Below, in pieces: positions 1 to 64,000 of a stretch of DNA of 64,000 nt. Every line of letters starts with the position of its first letter. Position 1 is the first letter of the stretch. The stretch lies in contig CALXUG010000003.1 of the NCBI GenBank assembly GCA_944391625.1, positions 1 to 64,000 on the forward strand, read 5' to 3'. The notes beneath the pieces were generated by a model. That model was not told the origin of the DNA. It saw only the letters and a program-made list of their open reading frames with translations, and did not search any database. The DNA is from an uncultured Clostridia bacterium (GTDB taxonomy: Bacteria; Bacillota; Peptococcia; Peptococcales; Peptococcaceae). A program made the position numbers and the translations under genes.

Positions 1-122
1 GTGATTTTGCGCTTGCCTTTGGCCGGATAGTTGGGATCCAGCACGTTATCTGCCACTTCCATCATGGCCTGCTCCAGTTTTTCTGCCAGAGCGCCGTTCA
101 TAAATTTGTTTAAATCCCGCAT
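1..122 (-). CDS. Phage early protein, 3' part outside window
   Basis: An ATG at 122 opens a frame that runs off the left edge (40 complete codons visible, starting MRDLNKFMNGALAEKL). The pattern of a short helical N-terminus followed by VADNVLDPNYPAKGKRKI resembles small phage proteins that databases label replication terminator protein. I rely on memory for that match and the name may be misleading. It lies 6 bp downstream of the DnaD-like gene stop and is probably co-transcribed with it. Confidence 0.55.
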   Translation of the reverse strand, partial: MRDLNKFMNGALAEKLEQAMMEVADNVLDPNYPAKGKRKI

Positions 123-128
123 TGTTTA

Positions 129-1001
129 TCACTCCCCGTAAAAATGATTGAGAAAATGTTCCGGTGTCTGCCCATGCTGCCGCTCAAACTCATAGGCTTC
201 CGCCTGCTCTACGGTGGTTATGCCCCGTTCTTCAAAGTTTCTATAAATGCCGCCAATGTATTTCCATGTCACGTTTTCTGCGGCAGCAGCCTGCTGAAAG
301 GCATACTCTAACAGGGCAGCTTTCTGTTGATCATAGGCTGCATAGTGGGTTCCATCGGCAGTTATACCCAGCACCTGCACTGCGTTTACTGTTTTTTCAT
401 AGTCAATCAGACTGATTCTTTTTGGCCTGTAGGTCTGGAAAAGTCGGCTGGTCAAAGCCTTAAACTGCTCCATGTCCGTTGTTGTAGTCATAATATCCAG
501 CCATTTCACCAGTTTGCTGTGCTGTTGGCTACCGCTGGCACCATCACCACACACGCTATCGCATGCAACTGTTACATTTTCTTCGTCATCGTCATCAACA
601 TGGACATTCACATCTGCATTAACATCTACATCTTCATTTACATTTACATTAACATCTACATTAGGTTCTTCATTTTCTAAATTTTCAAAACCGTTGGTTT
701 CTTTATCCATAACCATAGGTTCTTTATTTTGTGAACCAGTGGTTTTCTTTTTGTTTGATTCTCTGCCGCCTTGGTTTCCATTTTCTCTGCGTTTTCTGTT
801 TGCATCAATCAATGGTTTGATAGATGCAAGTACCATATTAACCATAGGATTCTCAGTTTCAATTTCCGTATTATTAAATGCATATTCGCAAATGGCAGCA
901 TACGCTTCCGCACGAACCTCTGCATCTGGAATGTAATTAACCATGTCAAAGAAAGATTTATAAAATACAAAACTTTCTCCATCATTTTTCTTTGCTGCCA
1001 T
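129..1001 (-). CDS. Phage replication-initiation-like protein (DUF6291/DnaD-like layout)
   Basis: This protein of about 290 residues probably helps load the replication machinery on phage DNA. The N-terminal domain (FVFYKSFFDMVNYIPDAEVRAEAYAAICEYAF) looks like the DUF6291-type domain found in phage replication modules. It is followed by a basic stretch, a linker of alternating Asn/Val/Asp (roughly residues 110-140) ending in DDDDEE, and a helical C-terminal half that could be DnaD-like. The linker is also a DNA-level repeat of GATGTTAAT-type hexamers, so its length could vary by slippage. I chose the ATG at 1001 because GAGGGTG lies 6 nt upstream; the longer frame to 1061 would overlap the upstream gene. 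The functional label is inferred from layout. Confidence 0.65.
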   Translation of the reverse strand: MAAKKNDGESFVFYKSFFDMVNYIPDAEVRAEAYAAICEYAFNNTEIETENPMVNMVLASIKPLIDANRKRRENGNQGGRESNKKKTTGSQNKEPMVMDKETNGFENLENEEPNVDVNVNVNEDVDVNADVNVHVDDDDEENVTVACDSVCGDGASGSQQHSKLVKWLDIMTTTTDMEQFKALTSRLFQTYRPKRISLIDYEKTVNAVQVLGITADGTHYAAYDQQKAALLEYAFQQAAAAENVTWKYIGGIYRNFEERGITTVEQAEAYEFERQHGQTPEHFLNHFYGE

Positions 1002-1018
1002 TTGCATCACCCTCATTA

Positions 1019-1228
1019 CTAAAATATATTTACATCTAAAACAATTTTTCTGTCTTCCCACATAATATCAGTTAATAAATCAATAGCCACATCTTCATGA
1101 GGTCGAACACCATTTTCATCTGTACATAATAAAATTTCACATAAGTAATCTACTAACTTTATTTTTTGTTCATCGCTTAATTTTTGTATCGAACGTACTC
1201 TGATATCTAAAATTGGAATAAATTCCAT
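1019..1228 (-). CDS. Hypothetical small phage protein (69 aa)
   Basis: An acidic, helical protein beginning MEFIPILDIRV. I do not recognise a family. AAAGGAG lies 10 nt before the ATG at 1228. A GTG at 1237 overlaps the stop of the preceding gene and is too close to the same ribosome-binding site. It is part of the early leftward operon. Confidence 0.55.
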   Translation of the reverse strand: MEFIPILDIRVRSIQKLSDEQKIKLVDYLCEILLCTDENGVRPHEDVAIDLLTDIMWEDRKIVLDVNIF

Positions 1229-1233
1229 TACAC

Positions 1234-1476
1234 TCACGCTCCTTTGATTTTTTTGCTCACATCATATAACACCCGTGAAACTTCTTCCACAACTTTGATT
1301 TGCTCCATAACTTTGTCCAATGCAGCATCCAAAACTGCTTCGTATTGCTGATAAAAATCGTCAAGCTGATTATCCTTGAACAATCCATCACCAGTTACAC
1401 AAAGCATTGCTTTCGCCTGCCGTAATTTCAAGCCACTTTGTTCCAGATCATCAGCCATTGTAAAAAAATCAAACAT
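1234..1476 (-). CDS. Hypothetical phage protein (80 aa)
   Basis: A short helical protein (MFDFFTMADDLEQSGLK), predicted mostly alpha, with heptad-like spacing in its C-terminal half (YEAVLDAALDKVMEQIKVVEEVSRVLYDV) suggesting a coiled coil. AAAAGGAGAGATTATT precedes the ATG. It is the first leftward gene after the divergent promoter region at 1477-1578, so it and the downstream genes may form a unit controlled by the adjacent HTH protein. Function unknown. Confidence 0.6.
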   Translation of the reverse strand: MFDFFTMADDLEQSGLKLRQAKAMLCVTGDGLFKDNQLDDFYQQYEAVLDAALDKVMEQIKVVEEVSRVLYDVSKKIKGA

Positions 1477-1492
1477 AATAATCTCTCCTTTT

Positions 1493-1543
1493 TACATACA
1501 TATTGTATGTATATCAATTGCATATAATATAGTACAATCTGTA
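1493..1543. promoter_or_regulatory. Divergent promoter with operator-like palindromes
   Basis: TACATACA-TAT-TGTATGTA (1493-1511) is a perfect 8-bp inverted repeat with a 3-nt spacer. A shorter copy, TACA-ATC-TGTA, sits at 1533-1543. A TATAAT lies between them at 1523-1528. The sites lie between a leftward gene (1476) and a rightward Xre-type gene (1579), the expected place for an operator bound by that Xre protein. The assignment of the regulator is inference. Confidence 0.5.
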
Positions 1544-1578
1544 TGTAATGTCAATATGTTTTTTAGGAGATGTCTATT

Positions 1579-1815
1579 ATGTTTAACCAACGACTACGTT
1601 CTTCACGTATAAAAAATAAATACACGCAGCAAAATATGGCTGATTTGCTTGAAATCTCTTTGAATGCTTATCAAAAGTATGAACAGGCTGAACGAATGCC
1701 TTCTTTTGATACCCTTGTCAAAATAGCGGATATTTTTGCAGTGCCTACTGATTATCTTCTTGGTCGTGATGATTTTTTAAAATCTCTCGGAGTATCCGTT
1801 GATGAATACCTGTAA
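1579..1815 (+). CDS. Xre-family HTH regulator (78 aa)
   Basis: A single Cro/CI-type helix-turn-helix protein. The HTH core is visible in TQQNMADLLEISLNAYQKYEQAERMPSF, followed by the usual LVKIADIFAVPTDYLLGR. The ATG at 1579 is chosen because TTAGGAGA lies 8-9 nt upstream; the earlier ATG at 1570 directly abuts that site. It is the only rightward gene inside the leftward early block. Its 3' end overlaps the next HTH gene on the opposite strand by 71 bp. Confidence 0.8.
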   Translation: MFNQRLRSSRIKNKYTQQNMADLLEISLNAYQKYEQAERMPSFDTLVKIADIFAVPTDYLLGRDDFLKSLGVSVDEYL

Positions 1816-1969
1816 TATCTTCTAAAGCATCCCATACAGCAAAATCACCCGTTCGATTTCCTGCCTCTATTTTTTGATAATATACAAGACTTATTCCCAA
1901 TTTATCTGCTAACTCTTGTTGTGTCATGCCCGCTTTTTTGCGGGCATTTCTTAGATTTTCTCTTGCCAT
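1745..1969 (-). CDS. Xre-family HTH regulator (74 aa)
   Basis: A small HTH protein (MARENLRNARKKAGMTQQELADKL, recognition helix near ISLVYYQKIEAG). It lies 12 nt downstream of ssb and uses an AGGTGG site about 8 nt before the ATG at 1969. Its C-terminal third is encoded opposite the end of the rightward Xre gene, so the two mRNAs are complementary over 71 nt. Its target is unknown. Confidence 0.75.
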   Translation of the reverse strand: MARENLRNARKKAGMTQQELADKLGISLVYYQKIEAGNRTGDFAVWDALEDITGIHQRILREILKNHHDQEDNQ

Positions 1970-1981
1970 GGTTATCACCAC

Positions 1982-2431
1982 CTAAAACGGCAAATCGTTA
2001 TCATCAAACATCACTTCCTGGCCTAATCCCGCGTAAGGATTGTTGCCGCTGCTGCTACCAGCAGAACTGTTAGTATTGCTAGTTCCACTGCCGCTTCTAT
2101 TGCTGTTACTATCATGTTTACTCCCTACAAATTCAATCTGTTCTGCTACAACTTCTGTCACCCAGCGTTTTTGCCCATCGTTGCCGTCATAGCTGCGCAC
2201 CTGCAATCTGCCTTCCAGCGCCATTTGCTTGCCCTTGTAGAAATACTGCGCTACAAATTCAGCTGCCTTGTTCCACGCTACGCAGTTGACAAAATCCGCT
2301 TCCCGCTCTCCGTTCTGGTTGGCAAACCGGCGGTCAACTGCCAGTGTAAAACCGGCTACTGCGGTGCCCGACTGAGTGTATCTCAACTCCGGATCCTTGG
2401 TCAGCCGGCCGATTAATATAACTTTGTTCAT
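1982..2431 (-). CDS. ssb: Single-stranded DNA-binding protein (phage copy)
   Basis: This 149-residue protein coats single-stranded DNA during phage replication and recombination. The OB-fold core is clear (MNKVILIGRLTKDPELRYTQ, then FTLAVDR and NCVAWNKAAEFVAQYF). A Ser/Asn/Gly-rich linker follows, and the protein ends in the acidic protein-docking tail MFDDNDLPF. It belongs to the same leftward operon as RecT and the YqaJ exonuclease, a standard phage recombination set. The intact tail suggests it can recruit host SSB partners. Confidence 0.95.
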   Translation of the reverse strand: MNKVILIGRLTKDPELRYTQSGTAVAGFTLAVDRRFANQNGEREADFVNCVAWNKAAEFVAQYFYKGKQMALEGRLQVRSYDGNDGQKRWVTEVVAEQIEFVGSKHDSNSNRSGSGTSNTNSSAGSSSGNNPYAGLGQEVMFDDNDLPF

Positions 2432-2446
2432 GCTTTATCCTCCTGC

Positions 2447-2638
2447 TCACTTTGTTTCCACTGCATCCCCCAGCTTTGAATAAAACGCATGAAGACAATT
2501 AGTACACAGAAAGATAGAAGACCAGCCATTTCCATCGGTGGAACAGCTTAATCGTGTCAACGGCAATCCACTATCTCTTGCACTTACTCCGCAACTGGTA
2601 CAGGTTCCATGTTTCGTTTTTTCAATTTTAACCATCAT
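2447..2638 (-). CDS. Small zinc-binding phage protein (63 aa)
   Basis: Two Cys pairs, CTSCG near residue 13 and CTNC near residue 46, suggest one zinc site joining two beta hairpins. GGGAG lies 5 nt before the ATG at 2638, and the start overlaps the stop of the upstream gene. Function unknown. Confidence 0.65.
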   Translation of the reverse strand: MMVKIEKTKHGTCTSCGVSARDSGLPLTRLSCSTDGNGWSSIFLCTNCLHAFYSKLGDAVETK

Positions 2639-2981
2639 GCTCTCCCATTTCTTTTATAAAATCTATCATAATCCGTTCTGCTTCATGGTTCGTCACATAC
2701 CACATGGTTTCTACTTGGGAAATTGCTTTTGCAATTGCTCCGTCCCAACCATCTGACCAACTGCCCGGCTTTGCATCGCAACCGCCCAACTCATGTAAAA
2801 TCTGGCACACTTCTTTTCGGCTGATCAAGTCTTTTTCCTTGATAGCGTTCTCCAATATCTCAAACCGCTCCAATTGTTCTACTGCAAATGTTCTGGCCTG
2901 CAACTCCTGTACCGCATCAGCCAAGCTGCAATCTAAATGAATATTGGTACTCAAAATTTCAATTGCTTCCCGATAGTTCAT
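2628..2981 (-). CDS. Hypothetical phage protein (117 aa)
   Basis: A soluble, mainly helical acidic protein (MNYREAIEILSTNIHLDCSLADAVQELQA) with a tail rich in Trp, Glu and His. The N-terminal pattern resembles short early-region phage proteins that carry a YREAIEIL opening, but I know no function. It overlaps both neighbours by a few bases, which indicates translational coupling in the early operon. Confidence 0.6.
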   Translation of the reverse strand: MNYREAIEILSTNIHLDCSLADAVQELQARTFAVEQLERFEILENAIKEKDLISRKEVCQILHELGGCDAKPGSWSDGWDGAIAKAISQVETMWYVTNHEAERIMIDFIKEMGEHDG

Positions 2982-3223
2982 GCTTCACGCTCCTGTCTGA
3001 ATTTCCGATCCAACATCCGAACAACATATTCAGGACTGTACTTCCATACACTGTGGTATCCTTGCCCCCGTATGTGTATTCCATCCTCATACACAAATAA
3101 AACACACGGAAACATATTGTGTACCCAAATCATTGCTGTAAAAGAATTGCTCAGGGAATCAAATTCTGTATAAGCAATACAGGCTTCATTCAACAGCCGT
3201 TTCAACCTATTCCGATTGTCCAT
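2978..3223 (-). CDS. Hypothetical phage protein (81 aa)
   Basis: A compact alpha/beta protein (MDNRNRLKRLLNEACIAYTE, then FPCVLFVYEDGIHIRGQGYHSVWKY). No family recognised. It starts inside the 3' end of the upstream gene and stops inside the start of the next one, as expected for a coupled early-operon gene. Confidence 0.55.
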   Translation of the reverse strand: MDNRNRLKRLLNEACIAYTEFDSLSNSFTAMIWVHNMFPCVLFVYEDGIHIRGQGYHSVWKYSPEYVVRMLDRKFRQEREA

Positions 3224-3632
3224 GCGTTGGCTCCTTTTTCTCTACTGTCAAACCCTCAACTTCCATAGTCCAGGTATCTGTATCAATGTAAATACCACAT
3301 TCTTCCGCCAGTTGTTCGGCAATGTCTTTTAAACTGATGCCGGAAAATTCTCCTTCTTTCGGCTGTTGCAGCCCATCCTCACCGGGGCCGATATATTCCA
3401 GACAAAAATCATTGATTTTGCGCATAAAGATTGCCAGCCGTTTCTTGCCAAAGCTATGCTCTGTATGCAGCAGCCAAAACATCACCAATACTGCAATGCC
3501 ATACCCATTGCCCAAGCCTTTATTGTAAGCATTTTGCAAATCCATGCCCAATGCATTTTTAAATAGCTTTTCCTGTAACATCGCTTTATTTCTGGCTGCT
3601 GCATTGCTTGTTTTCTTCTTATTTTTTGCCAT
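3207..3632 (-). CDS. Hypothetical phage protein (141 aa)
   Basis: A protein with a strongly basic start (MAKNKKKTSNAAARNKAM) followed by a helical body (YGIAVLVMFWLLHTE, then FMRKINDFCLEYI) and an acidic tail. The hydrophobic segment is short and may be a buried helix rather than a membrane span. The ATG at 3632 follows AAAGGTGGGGCAT; the frame is open to 3656 without a better site. Function unknown. Confidence 0.6.
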   Translation of the reverse strand: MAKNKKKTSNAAARNKAMLQEKLFKNALGMDLQNAYNKGLGNGYGIAVLVMFWLLHTEHSFGKKRLAIFMRKINDFCLEYIGPGEDGLQQPKEGEFSGISLKDIAEQLAEECGIYIDTDTWTMEVEGLTVEKKEPTHGQSE

Positions 3633-3804
3633 ATGCCCCACCTTTCTCGCCCACAATCACATGATACATACAGCGTGTCAGGCTGGTTTCATGATTGAGC
3701 ATCCAACACGCTAAATGGCACTTCTGGCATACATGGCCGCCCACCATGGGGCAGCTCACTGTATGCTGTAAGGTTCTGCCGCAGATGGGACAGTTATTGT
3801 CCAT
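3619..3804 (-). CDS. Small Cys-rich zinc-binding phage protein (61 aa)
   Basis: Starts MDNNCPICGRTL and carries CPICG, CPMVGGHVCQKCH and further Cys residues, the pattern of a small treble-clef or zinc-ribbon protein. I chose the ATG at 3804, which overlaps the recT stop region and has GAGG about 9 nt upstream; the frame can be extended to a TTG at 3819. Its role is unknown. Confidence 0.6.
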   Translation of the reverse strand: MDNNCPICGRTLQHTVSCPMVGGHVCQKCHLACWMLNHETSLTRCMYHVIVGEKGGAYGKK

Positions 3805-4603
3805 TGTCCAAATCCTCAAGGCCGGTCATATCCACATCCAACGTATCAATATCAATAATCTCGCCATCTTCACTGACCAGCGGCGGTGCGCCTGCTGCAT
3901 CTGTTTCGGTAGCGGCCAAATCGGCGCTCATGCCGCTTTGCATCTGAACGGATAAGATGCCCCAATGGTTGAGCATGTTCCGCAGCACAGTTTTGCGCGC
4001 CATGGCATCAAAGTCATTTTTCCAGCCAAAGTCTGACTTGGAGAATTTCTTCTTATGCTCTGATATCCGCGCTGTATCCCAATATTCTGCCTTTTTAAAG
4101 CCGTTCAGCAATTCAAAATAAGCAGCATAGCCGATGATTTTATCTGATTTTTTCTTGGTAAAGTCAATTTTCAGTTCTTCGCTTAACGGGTTCCACTCCA
4201 CCAGCTCGCCTTCGTGTACATCCACTACATTAATGGCCCGATACTGTCCGGAGCGCAGCGCCAGCTGCACATAACCGCGATACCCCATCTGAAAGGTGGC
4301 CTGCCCTTTGTACGGTACAATCCAGGCATATCCCAGATTCTTATCAATAGGCAAATCTAAGGTGGCAGCCACCAGGCAGCTGCTGATGACACTGACCGGA
4401 TTGCAGCCTTGTAAATTCTTATCATTGCCCACCAGGTTAATCATGCTGGCCACAAACTGGGGAGCTCTGGCTCCCAGTACATCTTCAAATTTCTTTTTGA
4501 ACAGATCCTGTCCCATTAACTGTTTTACTGAAAAATTATTTGCATTGGCCGGCGCTGTCTTCTGCTCCCGCATCTGCTCTTTTAACGCTTCTGTATTTGC
4601 CAT
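3794..4603 (-). CDS. recT: RecT single-strand annealing recombinase
   Basis: This 269-residue protein anneals complementary single strands during phage recombination and repair. The RecT core is clear: ARAPQFVASMINLVG, LQGCNPVSVISSCLVAATLDLPIDKNLGYAWIVPY and FQMGYRGYVQLALRSGQY are family hallmarks. The C-terminus is acidic. The gene begins 1 bp after the stop of the YqaJ exonuclease, and exonuclease plus annealase is the classical pair. The ATG at 4603 has AGGAG about 10 nt upstream; a TTG 9 nt earlier is too close to that site. Confidence 0.95.
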   Translation of the reverse strand: MANTEALKEQMREQKTAPANANNFSVKQLMGQDLFKKKFEDVLGARAPQFVASMINLVGNDKNLQGCNPVSVISSCLVAATLDLPIDKNLGYAWIVPYKGQATFQMGYRGYVQLALRSGQYRAINVVDVHEGELVEWNPLSEELKIDFTKKKSDKIIGYAAYFELLNGFKKAEYWDTARISEHKKKFSKSDFGWKNDFDAMARKTVLRNMLNHWGILSVQMQSGMSADLAATETDAAGAPPLVSEDGEIIDIDTLDVDMTGLEDLDNGQ

Positions 4604-4604
4604 C

Positions 4605-5549
4605 TCAACCAATCTCCTTTACACGAAATGTTCTGCTACTGCTTGTCCTGCTGCACTGCTGATAAATATCCGGATGCTCTGCTTTCAGCCGTTTGCTGTC
4701 CACTGTTGTGCGGGAAGTATTGCCCCATTTCACTGCAAACCGCTGACCCACTGCTGCTTCATGTTCTCCCATGGCAGCCTTGATCTGATTATCAATGGCC
4801 TGTATTTTTTCTTCGCAGTCATCCTTTAAAGTCAATAATGCCAATCTGTCGGCCAGCATAGCCTCCTGTTCAAAATCCAATGTCGTTTCAGCGCCATCCT
4901 CTGCCGTTGGGTAAAATTTTTGCAGCGCATTTTTAGAAGCATCGGATCCATCCACCGGCGGCATTTCCCCTCCTAGTACATAGCGGTTCCAGAAATCCAC
5001 CTCAGCGGCCAACAGCATTTCGATCAACTCTTCATCCCGCTCAATCTTTTTATATACAAACTGATTACCGCCGATCAGGCAGGCAATCCACCACGCTTCA
5101 TACCCGGTTACCGCCATATAATGCTGGCACTGCACAATGTACTCTGCCGGAATTTCATCTTCTGACCATTCTTCTTTTTTGTAGGCGCTGGCTGTTTTAC
5201 ATTCCAGCCCCACCTTCTGGCCTACCAGCTCGCGGTCAATATTGGCCAGAATGAAATCATGGGCATCGTGCATCAGGATTGCATTACGCCGGCGCACAGT
5301 CAGGCCGGTACGTTTGGCAAATTCATGGGCCACCACATCCTCCAGCACCGTACCCCAATAGGCTGCTTCGCTTGCGCCGTCTTCCTGCTCAATGGGTTTT
5401 GTTTTATCCAGCCACACATCAATTGGCCCTTTCCATCGGCTCAGCCCAAGCACGGCAGCAGCATCACTGCCGCCAATGCCTGCCTGACGATACCGCAGCC
5501 ATTCTAATCTGGTTGTCTCCGGAGTCAGTTTTGTTAATACTCTGCTCAT
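4605..5549 (-). CDS. YqaJ-type phage exonuclease
   Basis: A 314-residue PD-(D/E)XK nuclease that resects double-stranded DNA to feed RecT. Visible signatures are RYRQAGIGGSDAAAVLGLSRW at the N-terminus, LANIDRELVG (catalytic Asp), GLECKTAS (the E-x-K of the nuclease motif, about residues 115-122) and YIVQCQHYMAVTG. The C-terminal part is helical and ends in a basic region. Its start overlaps the stop of the upstream gene (ATGA) and its stop is next to the recT start. Confidence 0.93.
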   Translation of the reverse strand: MSRVLTKLTPETTRLEWLRYRQAGIGGSDAAAVLGLSRWKGPIDVWLDKTKPIEQEDGASEAAYWGTVLEDVVAHEFAKRTGLTVRRRNAILMHDAHDFILANIDRELVGQKVGLECKTASAYKKEEWSEDEIPAEYIVQCQHYMAVTGYEAWWIACLIGGNQFVYKKIERDEELIEMLLAAEVDFWNRYVLGGEMPPVDGSDASKNALQKFYPTAEDGAETTLDFEQEAMLADRLALLTLKDDCEEKIQAIDNQIKAAMGEHEAAVGQRFAVKWGNTSRTTVDSKRLKAEHPDIYQQCSRTSSSRTFRVKEIG

Positions 5550-5845
5550 GCCTGCACCTCATCTCCCCAGCCTACATGAACAACTGGCAGATACAGAACA
5601 CCCCGCCGCTGTTCTTCTACAATTTTTTCTAACGCCATTACTGCACCATTTAAAATGCTGGCTTCTCTGGCCCTGCAATTTTCTGCAATCAATTCCAATG
5701 CACCAATAACCTCCTGGCAATCCGCAGCGGTAATATCACCTTTCCGGATTGCATTAGCAGCCTGATTCAGATATCTGGCTACCGTCATATTGGGTGCTGC
5801 CGCTGCCATCACACGCAGCTGGCCCACTAATTTATCTTGATACAT
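5546..5845 (-). CDS. Hypothetical phage protein (99 aa)
   Basis: A helical protein starting MYQDKLVGQLRVMAAAAPNMTVARYLNQAANAI. The ATG at 5845 follows GGGAGGCGGCAACT. It sits directly upstream of the nuclease gene with an ATGA overlap, so its product is probably made with the recombination proteins. No family recognised. Confidence 0.6.
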   Translation of the reverse strand: MYQDKLVGQLRVMAAAAPNMTVARYLNQAANAIRKGDITAADCQEVIGALELIAENCRAREASILNGAVMALEKIVEEQRRGVLYLPVVHVGWGDEVQA

Positions 5846-6230
5846 AGTTGCCGCCTCCCAGACTTCCAATAATCAATTTCAATAACATCAGCAATTCTCC
5901 AAAATCCATAGCTGCAATTGGCACAAAATCATCCTCTGTTTCCTGTACAATCAGGATTGGACCGGCAATAGGGCAACCATGCTGATCAGTCTTATACAGA
6001 TAGCTGCCAAGGGGATTGAATGGTAAATCTTTCAGTAATCCTTCCTCATCCACCAACATACAATAGTGCTCCGGAAGGTTTCTCTTTTTCAACCATTCAT
6101 ACAACCGAACCGGCCGCACATGCTCAATATGACCGCCAATCTGCTCTTGCAAAAATTTGTAGCCCGCACCTTCCGGCCATTCCACCACCGAAACTTCCAA
6201 GTCCGGCGTAATTTTTATAAGCTTACCCAT
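5832..6230 (-). CDS. DUF3846-domain phage protein
   Basis: A 132-residue protein. The central pattern FLQEQIGGHIEHVRPVRLYEW, FNPLGSYLY, GCPIAGPILIVQETED fits the DUF3846 family, common in phage and plasmid early regions and of unknown function. GGAGAAATGTCAA precedes the ATG at 6230; the longer upstream frame (to 6332) has no family content. The last helix (FGELLMLLKLIIGSL) is hydrophobic. Confidence 0.75.
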   Translation of the reverse strand: MGKLIKITPDLEVSVVEWPEGAGYKFLQEQIGGHIEHVRPVRLYEWLKKRNLPEHYCMLVDEEGLLKDLPFNPLGSYLYKTDQHGCPIAGPILIVQETEDDFVPIAAMDFGELLMLLKLIIGSLGGGNYVSR

Positions 6231-6252
6231 TTGACATTTCTCCTTTTTTCGC

Positions 6253-6489
6253 TTACAATTCAAGTGTTGATTTTTGTTTCTCGTCCCTTGCCTGGAGTTG
6301 CCGCTCCGGCAGGGACATTTTTGTTGGTCCATCCCACCAATCGGTCATGGTAAAACTCCATGCAGCCAACGGACCGCTGATAAGAACAATTCCGGCAGCT
6401 TGTCCTGCGGATAGCGCTCCACCGGCTAAGGCTGCATCTGTGATTGCTAATACTACAATACTGGCGATACATAACGGTTTGGGATTCAT
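6253..6489 (-). CDS. Small phage membrane protein (78 aa)
   Basis: Two hydrophobic segments (IASIVVLAITDAALAGGAL and AAGIVLISGPLAAWSF) followed by a charged cytoplasmic-type tail. It overlaps the upstream gene stop (TCATGA) and has GGCGGTGAAGAATC as ribosome-binding region. No function can be given. Confidence 0.55.
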   Translation of the reverse strand: MNPKPLCIASIVVLAITDAALAGGALSAGQAAGIVLISGPLAAWSFTMTDWWDGPTKMSLPERQLQARDEKQKSTLEL

Positions 6490-6710
6490 GATTCTTCACC
6501 GCCATTGTTGCCATTGTTTTTGATTGACACTAAAAACGCTGCTTCTGCCTCTATCGCACCAATTAAGGCATCTTCTAATTTTTGATACGGTTCAAATAAA
6601 TCCTTATGCGGCAGCGCCTCTTTAAATAATGATTCCCTGCTACTTATAAGCGCTTTTATTCTTTCGATGCAGAATGTTTTGGCTACACTATTTGATAATC
6701 GCTTTTCCAT
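6486..6710 (-). CDS. Hypothetical phage protein (74 aa)
   Basis: A helical protein (MEKRLSNSVAKTFCIERIKALISSRESLF) ending in an Asn/Gly/Glu tail. AAAGGAGCGCGAAAACA precedes the ATG. No family recognised. Confidence 0.55.
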   Translation of the reverse strand: MEKRLSNSVAKTFCIERIKALISSRESLFKEALPHKDLFEPYQKLEDALIGAIEAEAAFLVSIKNNGNNGGEES

Positions 6711-6750
6711 TGTTTTCGCGCTCCTTTATGGCTTGTCCACTAGCAGCCGC

Positions 6751-6903
6751 TTAGGCGCGGCCTTCTCTTTTTTGTGCTAAAAATTCAAACATTCTGCCAA
6801 TTTCCTGGCATTTTTCCTGTTCTTCCTCCGGAGTCAAATCCAAAGAACTGCTGATAACCTTCATGCCTGTTTTTTCATTGACATACTCTGCACAAATCCC
6901 CAT
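6751..6903 (-). CDS. Small phage protein (50 aa)
   Basis: An open frame MGICAEYVNEKTGMKVISSS...LAQKREGRA with a strong site (AGAAGGGGGTGATTGT) before its ATG at 6903. The middle part (LTPEEEQEKCQEIGRMF) is an acidic helix. It fills an otherwise empty gap in the leftward operon, which supports it being real. Function unknown. Confidence 0.55.
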   Translation of the reverse strand: MGICAEYVNEKTGMKVISSSLDLTPEEEQEKCQEIGRMFEFLAQKREGRA

Positions 6904-7019
6904 ACAATCACCCCCTTCTGTATCGTATGTTTATCGGCTTGTACGTTAGTACCAGAATAATCAGCATATTCTTAAATGGTCATCAGAACGCAATGAGCCA
7001 AGAATGTTTGTACCAGCCA

Positions 7020-7229
7020 TTACTGTACGTACTCTGAAACCTTAAATCTTTCCAGATGCAAGGTTTCTAAAGTAAACACCATCACATCAAAAGCTGTCTC
7101 TGGTTGAAGGTCGAGATTGTGCGCGCTTAAAACTTTTGTAATGTCGGTTACTATCGTTTTAAGTTCATTTTCTCCGTTTACGGCCAATGACAGCCTTTCT
7201 TTAGTTGCCAGATATTTCTCAGCCTCCAT
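7020..7229 (-). CDS. Hypothetical phage protein (69 aa)
   Basis: Starts MEAEKYLATKERLSLAV at the ATG at 7229, which lies 8 nt after TACAGGGGGTGAGAAAG. The same leader and the same first residues MEAEK recur at the gene starting at 8083, so the two 5' ends share a duplicated start region. The rest of the protein is an alpha-rich domain I do not recognise. Confidence 0.55.
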   Translation of the reverse strand: MEAEKYLATKERLSLAVNGENELKTIVTDITKVLSAHNLDLQPETAFDVMVFTLETLHLERFKVSEYVQ

Positions 7230-7310
7230 CTTTCTCACCCCCTGTATAGGTCATCTACCATTATGCACAACCTTTTTCTTTGTAAAAAAACTAACGGAAG
7301 GATTTAACCG

Positions 7311-7493
7311 CTAAATTTTCAATTGTAACAAAGCCTTTTCGCATTTTCGCAGTAATGATTGAGCTGATATGATACTGATTCCTTCCAAAGATTTTAATAT
7401 CATATTGGCTCTATCTTTTTCATCATTATCAAACAAAGGTCTAAGCGAACCCTCTATTTTCTCATCTGATAAATACATATCTAAAAAATCCAC
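7311..7493 (-). CDS. Hypothetical phage protein (60 aa)
   Basis: Acidic protein VDFLDMYLSDEKIEGSL..., probably starting at the GTG at 7493, which has the repeated leader CAGGGGGTGAGAAG directly upstream. The C-terminal half (ANMILKSLEGISIISAQSLLRKCEKALLQL) is helical. No family recognised. Confidence 0.5.
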   Translation of the reverse strand: MDFLDMYLSDEKIEGSLRPLFDNDEKDRANMILKSLEGISIISAQSLLRKCEKALLQLKI

Positions 7494-7513
7494 CTTCTCA
7501 CCCCCTGTACAGG

Positions 7514-7669
7514 TCATCTATTTTGCAATTCAGAATTCTTAAAATACTCCCAAAAAATATCCAAGCACAATGCATTAATCGTTTTCCCTTTATACTCTGC
7601 TTCTGCAACAACTTTCTGATATAGAAACATGGGAATGCTTAACCCTAATCTCTTCTTGTTTTGCGTCAT
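7514..7669 (-). CDS. Ribbon-helix-helix DNA-binding protein (51 aa)
   Basis: Reads MTQNKKRLGLSIPMFLYQKVVAEAEYKGKTINALCLDIFWEYFKN in pieces that match the ribbon-helix-helix fold: a basic strand (RLGLSIP), helix A (LYQKVVAEAEY), the G-K-T-I-N turn and helix B. CAGGAGGTGACGCAATT is the ribosome-binding region. It is divergent from the rightward Arc-like gene at 7795; the shared 125-bp spacer holds repeated TTGCGTCA sites. Confidence 0.65.
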   Translation of the reverse strand: MTQNKKRLGLSIPMFLYQKVVAEAEYKGKTINALCLDIFWEYFKNSELQNR

Positions 7670-7781
7670 AATTGCGTCACCTCCTGTTTTTATTGTATCA
7701 TTGCGTCACTTTTGCGTCAATATGTTTTTTGACGAATTTTTTATGCTATAATGACGCTAATGTGTTGTCATTATTACGCAA
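7661..7781. promoter_or_regulatory. Operator array of TTGCGTCA repeats with extended -10
   Basis: TTGCGTCA occurs at 7661-7668, 7672-7679, 7701-7708 and 7712-7719, and related inverted forms occur at 7730-7736 (TGACGAA), 7752-7760 (TGACGCTAA) and 7774-7781 (TTACGCAA). A rightward extended -10 element, TGCTATAAT (7744-7752), overlaps one of them. Ribbon-helix-helix dimers typically bind short tandem sites, and the genes on both sides encode such proteins. The link to a particular one is inference. Confidence 0.55.
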
Positions 7782-7794
7782 GGAGGTTTTTCAT

Positions 7795-7968
7795 ATGTCA
7801 TCAGACTTACCACGCTATACTTTACGTATACCACAAACTTATTTAGACAAAATAAAATACATTGCCGAAGAAAATGGCCGCTCTGCTAATAAAGAAATTG
7901 AACTTATGATAAAAGAGCGTATAAAAGAATATGAAACTGCTAACGGTGAAATCTCTCTGCCAGAATAG
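7795..7968 (+). CDS. Arc-family ribbon-helix-helix protein (57 aa)
   Basis: Starts MSSDLPRYTLRIPQTYLDKI with AAGGAGG 7 nt upstream. The strand RYTLRIP, helix YLDKIKYIAEENGRS, the N-K-E turn and helix EIELMIKERIKEYE are typical of Arc/MetJ-like DNA-binding proteins. It is transcribed against the early operon, and its last 29 bp overlap the 3' end of another ribbon-helix-helix gene on the minus strand. It probably autoregulates through the repeats upstream. Confidence 0.75.
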   Translation: MSSDLPRYTLRIPQTYLDKIKYIAEENGRSANKEIELMIKERIKEYETANGEISLPE

Positions 7969-8083
7969 ATACCATTAGATTGTTAATCGTTGTTCCACGC
8001 CTTACAGCTTCTTTCCGAATCAACATCTCCAGTTGTGCAGGAAGTCGTATCGTAAGGCGTTTTCTTGTTTTTTCAGCCTCCAT
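7940..8083 (-). CDS. Ribbon-helix-helix DNA-binding protein (47 aa)
   Basis: Frame MEAEKTRKRLTIRLPAQLEM...LAERFHR with the leader TACAGGGGGTGAGAAAG before its ATG at 8083. RKRLTIRLP is the DNA-contacting strand, LEMLIRKEAVRRG and TINNLMVSILAERF the two helices. It lies downstream of the Cro-like gene and overlaps the opposing Arc-like gene by 29 bp. Confidence 0.7.
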   Translation of the reverse strand: MEAEKTRKRLTIRLPAQLEMLIRKEAVRRGTTINNLMVSILAERFHR

Positions 8084-8144
8084 CTTTCTCACCCCCTGTA
8101 CAGATTATTTTTCATATTCTATTCAAAACGAAATGTTATATTTT

Positions 8145-8345
8145 TCATTTTGAAATATCTTTTCCAAAAAAAATATTATCTAATGGTTCATGCAATGCCT
8201 CAGCAATTTCTCGCGCAACATTAATATTAGGAACTCGTGTTCCGATTTCATATTGTGATATGGTTTCTTGGCTCAACCCAACCTTTTGTGCTAAATCTTG
8301 TTGAGTTAAACCCAGTTTTTCCCTACATTCCCGTACATGTTTCAT
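8145..8345 (-). CDS. Cro-like HTH repressor (66 aa)
   Basis: First gene of the leftward early transcript. The HTH is obvious: LGLTQQDLAQKVGLSQETISQYEIGTRVPN. Such proteins repress the lysogeny promoter and commit to lytic growth. CAGGGGGTGAAAAA precedes the ATG. It is driven by a perfect-consensus promoter (8396-8368) and shares an operator array with the CI-like gene on its other side. Confidence 0.85.
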   Translation of the reverse strand: MKHVRECREKLGLTQQDLAQKVGLSQETISQYEIGTRVPNINVAREIAEALHEPLDNIFFGKDISK

Positions 8346-8367
8346 TTTTTCACCCCCTGTTTTCTCA

Positions 8368-8396
8368 ATTATATTTCAAAATGAAATCTTTGTCAA
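8368..8396 (-). promoter_or_regulatory. Early lytic promoter (consensus sigma-A)
   Basis: On the minus strand TTGACA (8396-8391) and TATAAT (8373-8368) are separated by exactly 17 bp. The spacer holds a perfect ATTTCAAAATGAAAT operator (8373-8387), so a bound repressor would block this strong promoter. Confidence 0.8.
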
Positions 8397-8485
8397 TATA
8401 AAAACCGTATTTTATTTCATTTTGCAATTTGATTTTTATAACAAAATGAAATATTATTATACTATAGTAAATTGCAAAATGAAAT
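8373..8485. promoter_or_regulatory. Repressor operator array
   Basis: The palindrome ATTTCAAAATGAAAT (6-bp arms, 3-nt centre) is perfect at 8373-8387. Close variants lie at 8414-8428 (ATTTCATTTTGCAAT), 8441-8452 and 8471-8485 (ATTGCAAAATGAAAT). Two more copies lie outside the divergent gap at 8122-8134 and 8143-8156, the second next to the Cro-like stop. Spacing and position match a lambdoid-style CI/Cro switch. I infer that the HTH proteins at 8145-8345 and 8500-8910 bind them. Confidence 0.7.
8429..8457 (+). promoter_or_regulatory. Lysogeny (repressor) promoter
   Basis: TTGATT (8429-8434) and TATTAT (8452-8457) with a 17-bp spacer. One operator lies in the spacer, one overlaps the -35 and one lies downstream. 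It would drive the rightward operon from the CI-like gene through the methyltransferase. Confidence 0.6.
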
Positions 8486-8499
8486 AAGGCGGTGAAATT

Positions 8500-8910
8500 A
8501 TGACCATTGGTGAACAAATAAAAAATTTGCGCCTTGAAAAAGGCTATGATCAACAAGACATATGTACTTTTTTAAACATTGAACAAAGTACATTATCCAA
8601 TTATGAAAATGATAGACGGGTACCAAAACCGGATATGATTTCTAAAATGGCTGATTTTTTTGGTGTTACTACTGATTACATTTTAGGACGAACAACTAAT
8701 ATCAAATTAACCAAGAAAGATAAAATGGAGATTGATGAATATTTGAATAACTTTGAAAATGAATTATTATCCCAAACTGGTTTGATGTTTGACGGCGAAC
8801 CAATGACCCAAGAATCCAAAGAAAAACTAATTGCCGCCATGCGCATTGGTGCCGAGATGGCAAAAAAAGAAGCAAAAGAAAAATATACCCCCAAAAAATT
8901 TCGTAAATAA
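8500..8910 (+). CDS. CI-like phage repressor
   Basis: A 136-residue protein with an N-terminal HTH (IGEQIKNLRLEKGYDQQDICTFLNI...STLSNYENDRRVP) and MADFFGVTTDYILGR closing the domain. The rest is a helical, charged segment with no LexA-type peptidase domain. Such short repressors are often inactivated by an ImmA/IrrE metallopeptidase, and the next gene encodes one. AAGGCGGTGAAATT is the ribosome-binding region. Confidence 0.88.
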   Translation: MTIGEQIKNLRLEKGYDQQDICTFLNIEQSTLSNYENDRRVPKPDMISKMADFFGVTTDYILGRTTNIKLTKKDKMEIDEYLNNFENELLSQTGLMFDGEPMTQESKEKLIAAMRIGAEMAKKEAKEKYTPKKFRK

Positions 8911-8925
8911 AAAGGGGGAAACATA

Positions 8926-9354
8926 ATGTATGTAGCGGAACAAGTTCAAAAATTAATCAAACAATACAAAACCAAAGACCCGTTTTCTATTTGCGAACAA
9001 AAAAACATTGCAATTATCTATGATGATCTTGAACTTGATGTTCGGGGTTTTTATCAATACTATAAACGAAAAAGTATGATACACCTAAATCAAAATATTA
9101 GTCCAGAAGAACAACGTATTGTTCTTGCTCATGAACTTGGTCACGCTGTCATGCATAAAGATTATAACTGTATTTTTTTATCCAGACATACATACATGAC
9201 AAAAAATATCTATGAGCACCAAGCTAACTTGTTTGCAGCAGAATTGCTACTTCCTGATGCTGTGCCAGTGGACTTTTATAATATGAGTTATCAGCAGCTG
9301 GCGGCACTGTACCATGTACCGGCTGTGTTTGTGGAAATGAAATGGGGAAAGTGA
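8926..9354 (+). CDS. ImmA/IrrE-family metallopeptidase
   Basis: A 142-residue protein with the zinc motif HELGH (in VLAHELGHAVMHKDY, about residues 66-80) and the downstream glutamate region YEHQANLFAAELLLP, the hallmarks of the ImmA/IrrE family. In ICEBs1 of Bacillus subtilis ImmA cleaves the element's repressor to trigger induction. Its place 15 bp after the repressor gene supports the same role here. AAAGGGGGAAACATA precedes the ATG. Confidence 0.9.
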   Translation: MYVAEQVQKLIKQYKTKDPFSICEQKNIAIIYDDLELDVRGFYQYYKRKSMIHLNQNISPEEQRIVLAHELGHAVMHKDYNCIFLSRHTYMTKNIYEHQANLFAAELLLPDAVPVDFYNMSYQQLAALYHVPAVFVEMKWGK

Positions 9355-9364
9355 GGGGCAATAT

Positions 9365-9484
9365 ATGGAACATTTATTAGAGATACCAGAGGAAAATATA
9401 TTCCAGTACGACCAATTGAATCGCGAACCATATATCAGAGGGCTGATGGATGTTTTCTCCAGTTCTCCTGAACATAAAGTATAA
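9365..9484 (+). CDS. Small ORF after the ImmA-like gene (39 aa)
   Basis: MEHLLEIPEENIFQYDQLNR... is preceded by GTGAGGGGCAATAT at good spacing and starts 10 bp after the peptidase gene stop. It is acidic with no recognised motif. It could be a short regulator or the remnant of a longer gene. Confidence 0.4.
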   Translation: MEHLLEIPEENIFQYDQLNREPYIRGLMDVFSSSPEHKV

Positions 9485-9517
9485 ACTCTACAATACCTGA
9501 AACGAGATGATTCTTTT

Positions 9518-11341
9518 ATGGAAAAACTTTTAGCAGAAATCCAAGATAACATTGATTATATAAATAAAAACTTTAAATACACTAATTTTATACACAAACT
9601 CATATTTGACAACTATGCCAATATAACTAAAGATGAGGTATTAAATTTTACCTTTCCGCTTACTGCATTAGTGGGAAAAAACGGATGTAATAAAACTCGT
9701 GTACTACAAGCACTCTATGGTGTACCAGAAGGAAAAACTGTTGGGGATTTCTGGTTTTCAACATCTTTAGACCCTATTGATGATCGAGATCCTGAGCGAG
9801 GAAATGCCAGATACATTTATGTATACTCTACCGATAAAGATGAAAATGAGAAATTTCCCGTTCATTACAACCGTACACGTAGAGAAAATGATCCTGATTA
9901 CTGGGAAACAAGAGCTTTGACACAAACTTTAAAGACTGAATATGATATACCTAAAGAAATTAAAAGATGTGATCCAATCAAAAAGAACTGTATTTTTATT
10001 GATTCCAAAATAGAATTGAGTGCTTATGATATTTTTTTCAATTTTAATGGTCGCGAGACTGGTAAGCGGACCAACTATCGAGAAAATAAACGCTTCATCA
10101 GAAAGAAATCTGGCTATATTAAGCGCAATATAGAAAAGAAAAATATTAGACCTTCAGCATACAAAAAACCTCAAAATGAAAAACCTATCGAACTTACAAA
10201 TCAACATCTGCAATGGATATCTAGAATATTGGGAAAAGATTATGCTGAAATTATTCAAATTTTCCATAAGCATTATAAATTTTGGGGAGACTCGTTATTT
10301 CTAAATCAAGAATATAGTGAAGCACGAGCTGGCAGTGGTGAATTAAAGGTTGTTAATATAGTGCGGCAAATTTTGGATGCTGAACATCATTCTCTAATTC
10401 TATTGGACGAACCAGAAATCTCATTGCATCCTGGTGCTCAATTACAATTATTAAATTTTTTCTTGGATCAAATACGTAAAAAAAATCACCAAATTGTATT
10501 TACAACGCACTCACCTACAATCATTAAATATTTACCATCTACAGCAATCCGTTTATTTACAAAAAATATGGGAGAAAAGAGTTTTTCTATAAAAGAAAAT
10601 ATCAGCTCTGTTGTAGCATTTTCTGAATTTGGAGAACCTATAGCACAAAAGAAAAATATATTTGTAGAAGATGAAACTGCAAAATTAATTTTGGAAACAG
10701 TAATTCAGGCATCAGAAATTTTAACTGGAGAAGCTTTTAATATTCTTTATACCCCAGGTGGAGCCAATGACCTTATTGTATCTACACTTCCTAACATTAT
10801 GTACTCCCCTGAAAATATGTTTGTAATTTTTGATGGCGATCAAAATCGCCGTTCCGATAACCTGGATTATAAGAAAATACCTCTTGATAAAAGTCATAAT
10901 GAGGAGCAATTTAAAACCGAACTAAAACGAATTATTTTTGGATTAACCGGAACCAACTCGGAAAATATAAGGTTTGCAAAAAACAGTAGTCAAACTACCA
11001 AAGAGGACAATAATATTTTCTTGAATTTTTTAAAATTCTTTGATTCAAATGTCTTTTTCTTACCACAAATGCTACCAGAAGATATCATCTGGAATACAAA
11101 TGTTGACTCTCCATTATTTCAAGTTGATAAAAAAATGTTAGCTTCAATAGATTCTGATACTACAAAAAATTCAAAAAAGAAGCTTTATGCCTATGCAGCT
11201 TTTTTATCTAATGGAAACAACAATGATGCTGGTCAACTTTATACTGTATTGCGTACTCAATTATTAAAATATTTTTCTGATATTAAAAATAATGATTTCA
11301 AAGCTATTGAAATTATGTTAGAATCTATTCAGAATAGTTAA
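9518..11341 (+). CDS. OLD-like AAA/ABC ATPase with Toprim-like C-terminal domain
   Basis: This 607-residue protein has an SMC/ABC-type ATPase split by a long basic insert. The parts are a Walker A region GKNGCNKT (53-60), an ABC signature ARAGSGE (269-275), Walker B LILLDEPE (293-300) and a switch His in FTTHSP (331). The C-terminal half carries VEDETAK (383-389) and FVIFDGDQN (436-443), which resemble the Glu and DxD of the Toprim nuclease domain in OLD-family proteins. Those proteins cut DNA in anti-phage defence. The last Walker A glycine is replaced by Asn58. The gene sits in the lysogeny operon just before a C5 methyltransferase, suggesting a cargo defence pair. The nuclease role is inferred. 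Confidence 0.75.
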   Translation: MEKLLAEIQDNIDYINKNFKYTNFIHKLIFDNYANITKDEVLNFTFPLTALVGKNGCNKTRVLQALYGVPEGKTVGDFWFSTSLDPIDDRDPERGNARYIYVYSTDKDENEKFPVHYNRTRRENDPDYWETRALTQTLKTEYDIPKEIKRCDPIKKNCIFIDSKIELSAYDIFFNFNGRETGKRTNYRENKRFIRKKSGYIKRNIEKKNIRPSAYKKPQNEKPIELTNQHLQWISRILGKDYAEIIQIFHKHYKFWGDSLFLNQEYSEARAGSGELKVVNIVRQILDAEHHSLILLDEPEISLHPGAQLQLLNFFLDQIRKKNHQIVFTTHSPTIIKYLPSTAIRLFTKNMGEKSFSIKENISSVVAFSEFGEPIAQKKNIFVEDETAKLILETVIQASEILTGEAFNILYTPGGANDLIVSTLPNIMYSPENMFVIFDGDQNRRSDNLDYKKIPLDKSHNEEQFKTELKRIIFGLTGTNSENIRFAKNSSQTTKEDNNIFLNFLKFFDSNVFFLPQMLPEDIIWNTNVDSPLFQVDKKMLASIDSDTTKNSKKKLYAYAAFLSNGNNNDAGQLYTVLRTQLLKYFSDIKNNDFKAIEIMLESIQNS

Positions 11342-11365
11342 CGTGTGAAAGGAGGTAAGATTCTA

Positions 11366-12490
11366 TTGAAAGCGATTGATTTATTTTGCGGAGCTGGTGG
11401 ACTCTCTTGTGGTTTGCAAAATGCTGGATTCGAGGTCGCATTAGGAATTGATATTGATGCTAATGCTTTAGCATCGTATAAAAATTATTTTCAAGATACT
11501 GTTACAATAACCGCGGACATTAATGATATTTCAGCCCCAATAATAAGCAGCCTTACAGATCTTACCCCTGGCAGCAATTTTCTATTGGCTGGATGTCCTC
11601 CATGTCAAGGCTTTTCGTCATTAGGAAAACGAGACCCACACGATGAAAAGAATCAACTTGTATACCAATATGTAAGGTTAATACAAGAATTAAAACCCAC
11701 CTTTATACTGATGGAAAATGTTCCTGGAATGAGTAAAAACGTAGGTAAAGAAATATTTCAAAAGGTTATTAATTTATTAAGCAAAAACTATATCGTTGAG
11801 TACGATACTCTAAATGCTGCTGATTTTGGAGTTCCACAAACAAGAAAACGGCTTGTTCTTCATGGTATCCGGAAAGATGTTTATACTTTATTGAAACAAG
11901 AACTAAACAATGCTTTTAGTTTACTACCAGAGCAAACTCATTGTGATCCTAAAAAAAATACAAATAAACAATACGAAAACTGGAGAACAGTTGGTGAAAC
12001 TATCATGGAACTTCCCCCACTTGTAGCCGGTGAAGCTTATAATGGGAATGATATACACAATCACGTTTGTCGTAATCTATCACAGACGAATATTAAACGA
12101 TTAAATTTTGCTCATAATAATGATGGGTCTAGAACCTCTTTACCAGAAGAATATCGTCTACCATGTCATAATGGAGTAACTACATTTAGTGATACTTACG
12201 GTGTTATGCATTTAGATAAGCCTGCACCAACCTTGACAAGCGGTTGTACTACTATTAGTAAAGGTCGTTTTGGACACCCTACACAAAATAGAGGTATTTC
12301 TTTACGAGAAGCTGCCAAACTTCAAACTTTCCCAGATAATTTTGAGTTTATCGGGACGCTTTCCTCGATAAGTCTTCAAATTGGTAATGCGGTCCCACCT
12401 TTATTAGCACAGGCAAGTGCTGAGAAAATTTATCATTACATGACATTAGTTAATAACATAATGAACAAAAATATTAACACAGCTTCATAA
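11366..12490 (+). CDS. DNA (cytosine-5) methyltransferase
   Basis: A 374-residue C5 methyltransferase. Motif I is DLFCGAGGLS (5-14), the catalytic motif IV is GCPPCQGFS (Cys80), motif VI is MENVPG (E117), motif VIII is QTRKRLVLHG and motif X is QIGNAVPPLLAQ. The target-recognition region lies between about 220 and 310 and gives no specificity by eye. The TTG at 11366 is preferred because AAAGGAGG lies 9 nt upstream; the GTG at 11345 starts inside that site. It follows the ATPase gene by 24 bp and is followed by a strong terminator, so both are one unit. It may protect against the ATPase/nuclease or modify phage DNA. Confidence 0.93.
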   Translation: MKAIDLFCGAGGLSCGLQNAGFEVALGIDIDANALASYKNYFQDTVTITADINDISAPIISSLTDLTPGSNFLLAGCPPCQGFSSLGKRDPHDEKNQLVYQYVRLIQELKPTFILMENVPGMSKNVGKEIFQKVINLLSKNYIVEYDTLNAADFGVPQTRKRLVLHGIRKDVYTLLKQELNNAFSLLPEQTHCDPKKNTNKQYENWRTVGETIMELPPLVAGEAYNGNDIHNHVCRNLSQTNIKRLNFAHNNDGSRTSLPEEYRLPCHNGVTTFSDTYGVMHLDKPAPTLTSGCTTISKGRFGHPTQNRGISLREAAKLQTFPDNFEFIGTLSSISLQIGNAVPPLLAQASAEKIYHYMTLVNNIMNKNINTAS

Positions 12491-12493
12491 CTT

Positions 12494-12522
12494 AATAATA
12501 GAGCTCCCGCAGCTCTATTATT
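12494..12522 (+). terminator. Terminator of the lysogeny/cargo operon
   Basis: A perfect 12-bp stem (AATAATAGAGCT paired with AGCTCTATTATT) with a 5-nt loop, ending in a short T run just after the methyltransferase stop. It separates the cargo operon from the recombinase gene, which therefore needs its own promoter. Confidence 0.85.
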
Positions 12523-12563
12523 TTTCACCATTTGCAAGAACATATATTCTTTTTTATTCCCAT

Positions 12564-12593
12564 TTCTATAACCACACTACCAGACATATACTG
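12564..12593 (+). promoter_or_regulatory. Candidate sporulation-type promoter of the recombinase
   Basis: CATATACTG at 12585-12593 fits the CATAnnnT -10 pattern of sigma-E/sigma-K promoters and is identical to the 9-mer upstream of dpaA (16152-16160). TTCTATA lies about 14 bp upstream. No good sigma-A pair is evident in the 90-bp gap. The assignment rests on a short motif and is tentative. Confidence 0.35.
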
Positions 12594-12609
12594 ATATGAG
12601 GTGATTATC

Positions 12610-14202
12610 ATGTCAACGGCAGCAATCTATCTGCGGCAATCAAAAGAAAAAAAGGACAGCGTGTCCATTGAAGCACAACAGGAAAAATGCAATATCATCT
12701 GTCAGCTGAATAACTGGGACTTTATTGCCTATGATGACAAAGGAAAATCGGGCAAGGATTTAAACCGACCGGCTTTTAAACAAATGATGAAAGACATCGA
12801 AGATGGCAAAGTACAGCACATTGTCTGCTATCGGTTGGACAGAATCAGCCGTTCCATGGCCGACTTTTCCAATTTAATTGTTAGCTTGGAGCAATACGGT
12901 GTAGACTTTGTGTCCGCCACCGAAAATTTTGATACCTCCACCCCGCTGGGCCGCGCTATGGTCAATATCATTATGACCTTTGCCCAGCTGGAGCGGGAAA
13001 CCATCACCGAGCGGGTCACAGATAACTATTACTTCCGCGGCAATCAAGGCTATTGGCCCGGCGGCACCGCTCCCTACGGATACCGACTGATTAAAGTAAC
13101 AGACAGCACCGGCAAAAAGCATTCGGCACTGGAAATTGACCCAGAGCAGGCGCAATGGGTGCGCTATATGTACCAATCCTATCTGGAACCAGGCGGCAGC
13201 ATTACAAAGATGCTGAATCATCTGAACGATTTAAAAGTAAAAACCAATCGCAACGCCCAGTGGACCAGCCGAGTCATTGCCGACCTGCTGCAAAAACCGG
13301 TCTACACCAGCAATACCGCCGCCCTGTATGACTACTACAAATTGCAGGATTGCAACATCGTCAACGAGCTGACCGATTTTGACGGCATCGGCTCCCTCAA
13401 CCTTTACGGCAAAACCAACAAAAACGCCAATCGCCACAAGCGCTGCCGGGAAGCCAATGAAATGTATCTGGTTGTCATGAATCACACGCCCATCATCGAG
13501 CCGGAGCTGTGGCTGGCAGTGCAGCGCAAAAAAGCCACCATGCTGCCCAAGTCTTCCCCCCGTTCAGGAACAAGCAAAAACAGCTATCTGACCGGCCTGA
13601 TTCTTTGCGGCAACTGCGGCTATCATGTGTCCATCACCAAACAAACGGGAAATTATCGCGCCTATATGTGTAGCACAAAAAAAAATCGCGGTTGGTTTAC
13701 CTGCCCTGCGCCCAACATTCCGGCCAAACAGCTGGAGGATACCGTTATGGAAGATATGATTCGCCACTTTACCAATCCAGCTATGGTGCAAAAGGTAAAG
13801 GACCATTACAAAAAGCAATCATTCATCACACCGGAACAGCAGCACCAGAAGAACGACCTGGAGCTGCAGCTGTCCCAGATTGACCACGAGATTGATAATC
13901 TTATGCAGGCCGTATCCACCGGCAACCCAACATTACTCAAATATGCCAACCTGCATATCACCGAGCTGGATGCCCAGCGGCAAACTATCTTCAAAGAATT
14001 GCAGCAGTTGGAACTCGAAGAATCCCAGCAAGGAAACCTGCAAAGTGCTTATCAATTTGTATACGGCTATCTGGACAACTTTGCCGAAAAAATACGCTCT
14101 GCCGACTTCGATGAAATGAAAATGATCTGTAATATGTTAATCTCACAGATTACCGTCAACCGCAAAGAAGACGGCGCCACAGAGATTGTTTATACGATAT
14201 AA
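12610..14202 (+). CDS. Large serine recombinase (prophage integrase)
   Basis: A 530-residue recombinase. The resolvase domain starts AAIYLRQS (catalytic Ser11) and includes YRLDRISRS and the ENFDTSTPLGRAMVNI and ERETI patterns. A Recombinase domain follows (about 160-300; NQGYWPGGTAPYGY), then a zinc ribbon (LCGNCGYH near 335 with a distal FTC) and a coiled-coil region rich in Gln/Leu. Such enzymes integrate and excise phages and the sigK skin element. GAGGTGATTATC precedes the ATG at 12610. It points at the attachment junction 54 bp beyond its stop, and its base composition is closer to the host than to the AT-rich cargo. Confidence 0.95.
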   Translation: MSTAAIYLRQSKEKKDSVSIEAQQEKCNIICQLNNWDFIAYDDKGKSGKDLNRPAFKQMMKDIEDGKVQHIVCYRLDRISRSMADFSNLIVSLEQYGVDFVSATENFDTSTPLGRAMVNIIMTFAQLERETITERVTDNYYFRGNQGYWPGGTAPYGYRLIKVTDSTGKKHSALEIDPEQAQWVRYMYQSYLEPGGSITKMLNHLNDLKVKTNRNAQWTSRVIADLLQKPVYTSNTAALYDYYKLQDCNIVNELTDFDGIGSLNLYGKTNKNANRHKRCREANEMYLVVMNHTPIIEPELWLAVQRKKATMLPKSSPRSGTSKNSYLTGLILCGNCGYHVSITKQTGNYRAYMCSTKKNRGWFTCPAPNIPAKQLEDTVMEDMIRHFTNPAMVQKVKDHYKKQSFITPEQQHQKNDLELQLSQIDHEIDNLMQAVSTGNPTLLKYANLHITELDAQRQTIFKELQQLELEESQQGNLQSAYQFVYGYLDNFAEKIRSADFDEMKMICNMLISQITVNRKEDGATEIVYTI

Positions 14203-14206
14203 AAAT

Positions 14207-14241
14207 AGCCTTGAACCCGGTCTATATCTGGGCTCAAGGCT
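14207..14241 (+). terminator. Terminator of the recombinase gene
   Basis: Inverted repeat AGCCTTGAACCC / GGGCTCAAGGCT (11 of 12 pairs, 11-nt loop) followed by TTTATTTCTTTT. It lies on the phage side of the attachment junction and inside the fused reading frame of the truncated deacetylase. Confidence 0.8.
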
Positions 14242-14275
14242 TTATTTCTTTTAGTGTCTAGTGTATCAATCGACC
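14242..14275. other. Prophage attachment site (attR-type junction)
   Basis: The host deacetylase frame is family-like down to WSIDTLD (codon for Asp180 at 14258-14256). From 14255 leftwards it reads TKRNKALSP..., unlike the family, and soon enters the recombinase terminator. The crossover must lie within a few bases of 14256. Serine recombinases use a 2-nt core inside roughly 40-50 bp sites, so the full attR spans both sides. The other junction is outside the window. Confidence 0.7.
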
Positions 14276-14816
14276 ATTGTATTGGATAAAAACCTTTATT
14301 ACGCAGTACATCAATACTTTTGTTATCATACTCTCCAAATGGAAAGCGGAATAAGATAGGTTGATATCCTGTCACAGTTTCTATCATCTGATAATTACCA
14401 TCCACTTCTTTGGCTGCTTCGTCTGCACTAATCTGACTCATATGAGGATGGGAAACACTATGCATAGCAATTTCATGTCCGGCAGCAGCAATTTTCCTCG
14501 CCATATCCGGGTAATCCTCTAACCAGATATTTGTCAGAAAAAATGTCGCTTTAACATCATATTTTTCTAATGTGTTTAAAATTTTCTCCGTCCGTTCACA
14601 GCCCCAAGCTGCATCAAAAGAGATAGATACTATTTTTTCATCAGTTTCCACAAAATAGATAGGAACTTTTTTCTCCACTGCAGCAGTCGCCGCTGAAGCT
14701 GATTGACTCATATGCTGTAGCCCCATTCCGGTTAAAAATCCTGCAATCATAATCAAGACAGCGCCTAGAAACAAAATTAATTTCTTTTTCACCATACTTC
14801 CCCCTCTCTTTTGTTC

Positions 14817-14840
14817 ATTTTATGCATCAACAGAAAAAAA
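14817..14840 (-). promoter_or_regulatory. Candidate sigma-E-like promoter of the deacetylase
   Basis: On the minus strand CATAAAAT (14824-14817) fits the sigma-E -10 (CATACAAT) with one mismatch. A GTTATT-containing stretch lies about 15 bp upstream. Weak evidence alone, but it fits a mother-cell gene. Confidence 0.25.
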
Positions 14841-15076
14841 ATAACAAAGTTCTCAAAGGGAATCGGAGCGCCTTTACTACAAAAAACAATTTATTTTCAA
14901 AATTAACTCTCCCAACAAAACATCTAAATCCTTATAAAGCAACAAAAAAATAGATGTTTCCCACAATATGCAGTCAACATCCATGCATGGATTCTAATAA
15001 TTCCAATATTTTATGCAGATTCAAAAAATCGAGCGCAAAGAAAAGTCCCTTTTCTGATCGACAAACTGCACATCAT
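14841..15076. other. Intergenic gap without a recognised gene
   Basis: AT-rich spacer between the interrupted deacetylase and the DMT transporter, both on the minus strand. I see no convincing frame, RNA gene or terminator in it. Confidence 0.5.
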
Positions 15077-16045
15077 TTAATGCGTTGATCGATGTTGCAA
15101 CAAACCTGGCAAAATATTGGTCATAGAGCCAGCCAAAATAAACAAAATTCCAACCATCATATGCAGCGGAATTTCTTCATGAAGAATCAAAAAAGCCAAA
15201 ATCGGAGCCAGAACCGGTTTAAAGAAAAATACCAGTGCTGCTGTATTGGCCGACGTTTTTTCCATAGCAGTAAAATAGGAGGCAAAACCCAAGCCTGTCA
15301 CTCCCAGATAAACAAATACTACTACCGGCAAATTTTGCAGCGTATACCCAGACAAAAATGGCACATAAGCAAAATTCTGTAAACCATGCGCAATTAAAAA
15401 ATCGGCCACAACCGGAATATGGCCAATGGCTGCCAAACCAATCAATTCTATGCTACCAAATAAAAAGCCAAAGCAGGTAACGGTCAAACCGCCAAATTTA
15501 TAACATTTTCGTTTTCCCAGCACGGTATACAAAGCAAAGAGCAATGTTGCCGATAAAGTAAAAACAACCCCGCTGAACGCAATGTCCATATTCCACGGCG
15601 CAATAATGATGACAATACCCACAATATCCAATAACAATGCAGCAATGTTGCGTCCATGGATCGGCTCCCGCAAAATCAGATAAGCCAATACCATGACAAA
15701 TAACGGATTACTGCTGAACAAAACAGCGACCACAGAAGCATTGGCATGCAAAGTGGCCAGTTGATATAAAGTCATACTAATGACAATTCCGATGGTGCCT
15801 AAAAATGCAAAATAACGCAAGTCTGCTTTTTCCATATGAATATCCTCTGCCGCCAAACGTCGCAACAACCGCAATGCAAAAGGCAGCAGCACCAAACCGC
15901 CAAATAAAAAACGAGAGAATGTAACCTGAATCGGATTCAGATCATTCCCAATAAATTTTAAAGCAATTTCCATTAAACTAAATAAAACAGTGGTAACAGC
16001 AATACAAAAATACCCCTGTTTCCGATTGGTTGTTTCCACAATCAT
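15077..16045 (-). CDS. EamA/DMT-family exporter
   Basis: A membrane protein of about 322 residues with ten hydrophobic segments arranged as two EamA repeats (first repeat opening FCIAVTTVLFSLMEIALKFIGNDLNPIQVTFSRFLFGG; second opening GVVFTLSATLLFALYTVLGKR). Members export amino acids, purines or other metabolites; the substrate cannot be told. I place the start at the ATG at 16045; a GTG two codons later has better spacing to AAGAGG. The gene is divergent from dpaA, which leaves 146 bp for both promoters. Confidence 0.88.
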   Translation of the reverse strand: MIVETTNRKQGYFCIAVTTVLFSLMEIALKFIGNDLNPIQVTFSRFLFGGLVLLPFALRLLRRLAAEDIHMEKADLRYFAFLGTIGIVISMTLYQLATLHANASVVAVLFSSNPLFVMVLAYLILREPIHGRNIAALLLDIVGIVIIIAPWNMDIAFSGVVFTLSATLLFALYTVLGKRKCYKFGGLTVTCFGFLFGSIELIGLAAIGHIPVVADFLIAHGLQNFAYVPFLSGYTLQNLPVVVFVYLGVTGLGFASYFTAMEKTSANTAALVFFFKPVLAPILAFLILHEEIPLHMMVGILFILAGSMTNILPGLLQHRSTH

Positions 16046-16132
16046 AACCTCTTTTCTTCTGCACTGCCTATCATTATAAGCCTCCCCTGTAAAAAAAACA
16101 ATCATTCCATGCACAATCTTTTTCATCCCACT

Positions 16133-16160
16133 CACCAATTATCCGAGGCTTCATATACTG
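16133..16160 (+). promoter_or_regulatory. Candidate sigma-K-like promoter of dpaA
   Basis: CATATACTG (16152-16160) fits the sigma-K/sigma-E -10, and CACC (16133-16136), 15 bp upstream, resembles the sigma-K -35 (AC core). In Bacillus subtilis the dipicolinate synthase operon is sigma-K dependent, so the placement makes sense. Short motifs, tentative. Confidence 0.4.
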
Positions 16161-16191
16161 ATTAGTATGTAATGAAAGGAGATGCTCTACT

Positions 16192-17055
16192 ATGTCTTAT
16201 CCTACGATTGCAGTTATGGGCGGGGACTTGCGGCAAAAATGGCTTGCGTATACATTGGCACAGCAAAATCTTCTCTCCGCAGTATATGCACTGCCAGAGT
16301 CTCCCCAGATAGATGCAGCAGTCTTATCAAATCCGGAAGCATTAAGTCAGTATCAATGCGTTATAGGACCAGTACCTCTGGCACGCAATGGGGCAGTTGT
16401 TTTACCTTCAGAAACGCAACCGCTCTATCTGACTGAGTTACTGCAACGATTACAACCTGGCCAATTACTTGCTGGCGGGAATCTGCCTGCCGATTTTATT
16501 CAGCAATGCCATCAAAAGAACATCATCACCTACGACTTTATGCAATCCCCTGAACTAGCTCTGGCCAATGCAGAGATTACCGCCGAAGGCATGATCGCCG
16601 TTCTGCTGCAGCATACACCTTATATCTTACAAAACACCGCTCTGTTGTTATTGGGCTATGGCCGCTGCGGCATGATACTGGCTCAAAAACTGACAGCTCT
16701 GGGCTGCCATGTCAGTATTTGTGAAACCGATGCCCTGAAACGCAGTCTGGCTTGTTCTTTTGGCTACACCGTTTTAGCGCCTGAAGCACTGCCAGCTATT
16801 CTACCGGATTGCGAGCTGCTGGTCAATACAGTACCATCTTTGCTACTTACCTACGATCTGTTACAACTGTTGCCATCACAGGCAATGCTGTTTGACCTGG
16901 CCAGCGCCCCAGGCGGCATCGACAAAAACGCAGCAGAGCAACTTTCACTCTATTATCAGAGCTGCCCCGGCCTGCCCGGCAAAATTGCACCACAAACTGC
17001 TGGAGAATTATTGGCCAAAGATTTTCTCCGTTACCTTAACACCAATCCATTTTGA
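16192..17055 (+). CDS. dpaA: Dipicolinate synthase subunit A
   Basis: A 287-residue protein that with DpaB makes dipicolinic acid from a dihydrodipicolinate-pathway intermediate in the mother cell; the product fills the spore core with calcium. The N-terminal domain (MSYPTIAVMGGDLRQKWLAYTLAQ) is the DpaA signature. The central Rossmann segment LLLLGYGRCGMILAQKLTALGCHVSICET (about 152-180) binds NAD(P)H. The C-terminal ASAPGGID and PGLPGKIAPQTAGELLA are also typical. AAAGGAG precedes the ATG. dpaB follows after 14 bp. Confidence 0.93.
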   Translation: MSYPTIAVMGGDLRQKWLAYTLAQQNLLSAVYALPESPQIDAAVLSNPEALSQYQCVIGPVPLARNGAVVLPSETQPLYLTELLQRLQPGQLLAGGNLPADFIQQCHQKNIITYDFMQSPELALANAEITAEGMIAVLLQHTPYILQNTALLLLGYGRCGMILAQKLTALGCHVSICETDALKRSLACSFGYTVLAPEALPAILPDCELLVNTVPSLLLTYDLLQLLPSQAMLFDLASAPGGIDKNAAEQLSLYYQSCPGLPGKIAPQTAGELLAKDFLRYLNTNPF

Positions 17056-17069
17056 AAGGATGATGCCTT

Positions 17070-17672
17070 ATGACCTTTGATTTTCACGATAAAACCATTG
17101 GAGTTGCTGTTACCGGTTCCTTCTGTACCTACAAAAATGTTTTTGAAGAACTGGATCGCTTAGCCCAAACAGGGGCCTCCCTTTATACCATTTTTTCTGA
17201 CAATGCCTACAAAACCGACAGTCGTTTTGGAAAAGCAGAAACATTTTTGCAGAAAGCCAAAGAAATCACCGGCAGAGAACCAATCACAACTATTCCAGAT
17301 GCCGAACCCATCGGGCCCAAAGCATTGTTTGATATTCTGCTCATCGCACCTTGCACCGGAAACACTTTGTCAAAACTGGCCAACGGTATCTCTGATACAC
17401 CAGTTCTCATGGCAGCCAAAGCCCATTTACGCAACAACAAACCGCTGGTTATTTCTCTTTCCACCAATGATGCTCTGGGAATGAATTTAAAAAATATTGG
17501 TATTTTGCTGAATACAAAAAATATTTACTTTGTTCCTTTCGGACAGGATAACTATTTGAAAAAGCCAAACTCTATGATTGCGCACACCAATCTGATTCCT
17601 GAAACCATTGAACAGGCTTTGCTGGGCAAACAAATTCAGCCGGTAATCCGCAGCCCTTATCCAGCAGAATAA
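17070..17672 (+). CDS. dpaB: Dipicolinate synthase subunit B (flavoprotein)
   Basis: A 200-residue flavoprotein subunit of dipicolinate synthase. KTIGVAVTGSFCTYKNVFEEL is the flavoprotein nucleotide-binding start, followed by ILLIAPCTGNTLSKLANGISDTPVLMAAKAHLRNNKPLVI, a hallmark of DpaB and related decarboxylase-like flavoproteins. Together with dpaA it is strong evidence that the organism makes endospores. GAAAGGATGATGCCTT provides the ribosome-binding site. asnB begins 20 bp later. Confidence 0.93.
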   Translation: MTFDFHDKTIGVAVTGSFCTYKNVFEELDRLAQTGASLYTIFSDNAYKTDSRFGKAETFLQKAKEITGREPITTIPDAEPIGPKALFDILLIAPCTGNTLSKLANGISDTPVLMAAKAHLRNNKPLVISLSTNDALGMNLKNIGILLNTKNIYFVPFGQDNYLKKPNSMIAHTNLIPETIEQALLGKQIQPVIRSPYPAE

Positions 17673-17692
17673 CAAAAAAGGAGTGATATTCT

Positions 17693-19534
17693 ATGTGTGG
17701 AATTGCTGGTTTTTACCAGACTTCCTTTGATTACACGCTGCATCCGCAATGGAGTGACAGATTGGCGCAAATGAAAGACAGCCTGAAGCGCCGCGGTCCC
17801 AATGAGCAGGACACCATTTTATATCCCCATAGTGGTCTGGCTCACACCCGTCTGGCAATCATTGACCTGCAAAAGGGTCATCAACCCATGTGCAAACAGC
17901 GTAAGGAAAGTAAACATAATTGCACCATTGTCTATAACGGCGAACTTTACAACATGGCTGAGCTGCGCCGTCAGCTTAATCAATATTCTCTGGTATGGGA
18001 AACAGACAGCGATACCGAAGTCATCTTAAATGGTTATTTGGCCTGCGGCCCTGACTTTTTTCGAGAGCTAAATGGCATCTTTGCCTTTGCTATCTATGAT
18101 TCAGCAGCCGACCAGCTATTGCTTTGCCGTGACCGATTAGGCGTAAAACCTCTCTTTTATCAGCAAACTGCAGAAGAATTCCTGTTTGGTTCTGAACAAA
18201 AAGCATTGTTTGCAGGAGGAATCCGCCCTCAGCTGGATAATGACAGCTGGAACGAAGTTCTGGGGCTGGGTCCGGCCCGCACACCGGGACACGGTGTCTT
18301 TGCAGGCATGAAAGAAGTGCTGCCCGGTCACTATTTGACAGTCAAAGACAGACAAATTCAAGATATTCCTTATTGGCAGTTAGAAGCCAAACCTCATACT
18401 GATTCTTACCAGGACACTGTGCAAAAAGTTTCCGCTCTGGTGATAGACAGCGTGGAACGTCAGATGATATCCGATGTGCCAATCTGCACATTTTTATCCG
18501 GCGGTTTGGACAGCAGTTTGGTATCGGCCATCTGCGCCCGCAAACTAGCTGAACAGGGACAACAGCTGCAAACCTACTCCTTTGATTTCGCAGATAATGA
18601 TAAAAACTTCCAGGCCAACAGTTTCCAGTCTTCTCTGGATCGTCCCTTTGTAGATATTATGGTAAAACACATCAATAGCCAGCATACTTATCTGGAATGC
18701 ACCAACCAAAAACAGGCTGACTATTTGTACAAAGCAGTTGATGCGCGTGACCTTCCCTGCATGGCAGATGTGGAGTCCTCCATGCTGTATTTCTGTGGTC
18801 AGGTTGCCCAGCAAAATCGAGTTGCACTGACCGGCGAATGCGCCGATGAAATTTTTGGCGGTTATCCCTGGTTTCATCAGCCAGCCGCACTGCAGCGTCA
18901 CCATTTCCCCTGGTCTTATCAAATGGACGCCCGCACTGCATTATTGCGCGATGATGTGCTGGCGGAACTCCGTCTGGAGGACTATGCTCAAAATGCTTAT
19001 AATGCTACCATTGCCGCTACCCCCCGTTTGGATGGTGAAAGCAGCCTGGAAGCCAGACGCCGTGAAATATCTTATCTGAATGTTGTCTGGTTTATGGCAA
19101 CTTTATTAAATCGTATGGATCGCACCAGCATGTATTCCGGTCTGGAAGCCCGGGTTCCTTTCGCTGACCATAGAATTTTGGAGTATGTTTACAATATTCC
19201 ATGGGAAATGAAATGCCGCAACGGACGTACCAAAAGCCTCTTGCAGGAAACAGGAAGAAAACTTTTGCCGACAGATGTACTGTACCGCAAAAAAAGTCCC
19301 TACCCCAAAACTTATGATCCTGCCTACGAAGCCTTGCTGCGTCATCGTCTGCTGGATATTCTATCTTATCCCAATTCACCCCTTTTGGATATTGTGGACC
19401 CCAAAAAGGTGCGAATCTTTCTGGATACACCATCCGATTACGGCCGTCCATGGTTTGGCCAGCTGATGGCAGGTCCACAGATGATTGCTTACCTGCTGCA
19501 AATCAACTACTGGATGACTAAATATAAATTGTAA
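17693..19534 (+). CDS. asnB: Asparagine synthase (glutamine-hydrolysing)
   Basis: A 613-residue class II amidotransferase that makes asparagine from aspartate, glutamine and ATP. The mature N-terminal nucleophile is Cys2 (MCGIAGFYQ). Glutaminase motifs (NEQD, HTRLAIIDL, VYNGELYN) are followed by the synthase PP-loop FLSGGLDSSLVSA (about 269-281) and the C-terminal MDRTSMYSGLEARVPF. It is third in the dpaA-dpaB-asnB unit. B. subtilis has a sporulation-associated asparagine synthetase (AsnO), so a sporulation role is plausible. A structured terminator follows. Confidence 0.95.
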   Translation: MCGIAGFYQTSFDYTLHPQWSDRLAQMKDSLKRRGPNEQDTILYPHSGLAHTRLAIIDLQKGHQPMCKQRKESKHNCTIVYNGELYNMAELRRQLNQYSLVWETDSDTEVILNGYLACGPDFFRELNGIFAFAIYDSAADQLLLCRDRLGVKPLFYQQTAEEFLFGSEQKALFAGGIRPQLDNDSWNEVLGLGPARTPGHGVFAGMKEVLPGHYLTVKDRQIQDIPYWQLEAKPHTDSYQDTVQKVSALVIDSVERQMISDVPICTFLSGGLDSSLVSAICARKLAEQGQQLQTYSFDFADNDKNFQANSFQSSLDRPFVDIMVKHINSQHTYLECTNQKQADYLYKAVDARDLPCMADVESSMLYFCGQVAQQNRVALTGECADEIFGGYPWFHQPAALQRHHFPWSYQMDARTALLRDDVLAELRLEDYAQNAYNATIAATPRLDGESSLEARRREISYLNVVWFMATLLNRMDRTSMYSGLEARVPFADHRILEYVYNIPWEMKCRNGRTKSLLQETGRKLLPTDVLYRKKSPYPKTYDPAYEALLRHRLLDILSYPNSPLLDIVDPKKVRIFLDTPSDYGRPWFGQLMAGPQMIAYLLQINYWMTKYKL

Positions 19535-19557
19535 CAGTCCTCTCAAAACCCACAATA

Positions 19558-19647
19558 AAAAAACAGGTCTTGGTTCAGATAAAAACCTTGTAAGTGCCAA
19601 CATAACATTTGCTACTTGCAAGGCATATCACCATCGACCTGTTTTTT
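19558..19647. terminator. Nested hairpin, bidirectional terminator
   Basis: Outer arms AAAAAACAGGTC (19558-19569) and GACCTGTTTTTT (19636-19647) pair perfectly over 12 bp. Inside, CCTTGTAAGT (19586-19595) pairs with ACTTGCAAGG (19614-19623) with one wobble. The A and T tracts let it work in both directions between convergent asnB and the sensor kinase. The inner stem makes it larger than an ordinary terminator. Confidence 0.75.
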
Positions 19648-19816
19648 ATTTATCCCAATTAAATCACAAACAAAATTGTCAAAACACAGCATATAATGCA
19701 ACCATCTGCCGCAAATCCTGCTAAACGCAACTGTAAAAACTTATGACAACCTGTTCCCGACAGAAACATTCGCAATATTGATCAAACCCATATACTGTCT
19801 TGCACTCTATGGTAAA

Positions 19817-21403
19817 TTAAATAACACAACCAACTTCCTTCTGCGGCAATTCTATAACCGTTTCTTTGGCTTCCACATTATTTTTCAGTACCAATACAGT
19901 CCGCACACCAGCATCATAATTTTCAATCCAACAGCTGCCGCCATGTAGCTCTGCAATCATTTTTACCAGATACAATCCTAAACCGCTGCCGCCTGTGTTA
20001 CTGTTGCGAGAACTGTCCACCCGATAAAAGGCCTCAAACAATCGGGGCAGATCATCATCGGGAATCTTTATACCCGTATTTTCAATTTGTAGTTGTACGT
20101 CATTTTCTATTTGCCGCAGACTGACAGTAATAACACTGTGCATCGGTGAGTGACGAACTGCATTGCTGAGCAGATTGCTGAATGCTTTTTTGAGAAGTCC
20201 CTCATCGCCACTGTACAAAATATTGGGTTCTAACTGCACTTCCAACCTTTGCTGCCGCTGCTGCGCAAATTCTCCATAATCTTCTGTCAACTGCAATATC
20301 AGCTCTGTGAGCAAAACAGACTTTCTCTGCAGAATAAAAGAATCGGACTCCATACGAGTAACTATCAAAATTTCCTGCACCAACTGTTCCATTTTTTGCA
20401 TCACTTGCAAAGAACGAGCCAGATATTTATCTCTGTCCTGATATACGCCAATGCCAGCCTGCATACCTTCCAATTGTCCTTTCACGATCGTAATCGGCGT
20501 CTTCAGCTCATGAGATACCGCCGAAAAAAAGGCCAGCCGTTTATGTTCCAGCTCCCGTTCCTGCTCAATATCCGCCTGCAGCTTTTGATTGGCACTGCGC
20601 AGTTCCTGCAAGGTAGTCTGCAATCGCTGCGCCAATGTATTTAAGCTATGGGCCAGTACGCCAAGTTCATCTTTTCTTTTTTCGGAACAGCGCCAGTTAA
20701 AATTGAGCTGCGACAACTGCTGCGCAGAAACACTGAGCTGCTCAACCGGTCTGGCAATAAAGCATGAGCAAAACCAAGCACTGCCAGCAGAAATAACTAG
20801 AATTACCACTGTCAGCCAAGGCAAAATATTGTGCAGCGCATCTACTGCCTGATTGACTGCCTGCAAACTTCCGGTCACATACAACGTATAGTGGGCAGAA
20901 TCGCCAGAAAATTGAATATCATATTCCTTTGTAGCCATAACGGATTCCGCCGCTTCTTCCACCGTTACCGAAAAAGCTGCAGTATCATCCATATCCATTA
21001 CCTCTGTTGCCTGTTGAATCACCACTTCGCCATCTTGCGCTGCAAATTCTTCACCTGACTGAGCAACACTGATAGCATAATCAGTCACAACCACCGTTTC
21101 TTCATCCACCGCCGCATCCACTATCGCAGTTTCTGCACTCCCCGGCAGTGCAATGCCCTGCCCGTCATCGGTTTTCAAACAAATCTGTGCATTTAATTCC
21201 ATTACAATATACTCCCAGACAGGACCGCTTTCAGAAAATTCTGTCTGTTTCAACTGGCGAACAATTTGCTGCATTTGGTTGTCCAGCTGTGTATCCAAAT
21301 TGGACATATAGGTGACTGGCATAAACCAGGCAATAAATCCATAAGTAATACTGCACGCCAGAACCAGAACCAACAATGTAATAAAGAAAATCTGAACACT
21401 CAA
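19817..21403 (-). CDS. Sensor histidine kinase
   Basis: A membrane kinase of about 528 residues paired with the upstream response regulator. It has a transmembrane segment near the start (FFITLLVLVLACSITYGFIAWF), an extracytoplasmic region of roughly 160 residues with an acidic, Val/Thr-rich stretch, and a second span (LPWLTVVILVISAGSAWFCSCFI). A HAMP linker and a coiled coil follow, then the phospho-acceptor motif SHELKTPITIVKG and an HATPase domain (NLLSNAVRHS, GSGLGLYLVKMIAELHGG). The TTG at 21403, just after the regulator stop and 6 nt after GAGG, is the likely start; the open frame continues to 21457. Its signal is unknown. Confidence 0.9.
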   Translation of the reverse strand: MSVQIFFITLLVLVLACSITYGFIAWFMPVTYMSNLDTQLDNQMQQIVRQLKQTEFSESGPVWEYIVMELNAQICLKTDDGQGIALPGSAETAIVDAAVDEETVVVTDYAISVAQSGEEFAAQDGEVVIQQATEVMDMDDTAAFSVTVEEAAESVMATKEYDIQFSGDSAHYTLYVTGSLQAVNQAVDALHNILPWLTVVILVISAGSAWFCSCFIARPVEQLSVSAQQLSQLNFNWRCSEKRKDELGVLAHSLNTLAQRLQTTLQELRSANQKLQADIEQERELEHKRLAFFSAVSHELKTPITIVKGQLEGMQAGIGVYQDRDKYLARSLQVMQKMEQLVQEILIVTRMESDSFILQRKSVLLTELILQLTEDYGEFAQQRQQRLEVQLEPNILYSGDEGLLKKAFSNLLSNAVRHSPMHSVITVSLRQIENDVQLQIENTGIKIPDDDLPRLFEAFYRVDSSRNSNTGGSGLGLYLVKMIAELHGGSCWIENYDAGVRTVLVLKNNVEAKETVIELPQKEVGCVI

Positions 21404-21404
21404 A

Positions 21405-22082
21405 TTACGCCTCAGGTAATTTATCAACACGATATCCCACTCCCCGAATGGTTTCAATATAATCTACCTGCAATTTTTTACGCAAATTTTTAATATGGGT
21501 ATCCACAACCCGCTCGTCACCTACAAAATCATAGCGCCAAAGCTGCTGCAAAAGCATAGGTCTGGTCAATACCCGTCCCTGATTCATCAGCAAAAGCTGC
21601 AATAACTCAAACTCCCGGCGAGTTAACTCTATCGGCTGCTGTCTGACAAAAACCTGATAACCGTCCAAATCCAACTCCAAACAGCCATAACGCAATATAC
21701 GGCAATCACTGCCCGTCTGCTGGCCGCTTCTGCGCAGCACCGCTTCAATTTTCCGCAGCAACACCGGCATAGAAAAAGGTTTGGTAATATAATCGTCGAT
21801 CTGCAAATCGAATCCGCGCAGCTGATTTTCCTCACTTTCTAAGGCTGTCAGCATCACGACGGGAACCTGAGACGTATGCCGAATCAACTCACAAACACCA
21901 TACCCATCAATTTTGGGCAGCATTACATCCAGCAGCACCAAATCAAAAACTTGCTGCTGAAAACAGGTCAGCGCCGCCACGCCGTCTCCGGCTACTACAA
22001 CCTGATAACCTGCCGCCTCCAAAAAATTTTGCAGCAGTTCCTGAATATCGGGCTCATCCTCTACAACAAGCAACTGTTTCAT
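21405..22082 (-). CDS. OmpR-family response regulator
   Basis: A 225-residue regulator. The receiver domain (MKQLLVVEDEPDIQELLQ, phospho-acceptor in LVLLDVMLPK, the Lys of DDYITKPF) is followed by a winged-helix DNA-binding domain (LTRREFELLQLLLMNQGRVLTRPMLLQQLW, ERVVDTHIKNLRKKL). GATTGGAGGAACAAT precedes the ATG. It is coupled to the sensor kinase gene downstream. Targets are not evident. Confidence 0.95.
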   Translation of the reverse strand: MKQLLVVEDEPDIQELLQNFLEAAGYQVVVAGDGVAALTCFQQQVFDLVLLDVMLPKIDGYGVCELIRHTSQVPVVMLTALESEENQLRGFDLQIDDYITKPFSMPVLLRKIEAVLRRSGQQTGSDCRILRYGCLELDLDGYQVFVRQQPIELTRREFELLQLLLMNQGRVLTRPMLLQQLWRYDFVGDERVVDTHIKNLRKKLQVDYIETIRGVGYRVDKLPEA

Positions 22083-22318
22083 ATTGTTCCTCCAATCATC
22101 ACTCTGCCGTTCAGTATAACACAGTTTTTTGTAGTTTGTGTGTAGTTTTTACATTCTGTCTGATTTTTCAATCTGTTTTTCCGAACGGCTCTGTACTGCT
22201 CTTTTTATCCTGACTTGCGCCAAATGATTATTTTATGTTAAAATGAGTATGCTATCACTAAGAAACAAAATTTATTGACCATACCTGACAGTATGGTCCG
22301 AAAGGATGCGTTTTTCCT

Positions 22319-23428
22319 ATGGACTCTAGAATAAAAGAACTGGCGCATAATCTGATTACCTATTCCTGCGCACTGCAGCCAAAAGAAAAAGTGATGATCC
22401 ACGTGTTTGGCACATCGGCTTACCCTTTGGCGCAGCAATTGGTAAAAGAAGCTTATGCTGCTGGGGGATACCCTTATGTACAGATTGAAGATTACAGCAT
22501 TAATCGTGCGTTGCTGCAGCACTGCAGCCAGGAGCAGCTGGAACTGAAAGCCAGTTTGGAAATGGCGCAAATGAAAGAAATGGATGCTTACATCGGTATT
22601 CGAGCATCCGATAATATCTCCGAGCTGTCCGATGTGCCTCATGACAAACTGCAGTTGCAAACAACCATGGGCAACGATGTTTTAAACGAGCGGGTAAACA
22701 ATACAAAATGGGTTGTGCTCCGTTATCCTAATCATTCCATGGCACAGCTGGCCAACACCAGTTTGGAAAGTTTCGAGGATTTCTATTTTGATGTATGCAA
22801 TTTAGATTACAAAAAAATGTCCGTTGCTATGGACGCATTGGTAAATTTGATGAACCGCACTGACCGAGTGCATATTACAGGACCGGGAACAGATCTTACC
22901 TTTTCTATTAAAGATATTGAAGCTATCAAATGCGACGGAAAATGCAACATTCCTGACGGTGAAGTGTACACAGCTCCGGTACGCAATTCGGTTAATGGTT
23001 ATATTACTTACAATACACCATCTGTATTTCAGGGCTTTACCTATGAAAATATCCGATTTACTTTCCAAAACGGAAAAATTACAGAAGCAACTGCCAACAA
23101 TTCAGAAAAACTCAATGCAGTTTTGGATATGGACGAAGGCGCACGTTATTTAGGTGAATTTGCCATTGGCGTCAATCCCTTTATCCTGCATCCTATGAAA
23201 GATACCTTATTTGATGAAAAAATTATGGGCAGCATTCATCTTACACCAGGCCGCTGCTATGAGGATGCTTTTAACGGTAATGACTCGCAAATTCACTGGG
23301 ATTTGGTACTCATTCAAACAGAAGCATATGGTGGTGGAGAAATCTATTTTGATGATGTTTTAATACGTAAAGATGGAATTTTTGTATTAGAAGAGCTGCA
23401 ATGCTTAAATAGCGAAAACCTGAAATAA
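22319..23428 (+). CDS. M29-family aminopeptidase
   Basis: A 369-residue metal-dependent aminopeptidase of the thermophilic-protease (AmpS/M29) family, cytoplasmic, releasing N-terminal residues from peptides. Recognisable blocks are ITGPGTDLTFSIK, NIPDGEVYTAPV, LDMDEGARYLGEFAIGVNPF and GSIHLTPGRCYEDAFNGNDSQIHWDLV, which supply the Glu, His and Asp metal ligands. It is followed after 14 bp by a hydrolase-like lipoprotein gene, probably in the same operon. CCGAAAGGATGCG precedes the ATG. Confidence 0.92.
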   Translation: MDSRIKELAHNLITYSCALQPKEKVMIHVFGTSAYPLAQQLVKEAYAAGGYPYVQIEDYSINRALLQHCSQEQLELKASLEMAQMKEMDAYIGIRASDNISELSDVPHDKLQLQTTMGNDVLNERVNNTKWVVLRYPNHSMAQLANTSLESFEDFYFDVCNLDYKKMSVAMDALVNLMNRTDRVHITGPGTDLTFSIKDIEAIKCDGKCNIPDGEVYTAPVRNSVNGYITYNTPSVFQGFTYENIRFTFQNGKITEATANNSEKLNAVLDMDEGARYLGEFAIGVNPFILHPMKDTLFDEKIMGSIHLTPGRCYEDAFNGNDSQIHWDLVLIQTEAYGGGEIYFDDVLIRKDGIFVLEELQCLNSENLK

Positions 23429-23442
23429 CAGGGAGGTATCTT

Positions 23443-24783
23443 ATGAAGAGAACGCTAGTCCTTTTATCGTTGTTGGCACTGCTATGTTTCAGCGGCTGCG
23501 GCAATCAGACAGAACAGGTGTCGGCAGTATCTTCTGGGCAGCTCAATTATTCTGACTTAACAATTAAAGCAATCCAGACTTTAACTGATGGCAACACTTC
23601 TGACTTTTATCAACTTTTTGATGACAATATGAAAGAATCCATGACAGAACAGGAACTGCAAGATTCCTGGCGCTATATCTGTGCTCAATATGGGGCATTT
23701 CAATATTATCTTTCAGAAGTAGCAATCAGCAATAAAGATACCGAAAAAATTGCCAGTATCCCCTGCATTTTTGAGCAAGGTACTTTAACATTTCGTATCA
23801 CCTTTAACAATGACGGCAATATTTCCGGTTTCTATATCACAGATGGTGACCACTCCTCAGGCAGTCCCCGCCTGAGCAACGATACAGAAAATTCCTTTGG
23901 TGAGGAACCCTATCTGCTTTCCGGCAGTTTATCCCTTCCACAGGGTGCCGGACCATTTCCTGTGGTTATTTTGCTGCAAGAGTCCGGACCTTATGACCGC
24001 AATGAACAGGTTGGGCCTAATCTGCCTTTTTTGGATATGGCAGATCAACTGACACAACATGGTATTGCAGTACTGCGCTATGACAAACGAACCTATTTGC
24101 ACAGTACAGAAATTGCTCAGGAAGATACTTTTACCGTTTATGATGAAATCATAGATGACGTGACTTTGGCAGTCGACTTTTTAAAAACATTGAACACCAT
24201 TCAAAGTGATGCCATTTTTATCGCCGGTCATGGAATATCTGGTTATTTGATGCCAAGAATTGCTGAACAGACACCGGAAGCAGCAGGCTACATTATGCTG
24301 GCAGCTTCCGCACGTCCTCTTGAGGATTTGTTATTGACACAAACACAATATGTATTAGATACGGAAGCCAATCTTGAGGATGCAGCCAAAGAACAGATGC
24401 TGCAGCAAACGAAAGAAACGGTAAATCGGATAAAAAATCTAACTGAAGAAACCACCTATCCGGCCAAAGATTTATATTTATTACCGGCCAGCTATTGGTT
24501 AGATTTGCAGAATTATGATCCTCTCCGTCAAATACAGCAAATTGACAAACCTCTGCTATTCATCCAAGGCGGAAGAGATTATCAGACAACCACAACAGAT
24601 TTTGAATTATGGAAATCGGTTGTGGCCGAAAGTAAAAACGTTCAGTTTCATTATTACGATAACCTCAATCATATATTCATGACAGGCACCGGAAAAAGTA
24701 CACCTGCCGAATATCAGCAAAAAGGTACAGTTAGCACCGATGTTTGCAAAGACATGATTGATTTCGTAAAAAAATATAGTTGA
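23443..24783 (+). CDS. Alpha/beta-hydrolase-fold lipoprotein, nucleophile replaced
   Basis: A 446-residue lipoprotein (lipobox ends at Cys19 in LLCFSGC). Residues of about 37-130 look like a DUF3887-type domain (DFYQLFDDNMKESMTEQELQDSW), followed by an alpha/beta-hydrolase domain. In the family the nucleophile elbow is GHSxGG; here it reads GHGISG (262-267), so Gly264 sits where Ser is expected. The usual HGSGP oxyanion segment reads QESGP. The acid (GGRDYQ) and His (LNHIF) positions remain. It may be a non-catalytic binding protein or use Ser266. It follows the aminopeptidase gene closely. Confidence 0.8.
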   Translation: MKRTLVLLSLLALLCFSGCGNQTEQVSAVSSGQLNYSDLTIKAIQTLTDGNTSDFYQLFDDNMKESMTEQELQDSWRYICAQYGAFQYYLSEVAISNKDTEKIASIPCIFEQGTLTFRITFNNDGNISGFYITDGDHSSGSPRLSNDTENSFGEEPYLLSGSLSLPQGAGPFPVVILLQESGPYDRNEQVGPNLPFLDMADQLTQHGIAVLRYDKRTYLHSTEIAQEDTFTVYDEIIDDVTLAVDFLKTLNTIQSDAIFIAGHGISGYLMPRIAEQTPEAAGYIMLAASARPLEDLLLTQTQYVLDTEANLEDAAKEQMLQQTKETVNRIKNLTEETTYPAKDLYLLPASYWLDLQNYDPLRQIQQIDKPLLFIQGGRDYQTTTTDFELWKSVVAESKNVQFHYYDNLNHIFMTGTGKSTPAEYQQKGTVSTDVCKDMIDFVKKYS

Positions 24784-24820
24784 ATATTATCCTTTTCTAT
24801 CACAATAAAACTATAGCAAA

Positions 24821-24864
24821 AAACGACGCTTTCCAGATTAATTGTTCACTGGAAAACGTCGTTT
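24821..24864 (+). terminator. Terminator
   Basis: Stem of 16 positions with one mismatch (AAACGACGCTTTCCAG against CTGGAAAACGTCGTTT), 12-nt loop, followed by CTTTAT. Lies between convergent genes and could also serve the minus strand. Confidence 0.75.
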
Positions 24865-24984
24865 CTTTATCGTATTACTTATACTGCAGGGACATCCCTC
24901 TGATATCACAGATTTTGCTTATTTTTTCTACAATAAACAAATAACAGATATTGTCACTCAAAATAACCTATCATTCATATACTA

Positions 24985-25593
24985 TTATTCCGGTCCAATA
25001 CTACCACCAGCACTATCTTCACTTTCCGAAGGAATCATGCCTGAATAAAATGGACGACTGGCCTCAAACCATAAATGTCCTAATCGGAAATCCTGATTGC
25101 CGTCCATGGTAAAATAAATTTCATCAATATCACCAAGATTTTCATCAATACTCCGCGCTAAATTATAAAACAACATGCCCTCACTACCTTGTTCAAGCTC
25201 CAATGCCTGCAAACTGGCCGAATCAAAATCCACCCACGCTTTACGATTCTCCTCTTTTACTTCATTTACCACAAAAGTAGTTCCGCAAAGACTTTCCACA
25301 ACCAGCTGATTATATTCGGCAACAATGGTTTCTACTGATAAAACATCTTCTTCAACAGCAGTTACCATTGTGGTTGTTATAGCTTCTTCCTCACTCTGTC
25401 CATTGTTCTGTTCTTCCTGGCTGTTTTCGGCAGGCATATATAATGTAATATAAACACTGTCTTCCGCTACCTGCACGCTGTTTTCATCATTCTCAACAGT
25501 CTGCGTTTCATCGGCCGCTGCTCCGCAGCCACTTAAAACAACCAGCAGAAAGCACAAACAGAATAAGAACACGCTCCATTTTTTTCTTTCCAT
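24985..25593 (-). CDS. GerMN-like lipoprotein
   Basis: A 202-residue lipoprotein (lipobox ends at Cys23 in VVLSGC). An acidic linker is followed by a domain with YITLYMPAEN, VVNEVKEENRKAWVDFDSASLQAL, LFYNLARSIDENLGDIDEIYFTMDGNQDFRLGH, which resembles the GerMN domain of spore germination/sporulation lipoproteins. The match is by pattern only. Upstream, TTGACA is followed after 17 bp by CATACT. Confidence 0.6.
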   Translation of the reverse strand: MERKKWSVFLFCLCFLLVVLSGCGAAADETQTVENDENSVQVAEDSVYITLYMPAENSQEEQNNGQSEEEAITTTMVTAVEEDVLSVETIVAEYNQLVVESLCGTTFVVNEVKEENRKAWVDFDSASLQALELEQGSEGMLFYNLARSIDENLGDIDEIYFTMDGNQDFRLGHLWFEASRPFYSGMIPSESEDSAGGSIGPE

Positions 25594-25785
25594 CTCTCTG
25601 CCTCCTAATAAATCAAAAACTTCTTATTTATTAGTATGCTTTGATTTTCTCCAAATGTCAACCAAAAAAATTTTCTCTTTTTTACTTAGAAAATGTCAAC
25701 TATTGTTCAAAAGACGAATTCCAAAGCCAACAGCTTCTGCGCACACTTTGCTGTTCTAAACTTCCTTCAGGCAATATTCTGCCAA

Positions 25786-26106
25786 TCAGGCCGCGTGCTT
25801 ATATGAGGTATGTGAGCGGAAAGGACGGCTTGCATCCACCACAGGATAATCTACTTTAACCGTACCGCTCATACCCCTTTTCCGATTCACACAGGCATTA
25901 ATCCGATACCAAACTGTCCCCTGACGAAATTCCATCACATTCAATTTCATCAAAGAAAACAATAAAATTCCGCTGCAAATCATACAAAAGAAAAAAGCGC
26001 CTAATAACTGAATATCTTCCTTCTGCTCTATCAGTCCCAACATTCCTATAATGAAAATACACATCAAAGCCGCTAATCCCATATATTTCTTTTCTGTTTT
26101 CTTCAT
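25786..26106 (-). CDS. Small two-span membrane protein (106 aa)
   Basis: Two transmembrane segments (MGLAALMCIFIIGMLGLI and LLGAFFFCMICSGILLFSLM) and a soluble basic C-terminal tail (YRINACVNRKRGMSGTVKVDYPVVDASRPF). The ATG at 26106 has AAAAGGAG 9 nt upstream. The promoter region carries LexA-like boxes (see separate entry). Function unknown. Confidence 0.6.
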   Translation of the reverse strand: MKKTEKKYMGLAALMCIFIIGMLGLIEQKEDIQLLGAFFFCMICSGILLFSLMKLNVMEFRQGTVWYRINACVNRKRGMSGTVKVDYPVVDASRPFRSHTSYKHAA

Positions 26107-26123
26107 AAGTTCCAACTCCTTTT

Positions 26124-26172
26124 CGAATTTATGTTCTGTTTATACTATACAACACAAACTTTTGTTCGTCAA
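26124..26172 (-). promoter_or_regulatory. Promoter with LexA-like boxes
   Basis: On the minus strand TTGACG (26172-26167) and TATAGT (26149-26144) are 17 bp apart. Between them lies CGAACAAAAGTTTG (26168-26155), and downstream AGAACATAAATTCG (26137-26124). Both approximate the Gram-positive SOS box CGAACRNRYGTTCG with two or three differences. Confidence 0.45.
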
Positions 26173-26308
26173 TATGGAATCGAACATTTTTTCTATTTAT
26201 CATTTTTTGTTGGAATCTGACGCTGTTAGTTATTCAAGGAATAAAAAATAGTACCTGTTATCTTTTCCCATAACAGATACTATTCTTCACACATCGCTTT
26301 ATAAAATT

Positions 26309-26923
26309 TTAACGCTGTCCCATTTTTTCATTGGCTTCTTCTACACTATTATAACCATATTGAGCCGTCATATTTTGCAGATTGGCGATGGCCATATTAT
26401 ATTGTTTCTCCAGACATGCCAGTGTATAGGCATGCAAACGCAAAATTGTTTCCTGCGAGTAAGTTTTCAACTCACCACGTAAATAAGTTTCAAACGAAGT
26501 TTCATAAGGCGTGTCCTCCCTGCTGGTCAACGGACGCCCCTTAGCCCGCAAGTTTGGATATTTTTCATCGGCTTCTCTCTGCCAGTCTAAATTGATATCC
26601 ACAATCTCATCAATTTTTACCCGTACTTCTGGCTGTACCTCCGGCAAAAAATGTCTAATTTGAGCAAATTCTTCTGGATGGGTATCCTCCATCATATACG
26701 CATATTTTTCTGTTAAAAGATTACGCCCTGTATAAGCCGCTGTAGCCAGGTCGTGCAAATAACTCTGCAGCACCTCATCTGACCATGTTTTTAACTGACT
26801 GCTGCGCATAATCTCAAATCCTTTTGGATCATTTTGGCAACTGGCCCGGCCTCCTGCATTCTGCACCTCATTAAACATTGCCCATTCCTGCGCTACAATC
26901 TGTGCCACCAAATCCTGATTCAT
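26309..26923 (-). CDS. DUF4125-family protein
   Basis: A 204-residue soluble protein. The pattern VAQIVAQEWAMFNEVQNAGGRASCQNDP and the middle block VDINLDWQREADEKYPNLRAKGRPLTSRED match my memory of the DUF4125 family, uncharacterised. AGGAGG lies 9 nt before the ATG at 26923. It is the last gene of a three-gene operon with a TPR protein and a DUF4037 protein; I know of no function for the set. Confidence 0.75.
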   Translation of the reverse strand: MNQDLVAQIVAQEWAMFNEVQNAGGRASCQNDPKGFEIMRSSQLKTWSDEVLQSYLHDLATAAYTGRNLLTEKYAYMMEDTHPEEFAQIRHFLPEVQPEVRVKIDEIVDINLDWQREADEKYPNLRAKGRPLTSREDTPYETSFETYLRGELKTYSQETILRLHAYTLACLEKQYNMAIANLQNMTAQYGYNSVEEANEKMGQR

Positions 26924-26985
26924 GTAAATCAACCTCCTGTATTTTATTGATAACTATATTGATATAACATCCCTTGCTTCAGCTG

Positions 26986-27927
26986 TTACCGTTCAACCCA
27001 CGGATTGGTATTACGCAATCCCTCATGACTGATACATTTATGCACCTGCAACCCTTGTTCCACTAAAAAAGGATCCTGACTATGGCTCAACCCCTGACGA
27101 TGCAGCTCGGTCACTAATAACGCACAAATCTGCTGCATCAGTTCAATTTTATGCACATAATAAGCCTGCTCTTCCATACCCGCTGCCGGATATGCAGTCA
27201 TCTGCCGCAGTAAATCACTCACAGCCGTTCCCAGGCAAGGCAACTGCCGCACACCATGGTGCATCCATTTATAAAAAGGTGTGTACCGATTGTTCAGCAA
27301 ATATACAGCAGAAATTACCGCACCGATAAATTCGCCTTCTGCCTGAGCAGCAGCCACCTTATCTCCCCGCGCCATCACCCGCGGATAATTATATTGACCC
27401 GACTGGGCAATGGTCATACAACGGGCTGCCAGTTTCTTCTTGCGAATGTCCTCCGGATAACCCTGCAGCAGTTCCTGCCGCACAGCGCTGAATTTACCCA
27501 GCGGATCGGCAAATATTTTTCCATTGGTCACAGTGGCCAAATGATGCTCTGGAATATTCAGCCACTGACCGATAGTCATCGGCACGCCTTCTACTGCCAG
27601 ATATTTACGATAAAACGCCCCCGTTTCCAACACACCGTTGCGACCCGGCTGCCAACTGACCGGAAACCCCTGAAATGTTTTTGGCAATTCCATCAAAGCC
27701 TGCTGTATAGCTGCTCCATACTGTTCATAGTCATCTGCTGTCAGCCACAAACAAACTGCAGCGCCCCAATCATGATCACGGGAAATTTCATCATCATAAC
27801 CAAAACACTGAGATCCCTCGCCCACCAGACCGGCAGCAATCCGCGGCACTACAGCAGCAAATTTTTGCTCCAGCACAGGCTGAACCTGCTCCCGATAAAA
27901 TAATTCCGATAATTCTAATCCTTTCAT
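26986..27927 (-). CDS. DUF4037-domain protein (nucleotidyltransferase-like)
   Basis: A 313-residue soluble protein. VGEGSQCFGYDDEISRDHDWGAAVCLWL is the DUF4037 hallmark and resembles the G-S...D-x-D active site of minimal nucleotidyltransferases. The later block VTNGKIFADPLGKFSAVRQELLQGYP and the helical C-terminus fit the family. The start overlaps the stop of the TPR gene (ATGA) and the DUF4125 gene follows after 62 bp. A nucleotide-transfer activity is inference from fold similarity. Confidence 0.75.
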   Translation of the reverse strand: MKGLELSELFYREQVQPVLEQKFAAVVPRIAAGLVGEGSQCFGYDDEISRDHDWGAAVCLWLTADDYEQYGAAIQQALMELPKTFQGFPVSWQPGRNGVLETGAFYRKYLAVEGVPMTIGQWLNIPEHHLATVTNGKIFADPLGKFSAVRQELLQGYPEDIRKKKLAARCMTIAQSGQYNYPRVMARGDKVAAAQAEGEFIGAVISAVYLLNNRYTPFYKWMHHGVRQLPCLGTAVSDLLRQMTAYPAAGMEEQAYYVHKIELMQQICALLVTELHRQGLSHSQDPFLVEQGLQVHKCISHEGLRNTNPWVER

Positions 27928-28760
27928 TGCATGCCTCTCTGTTCTGCCGCTCTCTGGCTGGCCAATTCATAATTACGCAGCGAAACCTCATAATTGCGAC
28001 TTCCCACACCAAATAGCACCTTACAAATTTCCATTGCGCTCTGATAGTAAATTTTAGCTTTTCCATACTCACCAATCTGCATATAGTAAGATGCCAGATT
28101 GTTCAGCCCATAAGCATACAAGGAATGTTCCCGCCCTAACTGGCTCTCATACATACGCAGCGCCTGCTCCAACAACGGCTGTACTTCATCCAGCTTACCC
28201 TGTTGCCGTCTGGCGCTGGCCAAATTGGTTAAGGTCGTAGCAATGGCAACTGGGTTATCGCCTGCCTGTTCCAAGGCTTCCAGACTGTGCACATGCAAGA
28301 TTTCCGCTTCAGAAAACCGTTTCATATCCTGATATACCAGACCCAGATTATTCATACCGCTGATATATAAAAAATGCTGTTTCCCTACCGTCTGCTCATA
28401 AATTTGCAGTGCCTGCTGAAAATGCTGCTCTGCCTTTTCTAACTGTCCCATCAGTCTGTATAACCCAGCCAGATTATTCTGCACCGAAGCATAATCTGGA
28501 TGCCCCACACCCTGCAGTCGCCCAATCAACTGGGCAGACTGCAAAAAAGCCTGCTCTGCTTTGTCATAATTGCCAATATCCCGATGAATGCCGCCATAAT
28601 CATTTAACACCGTTCCATATTGGGGACTTTCCACACCGTAAATCTCACCGGTCAACTGCAAATACCGTTCCATATAACCGGCCAGTCCCACATAATCTCC
28701 TTTGTGATCACAATCATTAATCTGTTGTTGTAATTGTGCATATTCTTCTTGTATTGTCAA
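27924..28760 (-). CDS. Tetratricopeptide-repeat protein
   Basis: A soluble protein of about 278 residues built from about five TPR_10/TPR_12-type repeats of 42 residues (GTVLNDYGGIHRDIGNYDKAEQAFLQSAQL, QNNLAGLYRLMGQLEKAEQHFQQALQIYE, MNNLGLVYQDMKRFSEAE, TNLASARRQQGKLDEVQPLLEQAL, LNNLASYYMQIGEYGKAKIYY). These scaffolds bind other proteins. The TTG at 28760, 7 nt after GAGGAGG, is the likely start. First gene of the operon with DUF4037 and DUF4125. Confidence 0.88.
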   Translation of the reverse strand: MTIQEEYAQLQQQINDCDHKGDYVGLAGYMERYLQLTGEIYGVESPQYGTVLNDYGGIHRDIGNYDKAEQAFLQSAQLIGRLQGVGHPDYASVQNNLAGLYRLMGQLEKAEQHFQQALQIYEQTVGKQHFLYISGMNNLGLVYQDMKRFSEAEILHVHSLEALEQAGDNPVAIATTLTNLASARRQQGKLDEVQPLLEQALRMYESQLGREHSLYAYGLNNLASYYMQIGEYGKAKIYYQSAMEICKVLFGVGSRNYEVSLRNYELASQRAAEQRGMQ

Positions 28761-28960
28761 ATTGGTTCCTCCTCTCATGGCAACTATATCATCAACTTAT
28801 AACATATATCTCGACGATATCCCGTTCCATATCTATTTGTGCCACATTTGTTTCTTACCCTGTTTTACTCCTAATATCACAACAACCAACCATGATTTTC
28901 TACAAACGTCTTCCTATTCCCAATTTCATTTAAAATAACTTTCTTTTTCAGTTTAACCAT

Positions 28961-29341
28961 CTATTCTTTTTGCTCCGGCGGCAAAACAATAATATTATTT
29001 GACTGCAGCTCTTGCTGATACTGCTGTACCTCCTGCTGCCATGCAGCTTCCTCTTTGCGGCGGCGGCTTTTTCCGCTACGAACCCCGCCAGCCCCCTCAG
29101 CCAACTCCGGCATATCAACCAGCACCACATCTACGCCAATACGTACCACCTTCTGCCAGGGAATCAAAAGCTCGCCCTGGTTCTGCAGCAAACTCCAAAA
29201 ACCCCCTACACCAGGTAATACCAAAGCCTGGATACTGCCATCCAGAATATTTAATTCAATATCTTTAATGTTGCCCAGGCATTTGCCGTCAGCAATATTT
29301 ACAATCTGCCGCTCCTGCAGATCTGAAATTTTTGCGCTCAT
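28961..29341 (-). CDS. YlmC/YmxH-family PRC-barrel protein
   Basis: A protein of 126 residues starting MSAKISDLQERQIVNIADGKCLGNIKDIELNI, the PRC-barrel pattern of the YlmC/YmxH sporulation-associated family. LVLPGVGGFW and LLIPWQKVVRIGVDVVLVD are also typical. A Lys/Arg-rich and Gln-rich tail follows. The ATG at 29341 has AGGAGGACAATCTAT upstream; the longer frame upstream is not family-like. Confidence 0.82.
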   Translation of the reverse strand: MSAKISDLQERQIVNIADGKCLGNIKDIELNILDGSIQALVLPGVGGFWSLLQNQGELLIPWQKVVRIGVDVVLVDMPELAEGAGGVRSGKSRRRKEEAAWQQEVQQYQQELQSNNIIVLPPEQKE

Positions 29342-29498
29342 ATAGATTGTCCTCCTGTCATTACAGAATACAGTATCTATATGCCACACACCCATCAAAA
29401 AGAAGCAGCCGCAGTAAATTTTATAAAATACGCACCGCTTCCCCCTTTCGCTCATATCAATAATAATAAATGATTTTTCCGCAGAAAGGAAGGTTTTT

Positions 29499-30011
29499 AT
29501 GCAGATTTCTCAAAAATCTCAAGCCATTGCACTTTTACTCTCCTGTTTTCCCGATAAATGGCTCCCGCTCTTTTCCTCATTCCAACAGGCCGAAACAATT
29601 CTCTCACGTCATATCGATCTGCGGCAATCCTTACAAATTGAAAAACAGGAACAGCTTGCTGGTTTGCTGGGCTACAGCTATCATGGCCGCAGCTTTCTCA
29701 ACCTGCCGATTTCTGCACTGGCAGCGCCTGTTCACCCGCGACAGTTTTACATAGAAATTCTCTGCACCGCTTCAGACCTTCGCTGCCAGGGCATCAGTAC
29801 CACATTGCTCCGGCAGGCTCATTTACTGGCAAGCGGCTGCCACGCGCAGGAACTTGCTTTAGACGTAGCGTGCAGCAATCTGCCAGCTATTCGCTTATAT
29901 CAGCGGGCTGGGTTCCGTCTTGTCAGCCGACGGCGCGCTGCTGCCCCTTTACAGCATCTCTCCTTCTTTCGTATGACCGCTCCTGTCAATCCGGTCATGA
30001 AACAGATATGA
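29499..30011 (+). CDS. GNAT-family N-acetyltransferase
   Basis: A 170-residue acetyltransferase. YIEILCTASDLRCQGISTTLLRQAHLLA contains the acetyl-CoA-binding motif A (R/Q-x-x-G-x-G/A variant, here RCQGIS), and LALDVACSNLPAIRLYQRAGFRLVSRR is the usual C-terminal part. Substrate unknown. AGAAAGGAAGG precedes the start. Confidence 0.85.
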   Translation: MQISQKSQAIALLLSCFPDKWLPLFSSFQQAETILSRHIDLRQSLQIEKQEQLAGLLGYSYHGRSFLNLPISALAAPVHPRQFYIEILCTASDLRCQGISTTLLRQAHLLASGCHAQELALDVACSNLPAIRLYQRAGFRLVSRRRAAAPLQHLSFFRMTAPVNPVMKQI

Positions 30012-30077
30012 CATATTTTTCACTGTTATTGTGTGCAGTAACACTCCGTATAAAATCAACTCAAACTTCAAATACAA

Positions 30078-30120
30078 AAATAGCCAAGTGAATGATTTTT
30101 ACTTTTCCACTTGGCTATTT
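30078..30120. terminator. Bidirectional terminator
   Basis: A perfect 13-bp stem AAATAGCCAAGTG / CACTTGGCTATTT with a 17-nt loop between the convergent acetyltransferase gene and the AAA-ATPase-like pseudogene. Confidence 0.85.
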
Positions 30121-30124
30121 AGTG

Positions 30125-31695
30125 CTATTTTTCAATTTTTTCTATCTGACACTGATGCGTCTTACTTTCCTTATCATAGTTGATGCCAACTAACAGCACA
30201 TCTCCATGATAACCATCCAGTGCTTTTGCATATTGTTTTTCGTTAATTTGCGCAATAGCGCCTTCTGCTGACTGATTCCATTTCAACTCAATTATCATAG
30301 CCGGTTTGTCTATAGCATGCTTACGCGGCATAAACACCATATCTGCAAATCCTTTTCCTGCCGGCAGCTCCCGAATCAGTATATAATCGTTTCTGGCGCT
30401 GTAATAAGCCAGAGAAATCACACAACTCAAAGCATTCTCGTTATTATAAGACAGGATAGAGACCGTTTCCATATGCACAGCATCCACGCCTTGCGCCACA
30501 GTTTCCGCATCCTGCTGCAAAGTGGCCTACAATAATGCCTCCGATGCCTGCACCGATTGTATCACTTCCTGCCAACCACTTTTTTAACAGCACGTAAAAA
30601 TTCTTCCCGAATTTCTTCATTGGGAATAAACACGCTGCGTGATGTTTCATCATAAGCCAAATAGCCCAAGTGAAGCAATAATGTTAATACCTCGTCTTTG
30701 CCCGTAAAAGTTGTCATATCATTTTGGAATGTTCGTGTATCAATAGCACAACGCCCATCACTCAGCATAAGAACAATGCTATCCTTTAATCCATCAAAGT
30801 TCATATCCAGATAAATCCGCAGCGCTTCATAAGTCTCTGTCTGTGTCCAATAACTATTCAGCTTGCGGTTTCTCATCGCTTCTACCACAGATTTTGGATT
30901 GTAAACATGCAAATTGTCCAAGCAGTAGCCATCATACCACCGCTTTACTTCTTCAAAGTCCATATGATATTGCAGGCACAGCTCCTGCACTTCAGCTTCT
31001 GTAAAACCCACATACTCCGCCAACGGTCCCGCATCAGTCATCGAATATTCATTAAACATATTTAATGCTGAGTGGGTCCCGTATTTTTTTATGGGCAATA
31101 TCCCTGTCATATAAGCCAGACTGACATAAGCCTGATCTTTTAATAACAGCCGCAAAAAATCTAAATACGCTGTCTGAGCCTCTATATTTTTCTGTGTTTC
31201 TCTAAATATACAATCCCATTCATCAATAATAAATACAAATCCACGTTGTGTTTTGGCATAAATATACTGCAAAGCACGTACCAAATTCGTTTCATTGGGA
31301 CGCATGAATTCTTCATATAATTCTTTTACCTCATAAAGAACTTCTTCTTGCAAATAAGACAAAAGTTTGGAAGCACATCCAGCCATACTGAGGAATTCCT
31401 GTATATTGAGAAATATCACATCATACTGATTCAAGTGCTGCTGAAAAGAAGCATTGCCCGCTATTTTCAAATTTCGAAATAATTCTTCCGACTGGCACCC
31501 TCTGCTATAGTACGCCGCCAGCATTTTTGCCGCCATAGACTTACCAAAACGCCGAGGACGACTCACACAAACATAACATTGTTCCGTTTCTAAAACCTTA
31601 TTGGTATAGGAAATCAATTCTGTTTTATCTACATAAATCTCAGAACGTATCGATTTTTGAAACGACATATTTCCCGGATTTAAATATCGACCCAT
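30125..31695 (-). pseudogene. AAA-ATPase-like / PD-(D/E)XK nuclease protein, broken
   Basis: The N-terminal part (MGRYLNPGNMSFQKSIRSEIYVDKT, CYVCVSRPRRFGKSMAAKML, FVFIIDEWDCIFRE) is the AAA-ATPase-like domain of a family common in gut Bacillota and Bacteroidota. The C-terminal part (GKGFADMVFMPRK, AMIIELKWN) is its DUF1703-type nuclease-like domain. Two lesions separate them. One base is missing in an A run (minus strand) at 30580-30585, where KNSGWQ is expected and KKVVGRK-stop is read. A TAG at 30529-30527 then interrupts the restored frame between EALL and ATLQQDAE. Start ATG at 31695 with AAGGGG 8 nt upstream. Probably non-functional. Confidence 0.85.
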
Positions 31696-31731
31696 CAAAA
31701 ACACCCCTTTCAAGAACAATCTTTTATCTTT

Positions 31732-31760
31732 ATCTTAACAGAATTAAATCTGTTAAGCAA
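31732..31760 (-). promoter_or_regulatory. Promoter with palindromic operator
   Basis: On the minus strand TTGCTT (31760-31755) and TAAGAT (31737-31732) are 17 bp apart. The palindrome CTTAACAGA-ATTAAA-TCTGTTAAG (31734-31757) covers the whole spacer. It would control the broken ATPase gene; the regulator is unknown. Confidence 0.5.
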
Positions 31761-31897
31761 GGAAGTGCCACGTAGAAATTCGCTTTCACTCCTGCATACT
31801 CAATGCCTGCAATGTAATTTCTTTGATACAGCATGAAACTGTTTCAAACCAAGTCCCAATCATACAAAGCACAAAAAACAACCAAAATCATACAAAA

Positions 31898-31927
31898 CAG
31901 CGGCACTGCCTCTCGACTGCACCGCTG
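31898..31927 (-). terminator. Possible terminator after the mutY fusion gene
   Basis: CAGCGG (31898-31903) pairs with CCGCTG (31922-31927), flanked on the minus strand by TTTTGT. The rest of the gap 31761-31972 shows nothing I can name. Confidence 0.35.
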
Positions 31928-31972
31928 CTGTTCATAGAATAAACTGTTTTATTATAGGATACGTTTATTGCA

Positions 31973-33601
31973 TTATCTACCCTTCTGTTTGACATATCCC
32001 TTCGGACAAAAGATTCGGAACGCCGTTGGCAACGCAATTTCCTGCTGCATACGCTGCTCATCAGCCCATGTATAGCAATCGGCCATCTGAGCACAGGGCA
32101 TATAATAGCATCGCATATGCCATTCAACATGGGTGAAAATATGGGTTTCCTCTACCATCCGATCTATTCCCGATGGTTTTACACCCCAATCTGCGGCAAC
32201 ATCCAAGGCTTGCTGTCCATCTAAAAAGCCATCGATATTGGGAAACTGCCACAATCCTGCCAGCAACCCTGTATCACCCCGTTTTTCCACAGCAAGACTT
32301 CCTTGATGGGAAAATACAAACACCGTTTTCTCCTCTTTGCGCCGTTTCTTTTTGGTTTGTTTTTGCGGCAGCACATCCCAGCTTTCATTGGCACAAGCCA
32401 TGCAAAAAGACTGTACCGGACACAAATGACACTTTGGCGCTCCGTTAGGCACACAAACAGTAGCCCCCAGTTCCATCATACTTTGGTTAAAGGTATAGGC
32501 AAACTCCCCAATCGGATATACCTGCTCCAGCGCCACAGTCATTTCTTTTTTGACCGCCGGCGATAAAATATTACCAAAATTTTCAGTAATGCGGCTGATT
32601 ACACGCAGTACATTACCGTCCACTGCCGGAGTCGGCGCCCCAAAGCAGATAGAGGCAACAGCACCCGCTGTATATGCGCCAATTCCGGGCAACGCCAGTA
32701 TCTGCTCATACTGCTGCGGAAAAATACCGCCATATTCTGACTGAATCACCTGCGCCGCCTTTTGCAGATTGCGCACCCGCGTATAATACCCAAGGCCCTC
32801 CCACAGTTTCAGCAGCACATCTTCCGACGCTGCAGCCAGCGCGGCAATATCAGGCAGCTGCGCCAAAAACCGCTGATAATATCCTTTTACCGCTTCCACT
32901 CTGGTTTGCTGCAGCATAATCTCTGAAAGCCAGATATGGTAAGGCTCTCTGTCCTGCCGCCAGGGCAATACGCGGGCATTTTGCCCATACCACGGCAAGA
33001 GTGCATCTGCAAGCAGACTATAGCGCTGCTGCTTTTCTGCCATCTTATGCTGAATCCGTTTGATTATTTTCTCGTAGACAGGAATCATATGGGGCTCCTG
33101 GCATTGCTGTTTCCAATCAGCCAGCGACACCCAGCATACCTGGCTGTTTTCATCCTCTTTTATATGCAGCGGCTGTTTATCCGAAGCAATAAATCCATAG
33201 GCTACGTTATAATGCACATGGGCTGCAATCTCTTTCCCATTCTTTATATGGGCCTTTACCGGAAGGCAATCCAACGATAAAATCTCACTGCAAACAGGAA
33301 TCAACTCTGTAATGCCGGTTTCTTCCCTGGCTTCTTCTGCTGCTTTTTGCAGTAAATTCTGAGCACCGTCCGCATGTCCTCCTGTCCAGGCCAGAGACTG
33401 ATAAATATTATGATACACCATGAGCATACTGTCCATGGTCGGATTCAAAATGATAGCAGATGCCGTAAAATGGCCCTCGGCAGGACGGGCAAACAGTTGG
33501 TCACCCATCTGCGCCCACTGGCGTAATATGTCATCTTTGGCCTGCTGCTCACAGGCACAAACAGGAACATAATCCATAATCTGCTGTTTTAGTTGTTTCA
33601 T
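31973..33601 (-). CDS. mutY: Nudix-MutY fusion: adenine DNA glycosylase
   Basis: A 542-residue fusion. Residues of about 45-180 form a Nudix hydrolase domain (GGHADGAQNLLQKAAEEAREETGI, 74-97; the first Nudix-box Glu is Gln81). From about 195 comes an A/G-specific adenine glycosylase: LSEIMLQQTRV (catalytic Glu227), LPGIGAYTAGAV helix-hairpin-helix, PAVDGNVLRV (Asp328) and a [4Fe-4S] loop with Cys383, 391, 394 and 400. A C-terminal MutT-like recognition domain follows (FVFSHQGSLAVEKR..., FTHVEWHM). MutY removes A opposite 8-oxoG. An extra N-terminal Nudix domain may act on oxidised nucleotides or another pyrophosphate; the altered box makes its activity uncertain. Confidence 0.92.
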   Translation of the reverse strand: MKQLKQQIMDYVPVCACEQQAKDDILRQWAQMGDQLFARPAEGHFTASAIILNPTMDSMLMVYHNIYQSLAWTGGHADGAQNLLQKAAEEAREETGITELIPVCSEILSLDCLPVKAHIKNGKEIAAHVHYNVAYGFIASDKQPLHIKEDENSQVCWVSLADWKQQCQEPHMIPVYEKIIKRIQHKMAEKQQRYSLLADALLPWYGQNARVLPWRQDREPYHIWLSEIMLQQTRVEAVKGYYQRFLAQLPDIAALAAASEDVLLKLWEGLGYYTRVRNLQKAAQVIQSEYGGIFPQQYEQILALPGIGAYTAGAVASICFGAPTPAVDGNVLRVISRITENFGNILSPAVKKEMTVALEQVYPIGEFAYTFNQSMMELGATVCVPNGAPKCHLCPVQSFCMACANESWDVLPQKQTKKKRRKEEKTVFVFSHQGSLAVEKRGDTGLLAGLWQFPNIDGFLDGQQALDVAADWGVKPSGIDRMVEETHIFTHVEWHMRCYYMPCAQMADCYTWADEQRMQQEIALPTAFRIFCPKGYVKQKGR

Positions 33602-33639
33602 ACATTCACCTGCGTTTCCATGTTGTCACTGTTCCTGTG

Positions 33640-34569
33640 TTATCGGGTCAAAATCCGTTCCGGCTCTTTGTGCGCCAGCTTTTGAATGGTTTGCTCCATG
33701 GTTTCCATAAAAATCTGATCAATTCTGCTTAACTTGTACTTTTTATTATAAATATAGCCCACTTCTATTTCCAGCTTACCGTCTGCAATGGGAATGGCGC
33801 GAATGGTGCCATGGCGCAAATAAAAATCATCCTGGGACATAAATTCAGGAAAGAACGCCACATAATCCCCTTGGGCAATCATTTTTTTCAGCAGTTCCAA
33901 ATCATCAGTACGAAATGTGATATTGGGCGTTCTGTCTTTACCCAGCGCCGCTGTCCATACGGCATTTTCCTTTTGAAATTCTTCCCGATAAGCAATATAG
34001 GGCTGCTGCAGCGCTTCCTCTAAAGTAACACTTTCCTTTTCCCAATAAGGGGAATTGACGCCTACATACAACAAATACCTGTCGCTGAACAGCGGCACAT
34101 ATTCCAAATCACTGTTTAGTAAATCATCCGAATAAATAATCACGCCCAAATTATCAAGACCGGTGGATACATTGCGCACAATCTGAGCGCTTTCTGCTGT
34201 TGTGGCATCCAAGGTGAAAGGCTGGCCATGCTCCCGCAGATAAAGAATAATCTGCGGAATAACATAATTGTAAAATACCGCAATAGAAGACAACTTTACC
34301 ACGCCTTTGTTCTCGTAAGCGCTGACCTCCTGAATCATTTCCTCTATGGTATCAAAAATAATTTCTGTTTTTTCCAACACAACCACGCCGGCCTCTGTAG
34401 GAGATACGCCGCGGCTGTTCCGCCGCAGTAACGTGACGCCCAATTCCTTCTCCAATTTGGTAATGCTGGCGCTGAAAGAAGGCTGAGAAATAAAATTTTC
34501 TTCAGCCGCAACAGAAATAGATTTATACTTTACTGCTTCCGATAAGTAATGCAACTGCTCCAGTTTCAT
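33640..34569 (-). CDS. LysR-family transcriptional regulator
   Basis: A regulator of 309 residues starting MKLEQLHYLSEAVKYKSISVAAEENFISQPSFSASITKLEKELGVTLLRR, a standard LysR winged HTH, followed by the two-lobed effector domain (VVKLSSIAVFYNYVIPQIILYLREHG; LGVIIYSDDLL; DYVAFFPEF). The ATG at 34569 is chosen from the conserved N-terminus; upstream codons to 34629 do not match. It is divergent from the SLC13 transporter gene, so it probably controls that transporter and the following enzyme in response to their substrate. Confidence 0.92.
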   Translation of the reverse strand: MKLEQLHYLSEAVKYKSISVAAEENFISQPSFSASITKLEKELGVTLLRRNSRGVSPTEAGVVVLEKTEIIFDTIEEMIQEVSAYENKGVVKLSSIAVFYNYVIPQIILYLREHGQPFTLDATTAESAQIVRNVSTGLDNLGVIIYSDDLLNSDLEYVPLFSDRYLLYVGVNSPYWEKESVTLEEALQQPYIAYREEFQKENAVWTAALGKDRTPNITFRTDDLELLKKMIAQGDYVAFFPEFMSQDDFYLRHGTIRAIPIADGKLEIEVGYIYNKKYKLSRIDQIFMETMEQTIQKLAHKEPERILTR

Positions 34570-35046
34570 AATCCCCATCCCTCTCACCAAAACAAGATAA
34601 TGCCGCACTAACATCATGGTAATGTCCAATCCAAATGCTTTTATCGTCAGAACCGTTCAATTTCAAATAAAACCAATCGTTCTGCTAAACATCTAAAAAC
34701 AACCAATCTTTTAATGCGGCACAGTTTCCTCACAATTTATAAATCATACTAACATTATCGCCTTTGTTTCTGTTATCATAACATATTCTTGTCACATATC
34801 ACAACAGATTTTCTGTTTTTCTTGCAAAATGTTTCCCCTTTCCCCATTTATATCAAAAAGATTTCTCTATATCTCATATCGTGAAACCATTCTTTCAAAA
34901 TAAATAGCCATTATGTATACTATAAACAAGTTGAAGGTGTTCCGGAAGCCTGACAAAACAAAGAAACAAAAGAATTACAAATTTAACATCAAGTTAGGTT
35001 GCAAGTTATCATTACAACTTTATTTTGTTAGGATGGTGGATTCTCC
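34570..35046. promoter_or_regulatory. Divergent LysR/transporter control region
   Basis: A 477-bp gap. A rightward promoter candidate is TTTCAA (34893-34898), 17 bp, TATACT (34916-34921), which leaves a leader of about 120 nt before the GTG at 35047. Repeated AACCAATC (34670 and 34701 area) near the regulator start could be binding sites. I see no small gene or known riboswitch in it. Confidence 0.4.
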
Positions 35047-36432
35047 GTGTCTAATTCACAGACGATTGATAAAAATTTTATCATGAAATGGGCAGTTGTT
35101 TTTATCGCTGCTGCGGCTATCTGGTTTATGCCCTGCAATGAGGTATACTCTCCAGAAGTAAAAAAATTCTTATTTGTTACTGCTTTAGGCATTTTACTGG
35201 TTGCTTTTGAATTAATTGATTTAATGGCAGTATCTATGATGTTCCCTATCGGTTATATCCTGTTTGGTTTAGCGCCCATGGATGCCGCTTACGGCGCCTG
35301 GCTGGGCACCACACCAATGGTTGTTATCGGCGGTTATATGATCGCCAATGTCATGGATCGTATCGGTTTATTAAAACGAATTGCTTACAAATGTATCTTG
35401 TTGGTAGGCGGCAGCTACTATGGTCTGCTGTTCGGCGTTCTGATCGCCGGCTGTATCTTAAACACCGCTACCGGCGGTAACGCTTGGGTTATCATGGCTG
35501 CTTTCACCTTTGGTCTTTGCAAAACTTTTGAACTGGGCAAAACCATGGACTCTGCTTTAATTATGTTTGTCGGCGCACTTTCCGCCGGCGCATCCTGTGT
35601 ATTCATTTACACACCGTACTTTATGTCTATTCTGTTTAACTCTGCCGAACTGGCAGGTTCTACCTACAGACCAACCTGGATTGAGCATTTTATGCTAATG
35701 CTGCCCTATGTGATTTTTGTCATCGCTCTGGTTCTGATTCTGCCAAGAATCTTTAAACCAACCAAAAAATTACCCGGCAAAGAATTTTTCCAGCAGGAAT
35801 ATGCCAAACTGGGCAAAATGAGCAAAGATGAAATCATCGGCACCGGTTTTATGGTTCTGTTAATCCTATTCATGCTGACCGGTTCCATTCATAAAATGGA
35901 ATTAGACTGGGCCTTTATTTTAATCCCATGGCTGATGTTTATCCCTGGTGTAAAAGTTGCTGATACAGAAGACGTAAAAAATATCGATTTCAGCATGGTA
36001 TTCTTCTGTGTAGCCTGCTTGTCCATCGGTAACGTATCCAATCATTTGGGCATCGGCAATATGGTTGCCAACTTATTAATCCCAATTTTACAGCCATTAT
36101 CCTCCACCGTTGTTGTGGGTGCTATCTATGTAATTGGTTTAATCTTAAACTTCCTGCTGACTCCATTCGCTATTCTGGGCGGTTTCAGCGAACCAATCGC
36201 ACAGGTTGCTGTCGGCCTGGGTATCAACCCTGTCGGCGCATTGTACAGCTTATATGTTGGTGCTGACCAGGTATTCCTGCCTTATGAATATCTGAGCTAC
36301 TTAATCTTCTATGCCTTCGGCTTAATGAAGATGACCGACTTTATCAAACTGGCTACTACCAAATCTATTTTGGCCACCTTACTGGTATTCTTTATCATGA
36401 TTCCGTGGTGGGGCTTTATGGGAATTTTATAA
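35047..36432 (+). CDS. SLC13/DASS-family anion transporter
   Basis: A 461-residue permease with about 11-12 hydrophobic segments of the divalent anion:sodium symporter type (dicarboxylates, sulfate or organic anions). Two related halves are visible, the first with LIDLMAVSMMFPIGYILFGL and GGNAWVIMAAFTFGLCKTFEL, the second with VFFCVACLSIGNVSNHLGIGNMVANLL and NFLLTPFAILGGFSEPIAQVAVGLGI. The GTG start at 35047 follows GGATGGTGG. It lies between a divergent LysR gene and a phosphodiesterase-superfamily gene 144 bp downstream. Substrate unknown; the enzyme next door suggests a phosphate- or sulfate-bearing compound or its product. Confidence 0.85.
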   Translation: MSNSQTIDKNFIMKWAVVFIAAAAIWFMPCNEVYSPEVKKFLFVTALGILLVAFELIDLMAVSMMFPIGYILFGLAPMDAAYGAWLGTTPMVVIGGYMIANVMDRIGLLKRIAYKCILLVGGSYYGLLFGVLIAGCILNTATGGNAWVIMAAFTFGLCKTFELGKTMDSALIMFVGALSAGASCVFIYTPYFMSILFNSAELAGSTYRPTWIEHFMLMLPYVIFVIALVLILPRIFKPTKKLPGKEFFQQEYAKLGKMSKDEIIGTGFMVLLILFMLTGSIHKMELDWAFILIPWLMFIPGVKVADTEDVKNIDFSMVFFCVACLSIGNVSNHLGIGNMVANLLIPILQPLSSTVVVGAIYVIGLILNFLLTPFAILGGFSEPIAQVAVGLGINPVGALYSLYVGADQVFLPYEYLSYLIFYAFGLMKMTDFIKLATTKSILATLLVFFIMIPWWGFMGIL

Positions 36433-36576
36433 TCGCAAAGATGACAGGCTCAAATTATACTTTCCCAAAATTATCTCAAGTGAACAAACAGTTTTTAGAC
36501 TGTTTCATCAATAAATACAACTGTAATTACCTTTCAATTTCGATCATTACCAATTCTTAAAAGGAGCGAACTGAAA

Positions 36577-38622
36577 ATGAAAAGACAAGCTTACACAAAC
36601 AAACTTCTGGTTCTGGGCGTTGACGGTATGGACCCACGCATCAGCAAACGCATGATGGACGACGGCAGAATGCCAAACCTGAAAAAATTCCGTGAAAAAG
36701 GTTCCACCCGTGACGATATGGTGCTGCTGGGCGCAATCCCAACCATCACACCTCCATGCTGGACCACTCTGGCTACCGGCGCTTACCCTGGTACTCATGG
36801 CATCACCTGCTACTGGCGTCAATCTCCAGACAGCCTGGATGCTGTTGTATACAACATGGATTCCAGAAACTGTACAGCTGAACAGATGTGGAATGTTACC
36901 ACCGAAGCTGGCTTAAAAACATTAGTATGGCACTGGCCTGGTTCCTCCTGGCCACCATCCACCAACAGCGAACTGTTAAGCGTTGTTGACGGTACACAGC
37001 CTGGTTCCGTAAACATGGGCGTTGCCCAGATGGACTGGGAAAAAATTATCGTTGCGACTCCAGACATTGAATCTGTAAAATATGCGCCTCGCGTAGAAAA
37101 AGCTGCCGGCGTAGGCTGCATCATGACCGATATCGACGATATGATCGTTGGCGACGACGATGATGAAATGATGGAATTGTGGTGGGGCGATAAATCCCGT
37201 GAAGGTATGGAAATCCGTACTTATGTAACCTGTCTGGAAGATACCGAAATGATGATCGGCGCCAAAGTTGCATACGACATCATCAACTCTCCGCTGAAAG
37301 ACGCTGAAAAATGGGCTGACGCTCCAGAAGGCGCAAAAGAATTTACTGTACTGACCTCCGGCGGTATTGTAAGACGTCCGGCTCTGATGCTGAAAAACGA
37401 AGAAGGCAAATATGACCGTGTTGCTATCTACAAAAACAAAAAAGCCACTGAACCAATCGTTGTTGTTCCTGTAGGCAAAATGGTAAGCGCACTGGACGAA
37501 GTAACCAAAAAAGAAGAAACAAAAGTTGCTTACCGTTCTTATAAATTATTAGAATTAGATCCAGAAGGTTCTATTGTAAGATTATGGATCAGTAATGCGC
37601 TGGATATCTCCAACGATATGCTGTGGCATCCAACTTCTTTACACAAACAGATTATTGAAAACGTTGGCCATGTACCTCCGGTATCCTTAATCGGCGGTGA
37701 AGAATCCGAACTGGTTGACAAAATCTTTGAACCATCCTGGGATGTATACGATCAGTGGCAGGCTGACTGCTTGGAATATCTGATCAAAGCCAACGATTAT
37801 GATGTTGTATTCAGCCATCTGCACAACGTAGACTGCGCCGGCCATCAGATCTGGCACTTAGGTAAAACTCTGGAACCATGGAAACACACCGATGAAAAAA
37901 CATACCAGGGTCTGATTGAACGGTTCTACGAACAGACTGACCGTTACCTGGGTCGCTTCCTGCACCTGTTGGATGAAGGCTGGACTATCTTTGTACTGTC
38001 CGACCACGGTCTGATCGTTGGGGAAAACGTTCCACCAATCCTGGGCGAATACGGCGGTTTGAACACCAAAGTTATGGAAGATCTGGGCTACACCGTAATG
38101 AAAAAAGATGAAAACGGCAACTCCACCAACGAAGTTGACTGGGAAAAAACAAGAGCCGTTCAGATTCGCAGCAACTACATCTATGTAAACCTGAAAGGCC
38201 GTGACAAAACAGGTATCGTAGACCCTGCTGATAAATATGATCTGGAAACAGAAATCATCAACGACCTGTACAACTACAGAGATCCAGCTACAGGAAAACG
38301 TGTTGTCGGCATTGCACTGCGCAACAAAGACGGCGTACTGCTGGGCGTAAACGGTCCGGAATGCGGCGACATCTTCTTCTCCATCGAAGAAGGCTTCAAC
38401 CGTCTGCACGGCGACAGCTTATCCACCTCTTTGGGATACTTTGAAACATCTGTATCTCCAATCTTTGTGGCTGCTGGCGCTGGCATCAAAGAAAACTTCC
38501 TGACAGAAAGAACCATCCGTCAGGTTGACGTAACACCAACCATCGCTGCTCTGTTGGGTACTCGTTTCCCTGCACAGTGTGAAGGTGCTCCAGTTTATCA
38601 GATTCTGTCTGAAGATTTTTAA
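36577..38622 (+). CDS. Type I phosphodiesterase/nucleotide pyrophosphatase-superfamily enzyme
   Basis: A 681-residue alkaline-phosphatase-superfamily hydrolase without a signal peptide, hence cytoplasmic. The metal and nucleophile region is LLVLGVDGMDPRISKRM (Asp15 area), then PTITPPCWTTLATGAYPGTHGITCYW (nucleophile Thr in the WTTL segment). Further ligands are VVFSHLHNVDCAGHQIWH and IFVLSDHGL, with VTPTIAALLG near the end. Such enzymes cleave phosphodiesters, pyrophosphates or phosphonates. The gene uses a narrow codon set (GAA, AAA, CTG, AAC), unlike neighbours, as in highly expressed genes. AAAAGGAGCGAACTGAAA precedes the ATG. It is probably in an operon with the transporter and LysR-controlled. 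Confidence 0.88.
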   Translation: MKRQAYTNKLLVLGVDGMDPRISKRMMDDGRMPNLKKFREKGSTRDDMVLLGAIPTITPPCWTTLATGAYPGTHGITCYWRQSPDSLDAVVYNMDSRNCTAEQMWNVTTEAGLKTLVWHWPGSSWPPSTNSELLSVVDGTQPGSVNMGVAQMDWEKIIVATPDIESVKYAPRVEKAAGVGCIMTDIDDMIVGDDDDEMMELWWGDKSREGMEIRTYVTCLEDTEMMIGAKVAYDIINSPLKDAEKWADAPEGAKEFTVLTSGGIVRRPALMLKNEEGKYDRVAIYKNKKATEPIVVVPVGKMVSALDEVTKKEETKVAYRSYKLLELDPEGSIVRLWISNALDISNDMLWHPTSLHKQIIENVGHVPPVSLIGGEESELVDKIFEPSWDVYDQWQADCLEYLIKANDYDVVFSHLHNVDCAGHQIWHLGKTLEPWKHTDEKTYQGLIERFYEQTDRYLGRFLHLLDEGWTIFVLSDHGLIVGENVPPILGEYGGLNTKVMEDLGYTVMKKDENGNSTNEVDWEKTRAVQIRSNYIYVNLKGRDKTGIVDPADKYDLETEIINDLYNYRDPATGKRVVGIALRNKDGVLLGVNGPECGDIFFSIEEGFNRLHGDSLSTSLGYFETSVSPIFVAAGAGIKENFLTERTIRQVDVTPTIAALLGTRFPAQCEGAPVYQILSEDF

Positions 38623-38693
38623 TCGTTCCATCATCAGAACTCTGCAAAAACTGTGTAAATCATAAATAAAACAATATCTCTATTCTATCCCAA

Positions 38694-38721
38694 GAGCCGC
38701 TGTTTATCAAAACAGCGGCTC
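38694..38721 (+). terminator. Terminator
   Basis: GAGCCGCTGTTT pairs perfectly with AAACAGCGGCTC (12 bp, 4-nt loop), followed by CTCTCTTTTT. Ends the transporter/phosphodiesterase operon. Confidence 0.9.
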
Positions 38722-38878
38722 CTCTCTTTTTATGTGAAATTTGATGGAAAAATCAAAAATTTTCCTTGACCTTCCCCTAATCTGGAAGGTTTATAATCAA
38801 TATAACAACTAGAACTTATCTGACAAACGCAATTTTCCGGCATAACAAAAAAGCAAAATCTGAAAGGAGATATTCTCA

Positions 38879-39793
38879 ATGCGTTACAAAACTCAAACAG
38901 CCCAATTGGGGATGATATTGGTCACTATCTTATGGGGCGCCAATTTTGTCGTAGGAAAAGTAGCTTTAAGCAGTGGACTTACTCCTAATTTTTATACAGC
39001 CTTGCGATTTTGCGGCGCAGCCCTGATTTTAGCCTTGGTTTTTCATAAACGGCTGCAACAAACAGATAAACAAACAGTAAAAGCTGGTATTTATATCGGT
39101 CTGGCTGTAGGTATCGGCTATGTTCTACAAACCATTGGTTTAACCATGACCACCGCTGCTAAAGCAGGATTTCTCACTGGTCTATATGTAGTACTGGTTC
39201 CTGTTTTCGACTGTATTTTAAAACGGATTTTCCCAAAAATAAATGAAGTGATTGGCGTATCAACAGCCACCATCGGTTTGGCGATACTGAGCTTAAATGC
39301 CGATTTATCTATCGGTTTTGGTGATGTTCTGGTCTTTATCAGCGCCTTGTTTTTCGCTGTCAGCATTATCTTAATCAGTCGGTATTCCATCCAGCAAGAT
39401 CCAATTGTCCTCTCTATTCTGCAAATTGCGGTCACTGGCATCTTGGGTCTTATTCTTGGTTTTTTTACTGAGCCAATACCACCAGCAGGAGTGTTTAACA
39501 GCACTATTCTATTTCTGGTTCTTTATGCAGTCTTATTTGGCTCTGCTGTCAACACCATTGTACAAAACGTGGCGCAAAGTATAATTTCTCCCACAGCAGC
39601 CGCATTAATCTTAGTATTAGAGCCTGTATTTTCCGGAATCTTTGCATTTTTCCTGCTTCACGAACCATTGGGAATCAAAGAACTAACCGGCAGCGCACTG
39701 ATTATCACAGGTATGCTGATAACATTACTTTATAAACCACAGGAAAAAACAGTCCATTCTAAAAAACACCGTCAGCTGACTGCTGCCGAATAA
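38879..39793 (+). CDS. EamA/DMT-family exporter
   Basis: A 304-residue membrane protein with ten predicted spans in two EamA repeats (GMILVTILWGANFVVGKVALSSGLTPNFYTALRFCGAALILAL; GDVLVFISALFFAVSIILISRY...). The short loops and the SPTAAALILVLEPVFSGIFAFFLLHEPLG block near the end are characteristic. Substrate unknown. GAAAGGAG lies before the ATG. It stands alone between two terminators. Confidence 0.9.
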   Translation: MRYKTQTAQLGMILVTILWGANFVVGKVALSSGLTPNFYTALRFCGAALILALVFHKRLQQTDKQTVKAGIYIGLAVGIGYVLQTIGLTMTTAAKAGFLTGLYVVLVPVFDCILKRIFPKINEVIGVSTATIGLAILSLNADLSIGFGDVLVFISALFFAVSIILISRYSIQQDPIVLSILQIAVTGILGLILGFFTEPIPPAGVFNSTILFLVLYAVLFGSAVNTIVQNVAQSIISPTAAALILVLEPVFSGIFAFFLLHEPLGIKELTGSALIITGMLITLLYKPQEKTVHSKKHRQLTAAE

Positions 39794-39844
39794 GTGAAAC
39801 CACCATCCTTCACGCTTCGGTCAGTTTAACTATATAGTGATAAA

Positions 39845-39882
39845 AACAACGGGGTGTGCCTGCAACCGCACATCCCGTTGTT
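39845..39882 (+). terminator. Terminator
   Basis: AACAACGGGGTGTGC pairs with GCACATCCCGTTGTT (one wobble), 8-nt loop, followed by TTTT. Ends the DMT gene. Confidence 0.88.
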
Positions 39883-39994
39883 TTTTCCTCAAAAAATACC
39901 CTATAAAACCACAAACTACCATAATCTGTCGATAATCTTTGCTCAAGTTTTACAATATCACGCTTCTTTGCTAATTGTATTTGGTTAATAACTA

Positions 39995-40010
39995 TGTTTC
40001 ACGTGAAACA
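39995..40010. other. parS site (ParB/Spo0J binding), copy 1
   Basis: TGTTTCACGTGAAACA is a perfect 16-bp palindrome identical to the parS consensus of Bacillota. ParB loads here for chromosome segregation and, in spore formers, for packing the origin into the forespore. parS sites cluster near the replication origin, so this window may be origin-proximal. Confidence 0.9.
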
Positions 40011-40030
40011 TTCTTGTTTATATACTGCAT

Positions 40031-40231
40031 TATCGGGAGATTGTTTGTTGCCTGCCCTCCTACCCGACCAGAAAGGCGTCGGGCATAGACATCTGCTTGT
40101 CGGTCTGCTTCACTTTGGACTGCGTCCAGTTCAGCAAGACAGACTGCGCATCTGTCCGCTTCAATGTCGACAACGGCAACAAAACATCTCCCTGGTTTGC
40201 GCACGTAAGGCTGGCCTATCCTTTGCCAAAT
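40031..40231. repeat. parS-associated repeat, copy A
   Basis: From about 40031 to 40231 the sequence matches, in inverted orientation, 50150-50330. The stretch from TCACTTTGGACTGCG onward (about 115 bp) differs at only a few positions. The left part has the same ends but a different middle module (ACCCGACCAGAAAGGCGTCG). A minus-strand frame is open through it but has no ribosome-binding site, so I treat it as non-coding. Confidence 0.8.
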
Positions 40232-40267
40232 TTCTTGTACGCACAAATTGTTTTTCTGTCCATCAAC

Positions 40268-41173
40268 TTACCGTTCCTGCAAGCAATCGGGGCAGGACAG
40301 CGGATTAACATGCACCACGCAGTGCTTTACCAGCGGAAAATTTTCTTCGATACCATTGTGCACCTGCACTGCAATGTCATGAGCCTGCCGCAAAGGCTGA
40401 TCCCCGTCCACAGCAATTTCCACTTCCACATACATCTTTGCGCCAAACAGACGGGTCCGCAGCAAATCCACACCCAGCACGCCGTCATAAGAAGCAGCCA
40501 GCTTAAACATAGCTGCCTCGGTTTCTGCATCACAGGCCCGATCCACCATCCGATCCAGCGTTTCCCGATAAATATCAAAAGCCACTTTTAAAATAAATAC
40601 CGCAATCACAGCGCTGGCCACCGGATCTAATACCGGATAGCCCAAACGGGCGCCCAAAATCCCGGCAAAGCTGCCGATGGAAGACAACGCATCGGAACGA
40701 TGATGCCAGGCTTCCGCCATCAAAGACACTGAATTAATCTTTTTAGCTGCAATCCGCGTGTACCAAAACAACCCTTCTTTTACTACAATGGAGATAACCG
40801 CAGCAATCAGCGCCAGTTTGCCTGGCACAGCCAGTTGGCTGTAATCGCCAGCAATCACTTTTTCCAGACCGCTGATGCCAATTCCCAAACCCACCAGCAG
40901 CAAAATGTTAGCCAGCACAATGGAGATGACACATTCCATGCGGTCGTGGCCATAGGGATGATTCTGATCGGCTGCCTTGCCGGATACATTGGCGCCGATG
41001 ATAACCAAAAAGGAACCGAACACATCCGACGCAGAATGAACCGCATCGGCCACCATGGCGCCCGAATGAGCCACAACCCCGGCAATCAGTTTCATCAGCG
41101 TCAGCAAAATATTGATAACAATACTAACTCTGGATACCTTTATGGTTAATTCTTTTTCTATCGATGCAGACAT
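40268..41173 (-). CDS. CDF-family cation diffusion facilitator
   Basis: A 301-residue metal exporter (Zn, Mn, Fe or similar). Six spans, with the paired metal sites in VADAVHSASDVFGS (HxxxD) and EAWHHRSDALSSIGS (HHRSD), followed by the cytoplasmic ferredoxin-like domain (DGVLGVDLLRTRLFGAKMYVEVEIAVDGDQPLRQAHDIAVQVHNGIEENF). It is divergent from a ferritin-like gene, which may hint at iron or manganese. AAAGGAGAGATG precedes the ATG. Confidence 0.93.
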   Translation of the reverse strand: MSASIEKELTIKVSRVSIVINILLTLMKLIAGVVAHSGAMVADAVHSASDVFGSFLVIIGANVSGKAADQNHPYGHDRMECVISIVLANILLLVGLGIGISGLEKVIAGDYSQLAVPGKLALIAAVISIVVKEGLFWYTRIAAKKINSVSLMAEAWHHRSDALSSIGSFAGILGARLGYPVLDPVASAVIAVFILKVAFDIYRETLDRMVDRACDAETEAAMFKLAASYDGVLGVDLLRTRLFGAKMYVEVEIAVDGDQPLRQAHDIAVQVHNGIEENFPLVKHCVVHVNPLSCPDCLQER

Positions 41174-41222
41174 AAAAACATCTCTCCTTTATTTCATAAT
41201 AACTGCTTTGCCTTCTGTGCGC

Positions 41223-41252
41223 TCATAATAAAGGACAACGGTGCATATACAT
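41223..41252 (+). promoter_or_regulatory. Candidate sigma-E-like promoter of the ferritin-like gene
   Basis: TCATAATA (41223-41230) and CATATACAT (41244-41252), 13 bp apart, resemble the sigma-E pair (kmATATT and CATACAAT). The -10 shares CATATAC with those before dpaA and the recombinase. Confidence 0.35.
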
Positions 41253-41288
41253 GAAAAACCCTGAAAAAAATTGACAGGAGGAATTCCC

Positions 41289-41795
41289 ATGGAACCATCC
41301 ATTCTTTATGCATCACCAGAACCATATCCTGCTGTGCAGGTTAGCGCGCCCAATTTAACTTATGCTCAAATGCTTTCTATGCCTTTTGCCTCTGCCAAAA
41401 GCGAATTGACTACCATTACCCAGTATACCTACTTCAACTGGGTTTTAGAACCGGACTGGGCCGATTTAGCAGCCGTGTACCAAAAAGTAGCCATGGTAGA
41501 AATGCGCCATTTAAACCTGCTGGGGCAATTGATCACCGCACTGGGCGGTAATCCCATTTACCGGTCGTATCCTTATAAACGACCTGTTTTTTGGAACAGC
41601 AGCGCCGTACAGTATCAGGGAAGCAAAGAAAAAGCCCTGCATATCAGCATTGCCGGTGAGCGGGAAGCTGTGGAAAGCTACCGCCACCTGTCCAAACTGA
41701 TTCAGGACCCAGGTGTCACTGCCATTTTGCAGCGCATTATTTTAGATGAAGAAGTACACATCCAGCTATTTCAACAATATCTTACCACAAAATAA
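41289..41795 (+). CDS. Ferritin-like protein (CotJC / Mn-catalase type)
   Basis: A 168-residue four-helix protein with a di-metal pattern: SELTTITQYTYF (Glu), VEMRHLNLLGQL (E-x-x-H), AGEREAVESYRHL (Glu) and LDEEVHIQLFQQYL (E-x-x-H). This is the arrangement of ferritin-like and manganese-catalase/CotJC-type proteins, often found in spore coats. AGGAGG lies 7 nt before the ATG at 41289. The role (oxidant removal, metal storage, coat) is not decided by the sequence. Confidence 0.8.
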   Translation: MEPSILYASPEPYPAVQVSAPNLTYAQMLSMPFASAKSELTTITQYTYFNWVLEPDWADLAAVYQKVAMVEMRHLNLLGQLITALGGNPIYRSYPYKRPVFWNSSAVQYQGSKEKALHISIAGEREAVESYRHLSKLIQDPGVTAILQRIILDEEVHIQLFQQYLTTK

Positions 41796-41930
41796 CAAAA
41801 AAAGGAACCAATCATACTGAAAAAATAACCCATGAACAAAAATTTTTTCACCGCAGGCCAAACAGGGCAATCAATTGACAGATGCAGTCAGCGCTTGGCC
41901 CTCTCTGGTAATTGGCATAATATGTTTGTC

Positions 41931-41988
41931 GGGCAATCTCTTTGCAGAAAGTCCACCTCTGGATGGACTTTCTGCAAAGAGATTGCCC
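41931..41988. repeat. Perfect 25-bp inverted repeat (long hairpin)
   Basis: The arms at 41931-41955 and 41964-41988 are perfectly complementary around an 8-nt loop (CCTCTGGA). It starts GGGCAATCTC and ends GAGATTGCCC. No T run follows, so it is not a standard terminator. The wider region 41796-42056 has no convincing gene. Confidence 0.85.
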
Positions 41989-42056
41989 TCTTGGTGATTT
42001 GGAGAAAGGCTATTGTAAATAAAGCAAGCTATAATAAATCAGAATTTATTCCCAAA

Positions 42057-42165
42057 CAGCATAACAGATTGATACATCAATTGCTATAAAAACATTCCCA
42101 ACAGGTTGAAAATTGATACAAAAAGCCCCGCATCTCTGCCTGATTCAAACAAAGATGCGAGGATT
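42057..42165. repeat. 109-bp direct repeat, copy 1 (contains minus-strand terminator)
   Basis: Begins CAGCATAACAGATTGAT and ends AAAGATGCGAGGATT. A second copy of the same length lies at 43324-43432. Its hairpin (CGCATCT...AGATGCG, then GGGGCTTTTT on the minus strand) lies directly after the stop of the gene at 42183. A 30-bp core (TTCCCAACAGGC...AAAATTGACA) recurs at 44220-44249. Confidence 0.8.
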
Positions 42166-42182
42166 GAGGTTATAGCATTCTT

Positions 42183-42527
42183 CTATTTATGGCTGCGCAT
42201 TGTCCCAAATGATAAAACAATAAGTACCATTATATAACATAGCATAACGTGCAAATCAAATAACAACATTGGCAGCTTGTATGCAATCAAAAGTCCAATA
42301 AACCACCAAGCGATAAGAATGATATTTAAAATCCTTTTTCCGGCGGAAAATGATTTCCAATCTTTTAAAACCATAATAGCTGATAAGAAAGTATTGCAAA
42401 AAATCCATATTATCCATAGATGATAAATAAACATTTGTTCTGTATGTTCAAAAAATATACTGCCAAATAATAAAAAAACAAACAGAATATTAATCACTCT
42501 AGGTACACGTTTTGATATTTCATTCAT
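42183..42527 (-). CDS. Small four-span membrane protein (114 aa)
   Basis: Four hydrophobic segments (VINILFVFLLFGSIFF, FIYHLWIIWIFCNTFLSAIMVL, ILNIILIAWWFIGLLIAY, LHVMLCYIMVLIVLSF). No family recognised. GGAGGGATTTAGT precedes the ATG at 42527. Confidence 0.6.
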   Translation of the reverse strand: MNEISKRVPRVINILFVFLLFGSIFFEHTEQMFIYHLWIIWIFCNTFLSAIMVLKDWKSFSAGKRILNIILIAWWFIGLLIAYKLPMLLFDLHVMLCYIMVLIVLSFGTMRSHK

Positions 42528-42713
42528 ACTAAATCCCTCCATACTACATAAACAAACACTTCAATAAGAACCTATACGCTTACTGAAGATTATTTGCATG
42601 TTTTATTAAAGTGCTTGCAGCATTTGTTCATTCAGCTAAATCAACATTTCTTACAGTAATCGTACCAACAGGGATTAACAAGGATTTGCTTTACAAACTC
42701 CAAGTAATTTTGC

Positions 42714-43220
42714 TTACATCTTCTTGATTTGCATCAGTTGACATCCTGCACAGCAAAACAAAAGCAACGTATAGAGCATCAAAAGGTATTTGCTATTTTG
42801 AATCAAGCTAAGTAAGCACAGAACAATTGCTGCAGCCCTCAATAAGAAACGCAAGAACTGAAACACTGTTTTCTCCCGCACTGTGCTTTTTAACCAACAA
42901 TCCAACACACTTACCATCACCGTTAGCCATAATGCTACCGCTGTAAAAAAGATACTATCATAAGCGTAATGCAGGGAAAATTGCAATAAAGCAATCAATG
43001 CGGCAACCAAAGTAATCCCCACAAGCCATAACCTCCATACATCCCGTTGAAACAACTGACTACCAATCTCTTTCTGCAAAAGAGAAAATCCAACCAGTAT
43101 CAGAAAAAACGGGATGCTCATATCTCCCCAAATCCGGCGCTCCAATAAACTATCCAGCCCTGCCAACAAACCAATCACCAACAAAATAAACATAACAAAC
43201 CATTTTTGTTCTCGTTCCAT
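42714..43220 (-). CDS. Membrane protein of unknown function (168 aa)
   Basis: Five to six hydrophobic segments (WFVMFILLVIGLLAGL, PFFLILVGFSLL, LWLVGITLVAALIALLQF, IFFTAVALWLTVMVSVL, FLLRAAAIVLCLLSLI, LLMLYTLLLFCCAGCQLM). The ATG at 43220 has AAGGAG 9 nt upstream; the open frame reaches 43283 without one. No family recognised. Confidence 0.6.
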   Translation of the reverse strand: MEREQKWFVMFILLVIGLLAGLDSLLERRIWGDMSIPFFLILVGFSLLQKEIGSQLFQRDVWRLWLVGITLVAALIALLQFSLHYAYDSIFFTAVALWLTVMVSVLDCWLKSTVREKTVFQFLRFLLRAAAIVLCLLSLIQNSKYLLMLYTLLLFCCAGCQLMQIKKM

Positions 43221-43323
43221 TGCATCAATCTCCTTACCGTAACATACAACACAGCCGCCAGCAAAACAAAAGCAATGCCGCAACTATTTTTAAACATTTA
43301 CCCATTGTGTTCCCCTATAATCA

Positions 43324-43432
43324 CAGCATAACAGATTGATGTATTGATTGCTATAAAAATATTCCCAACAGGCTAAAAATTGACACGAAAAATCCCACAT
43401 CTCTGCCTGATTCAAGCAAAGATGCGAGGATT
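43324..43432. repeat. 109-bp direct repeat, copy 2 (contains minus-strand terminator)
   Basis: Same length and order as 42057-42165, with roughly one base in ten different. The hairpin half lies 9 bp after the stop codon of the gene ending at 43441, as copy 1 does for its gene. Confidence 0.8.
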
Positions 43433-43440
43433 TTTTATAA

Positions 43441-44112
43441 TCAATCAGACGGGATTACATATTGATATTCCTGTCGATACATCTTTTCAGCATCGTTTTC
43501 GGAAGGAATCTCCACCACAATATAGATGTTCTGCGTTCCTTTCGGGACTAAGAAACTTTGTTGACAATCCTGCAATACCTGACCTTCTTCTATCCCAGTT
43601 GTTTTGTTGCCATCGCTTTCGCCAATGCCGAATATACTATCATGATTACTTTGCAACGGACCGGTATCTCTGCTGTAAGCATGAACAATGGCATATAGCC
43701 CTTTTACAGTTCCGTAAGCTGTTGTTTTTGTTCCTGGATAACCGAAATTGGCAATAGAAAAGGTTACCTGAAAAGCTCGCATATCGGATAAAGACTTTGT
43801 ATCCGGTATGATATTATCTTTATTGAACTGTTCCAACGTAATTTCTTCTGCAAATTGCATCTGCACCTCAAATAAGGATTCCTCCTGCCACACTTCACCA
43901 ATTTGTAAGACAGGTTTCACATCCTTAACAAGATGTTGCTGATCCAGTGCTCCGGTATCAAAAAAGAATGCTCCAATAAAAGTCACAGGATTGGTGCCAA
44001 ACCACATACAGAAAAATGCAACAAAAAGAATCCATAACAACAATGCCCCCAACAGTAACATCCGTACCACATAAAAAATCATATCCAGTGCTGTTTTTGC
44101 AGAATCTTTCAC
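43441..44112 (-). CDS. Membrane-anchored protein of unknown function (223 aa)
   Basis: One N-terminal transmembrane segment (IFYVVRMLLLGALLLWILFVAFFCMWF) followed by a soluble, probably extracellular beta-rich domain (WQEESLFEVQMQFAEEITLEQF, MRAFQVTFSIANFGYPGTKTTAYGTVKGLYAIVHAY, KGTQNIYIVVEIP). The C-terminal part has the feel of a DUF4352-type immunoglobulin-like domain, but I am not sure. Confidence 0.6.
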   Translation of the reverse strand: MKDSAKTALDMIFYVVRMLLLGALLLWILFVAFFCMWFGTNPVTFIGAFFFDTGALDQQHLVKDVKPVLQIGEVWQEESLFEVQMQFAEEITLEQFNKDNIIPDTKSLSDMRAFQVTFSIANFGYPGTKTTAYGTVKGLYAIVHAYSRDTGPLQSNHDSIFGIGESDGNKTTGIEEGQVLQDCQQSFLVPKGTQNIYIVVEIPSENDAEKMYRQEYQYVIPSD

Positions 44113-44391
44113 TCTGTTCGCCCCCTTTTCACCGCCACTCGCCCAGCAGCTTAAAATATTCCAAAAAATTGTTTATACATTTATTATAACAGAATTGCAA
44201 ACTTATTTCTATCAAGTTGTTCCCAACAGGCCGAAAATTGACATGAAAACTTTGATTCTTTGTTCTGCCAATCATGTTTCCTATCTTCCTTTTTTCTGCA
44301 AATAAGATTATACTTTTATTAATAAAACAGATGGATTCATCTCGCCGGATAACGCGAATGACATCAACTATAAAAATCTTGGAGGATATGG

Positions 44392-44715
44392 TATTGAACA
44401 TTGTAACAGAAGCGGAAACAACCGCTGCCGCAAATTACATTGGTGCAAACCGGCCAACAGCTGCGGGCACAGCAGGCCATAGATTTGGTATTTTTAGATA
44501 TTGAGCTGGCGCAGGAACAATTCACTCGCAAATGCAACGGCGAAGATGTAATTCTGCACCGCAGGGATATTGTATATATCTGCTCTTACAAACGGGTACT
44601 CAAAGTTTTTCTGTCCAACAGCGATACCTTAGAGTATTACGGTAAAATCCGCCTTTTTGCACTATTTGAATCAGTAATACAATCAATGTGTGAGAGAAGT
44701 CTGACATGTTCATAG
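44392..44715 (+). pseudogene. LytTR-type response regulator remnant
   Basis: A start with GGAGGATATG leads into MVLNIV, then the frame shifts. The other frame reads LRAQQAIDLVFLDIEL (receiver phospho-acceptor region) and jumps straight to FTRKCNGEDVILHRRDIVYICSYKRVLKVFLSN (LytTR DNA-binding domain). Most of the receiver, about 100 residues, is missing. It lies 136 bp upstream of an intact AgrC-like kinase gene, its likely former partner. Confidence 0.7.
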
Positions 44716-44851
44716 ACAAGGCAAGTATGCAGCGAATCACGCGGTTGTAAAATTAAATTTAACTTGTATAACTGCTGCAAATTTAAGCATTCACTCAACT
44801 ATCACCCTGCCTGCATATTTTTCAATATCCGGCTGAGAAAGGAACCGATAA

Positions 44852-46156
44852 ATGGAACACTTTATAATTAATATATTCAGCGCCATTGTTGAATATTTTG
44901 CCATCTACGCATTCCTGTGGATTTTTTATGACAGAGATCCGCAGCGCAGACACTGGCGTATGGCTTGCCATATGATCATGCCTGTACTATTCTTTTTATT
45001 TTCCGGCTATGTCACCAATATTTATCTGCGGCCAATTCTGTTTGTTGGCTGCACTATTTTGATCGCACAAGGCTTTCAAGGAAATACAGGGCAACGTATC
45101 TTTTCGGTCGCTGTATTTCAAATTATCTTAATTTCATTAGAAATTATTATTTCTCTATCGTTACAGCCAATGAAAGATATTTCCTTTGAAACCTTTTATT
45201 TTGGTGGCAATATTTTTGCTCGACTGGTCACTCTTGGCGTTTTAATCTTATTATTTTGGTGCAGCCAAAAAAAGCGAATTATTTTTGATCCCTTGCGTTT
45301 GCACTACATTTTTATACTGTTATTATTCTCTGCCCTGTCTTTATTTTTTGTTTTATTTTCTCATTTTCTGCTTTTATTAGCAGATATCCCTTCTCTTTTT
45401 TCTCTGGGATGCTTGGGAATTCTACTTGCGGTATTCACCAATATCTGCCTGTATTATCTGTTTTATCAGCTGGCAGTGGGAGAAACGGCCAAAGCCAAAT
45501 TACAGGTTATCAATGCCCATGTATCCCAGCAAAAAGAAGCCCAGGCGCAGCTAGAACAAACTCACCAGCAGGTGCGCAAGCTGCACCATGATATGAAGCA
45601 TTATCTGATTGCCATTGCCGGCTTATTAAAGCAAAATCAGGTAGCAGAAGCACAGATGGAGCTAGAAAAACAACTGCAAACAATAGCGCATACCCGCCTG
45701 TTTGACACCGGCTATCCGGTATTAAACTCGGTGCTGGCATATAAATTTGAGCAGGCGCAAAGCAAAGCAATCACTCCCCAGCTGTTTTGGAATATCAACA
45801 CACCATTACAGATTCACGTAGTGGATTTAGCTGTTATTTTGGTCAACGGACTGGACAACGCCATTGAAGCAGCTTGCCAGGTAACAGCAACACAACCTTT
45901 TTTGTCTGTTTATGCCGAACTGAAAAGCGGTTATATCAAGGTGCGCATTATCAACAACACTCACATTGATCCTGTCATTGTGAACGGCACCATTGCCACC
46001 ACCAAGCAGGACAAGGCATTTCACGGGCTGGGGCTGGAAAGCATTGCAGCCCTGTGCAGGCAATATCAGGGACAATCTTTTCTGGAATGTGAAAACCATT
46101 TATTTACCTTAATGGTGCTATTACAAAATACCGCACCCACACCGTTGGAATTCTAA
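44852..46156 (+). CDS. AgrC-like sensor histidine kinase (GHKL)
   Basis: A 434-residue kinase with six to seven N-terminal transmembrane segments and a coiled-coil region (SQQKEAQAQLEQTHQQVRKLHHDMKHYL, His in HHDMKH as phospho-acceptor). A GHKL ATPase domain follows (NGLDNAIEAA, HGLGLESIAALC). Such kinases sense peptides or cell-envelope signals and pair with LytTR regulators. The adjacent regulator is a pseudogene, so this kinase is an orphan here. AGAAAGGAACCGATAA precedes the ATG. Confidence 0.88.
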   Translation: MEHFIINIFSAIVEYFAIYAFLWIFYDRDPQRRHWRMACHMIMPVLFFLFSGYVTNIYLRPILFVGCTILIAQGFQGNTGQRIFSVAVFQIILISLEIIISLSLQPMKDISFETFYFGGNIFARLVTLGVLILLFWCSQKKRIIFDPLRLHYIFILLLFSALSLFFVLFSHFLLLLADIPSLFSLGCLGILLAVFTNICLYYLFYQLAVGETAKAKLQVINAHVSQQKEAQAQLEQTHQQVRKLHHDMKHYLIAIAGLLKQNQVAEAQMELEKQLQTIAHTRLFDTGYPVLNSVLAYKFEQAQSKAITPQLFWNINTPLQIHVVDLAVILVNGLDNAIEAACQVTATQPFLSVYAELKSGYIKVRIINNTHIDPVIVNGTIATTKQDKAFHGLGLESIAALCRQYQGQSFLECENHLFTLMVLLQNTAPTPLEF

Positions 46157-46252
46157 AAAATCACAAAAATTATTTTAAACTCAATCAAACCTTTTGCTGT
46201 CGTTATCGAAATTAAACTAGCCTTCTCTATAACATTCAAATTGGAAACGCAA

Positions 46253-46283
46253 AAAAGGTGCGCCACCGATGACGCACCCTTTT
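46253..46283. terminator. Terminator
   Basis: AAAAGGTGCG pairs with CGCACC-C-TTTT (one bulge), followed by CTATTTC. Lies after the kinase gene. Confidence 0.7.
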
Positions 46284-46330
46284 CTATTTCTTAACGATTC
46301 ATCCAATCAATTTTACATAAAGACGCAGGA

Positions 46331-46435
46331 TTATTTTCAGCTGGCAAGGCGGCTTTTGATTTTTCGAGCGACGCGTACAGCTCGTACGCAAGGCGAAGAA
46401 AATCAAAAACAACACAGCCAGATGGAAATAAGACA
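46331..46435. repeat. REP/MITE-like imperfect palindrome (about 100 bp)
   Basis: TTATTTTCAGCTGGC at the left end is matched by GCCAGATGGAAATAA at the right. Inner segments TTTTGATTTTTCG and CGAAGAAAATCAAAA pair around a centre with GCGTACAGCTCGTACGC. The whole would fold into one long hairpin. It sits between convergent genes and has no coding frame. Confidence 0.65.
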
Positions 46436-46443
46436 AGTCTGGT

Positions 46444-47115
46444 TTATAGTTTTACTACATCACAGACTACTAGCCTCTCCCCCTCCACTTTAAACTTCAC
46501 ATCATACCCCGCAAAGGATAATCCGTAAATTCGCTCCGGATCGTTGATATAGGCGGGACGGGGATCCTGCTCCAGCACATGCACAATGGCAGCCTGCTTA
46601 TCCTGCGGATAGCGGGCCAGCAGTTCTGCGGGAAATTCCACCTGCAGCTGATGCAGCCTGGTTTGGCTAGTGTAGCCCTCTGTGGCGTCGGGATGACAGT
46701 CCACATAAGGCAGGTAAGGTTTGATATCGTAAATGGGCGTGCCGTCTACCAAATCAGCGCCGGACACATACAGCACCGGGCCATCATGGCTATCTATCTC
46801 CACACGCTGCAAACGCACCGAGGACAAGCCGATATCATTGGGACGGAAGGGCGAGCGGGTGGCAAACACCCCCACCCGTTTGTCACCGCCCAGCCGCGGC
46901 GGCCGCACTGTTGGCGACCACTGGGCTTTGTGAGCTTTGGAAAACTGCCACAGCAGCCAGATATGGGAGAACGCCTCTAATCCGCGCACAGCCTCCGGGC
47001 TGCGAAATTCCGGCTCAAATACAATCTTGCCCTGCAGCTCCTGCACCAGTCCGCTCTGGCGGGGAATGCCAAATTTATCAGGAAAGTCGGTCTGAATACG
47101 GGCGATAATCTTCAT
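46444..47115 (-). CDS. trmO: tRNA (N6-threonylcarbamoyladenosine-37) N6-methyltransferase
   Basis: A 223-residue TrmO/TsaA-family enzyme that methylates t6A37 of threonine tRNA using SAM. Characteristic stretches are ARIQTDFPDKFGIPRQSGLV, FSHIWLLWQF, VFATRSPFRPNDIGLSSVRL and DLVDGTPIYDIKPYLPYVD. The C-terminal extension (AAIVHVLEQDPRPAYINDPERIYGL) is also typical. It follows valS on the same strand, its ATG overlapping the valS stop region. Confidence 0.93.
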   Translation of the reverse strand: MKIIARIQTDFPDKFGIPRQSGLVQELQGKIVFEPEFRSPEAVRGLEAFSHIWLLWQFSKAHKAQWSPTVRPPRLGGDKRVGVFATRSPFRPNDIGLSSVRLQRVEIDSHDGPVLYVSGADLVDGTPIYDIKPYLPYVDCHPDATEGYTSQTRLHQLQVEFPAELLARYPQDKQAAIVHVLEQDPRPAYINDPERIYGLSFAGYDVKFKVEGERLVVCDVVKL

Positions 47116-49766
47116 CAGCCTTTGTAGCTTTCCAGACGAGCCGCCAGCGCTGCTTTGCTGTCCTGATATTTGGCCAGCTTTTCTTTTTCACCGGCGATTA
47201 CATCAGCAGGCGCTTTGGCCACAAAGCCCGCGTTGTTCAGTTTCTTTTCCAACCGTTCAATTTCTTTGTTTACTTTTTCCACTTCTTTTTCCAGACGGGC
47301 AATTTCTTTGTCCATATCAATCAGCCCTTTTAACGGCAGGAAGATTTCGATACCCTGAACCACGGCGGTTACAGCCTGTTCCGGTTTTTCTGCCAGTGTC
47401 AGCTGTACATCCAGCTGCTCCAGGGTAGCCAGGTTGATGATATATGGTGCTGTTTCCTGCAGCACAGCCAGCAACTCCTCTTTGTTGGCGGCAATGATGC
47501 AGTCGGCTTTTTTGCCCAGCGGTACGTTCATTTCGCTGCGCATATTGCGGATTGCACGGATTACATCCATAACTATTGCCATCTGTGCTTCTGTGTCCGC
47601 AGAGATTTTGCCATCATCAGCTGTTGGCCACTGGGTCAGCATAATGGTTTCGCCTTCATGCGGCAGGTGCTGCCAGATTTCTTCGGTAATGAACGGCATA
47701 AATGGATGCAGCAGTACCATGGTGTCACGCAGTACGCCGGCAATTACCTGCTGTGCTGTGCGGCGGCTGATTTCGCTCTCTTTGCCGTATAGTCTTGGTT
47801 TTACCATTTCAATGTACCAGTCGCAGAATTCGTTCCAGATGAAGTCATACATCTGACGGGCTGCTTCGCCTAAATCGTAGCCATCCAGCATACGGGTCAC
47901 GGTTTTGGATACCGAATTCAGACGGCTGATAATCCATTTGTCTGCCATGGTGTATTCCAGCTGGTCTTCTGCCATTGGCGCATAATCTTCCAGATTCATC
48001 AGAACAAAACGGGTTGCATTCCAGATTTTATTGGCAAAGTTGCGGGATGCTTCCAACCGTTCTGTCTGGAACCGCAGGTCGTTGCCCGGGGTGTTGCCGG
48101 TAATCAGCATGAATCGCAGCGTATCTGCGCCAAATTCGTCAATCACCTGCAGTGGGTCAATGCCGTTGCCCAGCGATTTGCTCATTTTGCGGCCCTGGCC
48201 ATCCAGCACCAGGCCGTGAATCAGTACATCCTTGAATGGGGACTGTCCGGTAAATTCCAGGGCGTCAAACAGCATTCTGGCTACCCAGAAGAAGATGATA
48301 TCGCGGCCTGTTACCAGAGTGCTGGTTGGATAGAAGGTTTCCAGCTCTTTGGTCTGGTTTGGCCAGCCCATGGTAGAAAATGGCCACAAGCCGGAGCTGA
48401 ACCAGGTGTCCAGTACGTCCGGATCCTGCTCAACATTTTTGGATCCGCATTTGGTACAGGTGTCAATATCGGTGGTGCTGCACATTACTTCGCCGCAGTC
48501 CTGACAATACCAGACAGGGATACGATGCCCCCACCATAACTGACGGGAGATACACCAGTCACGAATATTTTCCAGCCAGCCCAGATAAATTTTGGTAAAC
48601 CGTTCGGGCACAAAGTTTACAGCTCCTGTGTGGGCAGCTTGGATAGCCGGTTCTGCCAGCGGCGCCATTTTTACAAACCACTGTTTGCTCACGAATGGTT
48701 CAATAACGCTGTGGCAGCGATAGCAATGACCAACGGAATTGTTGTGGTCTTCAATTTTGGTCAGCACGCCGCTGGCGGTTAAATCTTCCACCAGCTGTTT
48801 GCGGCATTCATAGCGGTCCATACCGGCATATTTGCCGGCTTCCTCGTTCATTTTGCCCTGTTTGTCGATAACCACTACCTGCGGCAGGTTATGACGGTTG
48901 CCCACTTCAAAGTCGTTAGGGTCATGGGCCGGTGTAATTTTAACAGCGCCGGTACCGAAGTCTTTTTCTACATATTCATCGGCAATGACCGGAATAACAC
49001 GGCCTACTACCGGCAGCACCAGATTTTTGCCGATTAAGTGGGCATAGCGTTCATCGTCCGGATGCACTGCCACTGCGGTATCGCCCATCATGGTTTCGGG
49101 ACGGGTGGTGGCAATTTCAATGCCATCGGCGCCGTCTTCGGTTGGATAACGGAAATAATAGATTTTGCCTTCCTGATCGATGTGTTCTACTTCGATATCG
49201 GAGATGGTGGTCTGGCAGTGCGGGCACCAGTTTACAATATAGTTGCCCTGATAGATCAAACCTTTGTTGTATAAACGCACAAATGCTTCTCGAACTGCCT
49301 GAGAGCAGCCTTCGTCCATGGTGAACCGTTCACGGTCCCAGTCGCAGGAGCTGCCCAGTTTGCGCAGCTGGGTGGTGATGGTGTTGCCGTATTCTTCTTT
49401 CCAGGCCCAGGTGCGGCGCAAAAATTCTTCACGGCCTACTTCATAACGATTGGTGCCTTCTTCTTTCAGCTGCGCCTCTACTTTTGCCTGTGTAGCGATA
49501 CCGGCATGGTCTGTGCCCGGTACCCACAGCGTATTGAAGCCGCTCAACCGTTTATAACGCACCAGAATGTCCTGCATGGTGTTGTCCATGGCATGTCCCA
49601 TGTGCAGTTTCCCGGTTACGTTTGGCGGCGGCATTACGATGGAGAAGTTCTGTTTGCCTTCCTCCATTTTTCCTGCAAAATATTTATTCTGTTCCCATAC
49701 AGAATACCAGTGTTCTTCTACTTGTTTTGGATCATAAACCTTTGATAAGTTTTTGCTCTCGTCCAT
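47115..49766 (-). CDS. valS: Valine-tRNA ligase
   Basis: An 883-residue class I synthetase. The HIGH-type motif is PPPNVTGKLHMGHAM, the editing domain contains GTDHAGIATQ and TTRPETMMGDTAVAVHPDD, and the KMSKS loop is GRKMSKSLGNG. A C-terminal coiled-coil arm (MDKEIARLEKEVEKVNKEIERLEKKL) is typical of ValS. The ATG at 49766 has GAAAGGAG upstream. A T-box leader with a valine specifier lies on the same strand, but about 590 nt upstream, separated by a repeat segment with parS copy 2. Confidence 0.97.
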   Translation of the reverse strand: MDESKNLSKVYDPKQVEEHWYSVWEQNKYFAGKMEEGKQNFSIVMPPPNVTGKLHMGHAMDNTMQDILVRYKRLSGFNTLWVPGTDHAGIATQAKVEAQLKEEGTNRYEVGREEFLRRTWAWKEEYGNTITTQLRKLGSSCDWDRERFTMDEGCSQAVREAFVRLYNKGLIYQGNYIVNWCPHCQTTISDIEVEHIDQEGKIYYFRYPTEDGADGIEIATTRPETMMGDTAVAVHPDDERYAHLIGKNLVLPVVGRVIPVIADEYVEKDFGTGAVKITPAHDPNDFEVGNRHNLPQVVVIDKQGKMNEEAGKYAGMDRYECRKQLVEDLTASGVLTKIEDHNNSVGHCYRCHSVIEPFVSKQWFVKMAPLAEPAIQAAHTGAVNFVPERFTKIYLGWLENIRDWCISRQLWWGHRIPVWYCQDCGEVMCSTTDIDTCTKCGSKNVEQDPDVLDTWFSSGLWPFSTMGWPNQTKELETFYPTSTLVTGRDIIFFWVARMLFDALEFTGQSPFKDVLIHGLVLDGQGRKMSKSLGNGIDPLQVIDEFGADTLRFMLITGNTPGNDLRFQTERLEASRNFANKIWNATRFVLMNLEDYAPMAEDQLEYTMADKWIISRLNSVSKTVTRMLDGYDLGEAARQMYDFIWNEFCDWYIEMVKPRLYGKESEISRRTAQQVIAGVLRDTMVLLHPFMPFITEEIWQHLPHEGETIMLTQWPTADDGKISADTEAQMAIVMDVIRAIRNMRSEMNVPLGKKADCIIAANKEELLAVLQETAPYIINLATLEQLDVQLTLAEKPEQAVTAVVQGIEIFLPLKGLIDMDKEIARLEKEVEKVNKEIERLEKKLNNAGFVAKAPADVIAGEKEKLAKYQDSKAALAARLESYKG

Positions 49767-49883
49767 TGTTGGGCTCCTTTCACGATCAAGTAATAAAAAT
49801 AAAACAATCATATTTCTTTTTCAGCGCAGAATATTGCGCAGATGCGCTCAAAATGATAATTTTAAGCATAAATAAATTTCCAT

Positions 49884-49899
49884 TGTTTCACGTGAAACA
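49884..49899. other. parS site (ParB/Spo0J binding), copy 2
   Basis: Same perfect 16-mer TGTTTCACGTGAAACA as at 39995. The 12 bp on its right (TAGTTATTAACC) are the reverse complement of the 12 bp on the left of copy 1, so 28 bp are identical in inverted orientation. It lies in the valS leader. Degenerate parS-like copies are at 49934-49945 and near 50338-50350. Confidence 0.9.
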
Positions 49900-50357
49900 T
49901 AGTTATTAACCAAATTTACGGCTAACATGGACGTTTCGTGTGAAAAACTACGTGATCGGCTTGTCCTGTCTTTGCCGCTCCTTCGGTCAAGGAGTGTGCA
50001 GTCGGCTTGTCCTATCTTTGCCTCTTCCTCCGTATACCCGACCAGAAAAGCGTCGGGCATCGGACAATCTTTTGTATGTCTGCTTCGGTTTGGATTTCAT
50101 CCACCTCAGCTTAGACATACGGCAAGATTGTTCGCTCTAAGTCGGAATTTTGGCAAAGGATAGGCCAGCCTTATGTACGCAACCTAGGGAGATGTTTTGT
50201 TGCCGTTGTCGACATTGAAGCGGACAGATGCGCAGTCTGTCTTGCCGAACTGGACGCAGTCCAAAGTGAGGCAGACATACAAGCAGCTGTCTGCCGAAGG
50301 AGGGCAGGCAACAAACAGTCTCCCGACATTCTTTCATTCACACGAAACAATGGAAAA
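49900..50357. repeat. Repeat-rich segment in the valS leader (copy B and modules)
   Basis: Contains a tandem pair of CGGCTTGTCCT(G/A)TCTTTGCC units near 49958-50022, a module ACCCGACCAGAAAAGCGTCGGGCAT (50037 on) that matches copy A in direct orientation, and 50150-50330, which matches 40031-40231 in inverted orientation. The ends at 49877 and 50357 carry TTTCCATTGTTTC in opposite orientations, like terminal inverted repeats. No ORF with a ribosome-binding site is seen. Confidence 0.75.
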
Positions 50358-50613
50358 TAAAAAAACGCTTTCATCCGTAAAGGACGAAAGCGCAACTTCC
50401 GTGGTACCACCTTTGTTTCTGCTCTGCAATCGCCAGAACAGACCCTCTCTGCTGTAACGGGCTTACCCGACAAAGCCTATTGATCCTATGGTTTCCATAA
50501 ATGAACGGTTCAGCTTTGTATCTCCGGGGCTACCTTCCAGCACCTCTGACAGAAAACTTACAGCCAATGGTTTTCCTCTCTGCCGACAGTATGGTACTGT
50601 ACTCCTCCCCATC
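50358..50613 (-). promoter_or_regulatory. T-box riboswitch, valine-specific
   Basis: On the minus strand the leader starts GATGGGGAGGAGTA (stem I with AGTA box), has the GGCAGAGAGG and TGGCTG elements of the distal stem, and the specifier loop GGAAG-GUA-GCCCC, in which GUA is a valine codon. The antiterminator bulge GGTGGTACCACGG lies at 50411-50399. The terminator GCGCTTTCGTCC / GATGAAAGCG with a T run lies at 50393-50358. Uncharged valine tRNA would favour read-through into valS. Confidence 0.93.
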
Positions 50614-50664
50614 AGGGATGATATCATACTTATTTTTAATGAACTATTGATAAACTATTTTCAT

Positions 50665-50694
50665 AGGATAGCACAGCCCTTATCCAATGTCAAG
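50665..50694 (-). promoter_or_regulatory. Promoter of the valS T-box transcript
   Basis: TTGACA (50694-50689) and TATCCT (50670-50665) on the minus strand, 18 bp apart, placing the start about 45 nt before the T-box stem I. Confidence 0.7.
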
Positions 50695-50725
50695 CAGCAA
50701 TTCTCCCTGAAAGTCTACCTTTTCC

Positions 50726-51643
50726 TTATACCAGAGGGATATAGCCTGCTTTAGTCATAGCGGCTTTACCTTCCTCACCCACGATCCAGTCCCGTAGTTG
50801 CCGCGCCGGACTATTTTCCGGCTCGTCGGCCCGAATGACCACATAATATTCATTTAACAGCGGATAGCTGCCGTCCGCGATGGTTTCATCAGCAGGCTGC
50901 ACGCCATCCACTGCAATCATCTGTAATCCCGGCTGCTGATACATATAGCTGGCGTAATAGAATACTGAATAGCCTAACGCGTTGCCTTCGTTGTTGTAGC
51001 TGGCCAGCTCATCAATGAGCATATCCATCTCCGCCGGTTTCAGTTCCTGCGGCGCTTCCATAGGCTGAGCATCCTGCATCAGCAGTTTCATAAACAGCGA
51101 CTGACTGCCGCTGGTGTCTTTGCGCTGATAAGCTACAATATTCTGGTCTTCGCCGCCCACATCCTGCCAGTTGGTAATCTTGCCGGTATAGATATCGGTC
51201 AACTGTTGTTGGGATAAATCCTTTACCGGATTATTTTCGTTGTTGATAAACACCAACGCATCTCTGCCCACCGGTGTAATTTCCAGTTCCACGCCGGATT
51301 CTTCCAATAAAGCTTTGGTTTTCTCCGCTGCTTCATACACCAGCAAAATATCGGCACTGCCGTTGGTGATGTTTTCCCACGCCCGCGATGTTTTGCTGCA
51401 GGTGGTCAATTCCTCTGCTTCTTCCAGCGGAATGGCGCACACCTCTGATAAAATTTCTGCCATCATGGGCAGATTAGCGGTGGAGCCGTCCATCACCGGA
51501 TACTCCTCCAAGGACAGCTGCAGCGACACCTGTTCCGGCTGCTCTGCATTCTGCTTATCTTGCGGATTCTGATTACAGCCAGTCAGAACCAATAAAACTG
51601 TCAGTAATATTGCTGTTACCGTCATACATAATCTTTTACTCAT
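50726..51643 (-). CDS. PstS-like substrate-binding lipoprotein
   Basis: A 305-residue lipoprotein (lipobox ends at Cys23 in LVLTGC) of the PBP-like phosphate-binding type. The segments YPVMDGSTANLPM, NGSADILLVYEA, DALVFINNENNPVKDLSQQQLTDIYTGKITNW and RKDTSGSQSLFMKLLM are typical of PstS-like proteins. No pstC, pstA or pstB is nearby, so it may act alone or with a distant permease. It follows a WG-repeat-type lipoprotein gene by 15 bp. Confidence 0.85.
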   Translation of the reverse strand: MSKRLCMTVTAILLTVLLVLTGCNQNPQDKQNAEQPEQVSLQLSLEEYPVMDGSTANLPMMAEILSEVCAIPLEEAEELTTCSKTSRAWENITNGSADILLVYEAAEKTKALLEESGVELEITPVGRDALVFINNENNPVKDLSQQQLTDIYTGKITNWQDVGGEDQNIVAYQRKDTSGSQSLFMKLLMQDAQPMEAPQELKPAEMDMLIDELASYNNEGNALGYSVFYYASYMYQQPGLQMIAVDGVQPADETIADGSYPLLNEYYVVIRADEPENSPARQLRDWIVGEEGKAAMTKAGYIPLV

Positions 51644-51657
51644 AGTGTAACCTCCCT

Positions 51658-53118
51658 TTACGCATCTACCGTTGCATCAAATAAGGACTGCTGATAAAGC
51701 CAGTTTCCTTCTGCATCCATCAGACCCTGGGAGAAGCCCTTTTCTACCCAGAAGCGGTCTTGATCCAGGGCGCGGATGGATTTGGCCTGTTCAACCAAAA
51801 TATTGCCGTCTACATCCAGCACATCCCATAGAAACGTGTTGCCGAAATTATAGTACGCCATAACCAGAGAGGATTTCCTGCTGTAAGGATATCCTTTTAC
51901 AGGAAGATAATCTGGATGCATGCCCTGGTAATCCTTCTGGTTCAGCACCTGGCCGTCCAGCGTCTGCCAGGTAGCACTGTTCTCGGCTTTATCGTTCTCG
52001 GTAACGATTATCCTGTCTGCTGTTACCGGGTTCAGCCAGGTGCCAGCCTGGCCGCGATAAATCTCTTGTCCCTGCTGGTTTAACAGCACTGGCACATCAT
52101 CCATTGTCTCTGCATGAAAAACAGCGGTTTCTCCTGGCAACATATCTTCCGCTTCACTGGAGATATAGTGATACGTATCACTGATGGCGTTGCCGGCATA
52201 ATCATACATCTGCACCTGGGTATCCCGCTCACCGGCAGCATCTGTTTTCCAGGTGCGCAGAAGCAGCACCGTATCATTGGCATAGCAAACTTCTTTATCC
52301 GGCTCCGTTATTTCATATAAAACATGACCATCTTGTAACGATACCACAGCGCTGTAATCGCCCTGCCGCACAATGCAGTTACCGCTGTCATTGCTGCACC
52401 AGATGGAATCATACTGACAAGGTAAACGCTCGGCGCCATCCAAACCAACAACACCCACAGCGCCATCCTCCTGCCGCCAGATAATCTCTTTACCGGCTTG
52501 CGAAATATCGCCGCTGCCCTCCCGTTCCCACAGTACCTGCATGTTATCATCAGTGACACGCACTTTGCTGTAGTCCTGACAAATGAGCATACAATAACCG
52601 TCTGCTGCGTAAAATGCATTGACATCATCAAACAATACTGCGCCGTCTATCCTGTTTTCCAGTTTGCCGTCACTGTACAGCACCCAATGATCATATACCG
52701 TCTGCACAGCCCGCTCCCCCAGTTCCTGCACTAGATTGCCCTGCAAATCATACAATGTGTAATTGCTGTGAATATGCTCCCAGTTATTATCCTCATACAA
52801 TTTTTCCGCTGTCAGGTTAGGATCATCCACATATTGCTCTCTCGTTTGCAACCCAAGTTGCTCTCCTGTTTTTTCATCGTTAATGACATAAACCTGTCGT
52901 TGCTCCAGTGGCAAAATCATCTCGCCATCGCGGGAGACAACGCCATACTGCAATTTCCACTCACTGGTGGTTATGCCATTGCCATAGATGATATACACCG
53001 CATCCTTCTGCGTTTGTGTCTGTGTCGATTTATCGGCTGTGCTGCATCCTGCACAAAGCAAAACCAACACCAACAGCAAAATCAAACAAACTCCATAACG
53101 TGCTTTTGTTTTTGTCAT
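51658..53118 (-). CDS. Large lipoprotein with WG-repeat/beta-propeller-like body
   Basis: A 486-residue lipoprotein (lipobox ends at Cys25 in LLCAGC). The body is made of repeated beta hairpins of the kind YGVVSRDGEMILPLEQR, VGVVGLDGAERLPCQYDSIWC, FSQGLMDAEGNWLYQQ, which fit WG/KWG-type repeats, probably a surface propeller. Function unknown. The downstream PstS-like lipoprotein gene is probably co-transcribed. The upstream gap to the next operon (53119-53287) holds no gene I can support. Confidence 0.7.
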   Translation of the reverse strand: MTKTKARYGVCLILLLVLVLLCAGCSTADKSTQTQTQKDAVYIIYGNGITTSEWKLQYGVVSRDGEMILPLEQRQVYVINDEKTGEQLGLQTREQYVDDPNLTAEKLYEDNNWEHIHSNYTLYDLQGNLVQELGERAVQTVYDHWVLYSDGKLENRIDGAVLFDDVNAFYAADGYCMLICQDYSKVRVTDDNMQVLWEREGSGDISQAGKEIIWRQEDGAVGVVGLDGAERLPCQYDSIWCSNDSGNCIVRQGDYSAVVSLQDGHVLYEITEPDKEVCYANDTVLLLRTWKTDAAGERDTQVQMYDYAGNAISDTYHYISSEAEDMLPGETAVFHAETMDDVPVLLNQQGQEIYRGQAGTWLNPVTADRIIVTENDKAENSATWQTLDGQVLNQKDYQGMHPDYLPVKGYPYSRKSSLVMAYYNFGNTFLWDVLDVDGNILVEQAKSIRALDQDRFWVEKGFSQGLMDAEGNWLYQQSLFDATVDA

Positions 53119-53287
53119 GCCAATCCCCCCTGCTATTCATTTTCTATAATCAGATTATAGCATAAAATTTATAAAAGAACAGGTTCTTTTCCAGTATTCC
53201 AACCTTATTTTTGATATAACAATTGTTAGCCGTTTCAGACAAAAACAGTGCCAGGATACGTACCACACAAATCCATTACTGTTACAA

Positions 53288-53322
53288 CAAAAAAACTTCC
53301 GCTGCGCATTTGCAACGGAAGT
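53288..53322 (-). terminator. Terminator of the molybdenum-hydroxylase operon
   Basis: ACTTCCG (53295-53301) pairs with CGGAAGT (53316-53322), with extra GCGCA/TTTGC pairing possible inside. On the minus strand it is followed by seven T. It lies just past the last gene of the 53.3-64 kb operon. Confidence 0.75.
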
Positions 53323-53358
53323 GAGATATTCATTTTTATTTATCATCGTCTTTGCCAC

Positions 53359-53979
53359 TCACACCTGCATCGGGCAGAGAATACTCTGCCCTGCGCGCCA
53401 CATTCCATCCCAAATCAGAGGTGTGATACATCCATAGGGCTGCGCAATGGTGAGCAGCTGCTCCAGGGGCTGCTGTCGGATCCAGCTTAGCAGACAACGA
53501 TTCACACCGGCGTGAGCCACAATCACACAGACACTGCCTGTCGGCTGCCATGCCGCAATTTGCTGCAATGCTGCAACGCTGCGCTGCTGACACTGTACAA
53601 AGCTCTCGCCGTCCGGCGGACAAAACCGGGCTATCTGTTGTCCCCGCTGCCGATATGCCTGGGGATATTGCTGCTTTACCTGCTCCATAGGCAGCATTTC
53701 CCATTGCCCCATGGCAATCTCCTGCAAATCGGCTACCGGTCGGCAGGGAATTCTTTGTCCGCCAATAATTTCCGCTGTTTGGCTGCATCGGCACAATGGG
53801 CTGTGATAAATGGCAGTAACAGGCTGCTGCGCAAAAAACTGCTCCAGCCATTGGGCCTGGGCAACGCCCTGCGGGGATAGCGGCAAATCAGTCCGTCCCA
53901 AATAATATTTTCTGCCATCGGGCAATTGGGGATGGCCGTGCCGAACCAGATAACAGATGGTTTCTTTTTGCTGTTCCAT
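53359..53979 (-). CDS. Histidine phosphatase-family protein
   Basis: A 206-residue phosphoglycerate-mutase-like phosphatase. The catalytic RHG motif is in CYLVRHGHPQLPDG (phospho-His), with AIYHSPLCRCSQTAEII, LQEIAMGQWE and the second catalytic His in VIVAHAGVNRCLL. It resembles CobC/alpha-ribazole phosphatase-type enzymes. It is the last gene of the molybdenum-hydroxylase operon and could remove a phosphate from a pathway intermediate. The ATG at 53979 has GGAG 8 nt upstream; the upstream gene ends at the same point. Confidence 0.88.
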   Translation of the reverse strand: MEQQKETICYLVRHGHPQLPDGRKYYLGRTDLPLSPQGVAQAQWLEQFFAQQPVTAIYHSPLCRCSQTAEIIGGQRIPCRPVADLQEIAMGQWEMLPMEQVKQQYPQAYRQRGQQIARFCPPDGESFVQCQQRSVAALQQIAAWQPTGSVCVIVAHAGVNRCLLSWIRQQPLEQLLTIAQPYGCITPLIWDGMWRAGQSILCPMQV

Positions 53980-53984
53980 AAGCA

Positions 53985-55247
53985 TTACTCCATGATAATT
54001 TTTCGTTTGGCCTGATAAAAGCTGCCAATTTCAGTCTGCTGCTCCGGTAGCATTTCACCTTCCACCAGCAAAGTATCGCCCTGCTGCAAAACAGGCTGCA
54101 ATAAAGTTTTAATGGCATCCTTCCATTGGGACAATGGTTCTGTCAGCAAAACATACAAGGTTAATTGATGCTGCGCTTTATGATAGTGTACCTGATAATC
54201 AACCACCGACGGCAATTGAAAGATCCGCTCATCCAGTTCTGTCATGGTGTAAGGCTCTGCCAGCTGCGCCAGCCGTCCGCCGATTTTGTCCATCCGTTTG
54301 ATGATAGAGCCGCAGGGACAGGAATCCGCCAACAATCGCGCTTTATCTCCGGTGCGATAGCGAATCAAGGGCATGGCCCGACGGGTTAATGTGGTAAAAA
54401 CCAATTCGCCCCACTGACCATCGGCAACGGGCATACCGGTGTCCGGATTGATAATTTCTACCAGCAGATCATTTTCCCGAATATGCAGACCCTGATGCTG
54501 CTCACATTCGATAGAAAAACCCAAGCCGCCTTCCGTAATGCCGTAATGATCATAAACAGCGCAGTGCAGCGTATCGGCAATGGCACGGCGCACAGATTCC
54601 GGCAGATAATCGCTGCTCACCAGCACCGCTTTGATGCTATGGGGCAGCTGATAATGCTGCAAATAACGGGCCAGAGATAAAATCTGCACCGGACTGCCCA
54701 CCATGGTATTTATCTGATGAACTGCCAGCAACTGGGCCATATGGGCAAAGGACACATCATTGCCGCAAGGCACCGGAATGGCTCCAATTTGCAGCAAAGC
54801 CTGCTGGATCAGATGGCTCATACCCCCCGGCCGATTACCGGGCATCAAAATCATACAGCGATCGCCAGCATGATTCAGTTCCGATAACCCACAGGCAAAA
54901 AAATCTATGGTCAGCTGCTGATCCGCCTGGGAAAAAAACAAGCGCTTGCTCCTGCCGCTGGTGCCGGAGGTCTGCATGGTCACTACCCGACTGATTTCAC
55001 TCTGAGACACACAAACCAGCTGCTGTCCATGCTCGATTACATCGTCTCCGGTCAAAAAGGGCAGCGCAGTCAGTTCAGACAGCGACTGCAGCTGCTCAGG
55101 ATAATCTCCATAATATGTGCTATGGCCCTTGCACCATTGCAGCAATGCGTTCAGTGCATCCAGCTGCTGCTGTTCGATTGCACTGCGGTCCAGCTGTTCC
55201 GGTAATATACCCAGCTTCTGTGCCATCCAGCCATCTAACCGGGACAT
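53985..55247 (-). CDS. PaaK-like AMP-forming ligase (DVU1553 type)
   Basis: A 420-residue adenylate-forming enzyme of the phenylacetate-CoA ligase type. TMQTSGTSGRSKRLFFSQ is the phosphate-binding loop, YDHYGITEGG the adenine-binding motif, PLIRYRTGDKARLL the conserved Tyr-Arg-Thr-Gly-Asp motif, and the C-terminal small domain ends with GSFYQAKRKII. Such ligases activate a carboxylate as acyl-AMP and pass it to CoA or another acceptor. In this operon it may activate a carboxyl group on a cofactor or peptide, or be linked to the acid made by the hydroxylase. The substrate is unknown. Confidence 0.85.
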   Translation of the reverse strand: MSRLDGWMAQKLGILPEQLDRSAIEQQQLDALNALLQWCKGHSTYYGDYPEQLQSLSELTALPFLTGDDVIEHGQQLVCVSQSEISRVVTMQTSGTSGRSKRLFFSQADQQLTIDFFACGLSELNHAGDRCMILMPGNRPGGMSHLIQQALLQIGAIPVPCGNDVSFAHMAQLLAVHQINTMVGSPVQILSLARYLQHYQLPHSIKAVLVSSDYLPESVRRAIADTLHCAVYDHYGITEGGLGFSIECEQHQGLHIRENDLLVEIINPDTGMPVADGQWGELVFTTLTRRAMPLIRYRTGDKARLLADSCPCGSIIKRMDKIGGRLAQLAEPYTMTELDERIFQLPSVVDYQVHYHKAQHQLTLYVLLTEPLSQWKDAIKTLLQPVLQQGDTLLVEGEMLPEQQTEIGSFYQAKRKIIME

Positions 55248-56818
55248 CAGGCTTTCCCCCGATACAGCGTTTCGCCGCTGATGCTGCTCAAGTTATAGGC
55301 GCAGAAGGGGACAATTTTTTTCTGCGGGCTGAACTCACACAGATAACAAGAGCGCACCCGCTCTAAATCAAAGTTCCAGGCATCCTGAAACAGCATGCCG
55401 GACACTGCCAGCGTATAATTCTCCATCCGTTCAATAAAGACATCAAACAGCGAAGGCTCCGCTTGCCCTTTTGTATTGGAGCAGCAGCTTCCAGTTTGAA
55501 CCGATGGGGATGCTGTTCCGCAGCAATTTGACTGGATCGATTCCCCACAACAACTGCTTGCCATTGCCGGAACCTCAGCGCCGGAGCAACAGCCGGCTGT
55601 CTCTGATTGGACAGGTTCTCCACAGCACTGATTACCTGTTGCGGTAGCCGACTGCGCGCAGCAACTGTCAGCTGTCGGTTGTGCCGGTGTACTGCAGCAG
55701 CTGCTTCCTGTTGTCAGTACCGGCGCTACCGACCAACGCTTGGCCACAAATTCCCGGGATTGCTTGGACGATGTACAGCAACAGCCGATGCTTTCGCTTT
55801 TGATGGCTTTTACTGTGCCGTCGGGCATCTGCATAAAATTACCATGGAAGGAACAATAAGAATTTTCTGCGCCGCCGCCCAAAAAGTCGGCTTTTTTTAT
55901 CATACCACCAGTCTGGTCTTCCATATAGGCCAGCATATCAGGAATGGTAATGCGCTGTTCACTCTGCTCCAGCTCACAGCGGCCAAAATAACTGACCGGC
56001 TGAAAATGCACACCGCGCACAGCAGGCATCTGCTGCAAGGCAAATTTAAGAATATCGCCCACCTGATTGTCATTGACAGCAGGCGCCACTGTCGGCACCA
56101 GCGTTAGCCCCACCTTTGCCTGACGGCAATGCTCTATGGCTTTCAGCTTCTGCTGCAGCAGCGGTTTGCCCCGCAGCACCTCATAAGGCTGCTCTGTCAG
56201 ACCATCAAACTGTAAAAATACATTGTTCAAGCCAGCTGCCACCAATTCCTGCAAATAGGCATAATCTTCTGCCAACCGCAAACCATTGGTGTTCAGCTGA
56301 AAATAGGTGAATCCTTTTCCTTTGCCTAACCGAATAATATCTGCCAGATCATCCCGCATGGTGGGCTCGCCGCCGGACAACTGAATATTAAACGGTCCGC
56401 CCGCTTTCATCAGCTCATCATACCAGCTGCCAATTTCCTCCAGACTGGGATCTTGGGCAATGCTGCCGGCAGAAGCAAAACATACCGGACAGCGCAGATT
56501 ACACCGCTGGGTCACTTCCAACAGCACACAGCACACCTGCTGAAGATGTGCTTCACACAATCCGCAATCATAGGGACAGCCTTTGTCTACATGCGTGTGG
56601 CAATAATGCTCTGCAGGCTGCTGCTTCTGCCGCTCCCAGTTTAGATACTCGTCCACACTGCCCCGCCACAATAATACACGAAACGCACCATGCTCCGGGC
56701 AAGTTTTCTCCATATAAATGCCATCCGCCGCAGCCACTTTGCGGGCGGACAGCTTTTTGAGACAAACAGGGCAAATGCTCTCGGTCTCCCCAATGATGTG
56801 TTTTTCTTGTTGCTGCAT
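55247..56818 (-). CDS. Radical SAM enzyme with Cys-Cys repeat segment (TrsS/MJ0619-like)
   Basis: A 523-residue enzyme. The N-terminus has a CPVC (16-19)/CPEHG zinc-type module and a first CxxxCxxC (Cys81, 85, 88). The radical SAM motif is RCNLRCPVC (Cys106, 110, 113), followed by LSGGEPTMRDDL and LNTNGLRL. This layout recalls MJ0619-type pterin C-methylating enzymes. Residues 346-446 contain CCC and seven CC pairs, the first four exactly 12 residues apart (374, 386, 398, 410; then 423, 432, 445), in a Ser/Ala/Thr/Gln-rich linker. The C-terminus has CYLC and PFC. I recall that databases call related proteins radical SAM (seleno)protein TrsS; no in-frame TGA occurs here. ATG at 56818 with GAGG upstream. 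Confidence 0.85.
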   Translation of the reverse strand: MQQQEKHIIGETESICPVCLKKLSARKVAAADGIYMEKTCPEHGAFRVLLWRGSVDEYLNWERQKQQPAEHYCHTHVDKGCPYDCGLCEAHLQQVCCVLLEVTQRCNLRCPVCFASAGSIAQDPSLEEIGSWYDELMKAGGPFNIQLSGGEPTMRDDLADIIRLGKGKGFTYFQLNTNGLRLAEDYAYLQELVAAGLNNVFLQFDGLTEQPYEVLRGKPLLQQKLKAIEHCRQAKVGLTLVPTVAPAVNDNQVGDILKFALQQMPAVRGVHFQPVSYFGRCELEQSEQRITIPDMLAYMEDQTGGMIKKADFLGGGAENSYCSFHGNFMQMPDGTVKAIKSESIGCCCTSSKQSREFVAKRWSVAPVLTTGSSCCSTPAQPTADSCCAQSATATGNQCCGEPVQSETAGCCSGAEVPAMASSCCGESIQSNCCGTASPSVQTGSCCSNTKGQAEPSLFDVFIERMENYTLAVSGMLFQDAWNFDLERVRSCYLCEFSPQKKIVPFCAYNLSSISGETLYRGKA

Positions 56819-56823
56819 CCATC

Positions 56824-57966
56824 TCACCTCGTATTTTTTGATTCTAACTCTGTCGCTGTGATACCCACCTGCTGCAGCAAATCCAGTATCTGCACAGCAA
56901 TTTGTTTTCGTTGTAAAATATTTGCTAAAATTTCAGGTCTGTCATGATATCTTCGTTCCTTTTGCGCAAATCGTTCCAACAAAGATACTCGCTCATCACC
57001 GCTGACTAACTTGTCTGCAATATAAAGAAGCGATGCTTCATTGAGCACCACCGCCTGGCCTGTCGGCCAATCCATATGAACGGCCACCAAATCCGCTGCC
57101 TGCTCCAATCCGTACTGACGCAGGAAATCTGCCCCTGCCGCAGCATGATTGGCTTGCGCACGGCAAACATCGTGCAGCAGCGCTGCGCTCTCCAGCAACT
57201 TCAAATTGAATGAACTGCCACGCTGCTGTAATGCTTTTCCCAACTCCAGGGCCTTTTGCGCTACTGCAATACAATGCTGCTGCACCTGCTCCGACGTGTC
57301 AGCCAGTTGATAAAACATCTGACAATTTGCCAAATCGGGATAATACCGCCGCGGCCAATAAGCGCAAAGCTTTTGATAATCCTCCATGTAATCGGCATCC
57401 ATGGTACAGCCTGCATCGGGCACCGGTAGCTGCTCCACCCGTTGGGCCAAAGCAGCCAGAGCGCCCTTTAACCCCTGCGGGCCATCATATTGCAGCAAAG
57501 TCGGTATCAAATCGCCGCTGATAATCGGCGGGTGCCATTGGGCCGGTTGATCATCGGCATCAGGATACAATGGATACAGCACATCAGGACGCTGTATCTG
57601 CCATTGCTGCAAGAGCAGGTGCACCGTTTCCGGACGGATGCAGGGTACATCGCCAGGTAAAAACAAAATGGCATCATACTGACGCAGCTGCTGCAATCCC
57701 AGCTTGATGGAATCAAACATGGCAGTGGTTTCATAGTCTGCATTATGCAACACTGTGACATTGTCGTACGCCGTCAGCGCCTGCTCCACTGCAGCGCTGT
57801 TGCGGCCTGTTACCACTGCCACCTGTTCCGCGCCGCCCTGCAATAAACTCTCTGCTGTACGGCAAATTAACGGTTTCCCATCCAAATCCAACAACGGTTT
57901 AAAACTGCCCATACGGGAAGACATACCGGCAGCGACAATCAACCCTGCCGCTTTTAGTCCAGACAT
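56824..57966 (-). CDS. MocA-like nucleotidyltransferase fused to HD domain (DVU1551 type)
   Basis: A 380-residue fusion. Residues 1-200 are a MobA/MocA-type NTP transferase (GLIVAAGMSSRMGSFKPLL, 9-25; FLPGDVPCIRPE), the group that attaches CMP or GMP to molybdopterin. Residues of about 215-370 are an HD phosphohydrolase (His231, HD 265-266, His297, Asp318). Molybdenum hydroxylases of the xanthine oxidase family usually carry cytosine dinucleotide cofactor in bacteria, so MCD synthesis for the operon's enzyme is a natural reading. The HD part could process a nucleotide by-product. The ATG at 57966 has GGAGGAAAACCA upstream. Confidence 0.88.
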   Translation of the reverse strand: MSGLKAAGLIVAAGMSSRMGSFKPLLDLDGKPLICRTAESLLQGGAEQVAVVTGRNSAAVEQALTAYDNVTVLHNADYETTAMFDSIKLGLQQLRQYDAILFLPGDVPCIRPETVHLLLQQWQIQRPDVLYPLYPDADDQPAQWHPPIISGDLIPTLLQYDGPQGLKGALAALAQRVEQLPVPDAGCTMDADYMEDYQKLCAYWPRRYYPDLANCQMFYQLADTSEQVQQHCIAVAQKALELGKALQQRGSSFNLKLLESAALLHDVCRAQANHAAAGADFLRQYGLEQAADLVAVHMDWPTGQAVVLNEASLLYIADKLVSGDERVSLLERFAQKERRYHDRPEILANILQRKQIAVQILDLLQQVGITATELESKNTR

Positions 57967-58394
57967 TGGTTTTCCTCCAACAGTTCCAAGCATTTTTCAA
58001 AAGAGGACTGCACAATTTCCGGACAGCGCAGCATCCGATTGGCTGCATTGTCTTCTAAAATATCATCACAGTTGACACCGCCATATTGCTGTCCCCAGGT
58101 TTCATCAAACCATGCGGAAAAATCCGCTACCATTTTACGAAACATGGGATGTTCCTGCTCATCTTCTAAGCCTTTTCCGGCAAAATAAGCCAACAAGCAG
58201 CTGCCGCCGGTCAGACAACCGCAAAGACGGCCTGTGCCGCACATGCCTTCATTCAACGCTGCCATAGTGCGTACTACGCCGCTGTTCTCCTCACCGCTCA
58301 GTTCCATGGCCAGCATCAGCAAAATCTGACTGCAGGCATACCCCTGCCCCGTCAGCTCCAGCATCCGCATCATAATATCCTGCTGTTCATCCAT
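57954..58394 (-). CDS. C_GCAxxG_C_C-family protein (DVU1555 type)
   Basis: A 146-residue protein with TGQGYACSQILL and MCGTGRLCGCLTGGSCLLAYFAG, which fit the C-GCAxxG-C-C family of redox or metal-binding proteins, plus further Cys near the C-terminus (VNCDD, RCPE). The ATG at 58394 overlaps the methyltransferase stop by 8 bp. The longer frame upstream lies wholly in the methyltransferase gene and is not used. Its role is unknown. Confidence 0.83.
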   Translation of the reverse strand: MDEQQDIMMRMLELTGQGYACSQILLMLAMELSGEENSGVVRTMAALNEGMCGTGRLCGCLTGGSCLLAYFAGKGLEDEQEHPMFRKMVADFSAWFDETWGQQYGGVNCDDILEDNAANRMLRCPEIVQSSFEKCLELLEENQCLD

Positions 58395-59013
58395 TGTTTC
58401 CGCTTCCTTTCTGTGCCCACAACAAAAAATAACCGGGCTTATATTGATTGGCAATTGTCTGCCCCTGAGCCAGACAACCGCCCCACAAATCTTCCAAAGT
58501 ACGGCCAGCCCAGAGCTGCGCAATGACAAACGGCTTCCAGGCTGCCGATACATCCTCTGTTTTTCTAATTTCAAAATGAAATTGCTCCAACAACTGCCGC
58601 CACTGCGTCAAGGTCACAGGCCGCTTATCATCAAACTTTGGCAAAGCCTGTTCTTCATCAAAATACACATCAGCCAGCAGCAGCCAGCCATCTGTCTGCA
58701 ATACACGGCAGCATTCCCCCAGCATAGCAGCAGTGTCACCGCAGATAAAAGCAGTACACTCGCTGAGCACAGCAGTAAATTGCCCATCCCTATAAGGCAG
58801 CTGCCTGATATCGCCCTGACAAATCTGCTCTGACACCTGTGCAGGCTGCCGGTCAATACCATAGGCGGCAAAGCCCTGCTGTGCAAGCCACTGCACCGTA
58901 GCACCTGCGCCGCAGCCTGCATCCAGCACAGCAGAACCTTTCGGCACAGCAGCATATTGCATAAGCTGTGCTGAAAAATCCTGTCCGCCGGGATGCAGGC
59001 AATCGGCAGCCAT
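58387..59013 (-). CDS. Class I SAM-dependent methyltransferase (DVU1556 type)
   Basis: A 208-residue methyltransferase. Motif I is SAVLDAGCGAGATVQWLAQQGF, with the acidic end of strand 2 in AYGIDRQPAQ. GDIRQLPYRDGQFTAVLSECT and LLLADVYF follow, and the C-terminus is an extension with Trp and Phe. The substrate may be small. It lies between the two-CxxC gene (sharing bases with its end) and the C_GCAxxG gene. With the radical SAM enzyme it gives the operon two SAM-dependent activities. Confidence 0.88.
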   Translation of the reverse strand: MAADCLHPGGQDFSAQLMQYAAVPKGSAVLDAGCGAGATVQWLAQQGFAAYGIDRQPAQVSEQICQGDIRQLPYRDGQFTAVLSECTAFICGDTAAMLGECCRVLQTDGWLLLADVYFDEEQALPKFDDKRPVTLTQWRQLLEQFHFEIRKTEDVSAAWKPFVIAQLWAGRTLEDLWGGCLAQGQTIANQYKPGYFLLWAQKGSGNNG

Positions 59014-59228
59014 TATTTATCCTCCAATGATTTTTCTACCCGCAAAATTTTTCCCGTAGCCAAATCCTCCGGCACATAAACCATCTTACAAATCGGACAG
59101 CGGGGCAATTCAACCGGAAAGCTGTTACCCATATAAGCCAGCGTCACTTCCATTTTTTCAAAGGGCACGCCGCATTTCTGACAGATCAGTTCTCCATTAG
59201 GGTCAATAGACTCATAATACTGCGCCAT
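59013..59228 (-). CDS. Two-CxxC redox/zinc mini-protein (DVU1557 type)
   Basis: A 71-residue protein with CQKCG (near residue 16) and CPIC (near 44), connected by a short beta-rich segment. The pattern fits a rubredoxin-like or zinc-ribbon fold. It is coupled to both neighbours by overlaps (16 bp with the flavin/Fe-S gene). It could carry electrons or hold a metal during assembly of the hydroxylase; that is inference. Confidence 0.78.
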   Translation of the reverse strand: MAQYYESIDPNGELICQKCGVPFEKMEVTLAYMGNSFPVELPRCPICKMVYVPEDLATGKILRVEKSLEDK

Positions 59229-61497
59229 TTACATCACACTCCTCAAAACTCATCCGATGACTGTATCCGTGCAGCACTTCATAGACACCATCCTGTATGG
59301 TAAATTCTACCCAAAACGTCACATTGCCGATCCGCAAACTGCTAAAGTAAAGCTGCCGTTCTTTATGATAAATCATCTCTTTTGTAGCATCTGCATGTTC
59401 TAAAATCTGTATAATATCACTTTCCAGAATCATGCATTCATGCAGCTGCTGACGTACCTCATCAGCAATATGATACTGAATCTTTGGCTCTGCCATCGTC
59501 ACATCATCTCCCCAAACTTCTTTCCGCATCTGATATTTCAGACGCTGCCGGTTGATGCGCCGCATACTGATGTCGGCTACCGGTGTATCATCCATACCGT
59601 ATAGTAATTCTAATATATGACGGGTAGTTTTGCCCTGACTGCGGAACTGGTCACGACAGTTGACACAGTAAGTCAGATAATCGCTCTCACTCTGACCAAT
59701 GCACTGCTGTATGGTTGCCTGATTGACTTCCTGATTAACCATACTGGTTAGTCCGCCATAACCGCAGCAATGGGTCTTTTCTCTGGAATAAGGCAATTCT
59801 TCAATGGTGTAACCCGCTTGCTGCGCCAATGCACGCACTGTATCCTGTAAACTGCGGTCAAAGCGAGTGGTACAGGAATCATGCACCGCCAGCACACCAT
59901 TTTGCTGCCCGCTCTGCATTGGCAGACCCAATTCCGAAAGCAGCGTCACAATATGCACTGCCGGAATATCCGCCTGTTGAAATGCTGCATAACAACTTGG
60001 ACACAGGGTTATCATCTGCGGCTCGCCCAGCTGCTGCCAAGCTGCTCGAATCTTTTCCAGTTCCTGCTGCAGCAATGGCTGATCTCCGGCCCAATCGGCA
60101 ATTGCGCCGCAGCATCCCAAAATCAGGCCAACACCGCCATCCAGGCGCTGGGATAAATCCCGATACACCTGCTGCACCAGCTGCGGCATGGATGCGCCCA
60201 TCTGACACCCCGGAAATAGCGCATACCGACTTTCTGCAGTTCCCGGCTGATGCCGCGCCAGAAAATAGTCATCTCCGTTGCTGAAAGCCATATCCATCAA
60301 CGCAAAATCATGGGTAGACGGCGGCATCTTGCCTCTTGTCACCATATCCTGCCGGGCAACCTTGCAAATTTCACCCATATCAAACCCATTGGGACACAGC
60401 ACCTTGCACTGACCGCATAAACTGCAGGAATTAATCATACCATTGGCGCCATGAATACCCATCACAATGGTGGAATTGTTGAACACCTCGCGGGCATACT
60501 GCTTGGGATAGCGTTTATACTGCCGCAAAAAAGCACAGCCATCCAGACATTCGGTACAGCGGCATTGAATACAACGCTCTGCTTCCTGCTGCGCTTCCGC
60601 TTCAGTATAATGAATCGCCTGCGGCTGTACAGCTGCCAACGGTGCCACCTGCTCAGTACGGGTGAACAAATTGGAGGCAAATGCACCTTCCTGCTCCCGT
60701 TTTAACGTCAATGACGCTTTCTGCAAATATCGATCAATGGAGATAGCCGCCTTTTTGCCATCGCTGGCATCGGCAATAAAACTGCTGCCTTCCGGTTCAC
60801 TATTGCCAGCAAATAATTTATCAATATCTGTCTGCAAGGTAGCCCGGTCAATGGCAATGTCTAACGCCATATCTTCCAGGGCCGCTGCCGATACATAAAC
60901 AGCATCATACTGCGCTAACAAATCCTGCAATTCTGCTTCATTTACGGCGTGACCCGTTTCCAGCATAATACCCGACTGCTCTATTTTTTTTAAATCTTTT
61001 TCCAAATCGGCTGCTGCCAGCTGCTGTTCCGGCACCTGCAGCAGTCTGCCTCCGGGCTGCGCAGCTTTCTCCACCAGTGTTACATGGTATCCCCGCACAC
61101 TTAACTCCAGGGCAGTACAAAGCCCAGCCATACCGGCGCCAACTACAGCAACCGTTTCCGTTTTTTTGCGCACAAAAGCCATGCGGCTGCCCGTCTGCTT
61201 TTTCTTGCCGTAAGTCATGCAGGCCTGCTCCAATAATTGCAGCTGTACAGCATCGCCTGCTTCCTGACGGCGGCATTTGCTGTGGCAAGGCGCTTCACAA
61301 ACTGCCGCCAAAATATGGGGCAGCACTACATATTTTTCTACAATTTCCCTGCCTTTAGTAAAATTACCCTTTTCCACCGCAGCACACAATCCCTTGCCGT
61401 CCAAATGAAGCGGACAACGGGCAGTGCAATAAGGCGGCTGATCCTGGGTGCAAAGAGCTTCCCACTGATGCAGTGACTGTTGTGTCAGTTCAAACAT
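59212..61497 (-). CDS. Flavin/dicluster Fe-S/CCG-domain oxidoreductase fusion (DVU1558 type)
   Basis: A 761-residue multi-domain protein. It starts with a GltD-like N-terminal Fe-S domain (CTARCPLHLDG, CEAPCHSKCRR), followed by an FAD/NAD-binding Rossmann motif (VAVVGAGMAGLCTALEL, 117-133), truncated relative to full GltD. Two 4Fe-4S clusters follow (CIQCRCTECLDGC, 309-321; CSLCGQCKVLCP, 358-369). A heterodisulfide-reductase-type pair of CCG domains comes next (FPGCQMGA...LGCCGAI; CPSC; THCCGYGG). The last 110 residues are a separate helical/beta domain. It probably passes electrons between the hydroxylase and a cytoplasmic carrier. AAGGAGGGATTTT precedes the ATG at 61497. Confidence 0.87.
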   Translation of the reverse strand: MFELTQQSLHQWEALCTQDQPPYCTARCPLHLDGKGLCAAVEKGNFTKGREIVEKYVVLPHILAAVCEAPCHSKCRRQEAGDAVQLQLLEQACMTYGKKKQTGSRMAFVRKKTETVAVVGAGMAGLCTALELSVRGYHVTLVEKAAQPGGRLLQVPEQQLAAADLEKDLKKIEQSGIMLETGHAVNEAELQDLLAQYDAVYVSAAALEDMALDIAIDRATLQTDIDKLFAGNSEPEGSSFIADASDGKKAAISIDRYLQKASLTLKREQEGAFASNLFTRTEQVAPLAAVQPQAIHYTEAEAQQEAERCIQCRCTECLDGCAFLRQYKRYPKQYAREVFNNSTIVMGIHGANGMINSCSLCGQCKVLCPNGFDMGEICKVARQDMVTRGKMPPSTHDFALMDMAFSNGDDYFLARHQPGTAESRYALFPGCQMGASMPQLVQQVYRDLSQRLDGGVGLILGCCGAIADWAGDQPLLQQELEKIRAAWQQLGEPQMITLCPSCYAAFQQADIPAVHIVTLLSELGLPMQSGQQNGVLAVHDSCTTRFDRSLQDTVRALAQQAGYTIEELPYSREKTHCCGYGGLTSMVNQEVNQATIQQCIGQSESDYLTYCVNCRDQFRSQGKTTRHILELLYGMDDTPVADISMRRINRQRLKYQMRKEVWGDDVTMAEPKIQYHIADEVRQQLHECMILESDIIQILEHADATKEMIYHKERQLYFSSLRIGNVTFWVEFTIQDGVYEVLHGYSHRMSFEECDVNGAVL

Positions 61498-61516
61498 AAA
61501 ATCCCTCCTTAACAAA

Positions 61517-61546
61517 AGAAGGTGCTCCCCTAAGGAAACACCCTCT
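61517..61546 (-). terminator. Intercistronic hairpin, possible attenuator
   Basis: AGAAGGTGCTCCC (61517-61529) pairs with GGAAACACCCTCT (61534-61546) with wobbles and one mismatch, and is followed on the minus strand by TTTTGTT. It lies between the hydroxylase stop and the next gene, so it could reduce transcription of the accessory genes. Confidence 0.5.
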
Positions 61547-61560
61547 CTATTAGAAATGAA

Positions 61561-64000
61561 TCAGCCTTCCAACTCATCCAGTGCTGCTTTTACCACTTCT
61601 GGTCTAGCAGGAATTCTGGTGATACGAGCACCAGTTGCATTATAAATAGCATTCAGGATTGCAGGCGCAGGACCGCACAATGGGCCTTCGCCGCAGCCGG
61701 AAGCACCATAAGGCCCTTCTGGACGTGGTGTTTCAACATAATGCAGTTCAAAATCATCTGGAACATCATTTGGATATGGAATACCACAACCAGCCAGTGT
61801 ATTGTGTTTTTTGTAGTCTTCAAAGTCTTCGCTTAGTGCCAGACCCATTGCCTGGGTAACACCGCCGTAGATCTGACCATCTACAACCAACTTGTTCATG
61901 ATAGTACCATAATCGCCGACAACTGTCATTTTTTCAATTTTTACTTTACCGGTTTCCAGATTTACTTCTACTTCTGGAATAAATGCGCCGTACATATAGC
62001 AGCTGAACGGTTTACCCTGTGCAGTCTGCAAATCGCAGTCAGAGCATACAGATGCAACCCATTTGCCGGAATATTTTGTTGGAATATTTTCTGCAACCAT
62101 TTCATCATAAGTACGATAGGTACCGTCTGCTTTCCGCATTGCTTTCAGCAACATTTCACTGCCCACACGGATGGCATTCCCAACAACAACGTTGGAACGG
62201 CTGCCGCCGGCTGGACCGGAGTTTGGAGTTACAGCCATATCGTTCATGATTAATTTGAAATCTTCTGGTTTGAAACCAGCTTCACGCAGAGTTTCATGCG
62301 CCATTGCCAAAGTACCCATATCAGCACCCTGACCATGGTCTTCCCAGGAGTCAAATACAGTTACACCTTCCGGAGTCAGTTCTACATAAGCCTCTGCAGA
62401 ATCGGCACCGTCCAGACCACTGCCATATACACCGATGGCAAAACCAACACCGTATTTATAGCCATCTTTCTGTTTGGCAGCAACACGGGCTTTTGCAGCA
62501 TCGTACAATGGTTTTGCTTTATCCATTACAGCTTCCAGGCAGTAAACATCTGGTTCACAGCCGGTTGGCGTGGTGGAGTGATTTTCTTCCCGATAGATAT
62601 TTTTATAACGCAGTTCCCATGGATCCATGCCCAACTCAGCAGCCATCATATCTACCGCAACTTCTGTTGCCAATGCAGACTGCGGTCCGCCGTAACCACG
62701 GAATGCAGAACCCCACTGATGGTTGGTGCAGACAGTAAAGCTCTTATTGCGGATATTTTTAATGTCATAACCGGCACCCATGAACTGAGACAGACGCAGA
62801 GTTACCAAGTCACCAAATTCAGAGTATGGGCCATGATCCAGATAGTTTTCGCCTTCCAGAGCCAGGAAGTTACCTTCTTTGTCAGCAGCCAGTTTTACAT
62901 CAATAAATACAGGAGAACGTTTCCCTGTATAAATCAATGTCTGATACATGGAGTAGTTCAGAGCAACCGGTTTGCCAGTAGCCATTGCAGCTACACCCAG
63001 CAAAGCTTCCATAGTTGGGCTGAATTTATACCCGAATGTACCGCCGGCATGGTTCTGAATCAGATGGCATTTATCCGGTTCTACACCCAAACCAGCACAG
63101 ATCATGCCATGGTGCAGATGGATACCGATGGATTTGGAATGAATTTTCAATACGCCTTCTTCATCCACATAAGCGAACCCAACATCCGGTTCCAGCGGCA
63201 GATGTGGCTGACGGCTGGAATAGCCTTTCATATTTACCACAACATTGTCTGCATCATCCATGATTGGCGCAGTTTCTTCCCCTTTGATACAGTTGGTTTC
63301 AAAGTATACGTTTGGTGTGCCAGGATGGATTTCGATAGCATCCGGCGCAGCAGCAGACAGCGCGTCCATGTAAGCCGGCAGAACTTCCAGCTCAATTTTT
63401 ACTGCCTTGGCAGCAGCTTTCGCATGTTCCTCGGTATCAGCTGCTACAATTGCATAAGCGTCACCGATCTGGAAGATTTTTTCATCATTCAAAATCGGAC
63501 GTTCATTACCGTCCCCTTTATTGGTTGGGAAGGTAATCAGACCGGAAATCCGGTTGTTCCCTTTTACATCTTTATAAGTCAGAACTTTTTCAACACCCGG
63601 CATTTTTTCAGCTTCGGAAGTATCAATGCTGATGATATTGGCATGTGCTACTTCAGCCTGCGCCAAAGCCAGATGCAGTGTATTTTCCGGCATCTGCTGG
63701 ATCATATCGGCACCAAAATCCCATGTACCGGTAACTTTTGCTACAGCAGAAGGACGGATATATTTACTGCCTACGATACTGTTGTTGTCCACCTGTTTGA
63801 ACAGCAGATCTTCTTTTTTCATTTCACCGCGCATAACTTTTGCTGCATCCATAACAGCATCAACCAGTGGTTTATAACCGGTGCAGCGACACAGGTTGCG
63901 GTGTTTGTTGAACCAGTCGCGCACTTCTTCTCTGGTTGGAGCCGGATTTTCTTCCAGCAAACCTTTAGCGGACATAATAAAGCCAGGGCTGCAGAAACCG
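61561..64000 (-). CDS. Mop-type molybdenum hydroxylase (aldehyde oxidoreductase-like), 5' end outside window
   Basis: At least 812 residues of a single-chain xanthine-oxidase-family enzyme. The frame is open through the window edge (GFCSPGFIMSAKGLL), so the first Fe-S domain lies beyond 64000. The second [2Fe-2S] domain ends in HRNLCRCTGYKPLVDAV. The molybdenum part shows GTWDFGADM, GGTFGYKFSPTMEALLG, SAFRGYGGPQSALATE, DHGQGADMGTLAMAHE and the catalytic Glu in GASGCGEGPLCGPAPAILNAIYNATGARI. D. gigas Mop has the same one-chain layout. Enzymes of this class oxidise aldehydes or hydroxylate N-heterocycles; the substrate is open. It is the first visible gene of the operon that includes the DVU1551-1558-like accessory genes. 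Confidence 0.92.
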   Translation of the reverse strand, partial: GFCSPGFIMSAKGLLEENPAPTREEVRDWFNKHRNLCRCTGYKPLVDAVMDAAKVMRGEMKKEDLLFKQVDNNSIVGSKYIRPSAVAKVTGTWDFGADMIQQMPENTLHLALAQAEVAHANIISIDTSEAEKMPGVEKVLTYKDVKGNNRISGLITFPTNKGDGNERPILNDEKIFQIGDAYAIVAADTEEHAKAAAKAVKIELEVLPAYMDALSAAAPDAIEIHPGTPNVYFETNCIKGEETAPIMDDADNVVVNMKGYSSRQPHLPLEPDVGFAYVDEEGVLKIHSKSIGIHLHHGMICAGLGVEPDKCHLIQNHAGGTFGYKFSPTMEALLGVAAMATGKPVALNYSMYQTLIYTGKRSPVFIDVKLAADKEGNFLALEGENYLDHGPYSEFGDLVTLRLSQFMGAGYDIKNIRNKSFTVCTNHQWGSAFRGYGGPQSALATEVAVDMMAAELGMDPWELRYKNIYREENHSTTPTGCEPDVYCLEAVMDKAKPLYDAAKARVAAKQKDGYKYGVGFAIGVYGSGLDGADSAEAYVELTPEGVTVFDSWEDHGQGADMGTLAMAHETLREAGFKPEDFKLIMNDMAVTPNSGPAGGSRSNVVVGNAIRVGSEMLLKAMRKADGTYRTYDEMVAENIPTKYSGKWVASVCSDCDLQTAQGKPFSCYMYGAFIPEVEVNLETGKVKIEKMTVVGDYGTIMNKLVVDGQIYGGVTQAMGLALSEDFEDYKKHNTLAGCGIPYPNDVPDDFELHYVETPRPEGPYGASGCGEGPLCGPAPAILNAIYNATGARITRIPARPEVVKAALDELEG

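Follow-up and report, generated by a model that had tools for sequence, protein, structure and literature searches.

A prophage with a large serine integrase splits a PdaB-type deacetylase gene, a probable sporulation gene, in a Peptococcaceae-like bacterium

A prophage that interrupts a gene of a spore-forming host may have killed that gene, or it may give it back by excision when spores are made. This question is raised by a polysaccharide deacetylase gene of an uncultured Clostridia bacterium that stops beside a prophage-encoded serine recombinase. We analysed the 64,000-nucleotide stretch that carries it (hereafter the window), the opening 64 kb of contig C3 (171 kb) in a genome, G000, of 74 contigs and 2.97 Mb, 96% complete, with Peptococcaceae MAGs as its closest named relatives. 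A preliminary description of the window had proposed a regulated split gene rather than a dead one, in a spore-forming host with dpaA and dpaB nearby. In the genome, sigE, sigF, sigG, sigK and spoIVA are all present, the four sigma factor genes are intact and sigK is uninterrupted. The neighbouring dipicolinate synthase genes were also recovered, dpaB scoring above its curated cut-offs. The adjacent dpaA-like protein (16192-17055) falls below both dpaA cut-offs and appears as a divergent subunit A.

The truncated deacetylase ORF begins at 14795 on the minus strand and encodes 201 aa. Its 5' part matches Pfam Polysacc_deac_1 (E=6e-35), with PdaB as the best NCBIfam model. Intact relatives clearly exceed this length, the nearest having about 249-277 aa, and their frame runs on for 70-90 residues beyond WSIDSLDW. 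The frame had been described as cut right after WSIDTLD. An interruption does lie at that place, but the other junction, when compared, reveals that host sequence already stops after WSI-D, at the core 14266-14267, and that the ‘TLD’ codons are phage attP sequence resembling the host ‘SLD’. Alignment to solved deacetylases puts the split within CE4 motif 4 (D-x-x-D-W) and leaves the truncated ORF without motif 5 (L-x-H, here ILCHNNG); these motif assignments partly follow the usual CE4 motif pattern. Because it is split in motif 4 and lacks motif 5, the truncated product should be inactive.

The recombinase gene abuts the junction and points at it, as previously described. It is intact, it stops 63 bp short of the core, and its product has the resolvase catalytic, Recombinase and zinc-ribbon domains (PF00239, PF07508, PF13408) of a large serine integrase. 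SprA/YokA of SPbeta is the nearest solved structure, at a distant level of similarity. No relative of this integrase was found in the viral contigs searched. A 56% identical integrase is encoded in another genome, G009 (L055:6700-8705, G009:C100), by a prophage that has the same GA-CAGT core and ends in another ORF, which matches nothing. The N-terminal reading frame of this second integrase starts late and may be damaged. Its contig also has a deacetylase gene, and we considered whether it marked the same locus. This was rejected, as that deacetylase is intact 22 kb away and the phage ends in a different gene. With the G009 phage in another gene, this integrase group need not be tied to sporulation genes.

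The 3' half of the deacetylase gene was not found within the window. When the entire genome was searched with the C-terminal portion of the deacetylase of a congener, one strong match came up, an open frame of 68% identity on the minus strand at C1:169638-169874; the rebuilt gene, used as query, placed the 3' part at C1:169620-169895. The missing part was thus found at the left prophage end, on contig C1, in frame and free of stops, although it starts with Trp-Met after the junction and not with the Trp-Lys that had been predicted. Both gene parts are intact and lesion-free, and no second copy of either half was found in the genome. When the halves are joined at a 2-bp core, GA, an in-frame gene of 265 aa results. 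The rebuilt junction, WSIDSLDWMES, is identical in the intact copies of three congeners (G003, G004 and G005).

Read in the sense of the gene, the right junction is ...TGGTCGATT-GA-TACACTAGACACTAAAAGAAAT (gene to phage) and the left junction is CTTTCTTTTGGTGTCTAGGGTG-GA-CAGTTTGGACTGGATGGAATC... (phage to gene), with only GA common to attL and attR. The gene-to-gene join gives ...TGGTCGATT GA CAGTTTGGACTGGATGGAA..., in frame, and the phage-to-phage join gives attP, CTTTCTTTTGGTGTCTAGGGTG GA TACACTAGACACTAAAAGAAAT. The attP arms around GA form an inverted repeat matching at 18 of 22 positions. This symmetry is not due to chance, since none of 100,000 shuffles reached it. Inverted-repeat arms around a 2-bp core are the usual form of attP for a large serine integrase. 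Excised forms, attB or attP, were sought in the assembly and in the viral contigs, and none was seen. A half-site match in viral contig L085 was rejected as the terminator of an unrelated phage.

Table 1. Features of the split deacetylase locus. Positions are those of the window unless a contig is named.
Feature	Position	Strand	Basis
Right part of the prophage, running off the end of contig C3	1..14265	.	gene content
Large serine integrase, 530 aa	12610..14202	+	PHROG 95; Resolvase, Recombinase and Zn-ribbon domains
Prophage-encoded end of the truncated deacetylase ORF (TLDTKRNKALSPDIDRVQGYFYIV), replacing the end of motif 4 and motif 5	14190..14265	-	
attR; core GA (TC on the plus strand) 14266-14267; phage arm TACACTAGACACTAAAAGAAAT 14244-14265	14240..14292	-	
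PdaB-type polysaccharide deacetylase, host 5' part to WSID; CE4 motifs 1-3	14268..14795	-	
Deacetylase upstream region: TTATT-N15-CATAAAAT, CATA box 29 nt before the start codon, common to family members	14796..14850	-	
dpaA-like gene and dpaB (dipicolinate synthase subunits), neighbouring sporulation genes	16192..17672	+	profile scores
Deacetylase 3' part at the other prophage end	G000:C1:169620-169884	-	in frame, without stops
Left part of the prophage	G000:C1:169887-197151		

An empty site is present in G005, a genome of the same genus (99% complete), as a single intact deacetylase ORF. Its neighbours are those flanking the C1 half in our genome: a thioesterase, a nicotinamidase-like gene and a dicarboxylate carrier. 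Among 46 genomes of the class, the gene is split in G000 only. The other genomes with an ortholog have it uninterrupted, except G006, whose copy ends with its contig. In a sample of 398 genomes of the phylum, orthologs reach the C terminus among the matches listed. As a single genome carries the split, its persistence over long times is conjectural, and this was counted against timed excision.

The C3 and C1 sides together amount to at least 41.5 kb of tailed-phage prophage. The C3 side encodes DnaD-like, SSB and RecT proteins, a RecE-like exonuclease, repressors, an M78 peptidase, an AAA/TOPRIM-like ATPase and a C5 DNA methyltransferase, in addition to the integrase. On the C1 side, minus-strand genes encode a DNA methyltransferase, endolysin, holin, baseplate, tail sheath, major head and head-morphogenesis proteins. 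Portal and terminase homologues were sought across the assembly and none was found; contigs C1 and C3 do not overlap and both end inside phage DNA, and the missing genes may lie in the assembly gap. At 9518-12490, between repressor and integrase, the AAA ATPase has a TOPRIM-like/OLD-like profile (PADLOC HEC-04, ATPase-Toprim) and adjoins the C5 DNA methyltransferase; the pair resembles a defence or moron cassette carried by the prophage. At the end of C1, the final 5 kb (G000:C1:191900-197151; L051 about 11900-17151) holds a plus-strand replication module, Erf-like/DnaD-like/DnaC, with a GC content of 0.50-0.56 and no skew, which abuts the minus-strand head genes where portal and terminase would be expected. 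It could be a chimeric assembly, a second phage or a rearranged part of the prophage, and has no bearing on the two junctions.

Is the interrupted gene a sporulation gene? PdaB (TIGR02764) is the best model both for the rebuilt protein (192.9 bits) and for the intact congener (199.8 bits). As both scores are under the curated cut-off of this model (237.4 bits), we call the protein PdaB-type and not PdaB. YlxY (TIGR02873) gave 148 bits, below its curated cut-off of 391.5 bits. The split gene is the genome's only PdaB-type deacetylase gene. A second deacetylase gene, on contig C8, is YlxY-leaning, and congeners have such a copy beside their PdaB-type gene too, so that we regard it as a paralog rather than a spare copy.

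Presence of the gene follows that of spoIVA. Among the 46 genomes of the class, 31 have both, 3 have spoIVA only, 1 has the gene only and 11 have neither (Fisher p = 3e-7, uncorrected for shared ancestry). The sole gene-positive, spoIVA-negative genome is 68% complete. Upstream of the gene, the box CATANNNT[A/G] was found at 12-50 nt in 9 of 32 orthologs, against 0.7 expected from shuffles. It is present in 7 of the 8 family members, all 8 of which have CATA at that place. This box resembles the -10 element recognised by sporulation sigma factors of B. subtilis. In that species, pdaB is listed among the genes of the sigmaE regulon, with sporulation of the mutant given as 5% (PMC4703394). SpoIIID also binds in the upstream region of this gene, which was formerly called ybaN (PMC517825). 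The split gene is therefore probably a mother-cell sporulation gene.

Signals inside the element that could govern excision were less clear. A directionality factor was sought overlapping the integrase start, as skr does in skin, or beside attL, and only tiny unconvincing ORFs were found. Scanning the prophage for sigmaE and sigmaK promoters gave an overall result near chance level. A CATA motif before the integrase has a chance rate of 2.7% per slot and nearly coincides with the ribosome-binding site, and the related integrase of G009 lacks it. An exact sigmaE-type match, ATATT-N16-CATACAAT, for which 0.03 are expected in the element, is present at 1502-1530 (minus strand), 25 nt before an 80-aa ORF (1234-1476, minus strand). 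The match lies between divergent genes, where a strong sigma-70 promoter and palindromes overlap with it, and the region looks like an early operator. The 80-aa ORF is a possible lead to the directionality factor.

The locus has much in common with SPbeta in spsM of B. subtilis (SprA/SprB), where a tailed-phage prophage with a large serine integrase also splits a sporulation gene that excision restores exactly. It differs in the type of phage, in the distant integrase and in its PdaB-type deacetylase target, and timed excision is proposed here by analogy only. With skin, in sigK of B. subtilis and Clostridioides difficile, it shares a serine recombinase adjoining the junction and a mother-cell gene in two in-frame parts. 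However, skin is defective; here sigK is uninterrupted, and the interrupted gene encodes an enzyme. Serine-integrase temperate phages also insert in genes outside this setting, as Listeria A118 does in comK. Such phages likewise have an attP inverted repeat, a 2-bp core and an excision that restores the gene; the present target differs in being associated with sporulation. Other intervening elements occupy sporulation genes in other hosts, with targets different from ours: vfbin in spoVFB (dpaB) of Bacillus weihenstephanensis, gin in gerE, yin in yabG of Clostridium botulinum, and phi3T/phi12-5 in kamA (PMC5595907, PMC10747680, PMC6957869). Known intervening elements are almost always in mother-cell genes (PMC6957869). 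When tested, those in sigK, spsM, spoVFB and gerE were excised during sporulation (PMC5595907, PMC4191935), and excision of the yabG element depended on growth phase (PMC10747680). We found no intervening element in a polysaccharide deacetylase gene in the literature searched, in which subscription papers were thinly covered. Thus the class of mechanism is known, and the target gene and the lineage appear to be new.

Taken from the sequences, these observations support a precise, reversible split of a probable mother-cell sporulation gene. The prophage's own large serine integrase would have put it into the motif 4 codons of the PdaB-type deacetylase gene, leaving the 5' part short of motif 5 and severing the 3' part from its promoter. 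Integrase and directionality factor would together excise the prophage, and the two parts would rejoin with no base lost or gained, giving back the 265-aa enzyme. Insertion would inactivate the enzyme and excision would restore it. If the prophage were excised in the mother cell as spores form, in the way of SPbeta and spsM, the lysogen would complete its spores and the spore chromosome would retain the prophage. The regulated split gene proposed at the outset is upheld as regards a precise and reversible split, open halves, an intact adjacent integrase, a host with all four sporulation sigma factors and a target that tracks sporulation, but its timing comes by analogy. Any phage that enters a gene by means of a serine integrase should produce this anatomy, so that ‘skin-like’ here denotes a plausible behaviour. 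With weak promoter evidence inside the element and the analogy to known systems, we put excision timed to the mother cell at close to an even prospect. The fuller proposal is that a PdaB-type spore-cortex deacetylase of a gut Peptococcaceae-like bacterium is controlled by a prophage excised in the course of development, at a target and in a lineage unreported before; we make it tentatively and at a little under even confidence.

The same data could reflect an ordinary temperate prophage, for which a conserved motif of a sporulation gene happens to serve as attB, and which excises only on phage induction. This is a realistic possibility, though we would not call it probable. Genes for lysis, tail and capsid are present in the prophage, as is a repressor/early module; no convincing promoter of the sporulation type was seen before the integrase, and the related G009 phage is located elsewhere. 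Lysogens might then sporulate without the deacetylase, poorly or with an altered cortex, or lean on the YlxY-leaning paralog, whose existence fits this reading. Against it stands the target itself, a probable mother-cell gene, of a class for which excision proved regulated when tested (spsM, sigK, spoVFB, gerE, yabG). The prophage might instead be defective and locked, with its excision parts lost and a host that has lost the deacetylase or some sporulation efficiency. The failure to find portal and terminase homologues and the odd opposite-strand module of higher GC at the C1 end would fit, but the missing genes may simply fall in the assembly gap, and integrase, att sites, both gene parts and all sporulation sigma genes are intact; we consider this unlikely. 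Finally, the two halves might not be the ends of one insertion at all, as C1 and C3 end in phage DNA without overlap and the C1 tail may be chimeric. Such an artefact is very improbable, given that a 2-bp core lets the halves rejoin in frame and the phage arms yield the attP inverted repeat, that the C1-side neighbours are those of the intact G005 locus, and that neither half has another copy in the genome.

The locus also provides a new integrase, clean and complete with attB and attP. Should excision prove not to be timed, the prophage deprives its host of a sporulation enzyme, and the locus would be a case of a phage-imposed sporulation defect. If excision is timed to the mother cell, phages would have independently adopted another mother-cell gene, probably one for a cortex-modifying enzyme, as a safe harbour, and this new case far from Bacillus, open to direct testing, would broaden the rule by which mother-cell genes are the favoured targets of such elements.
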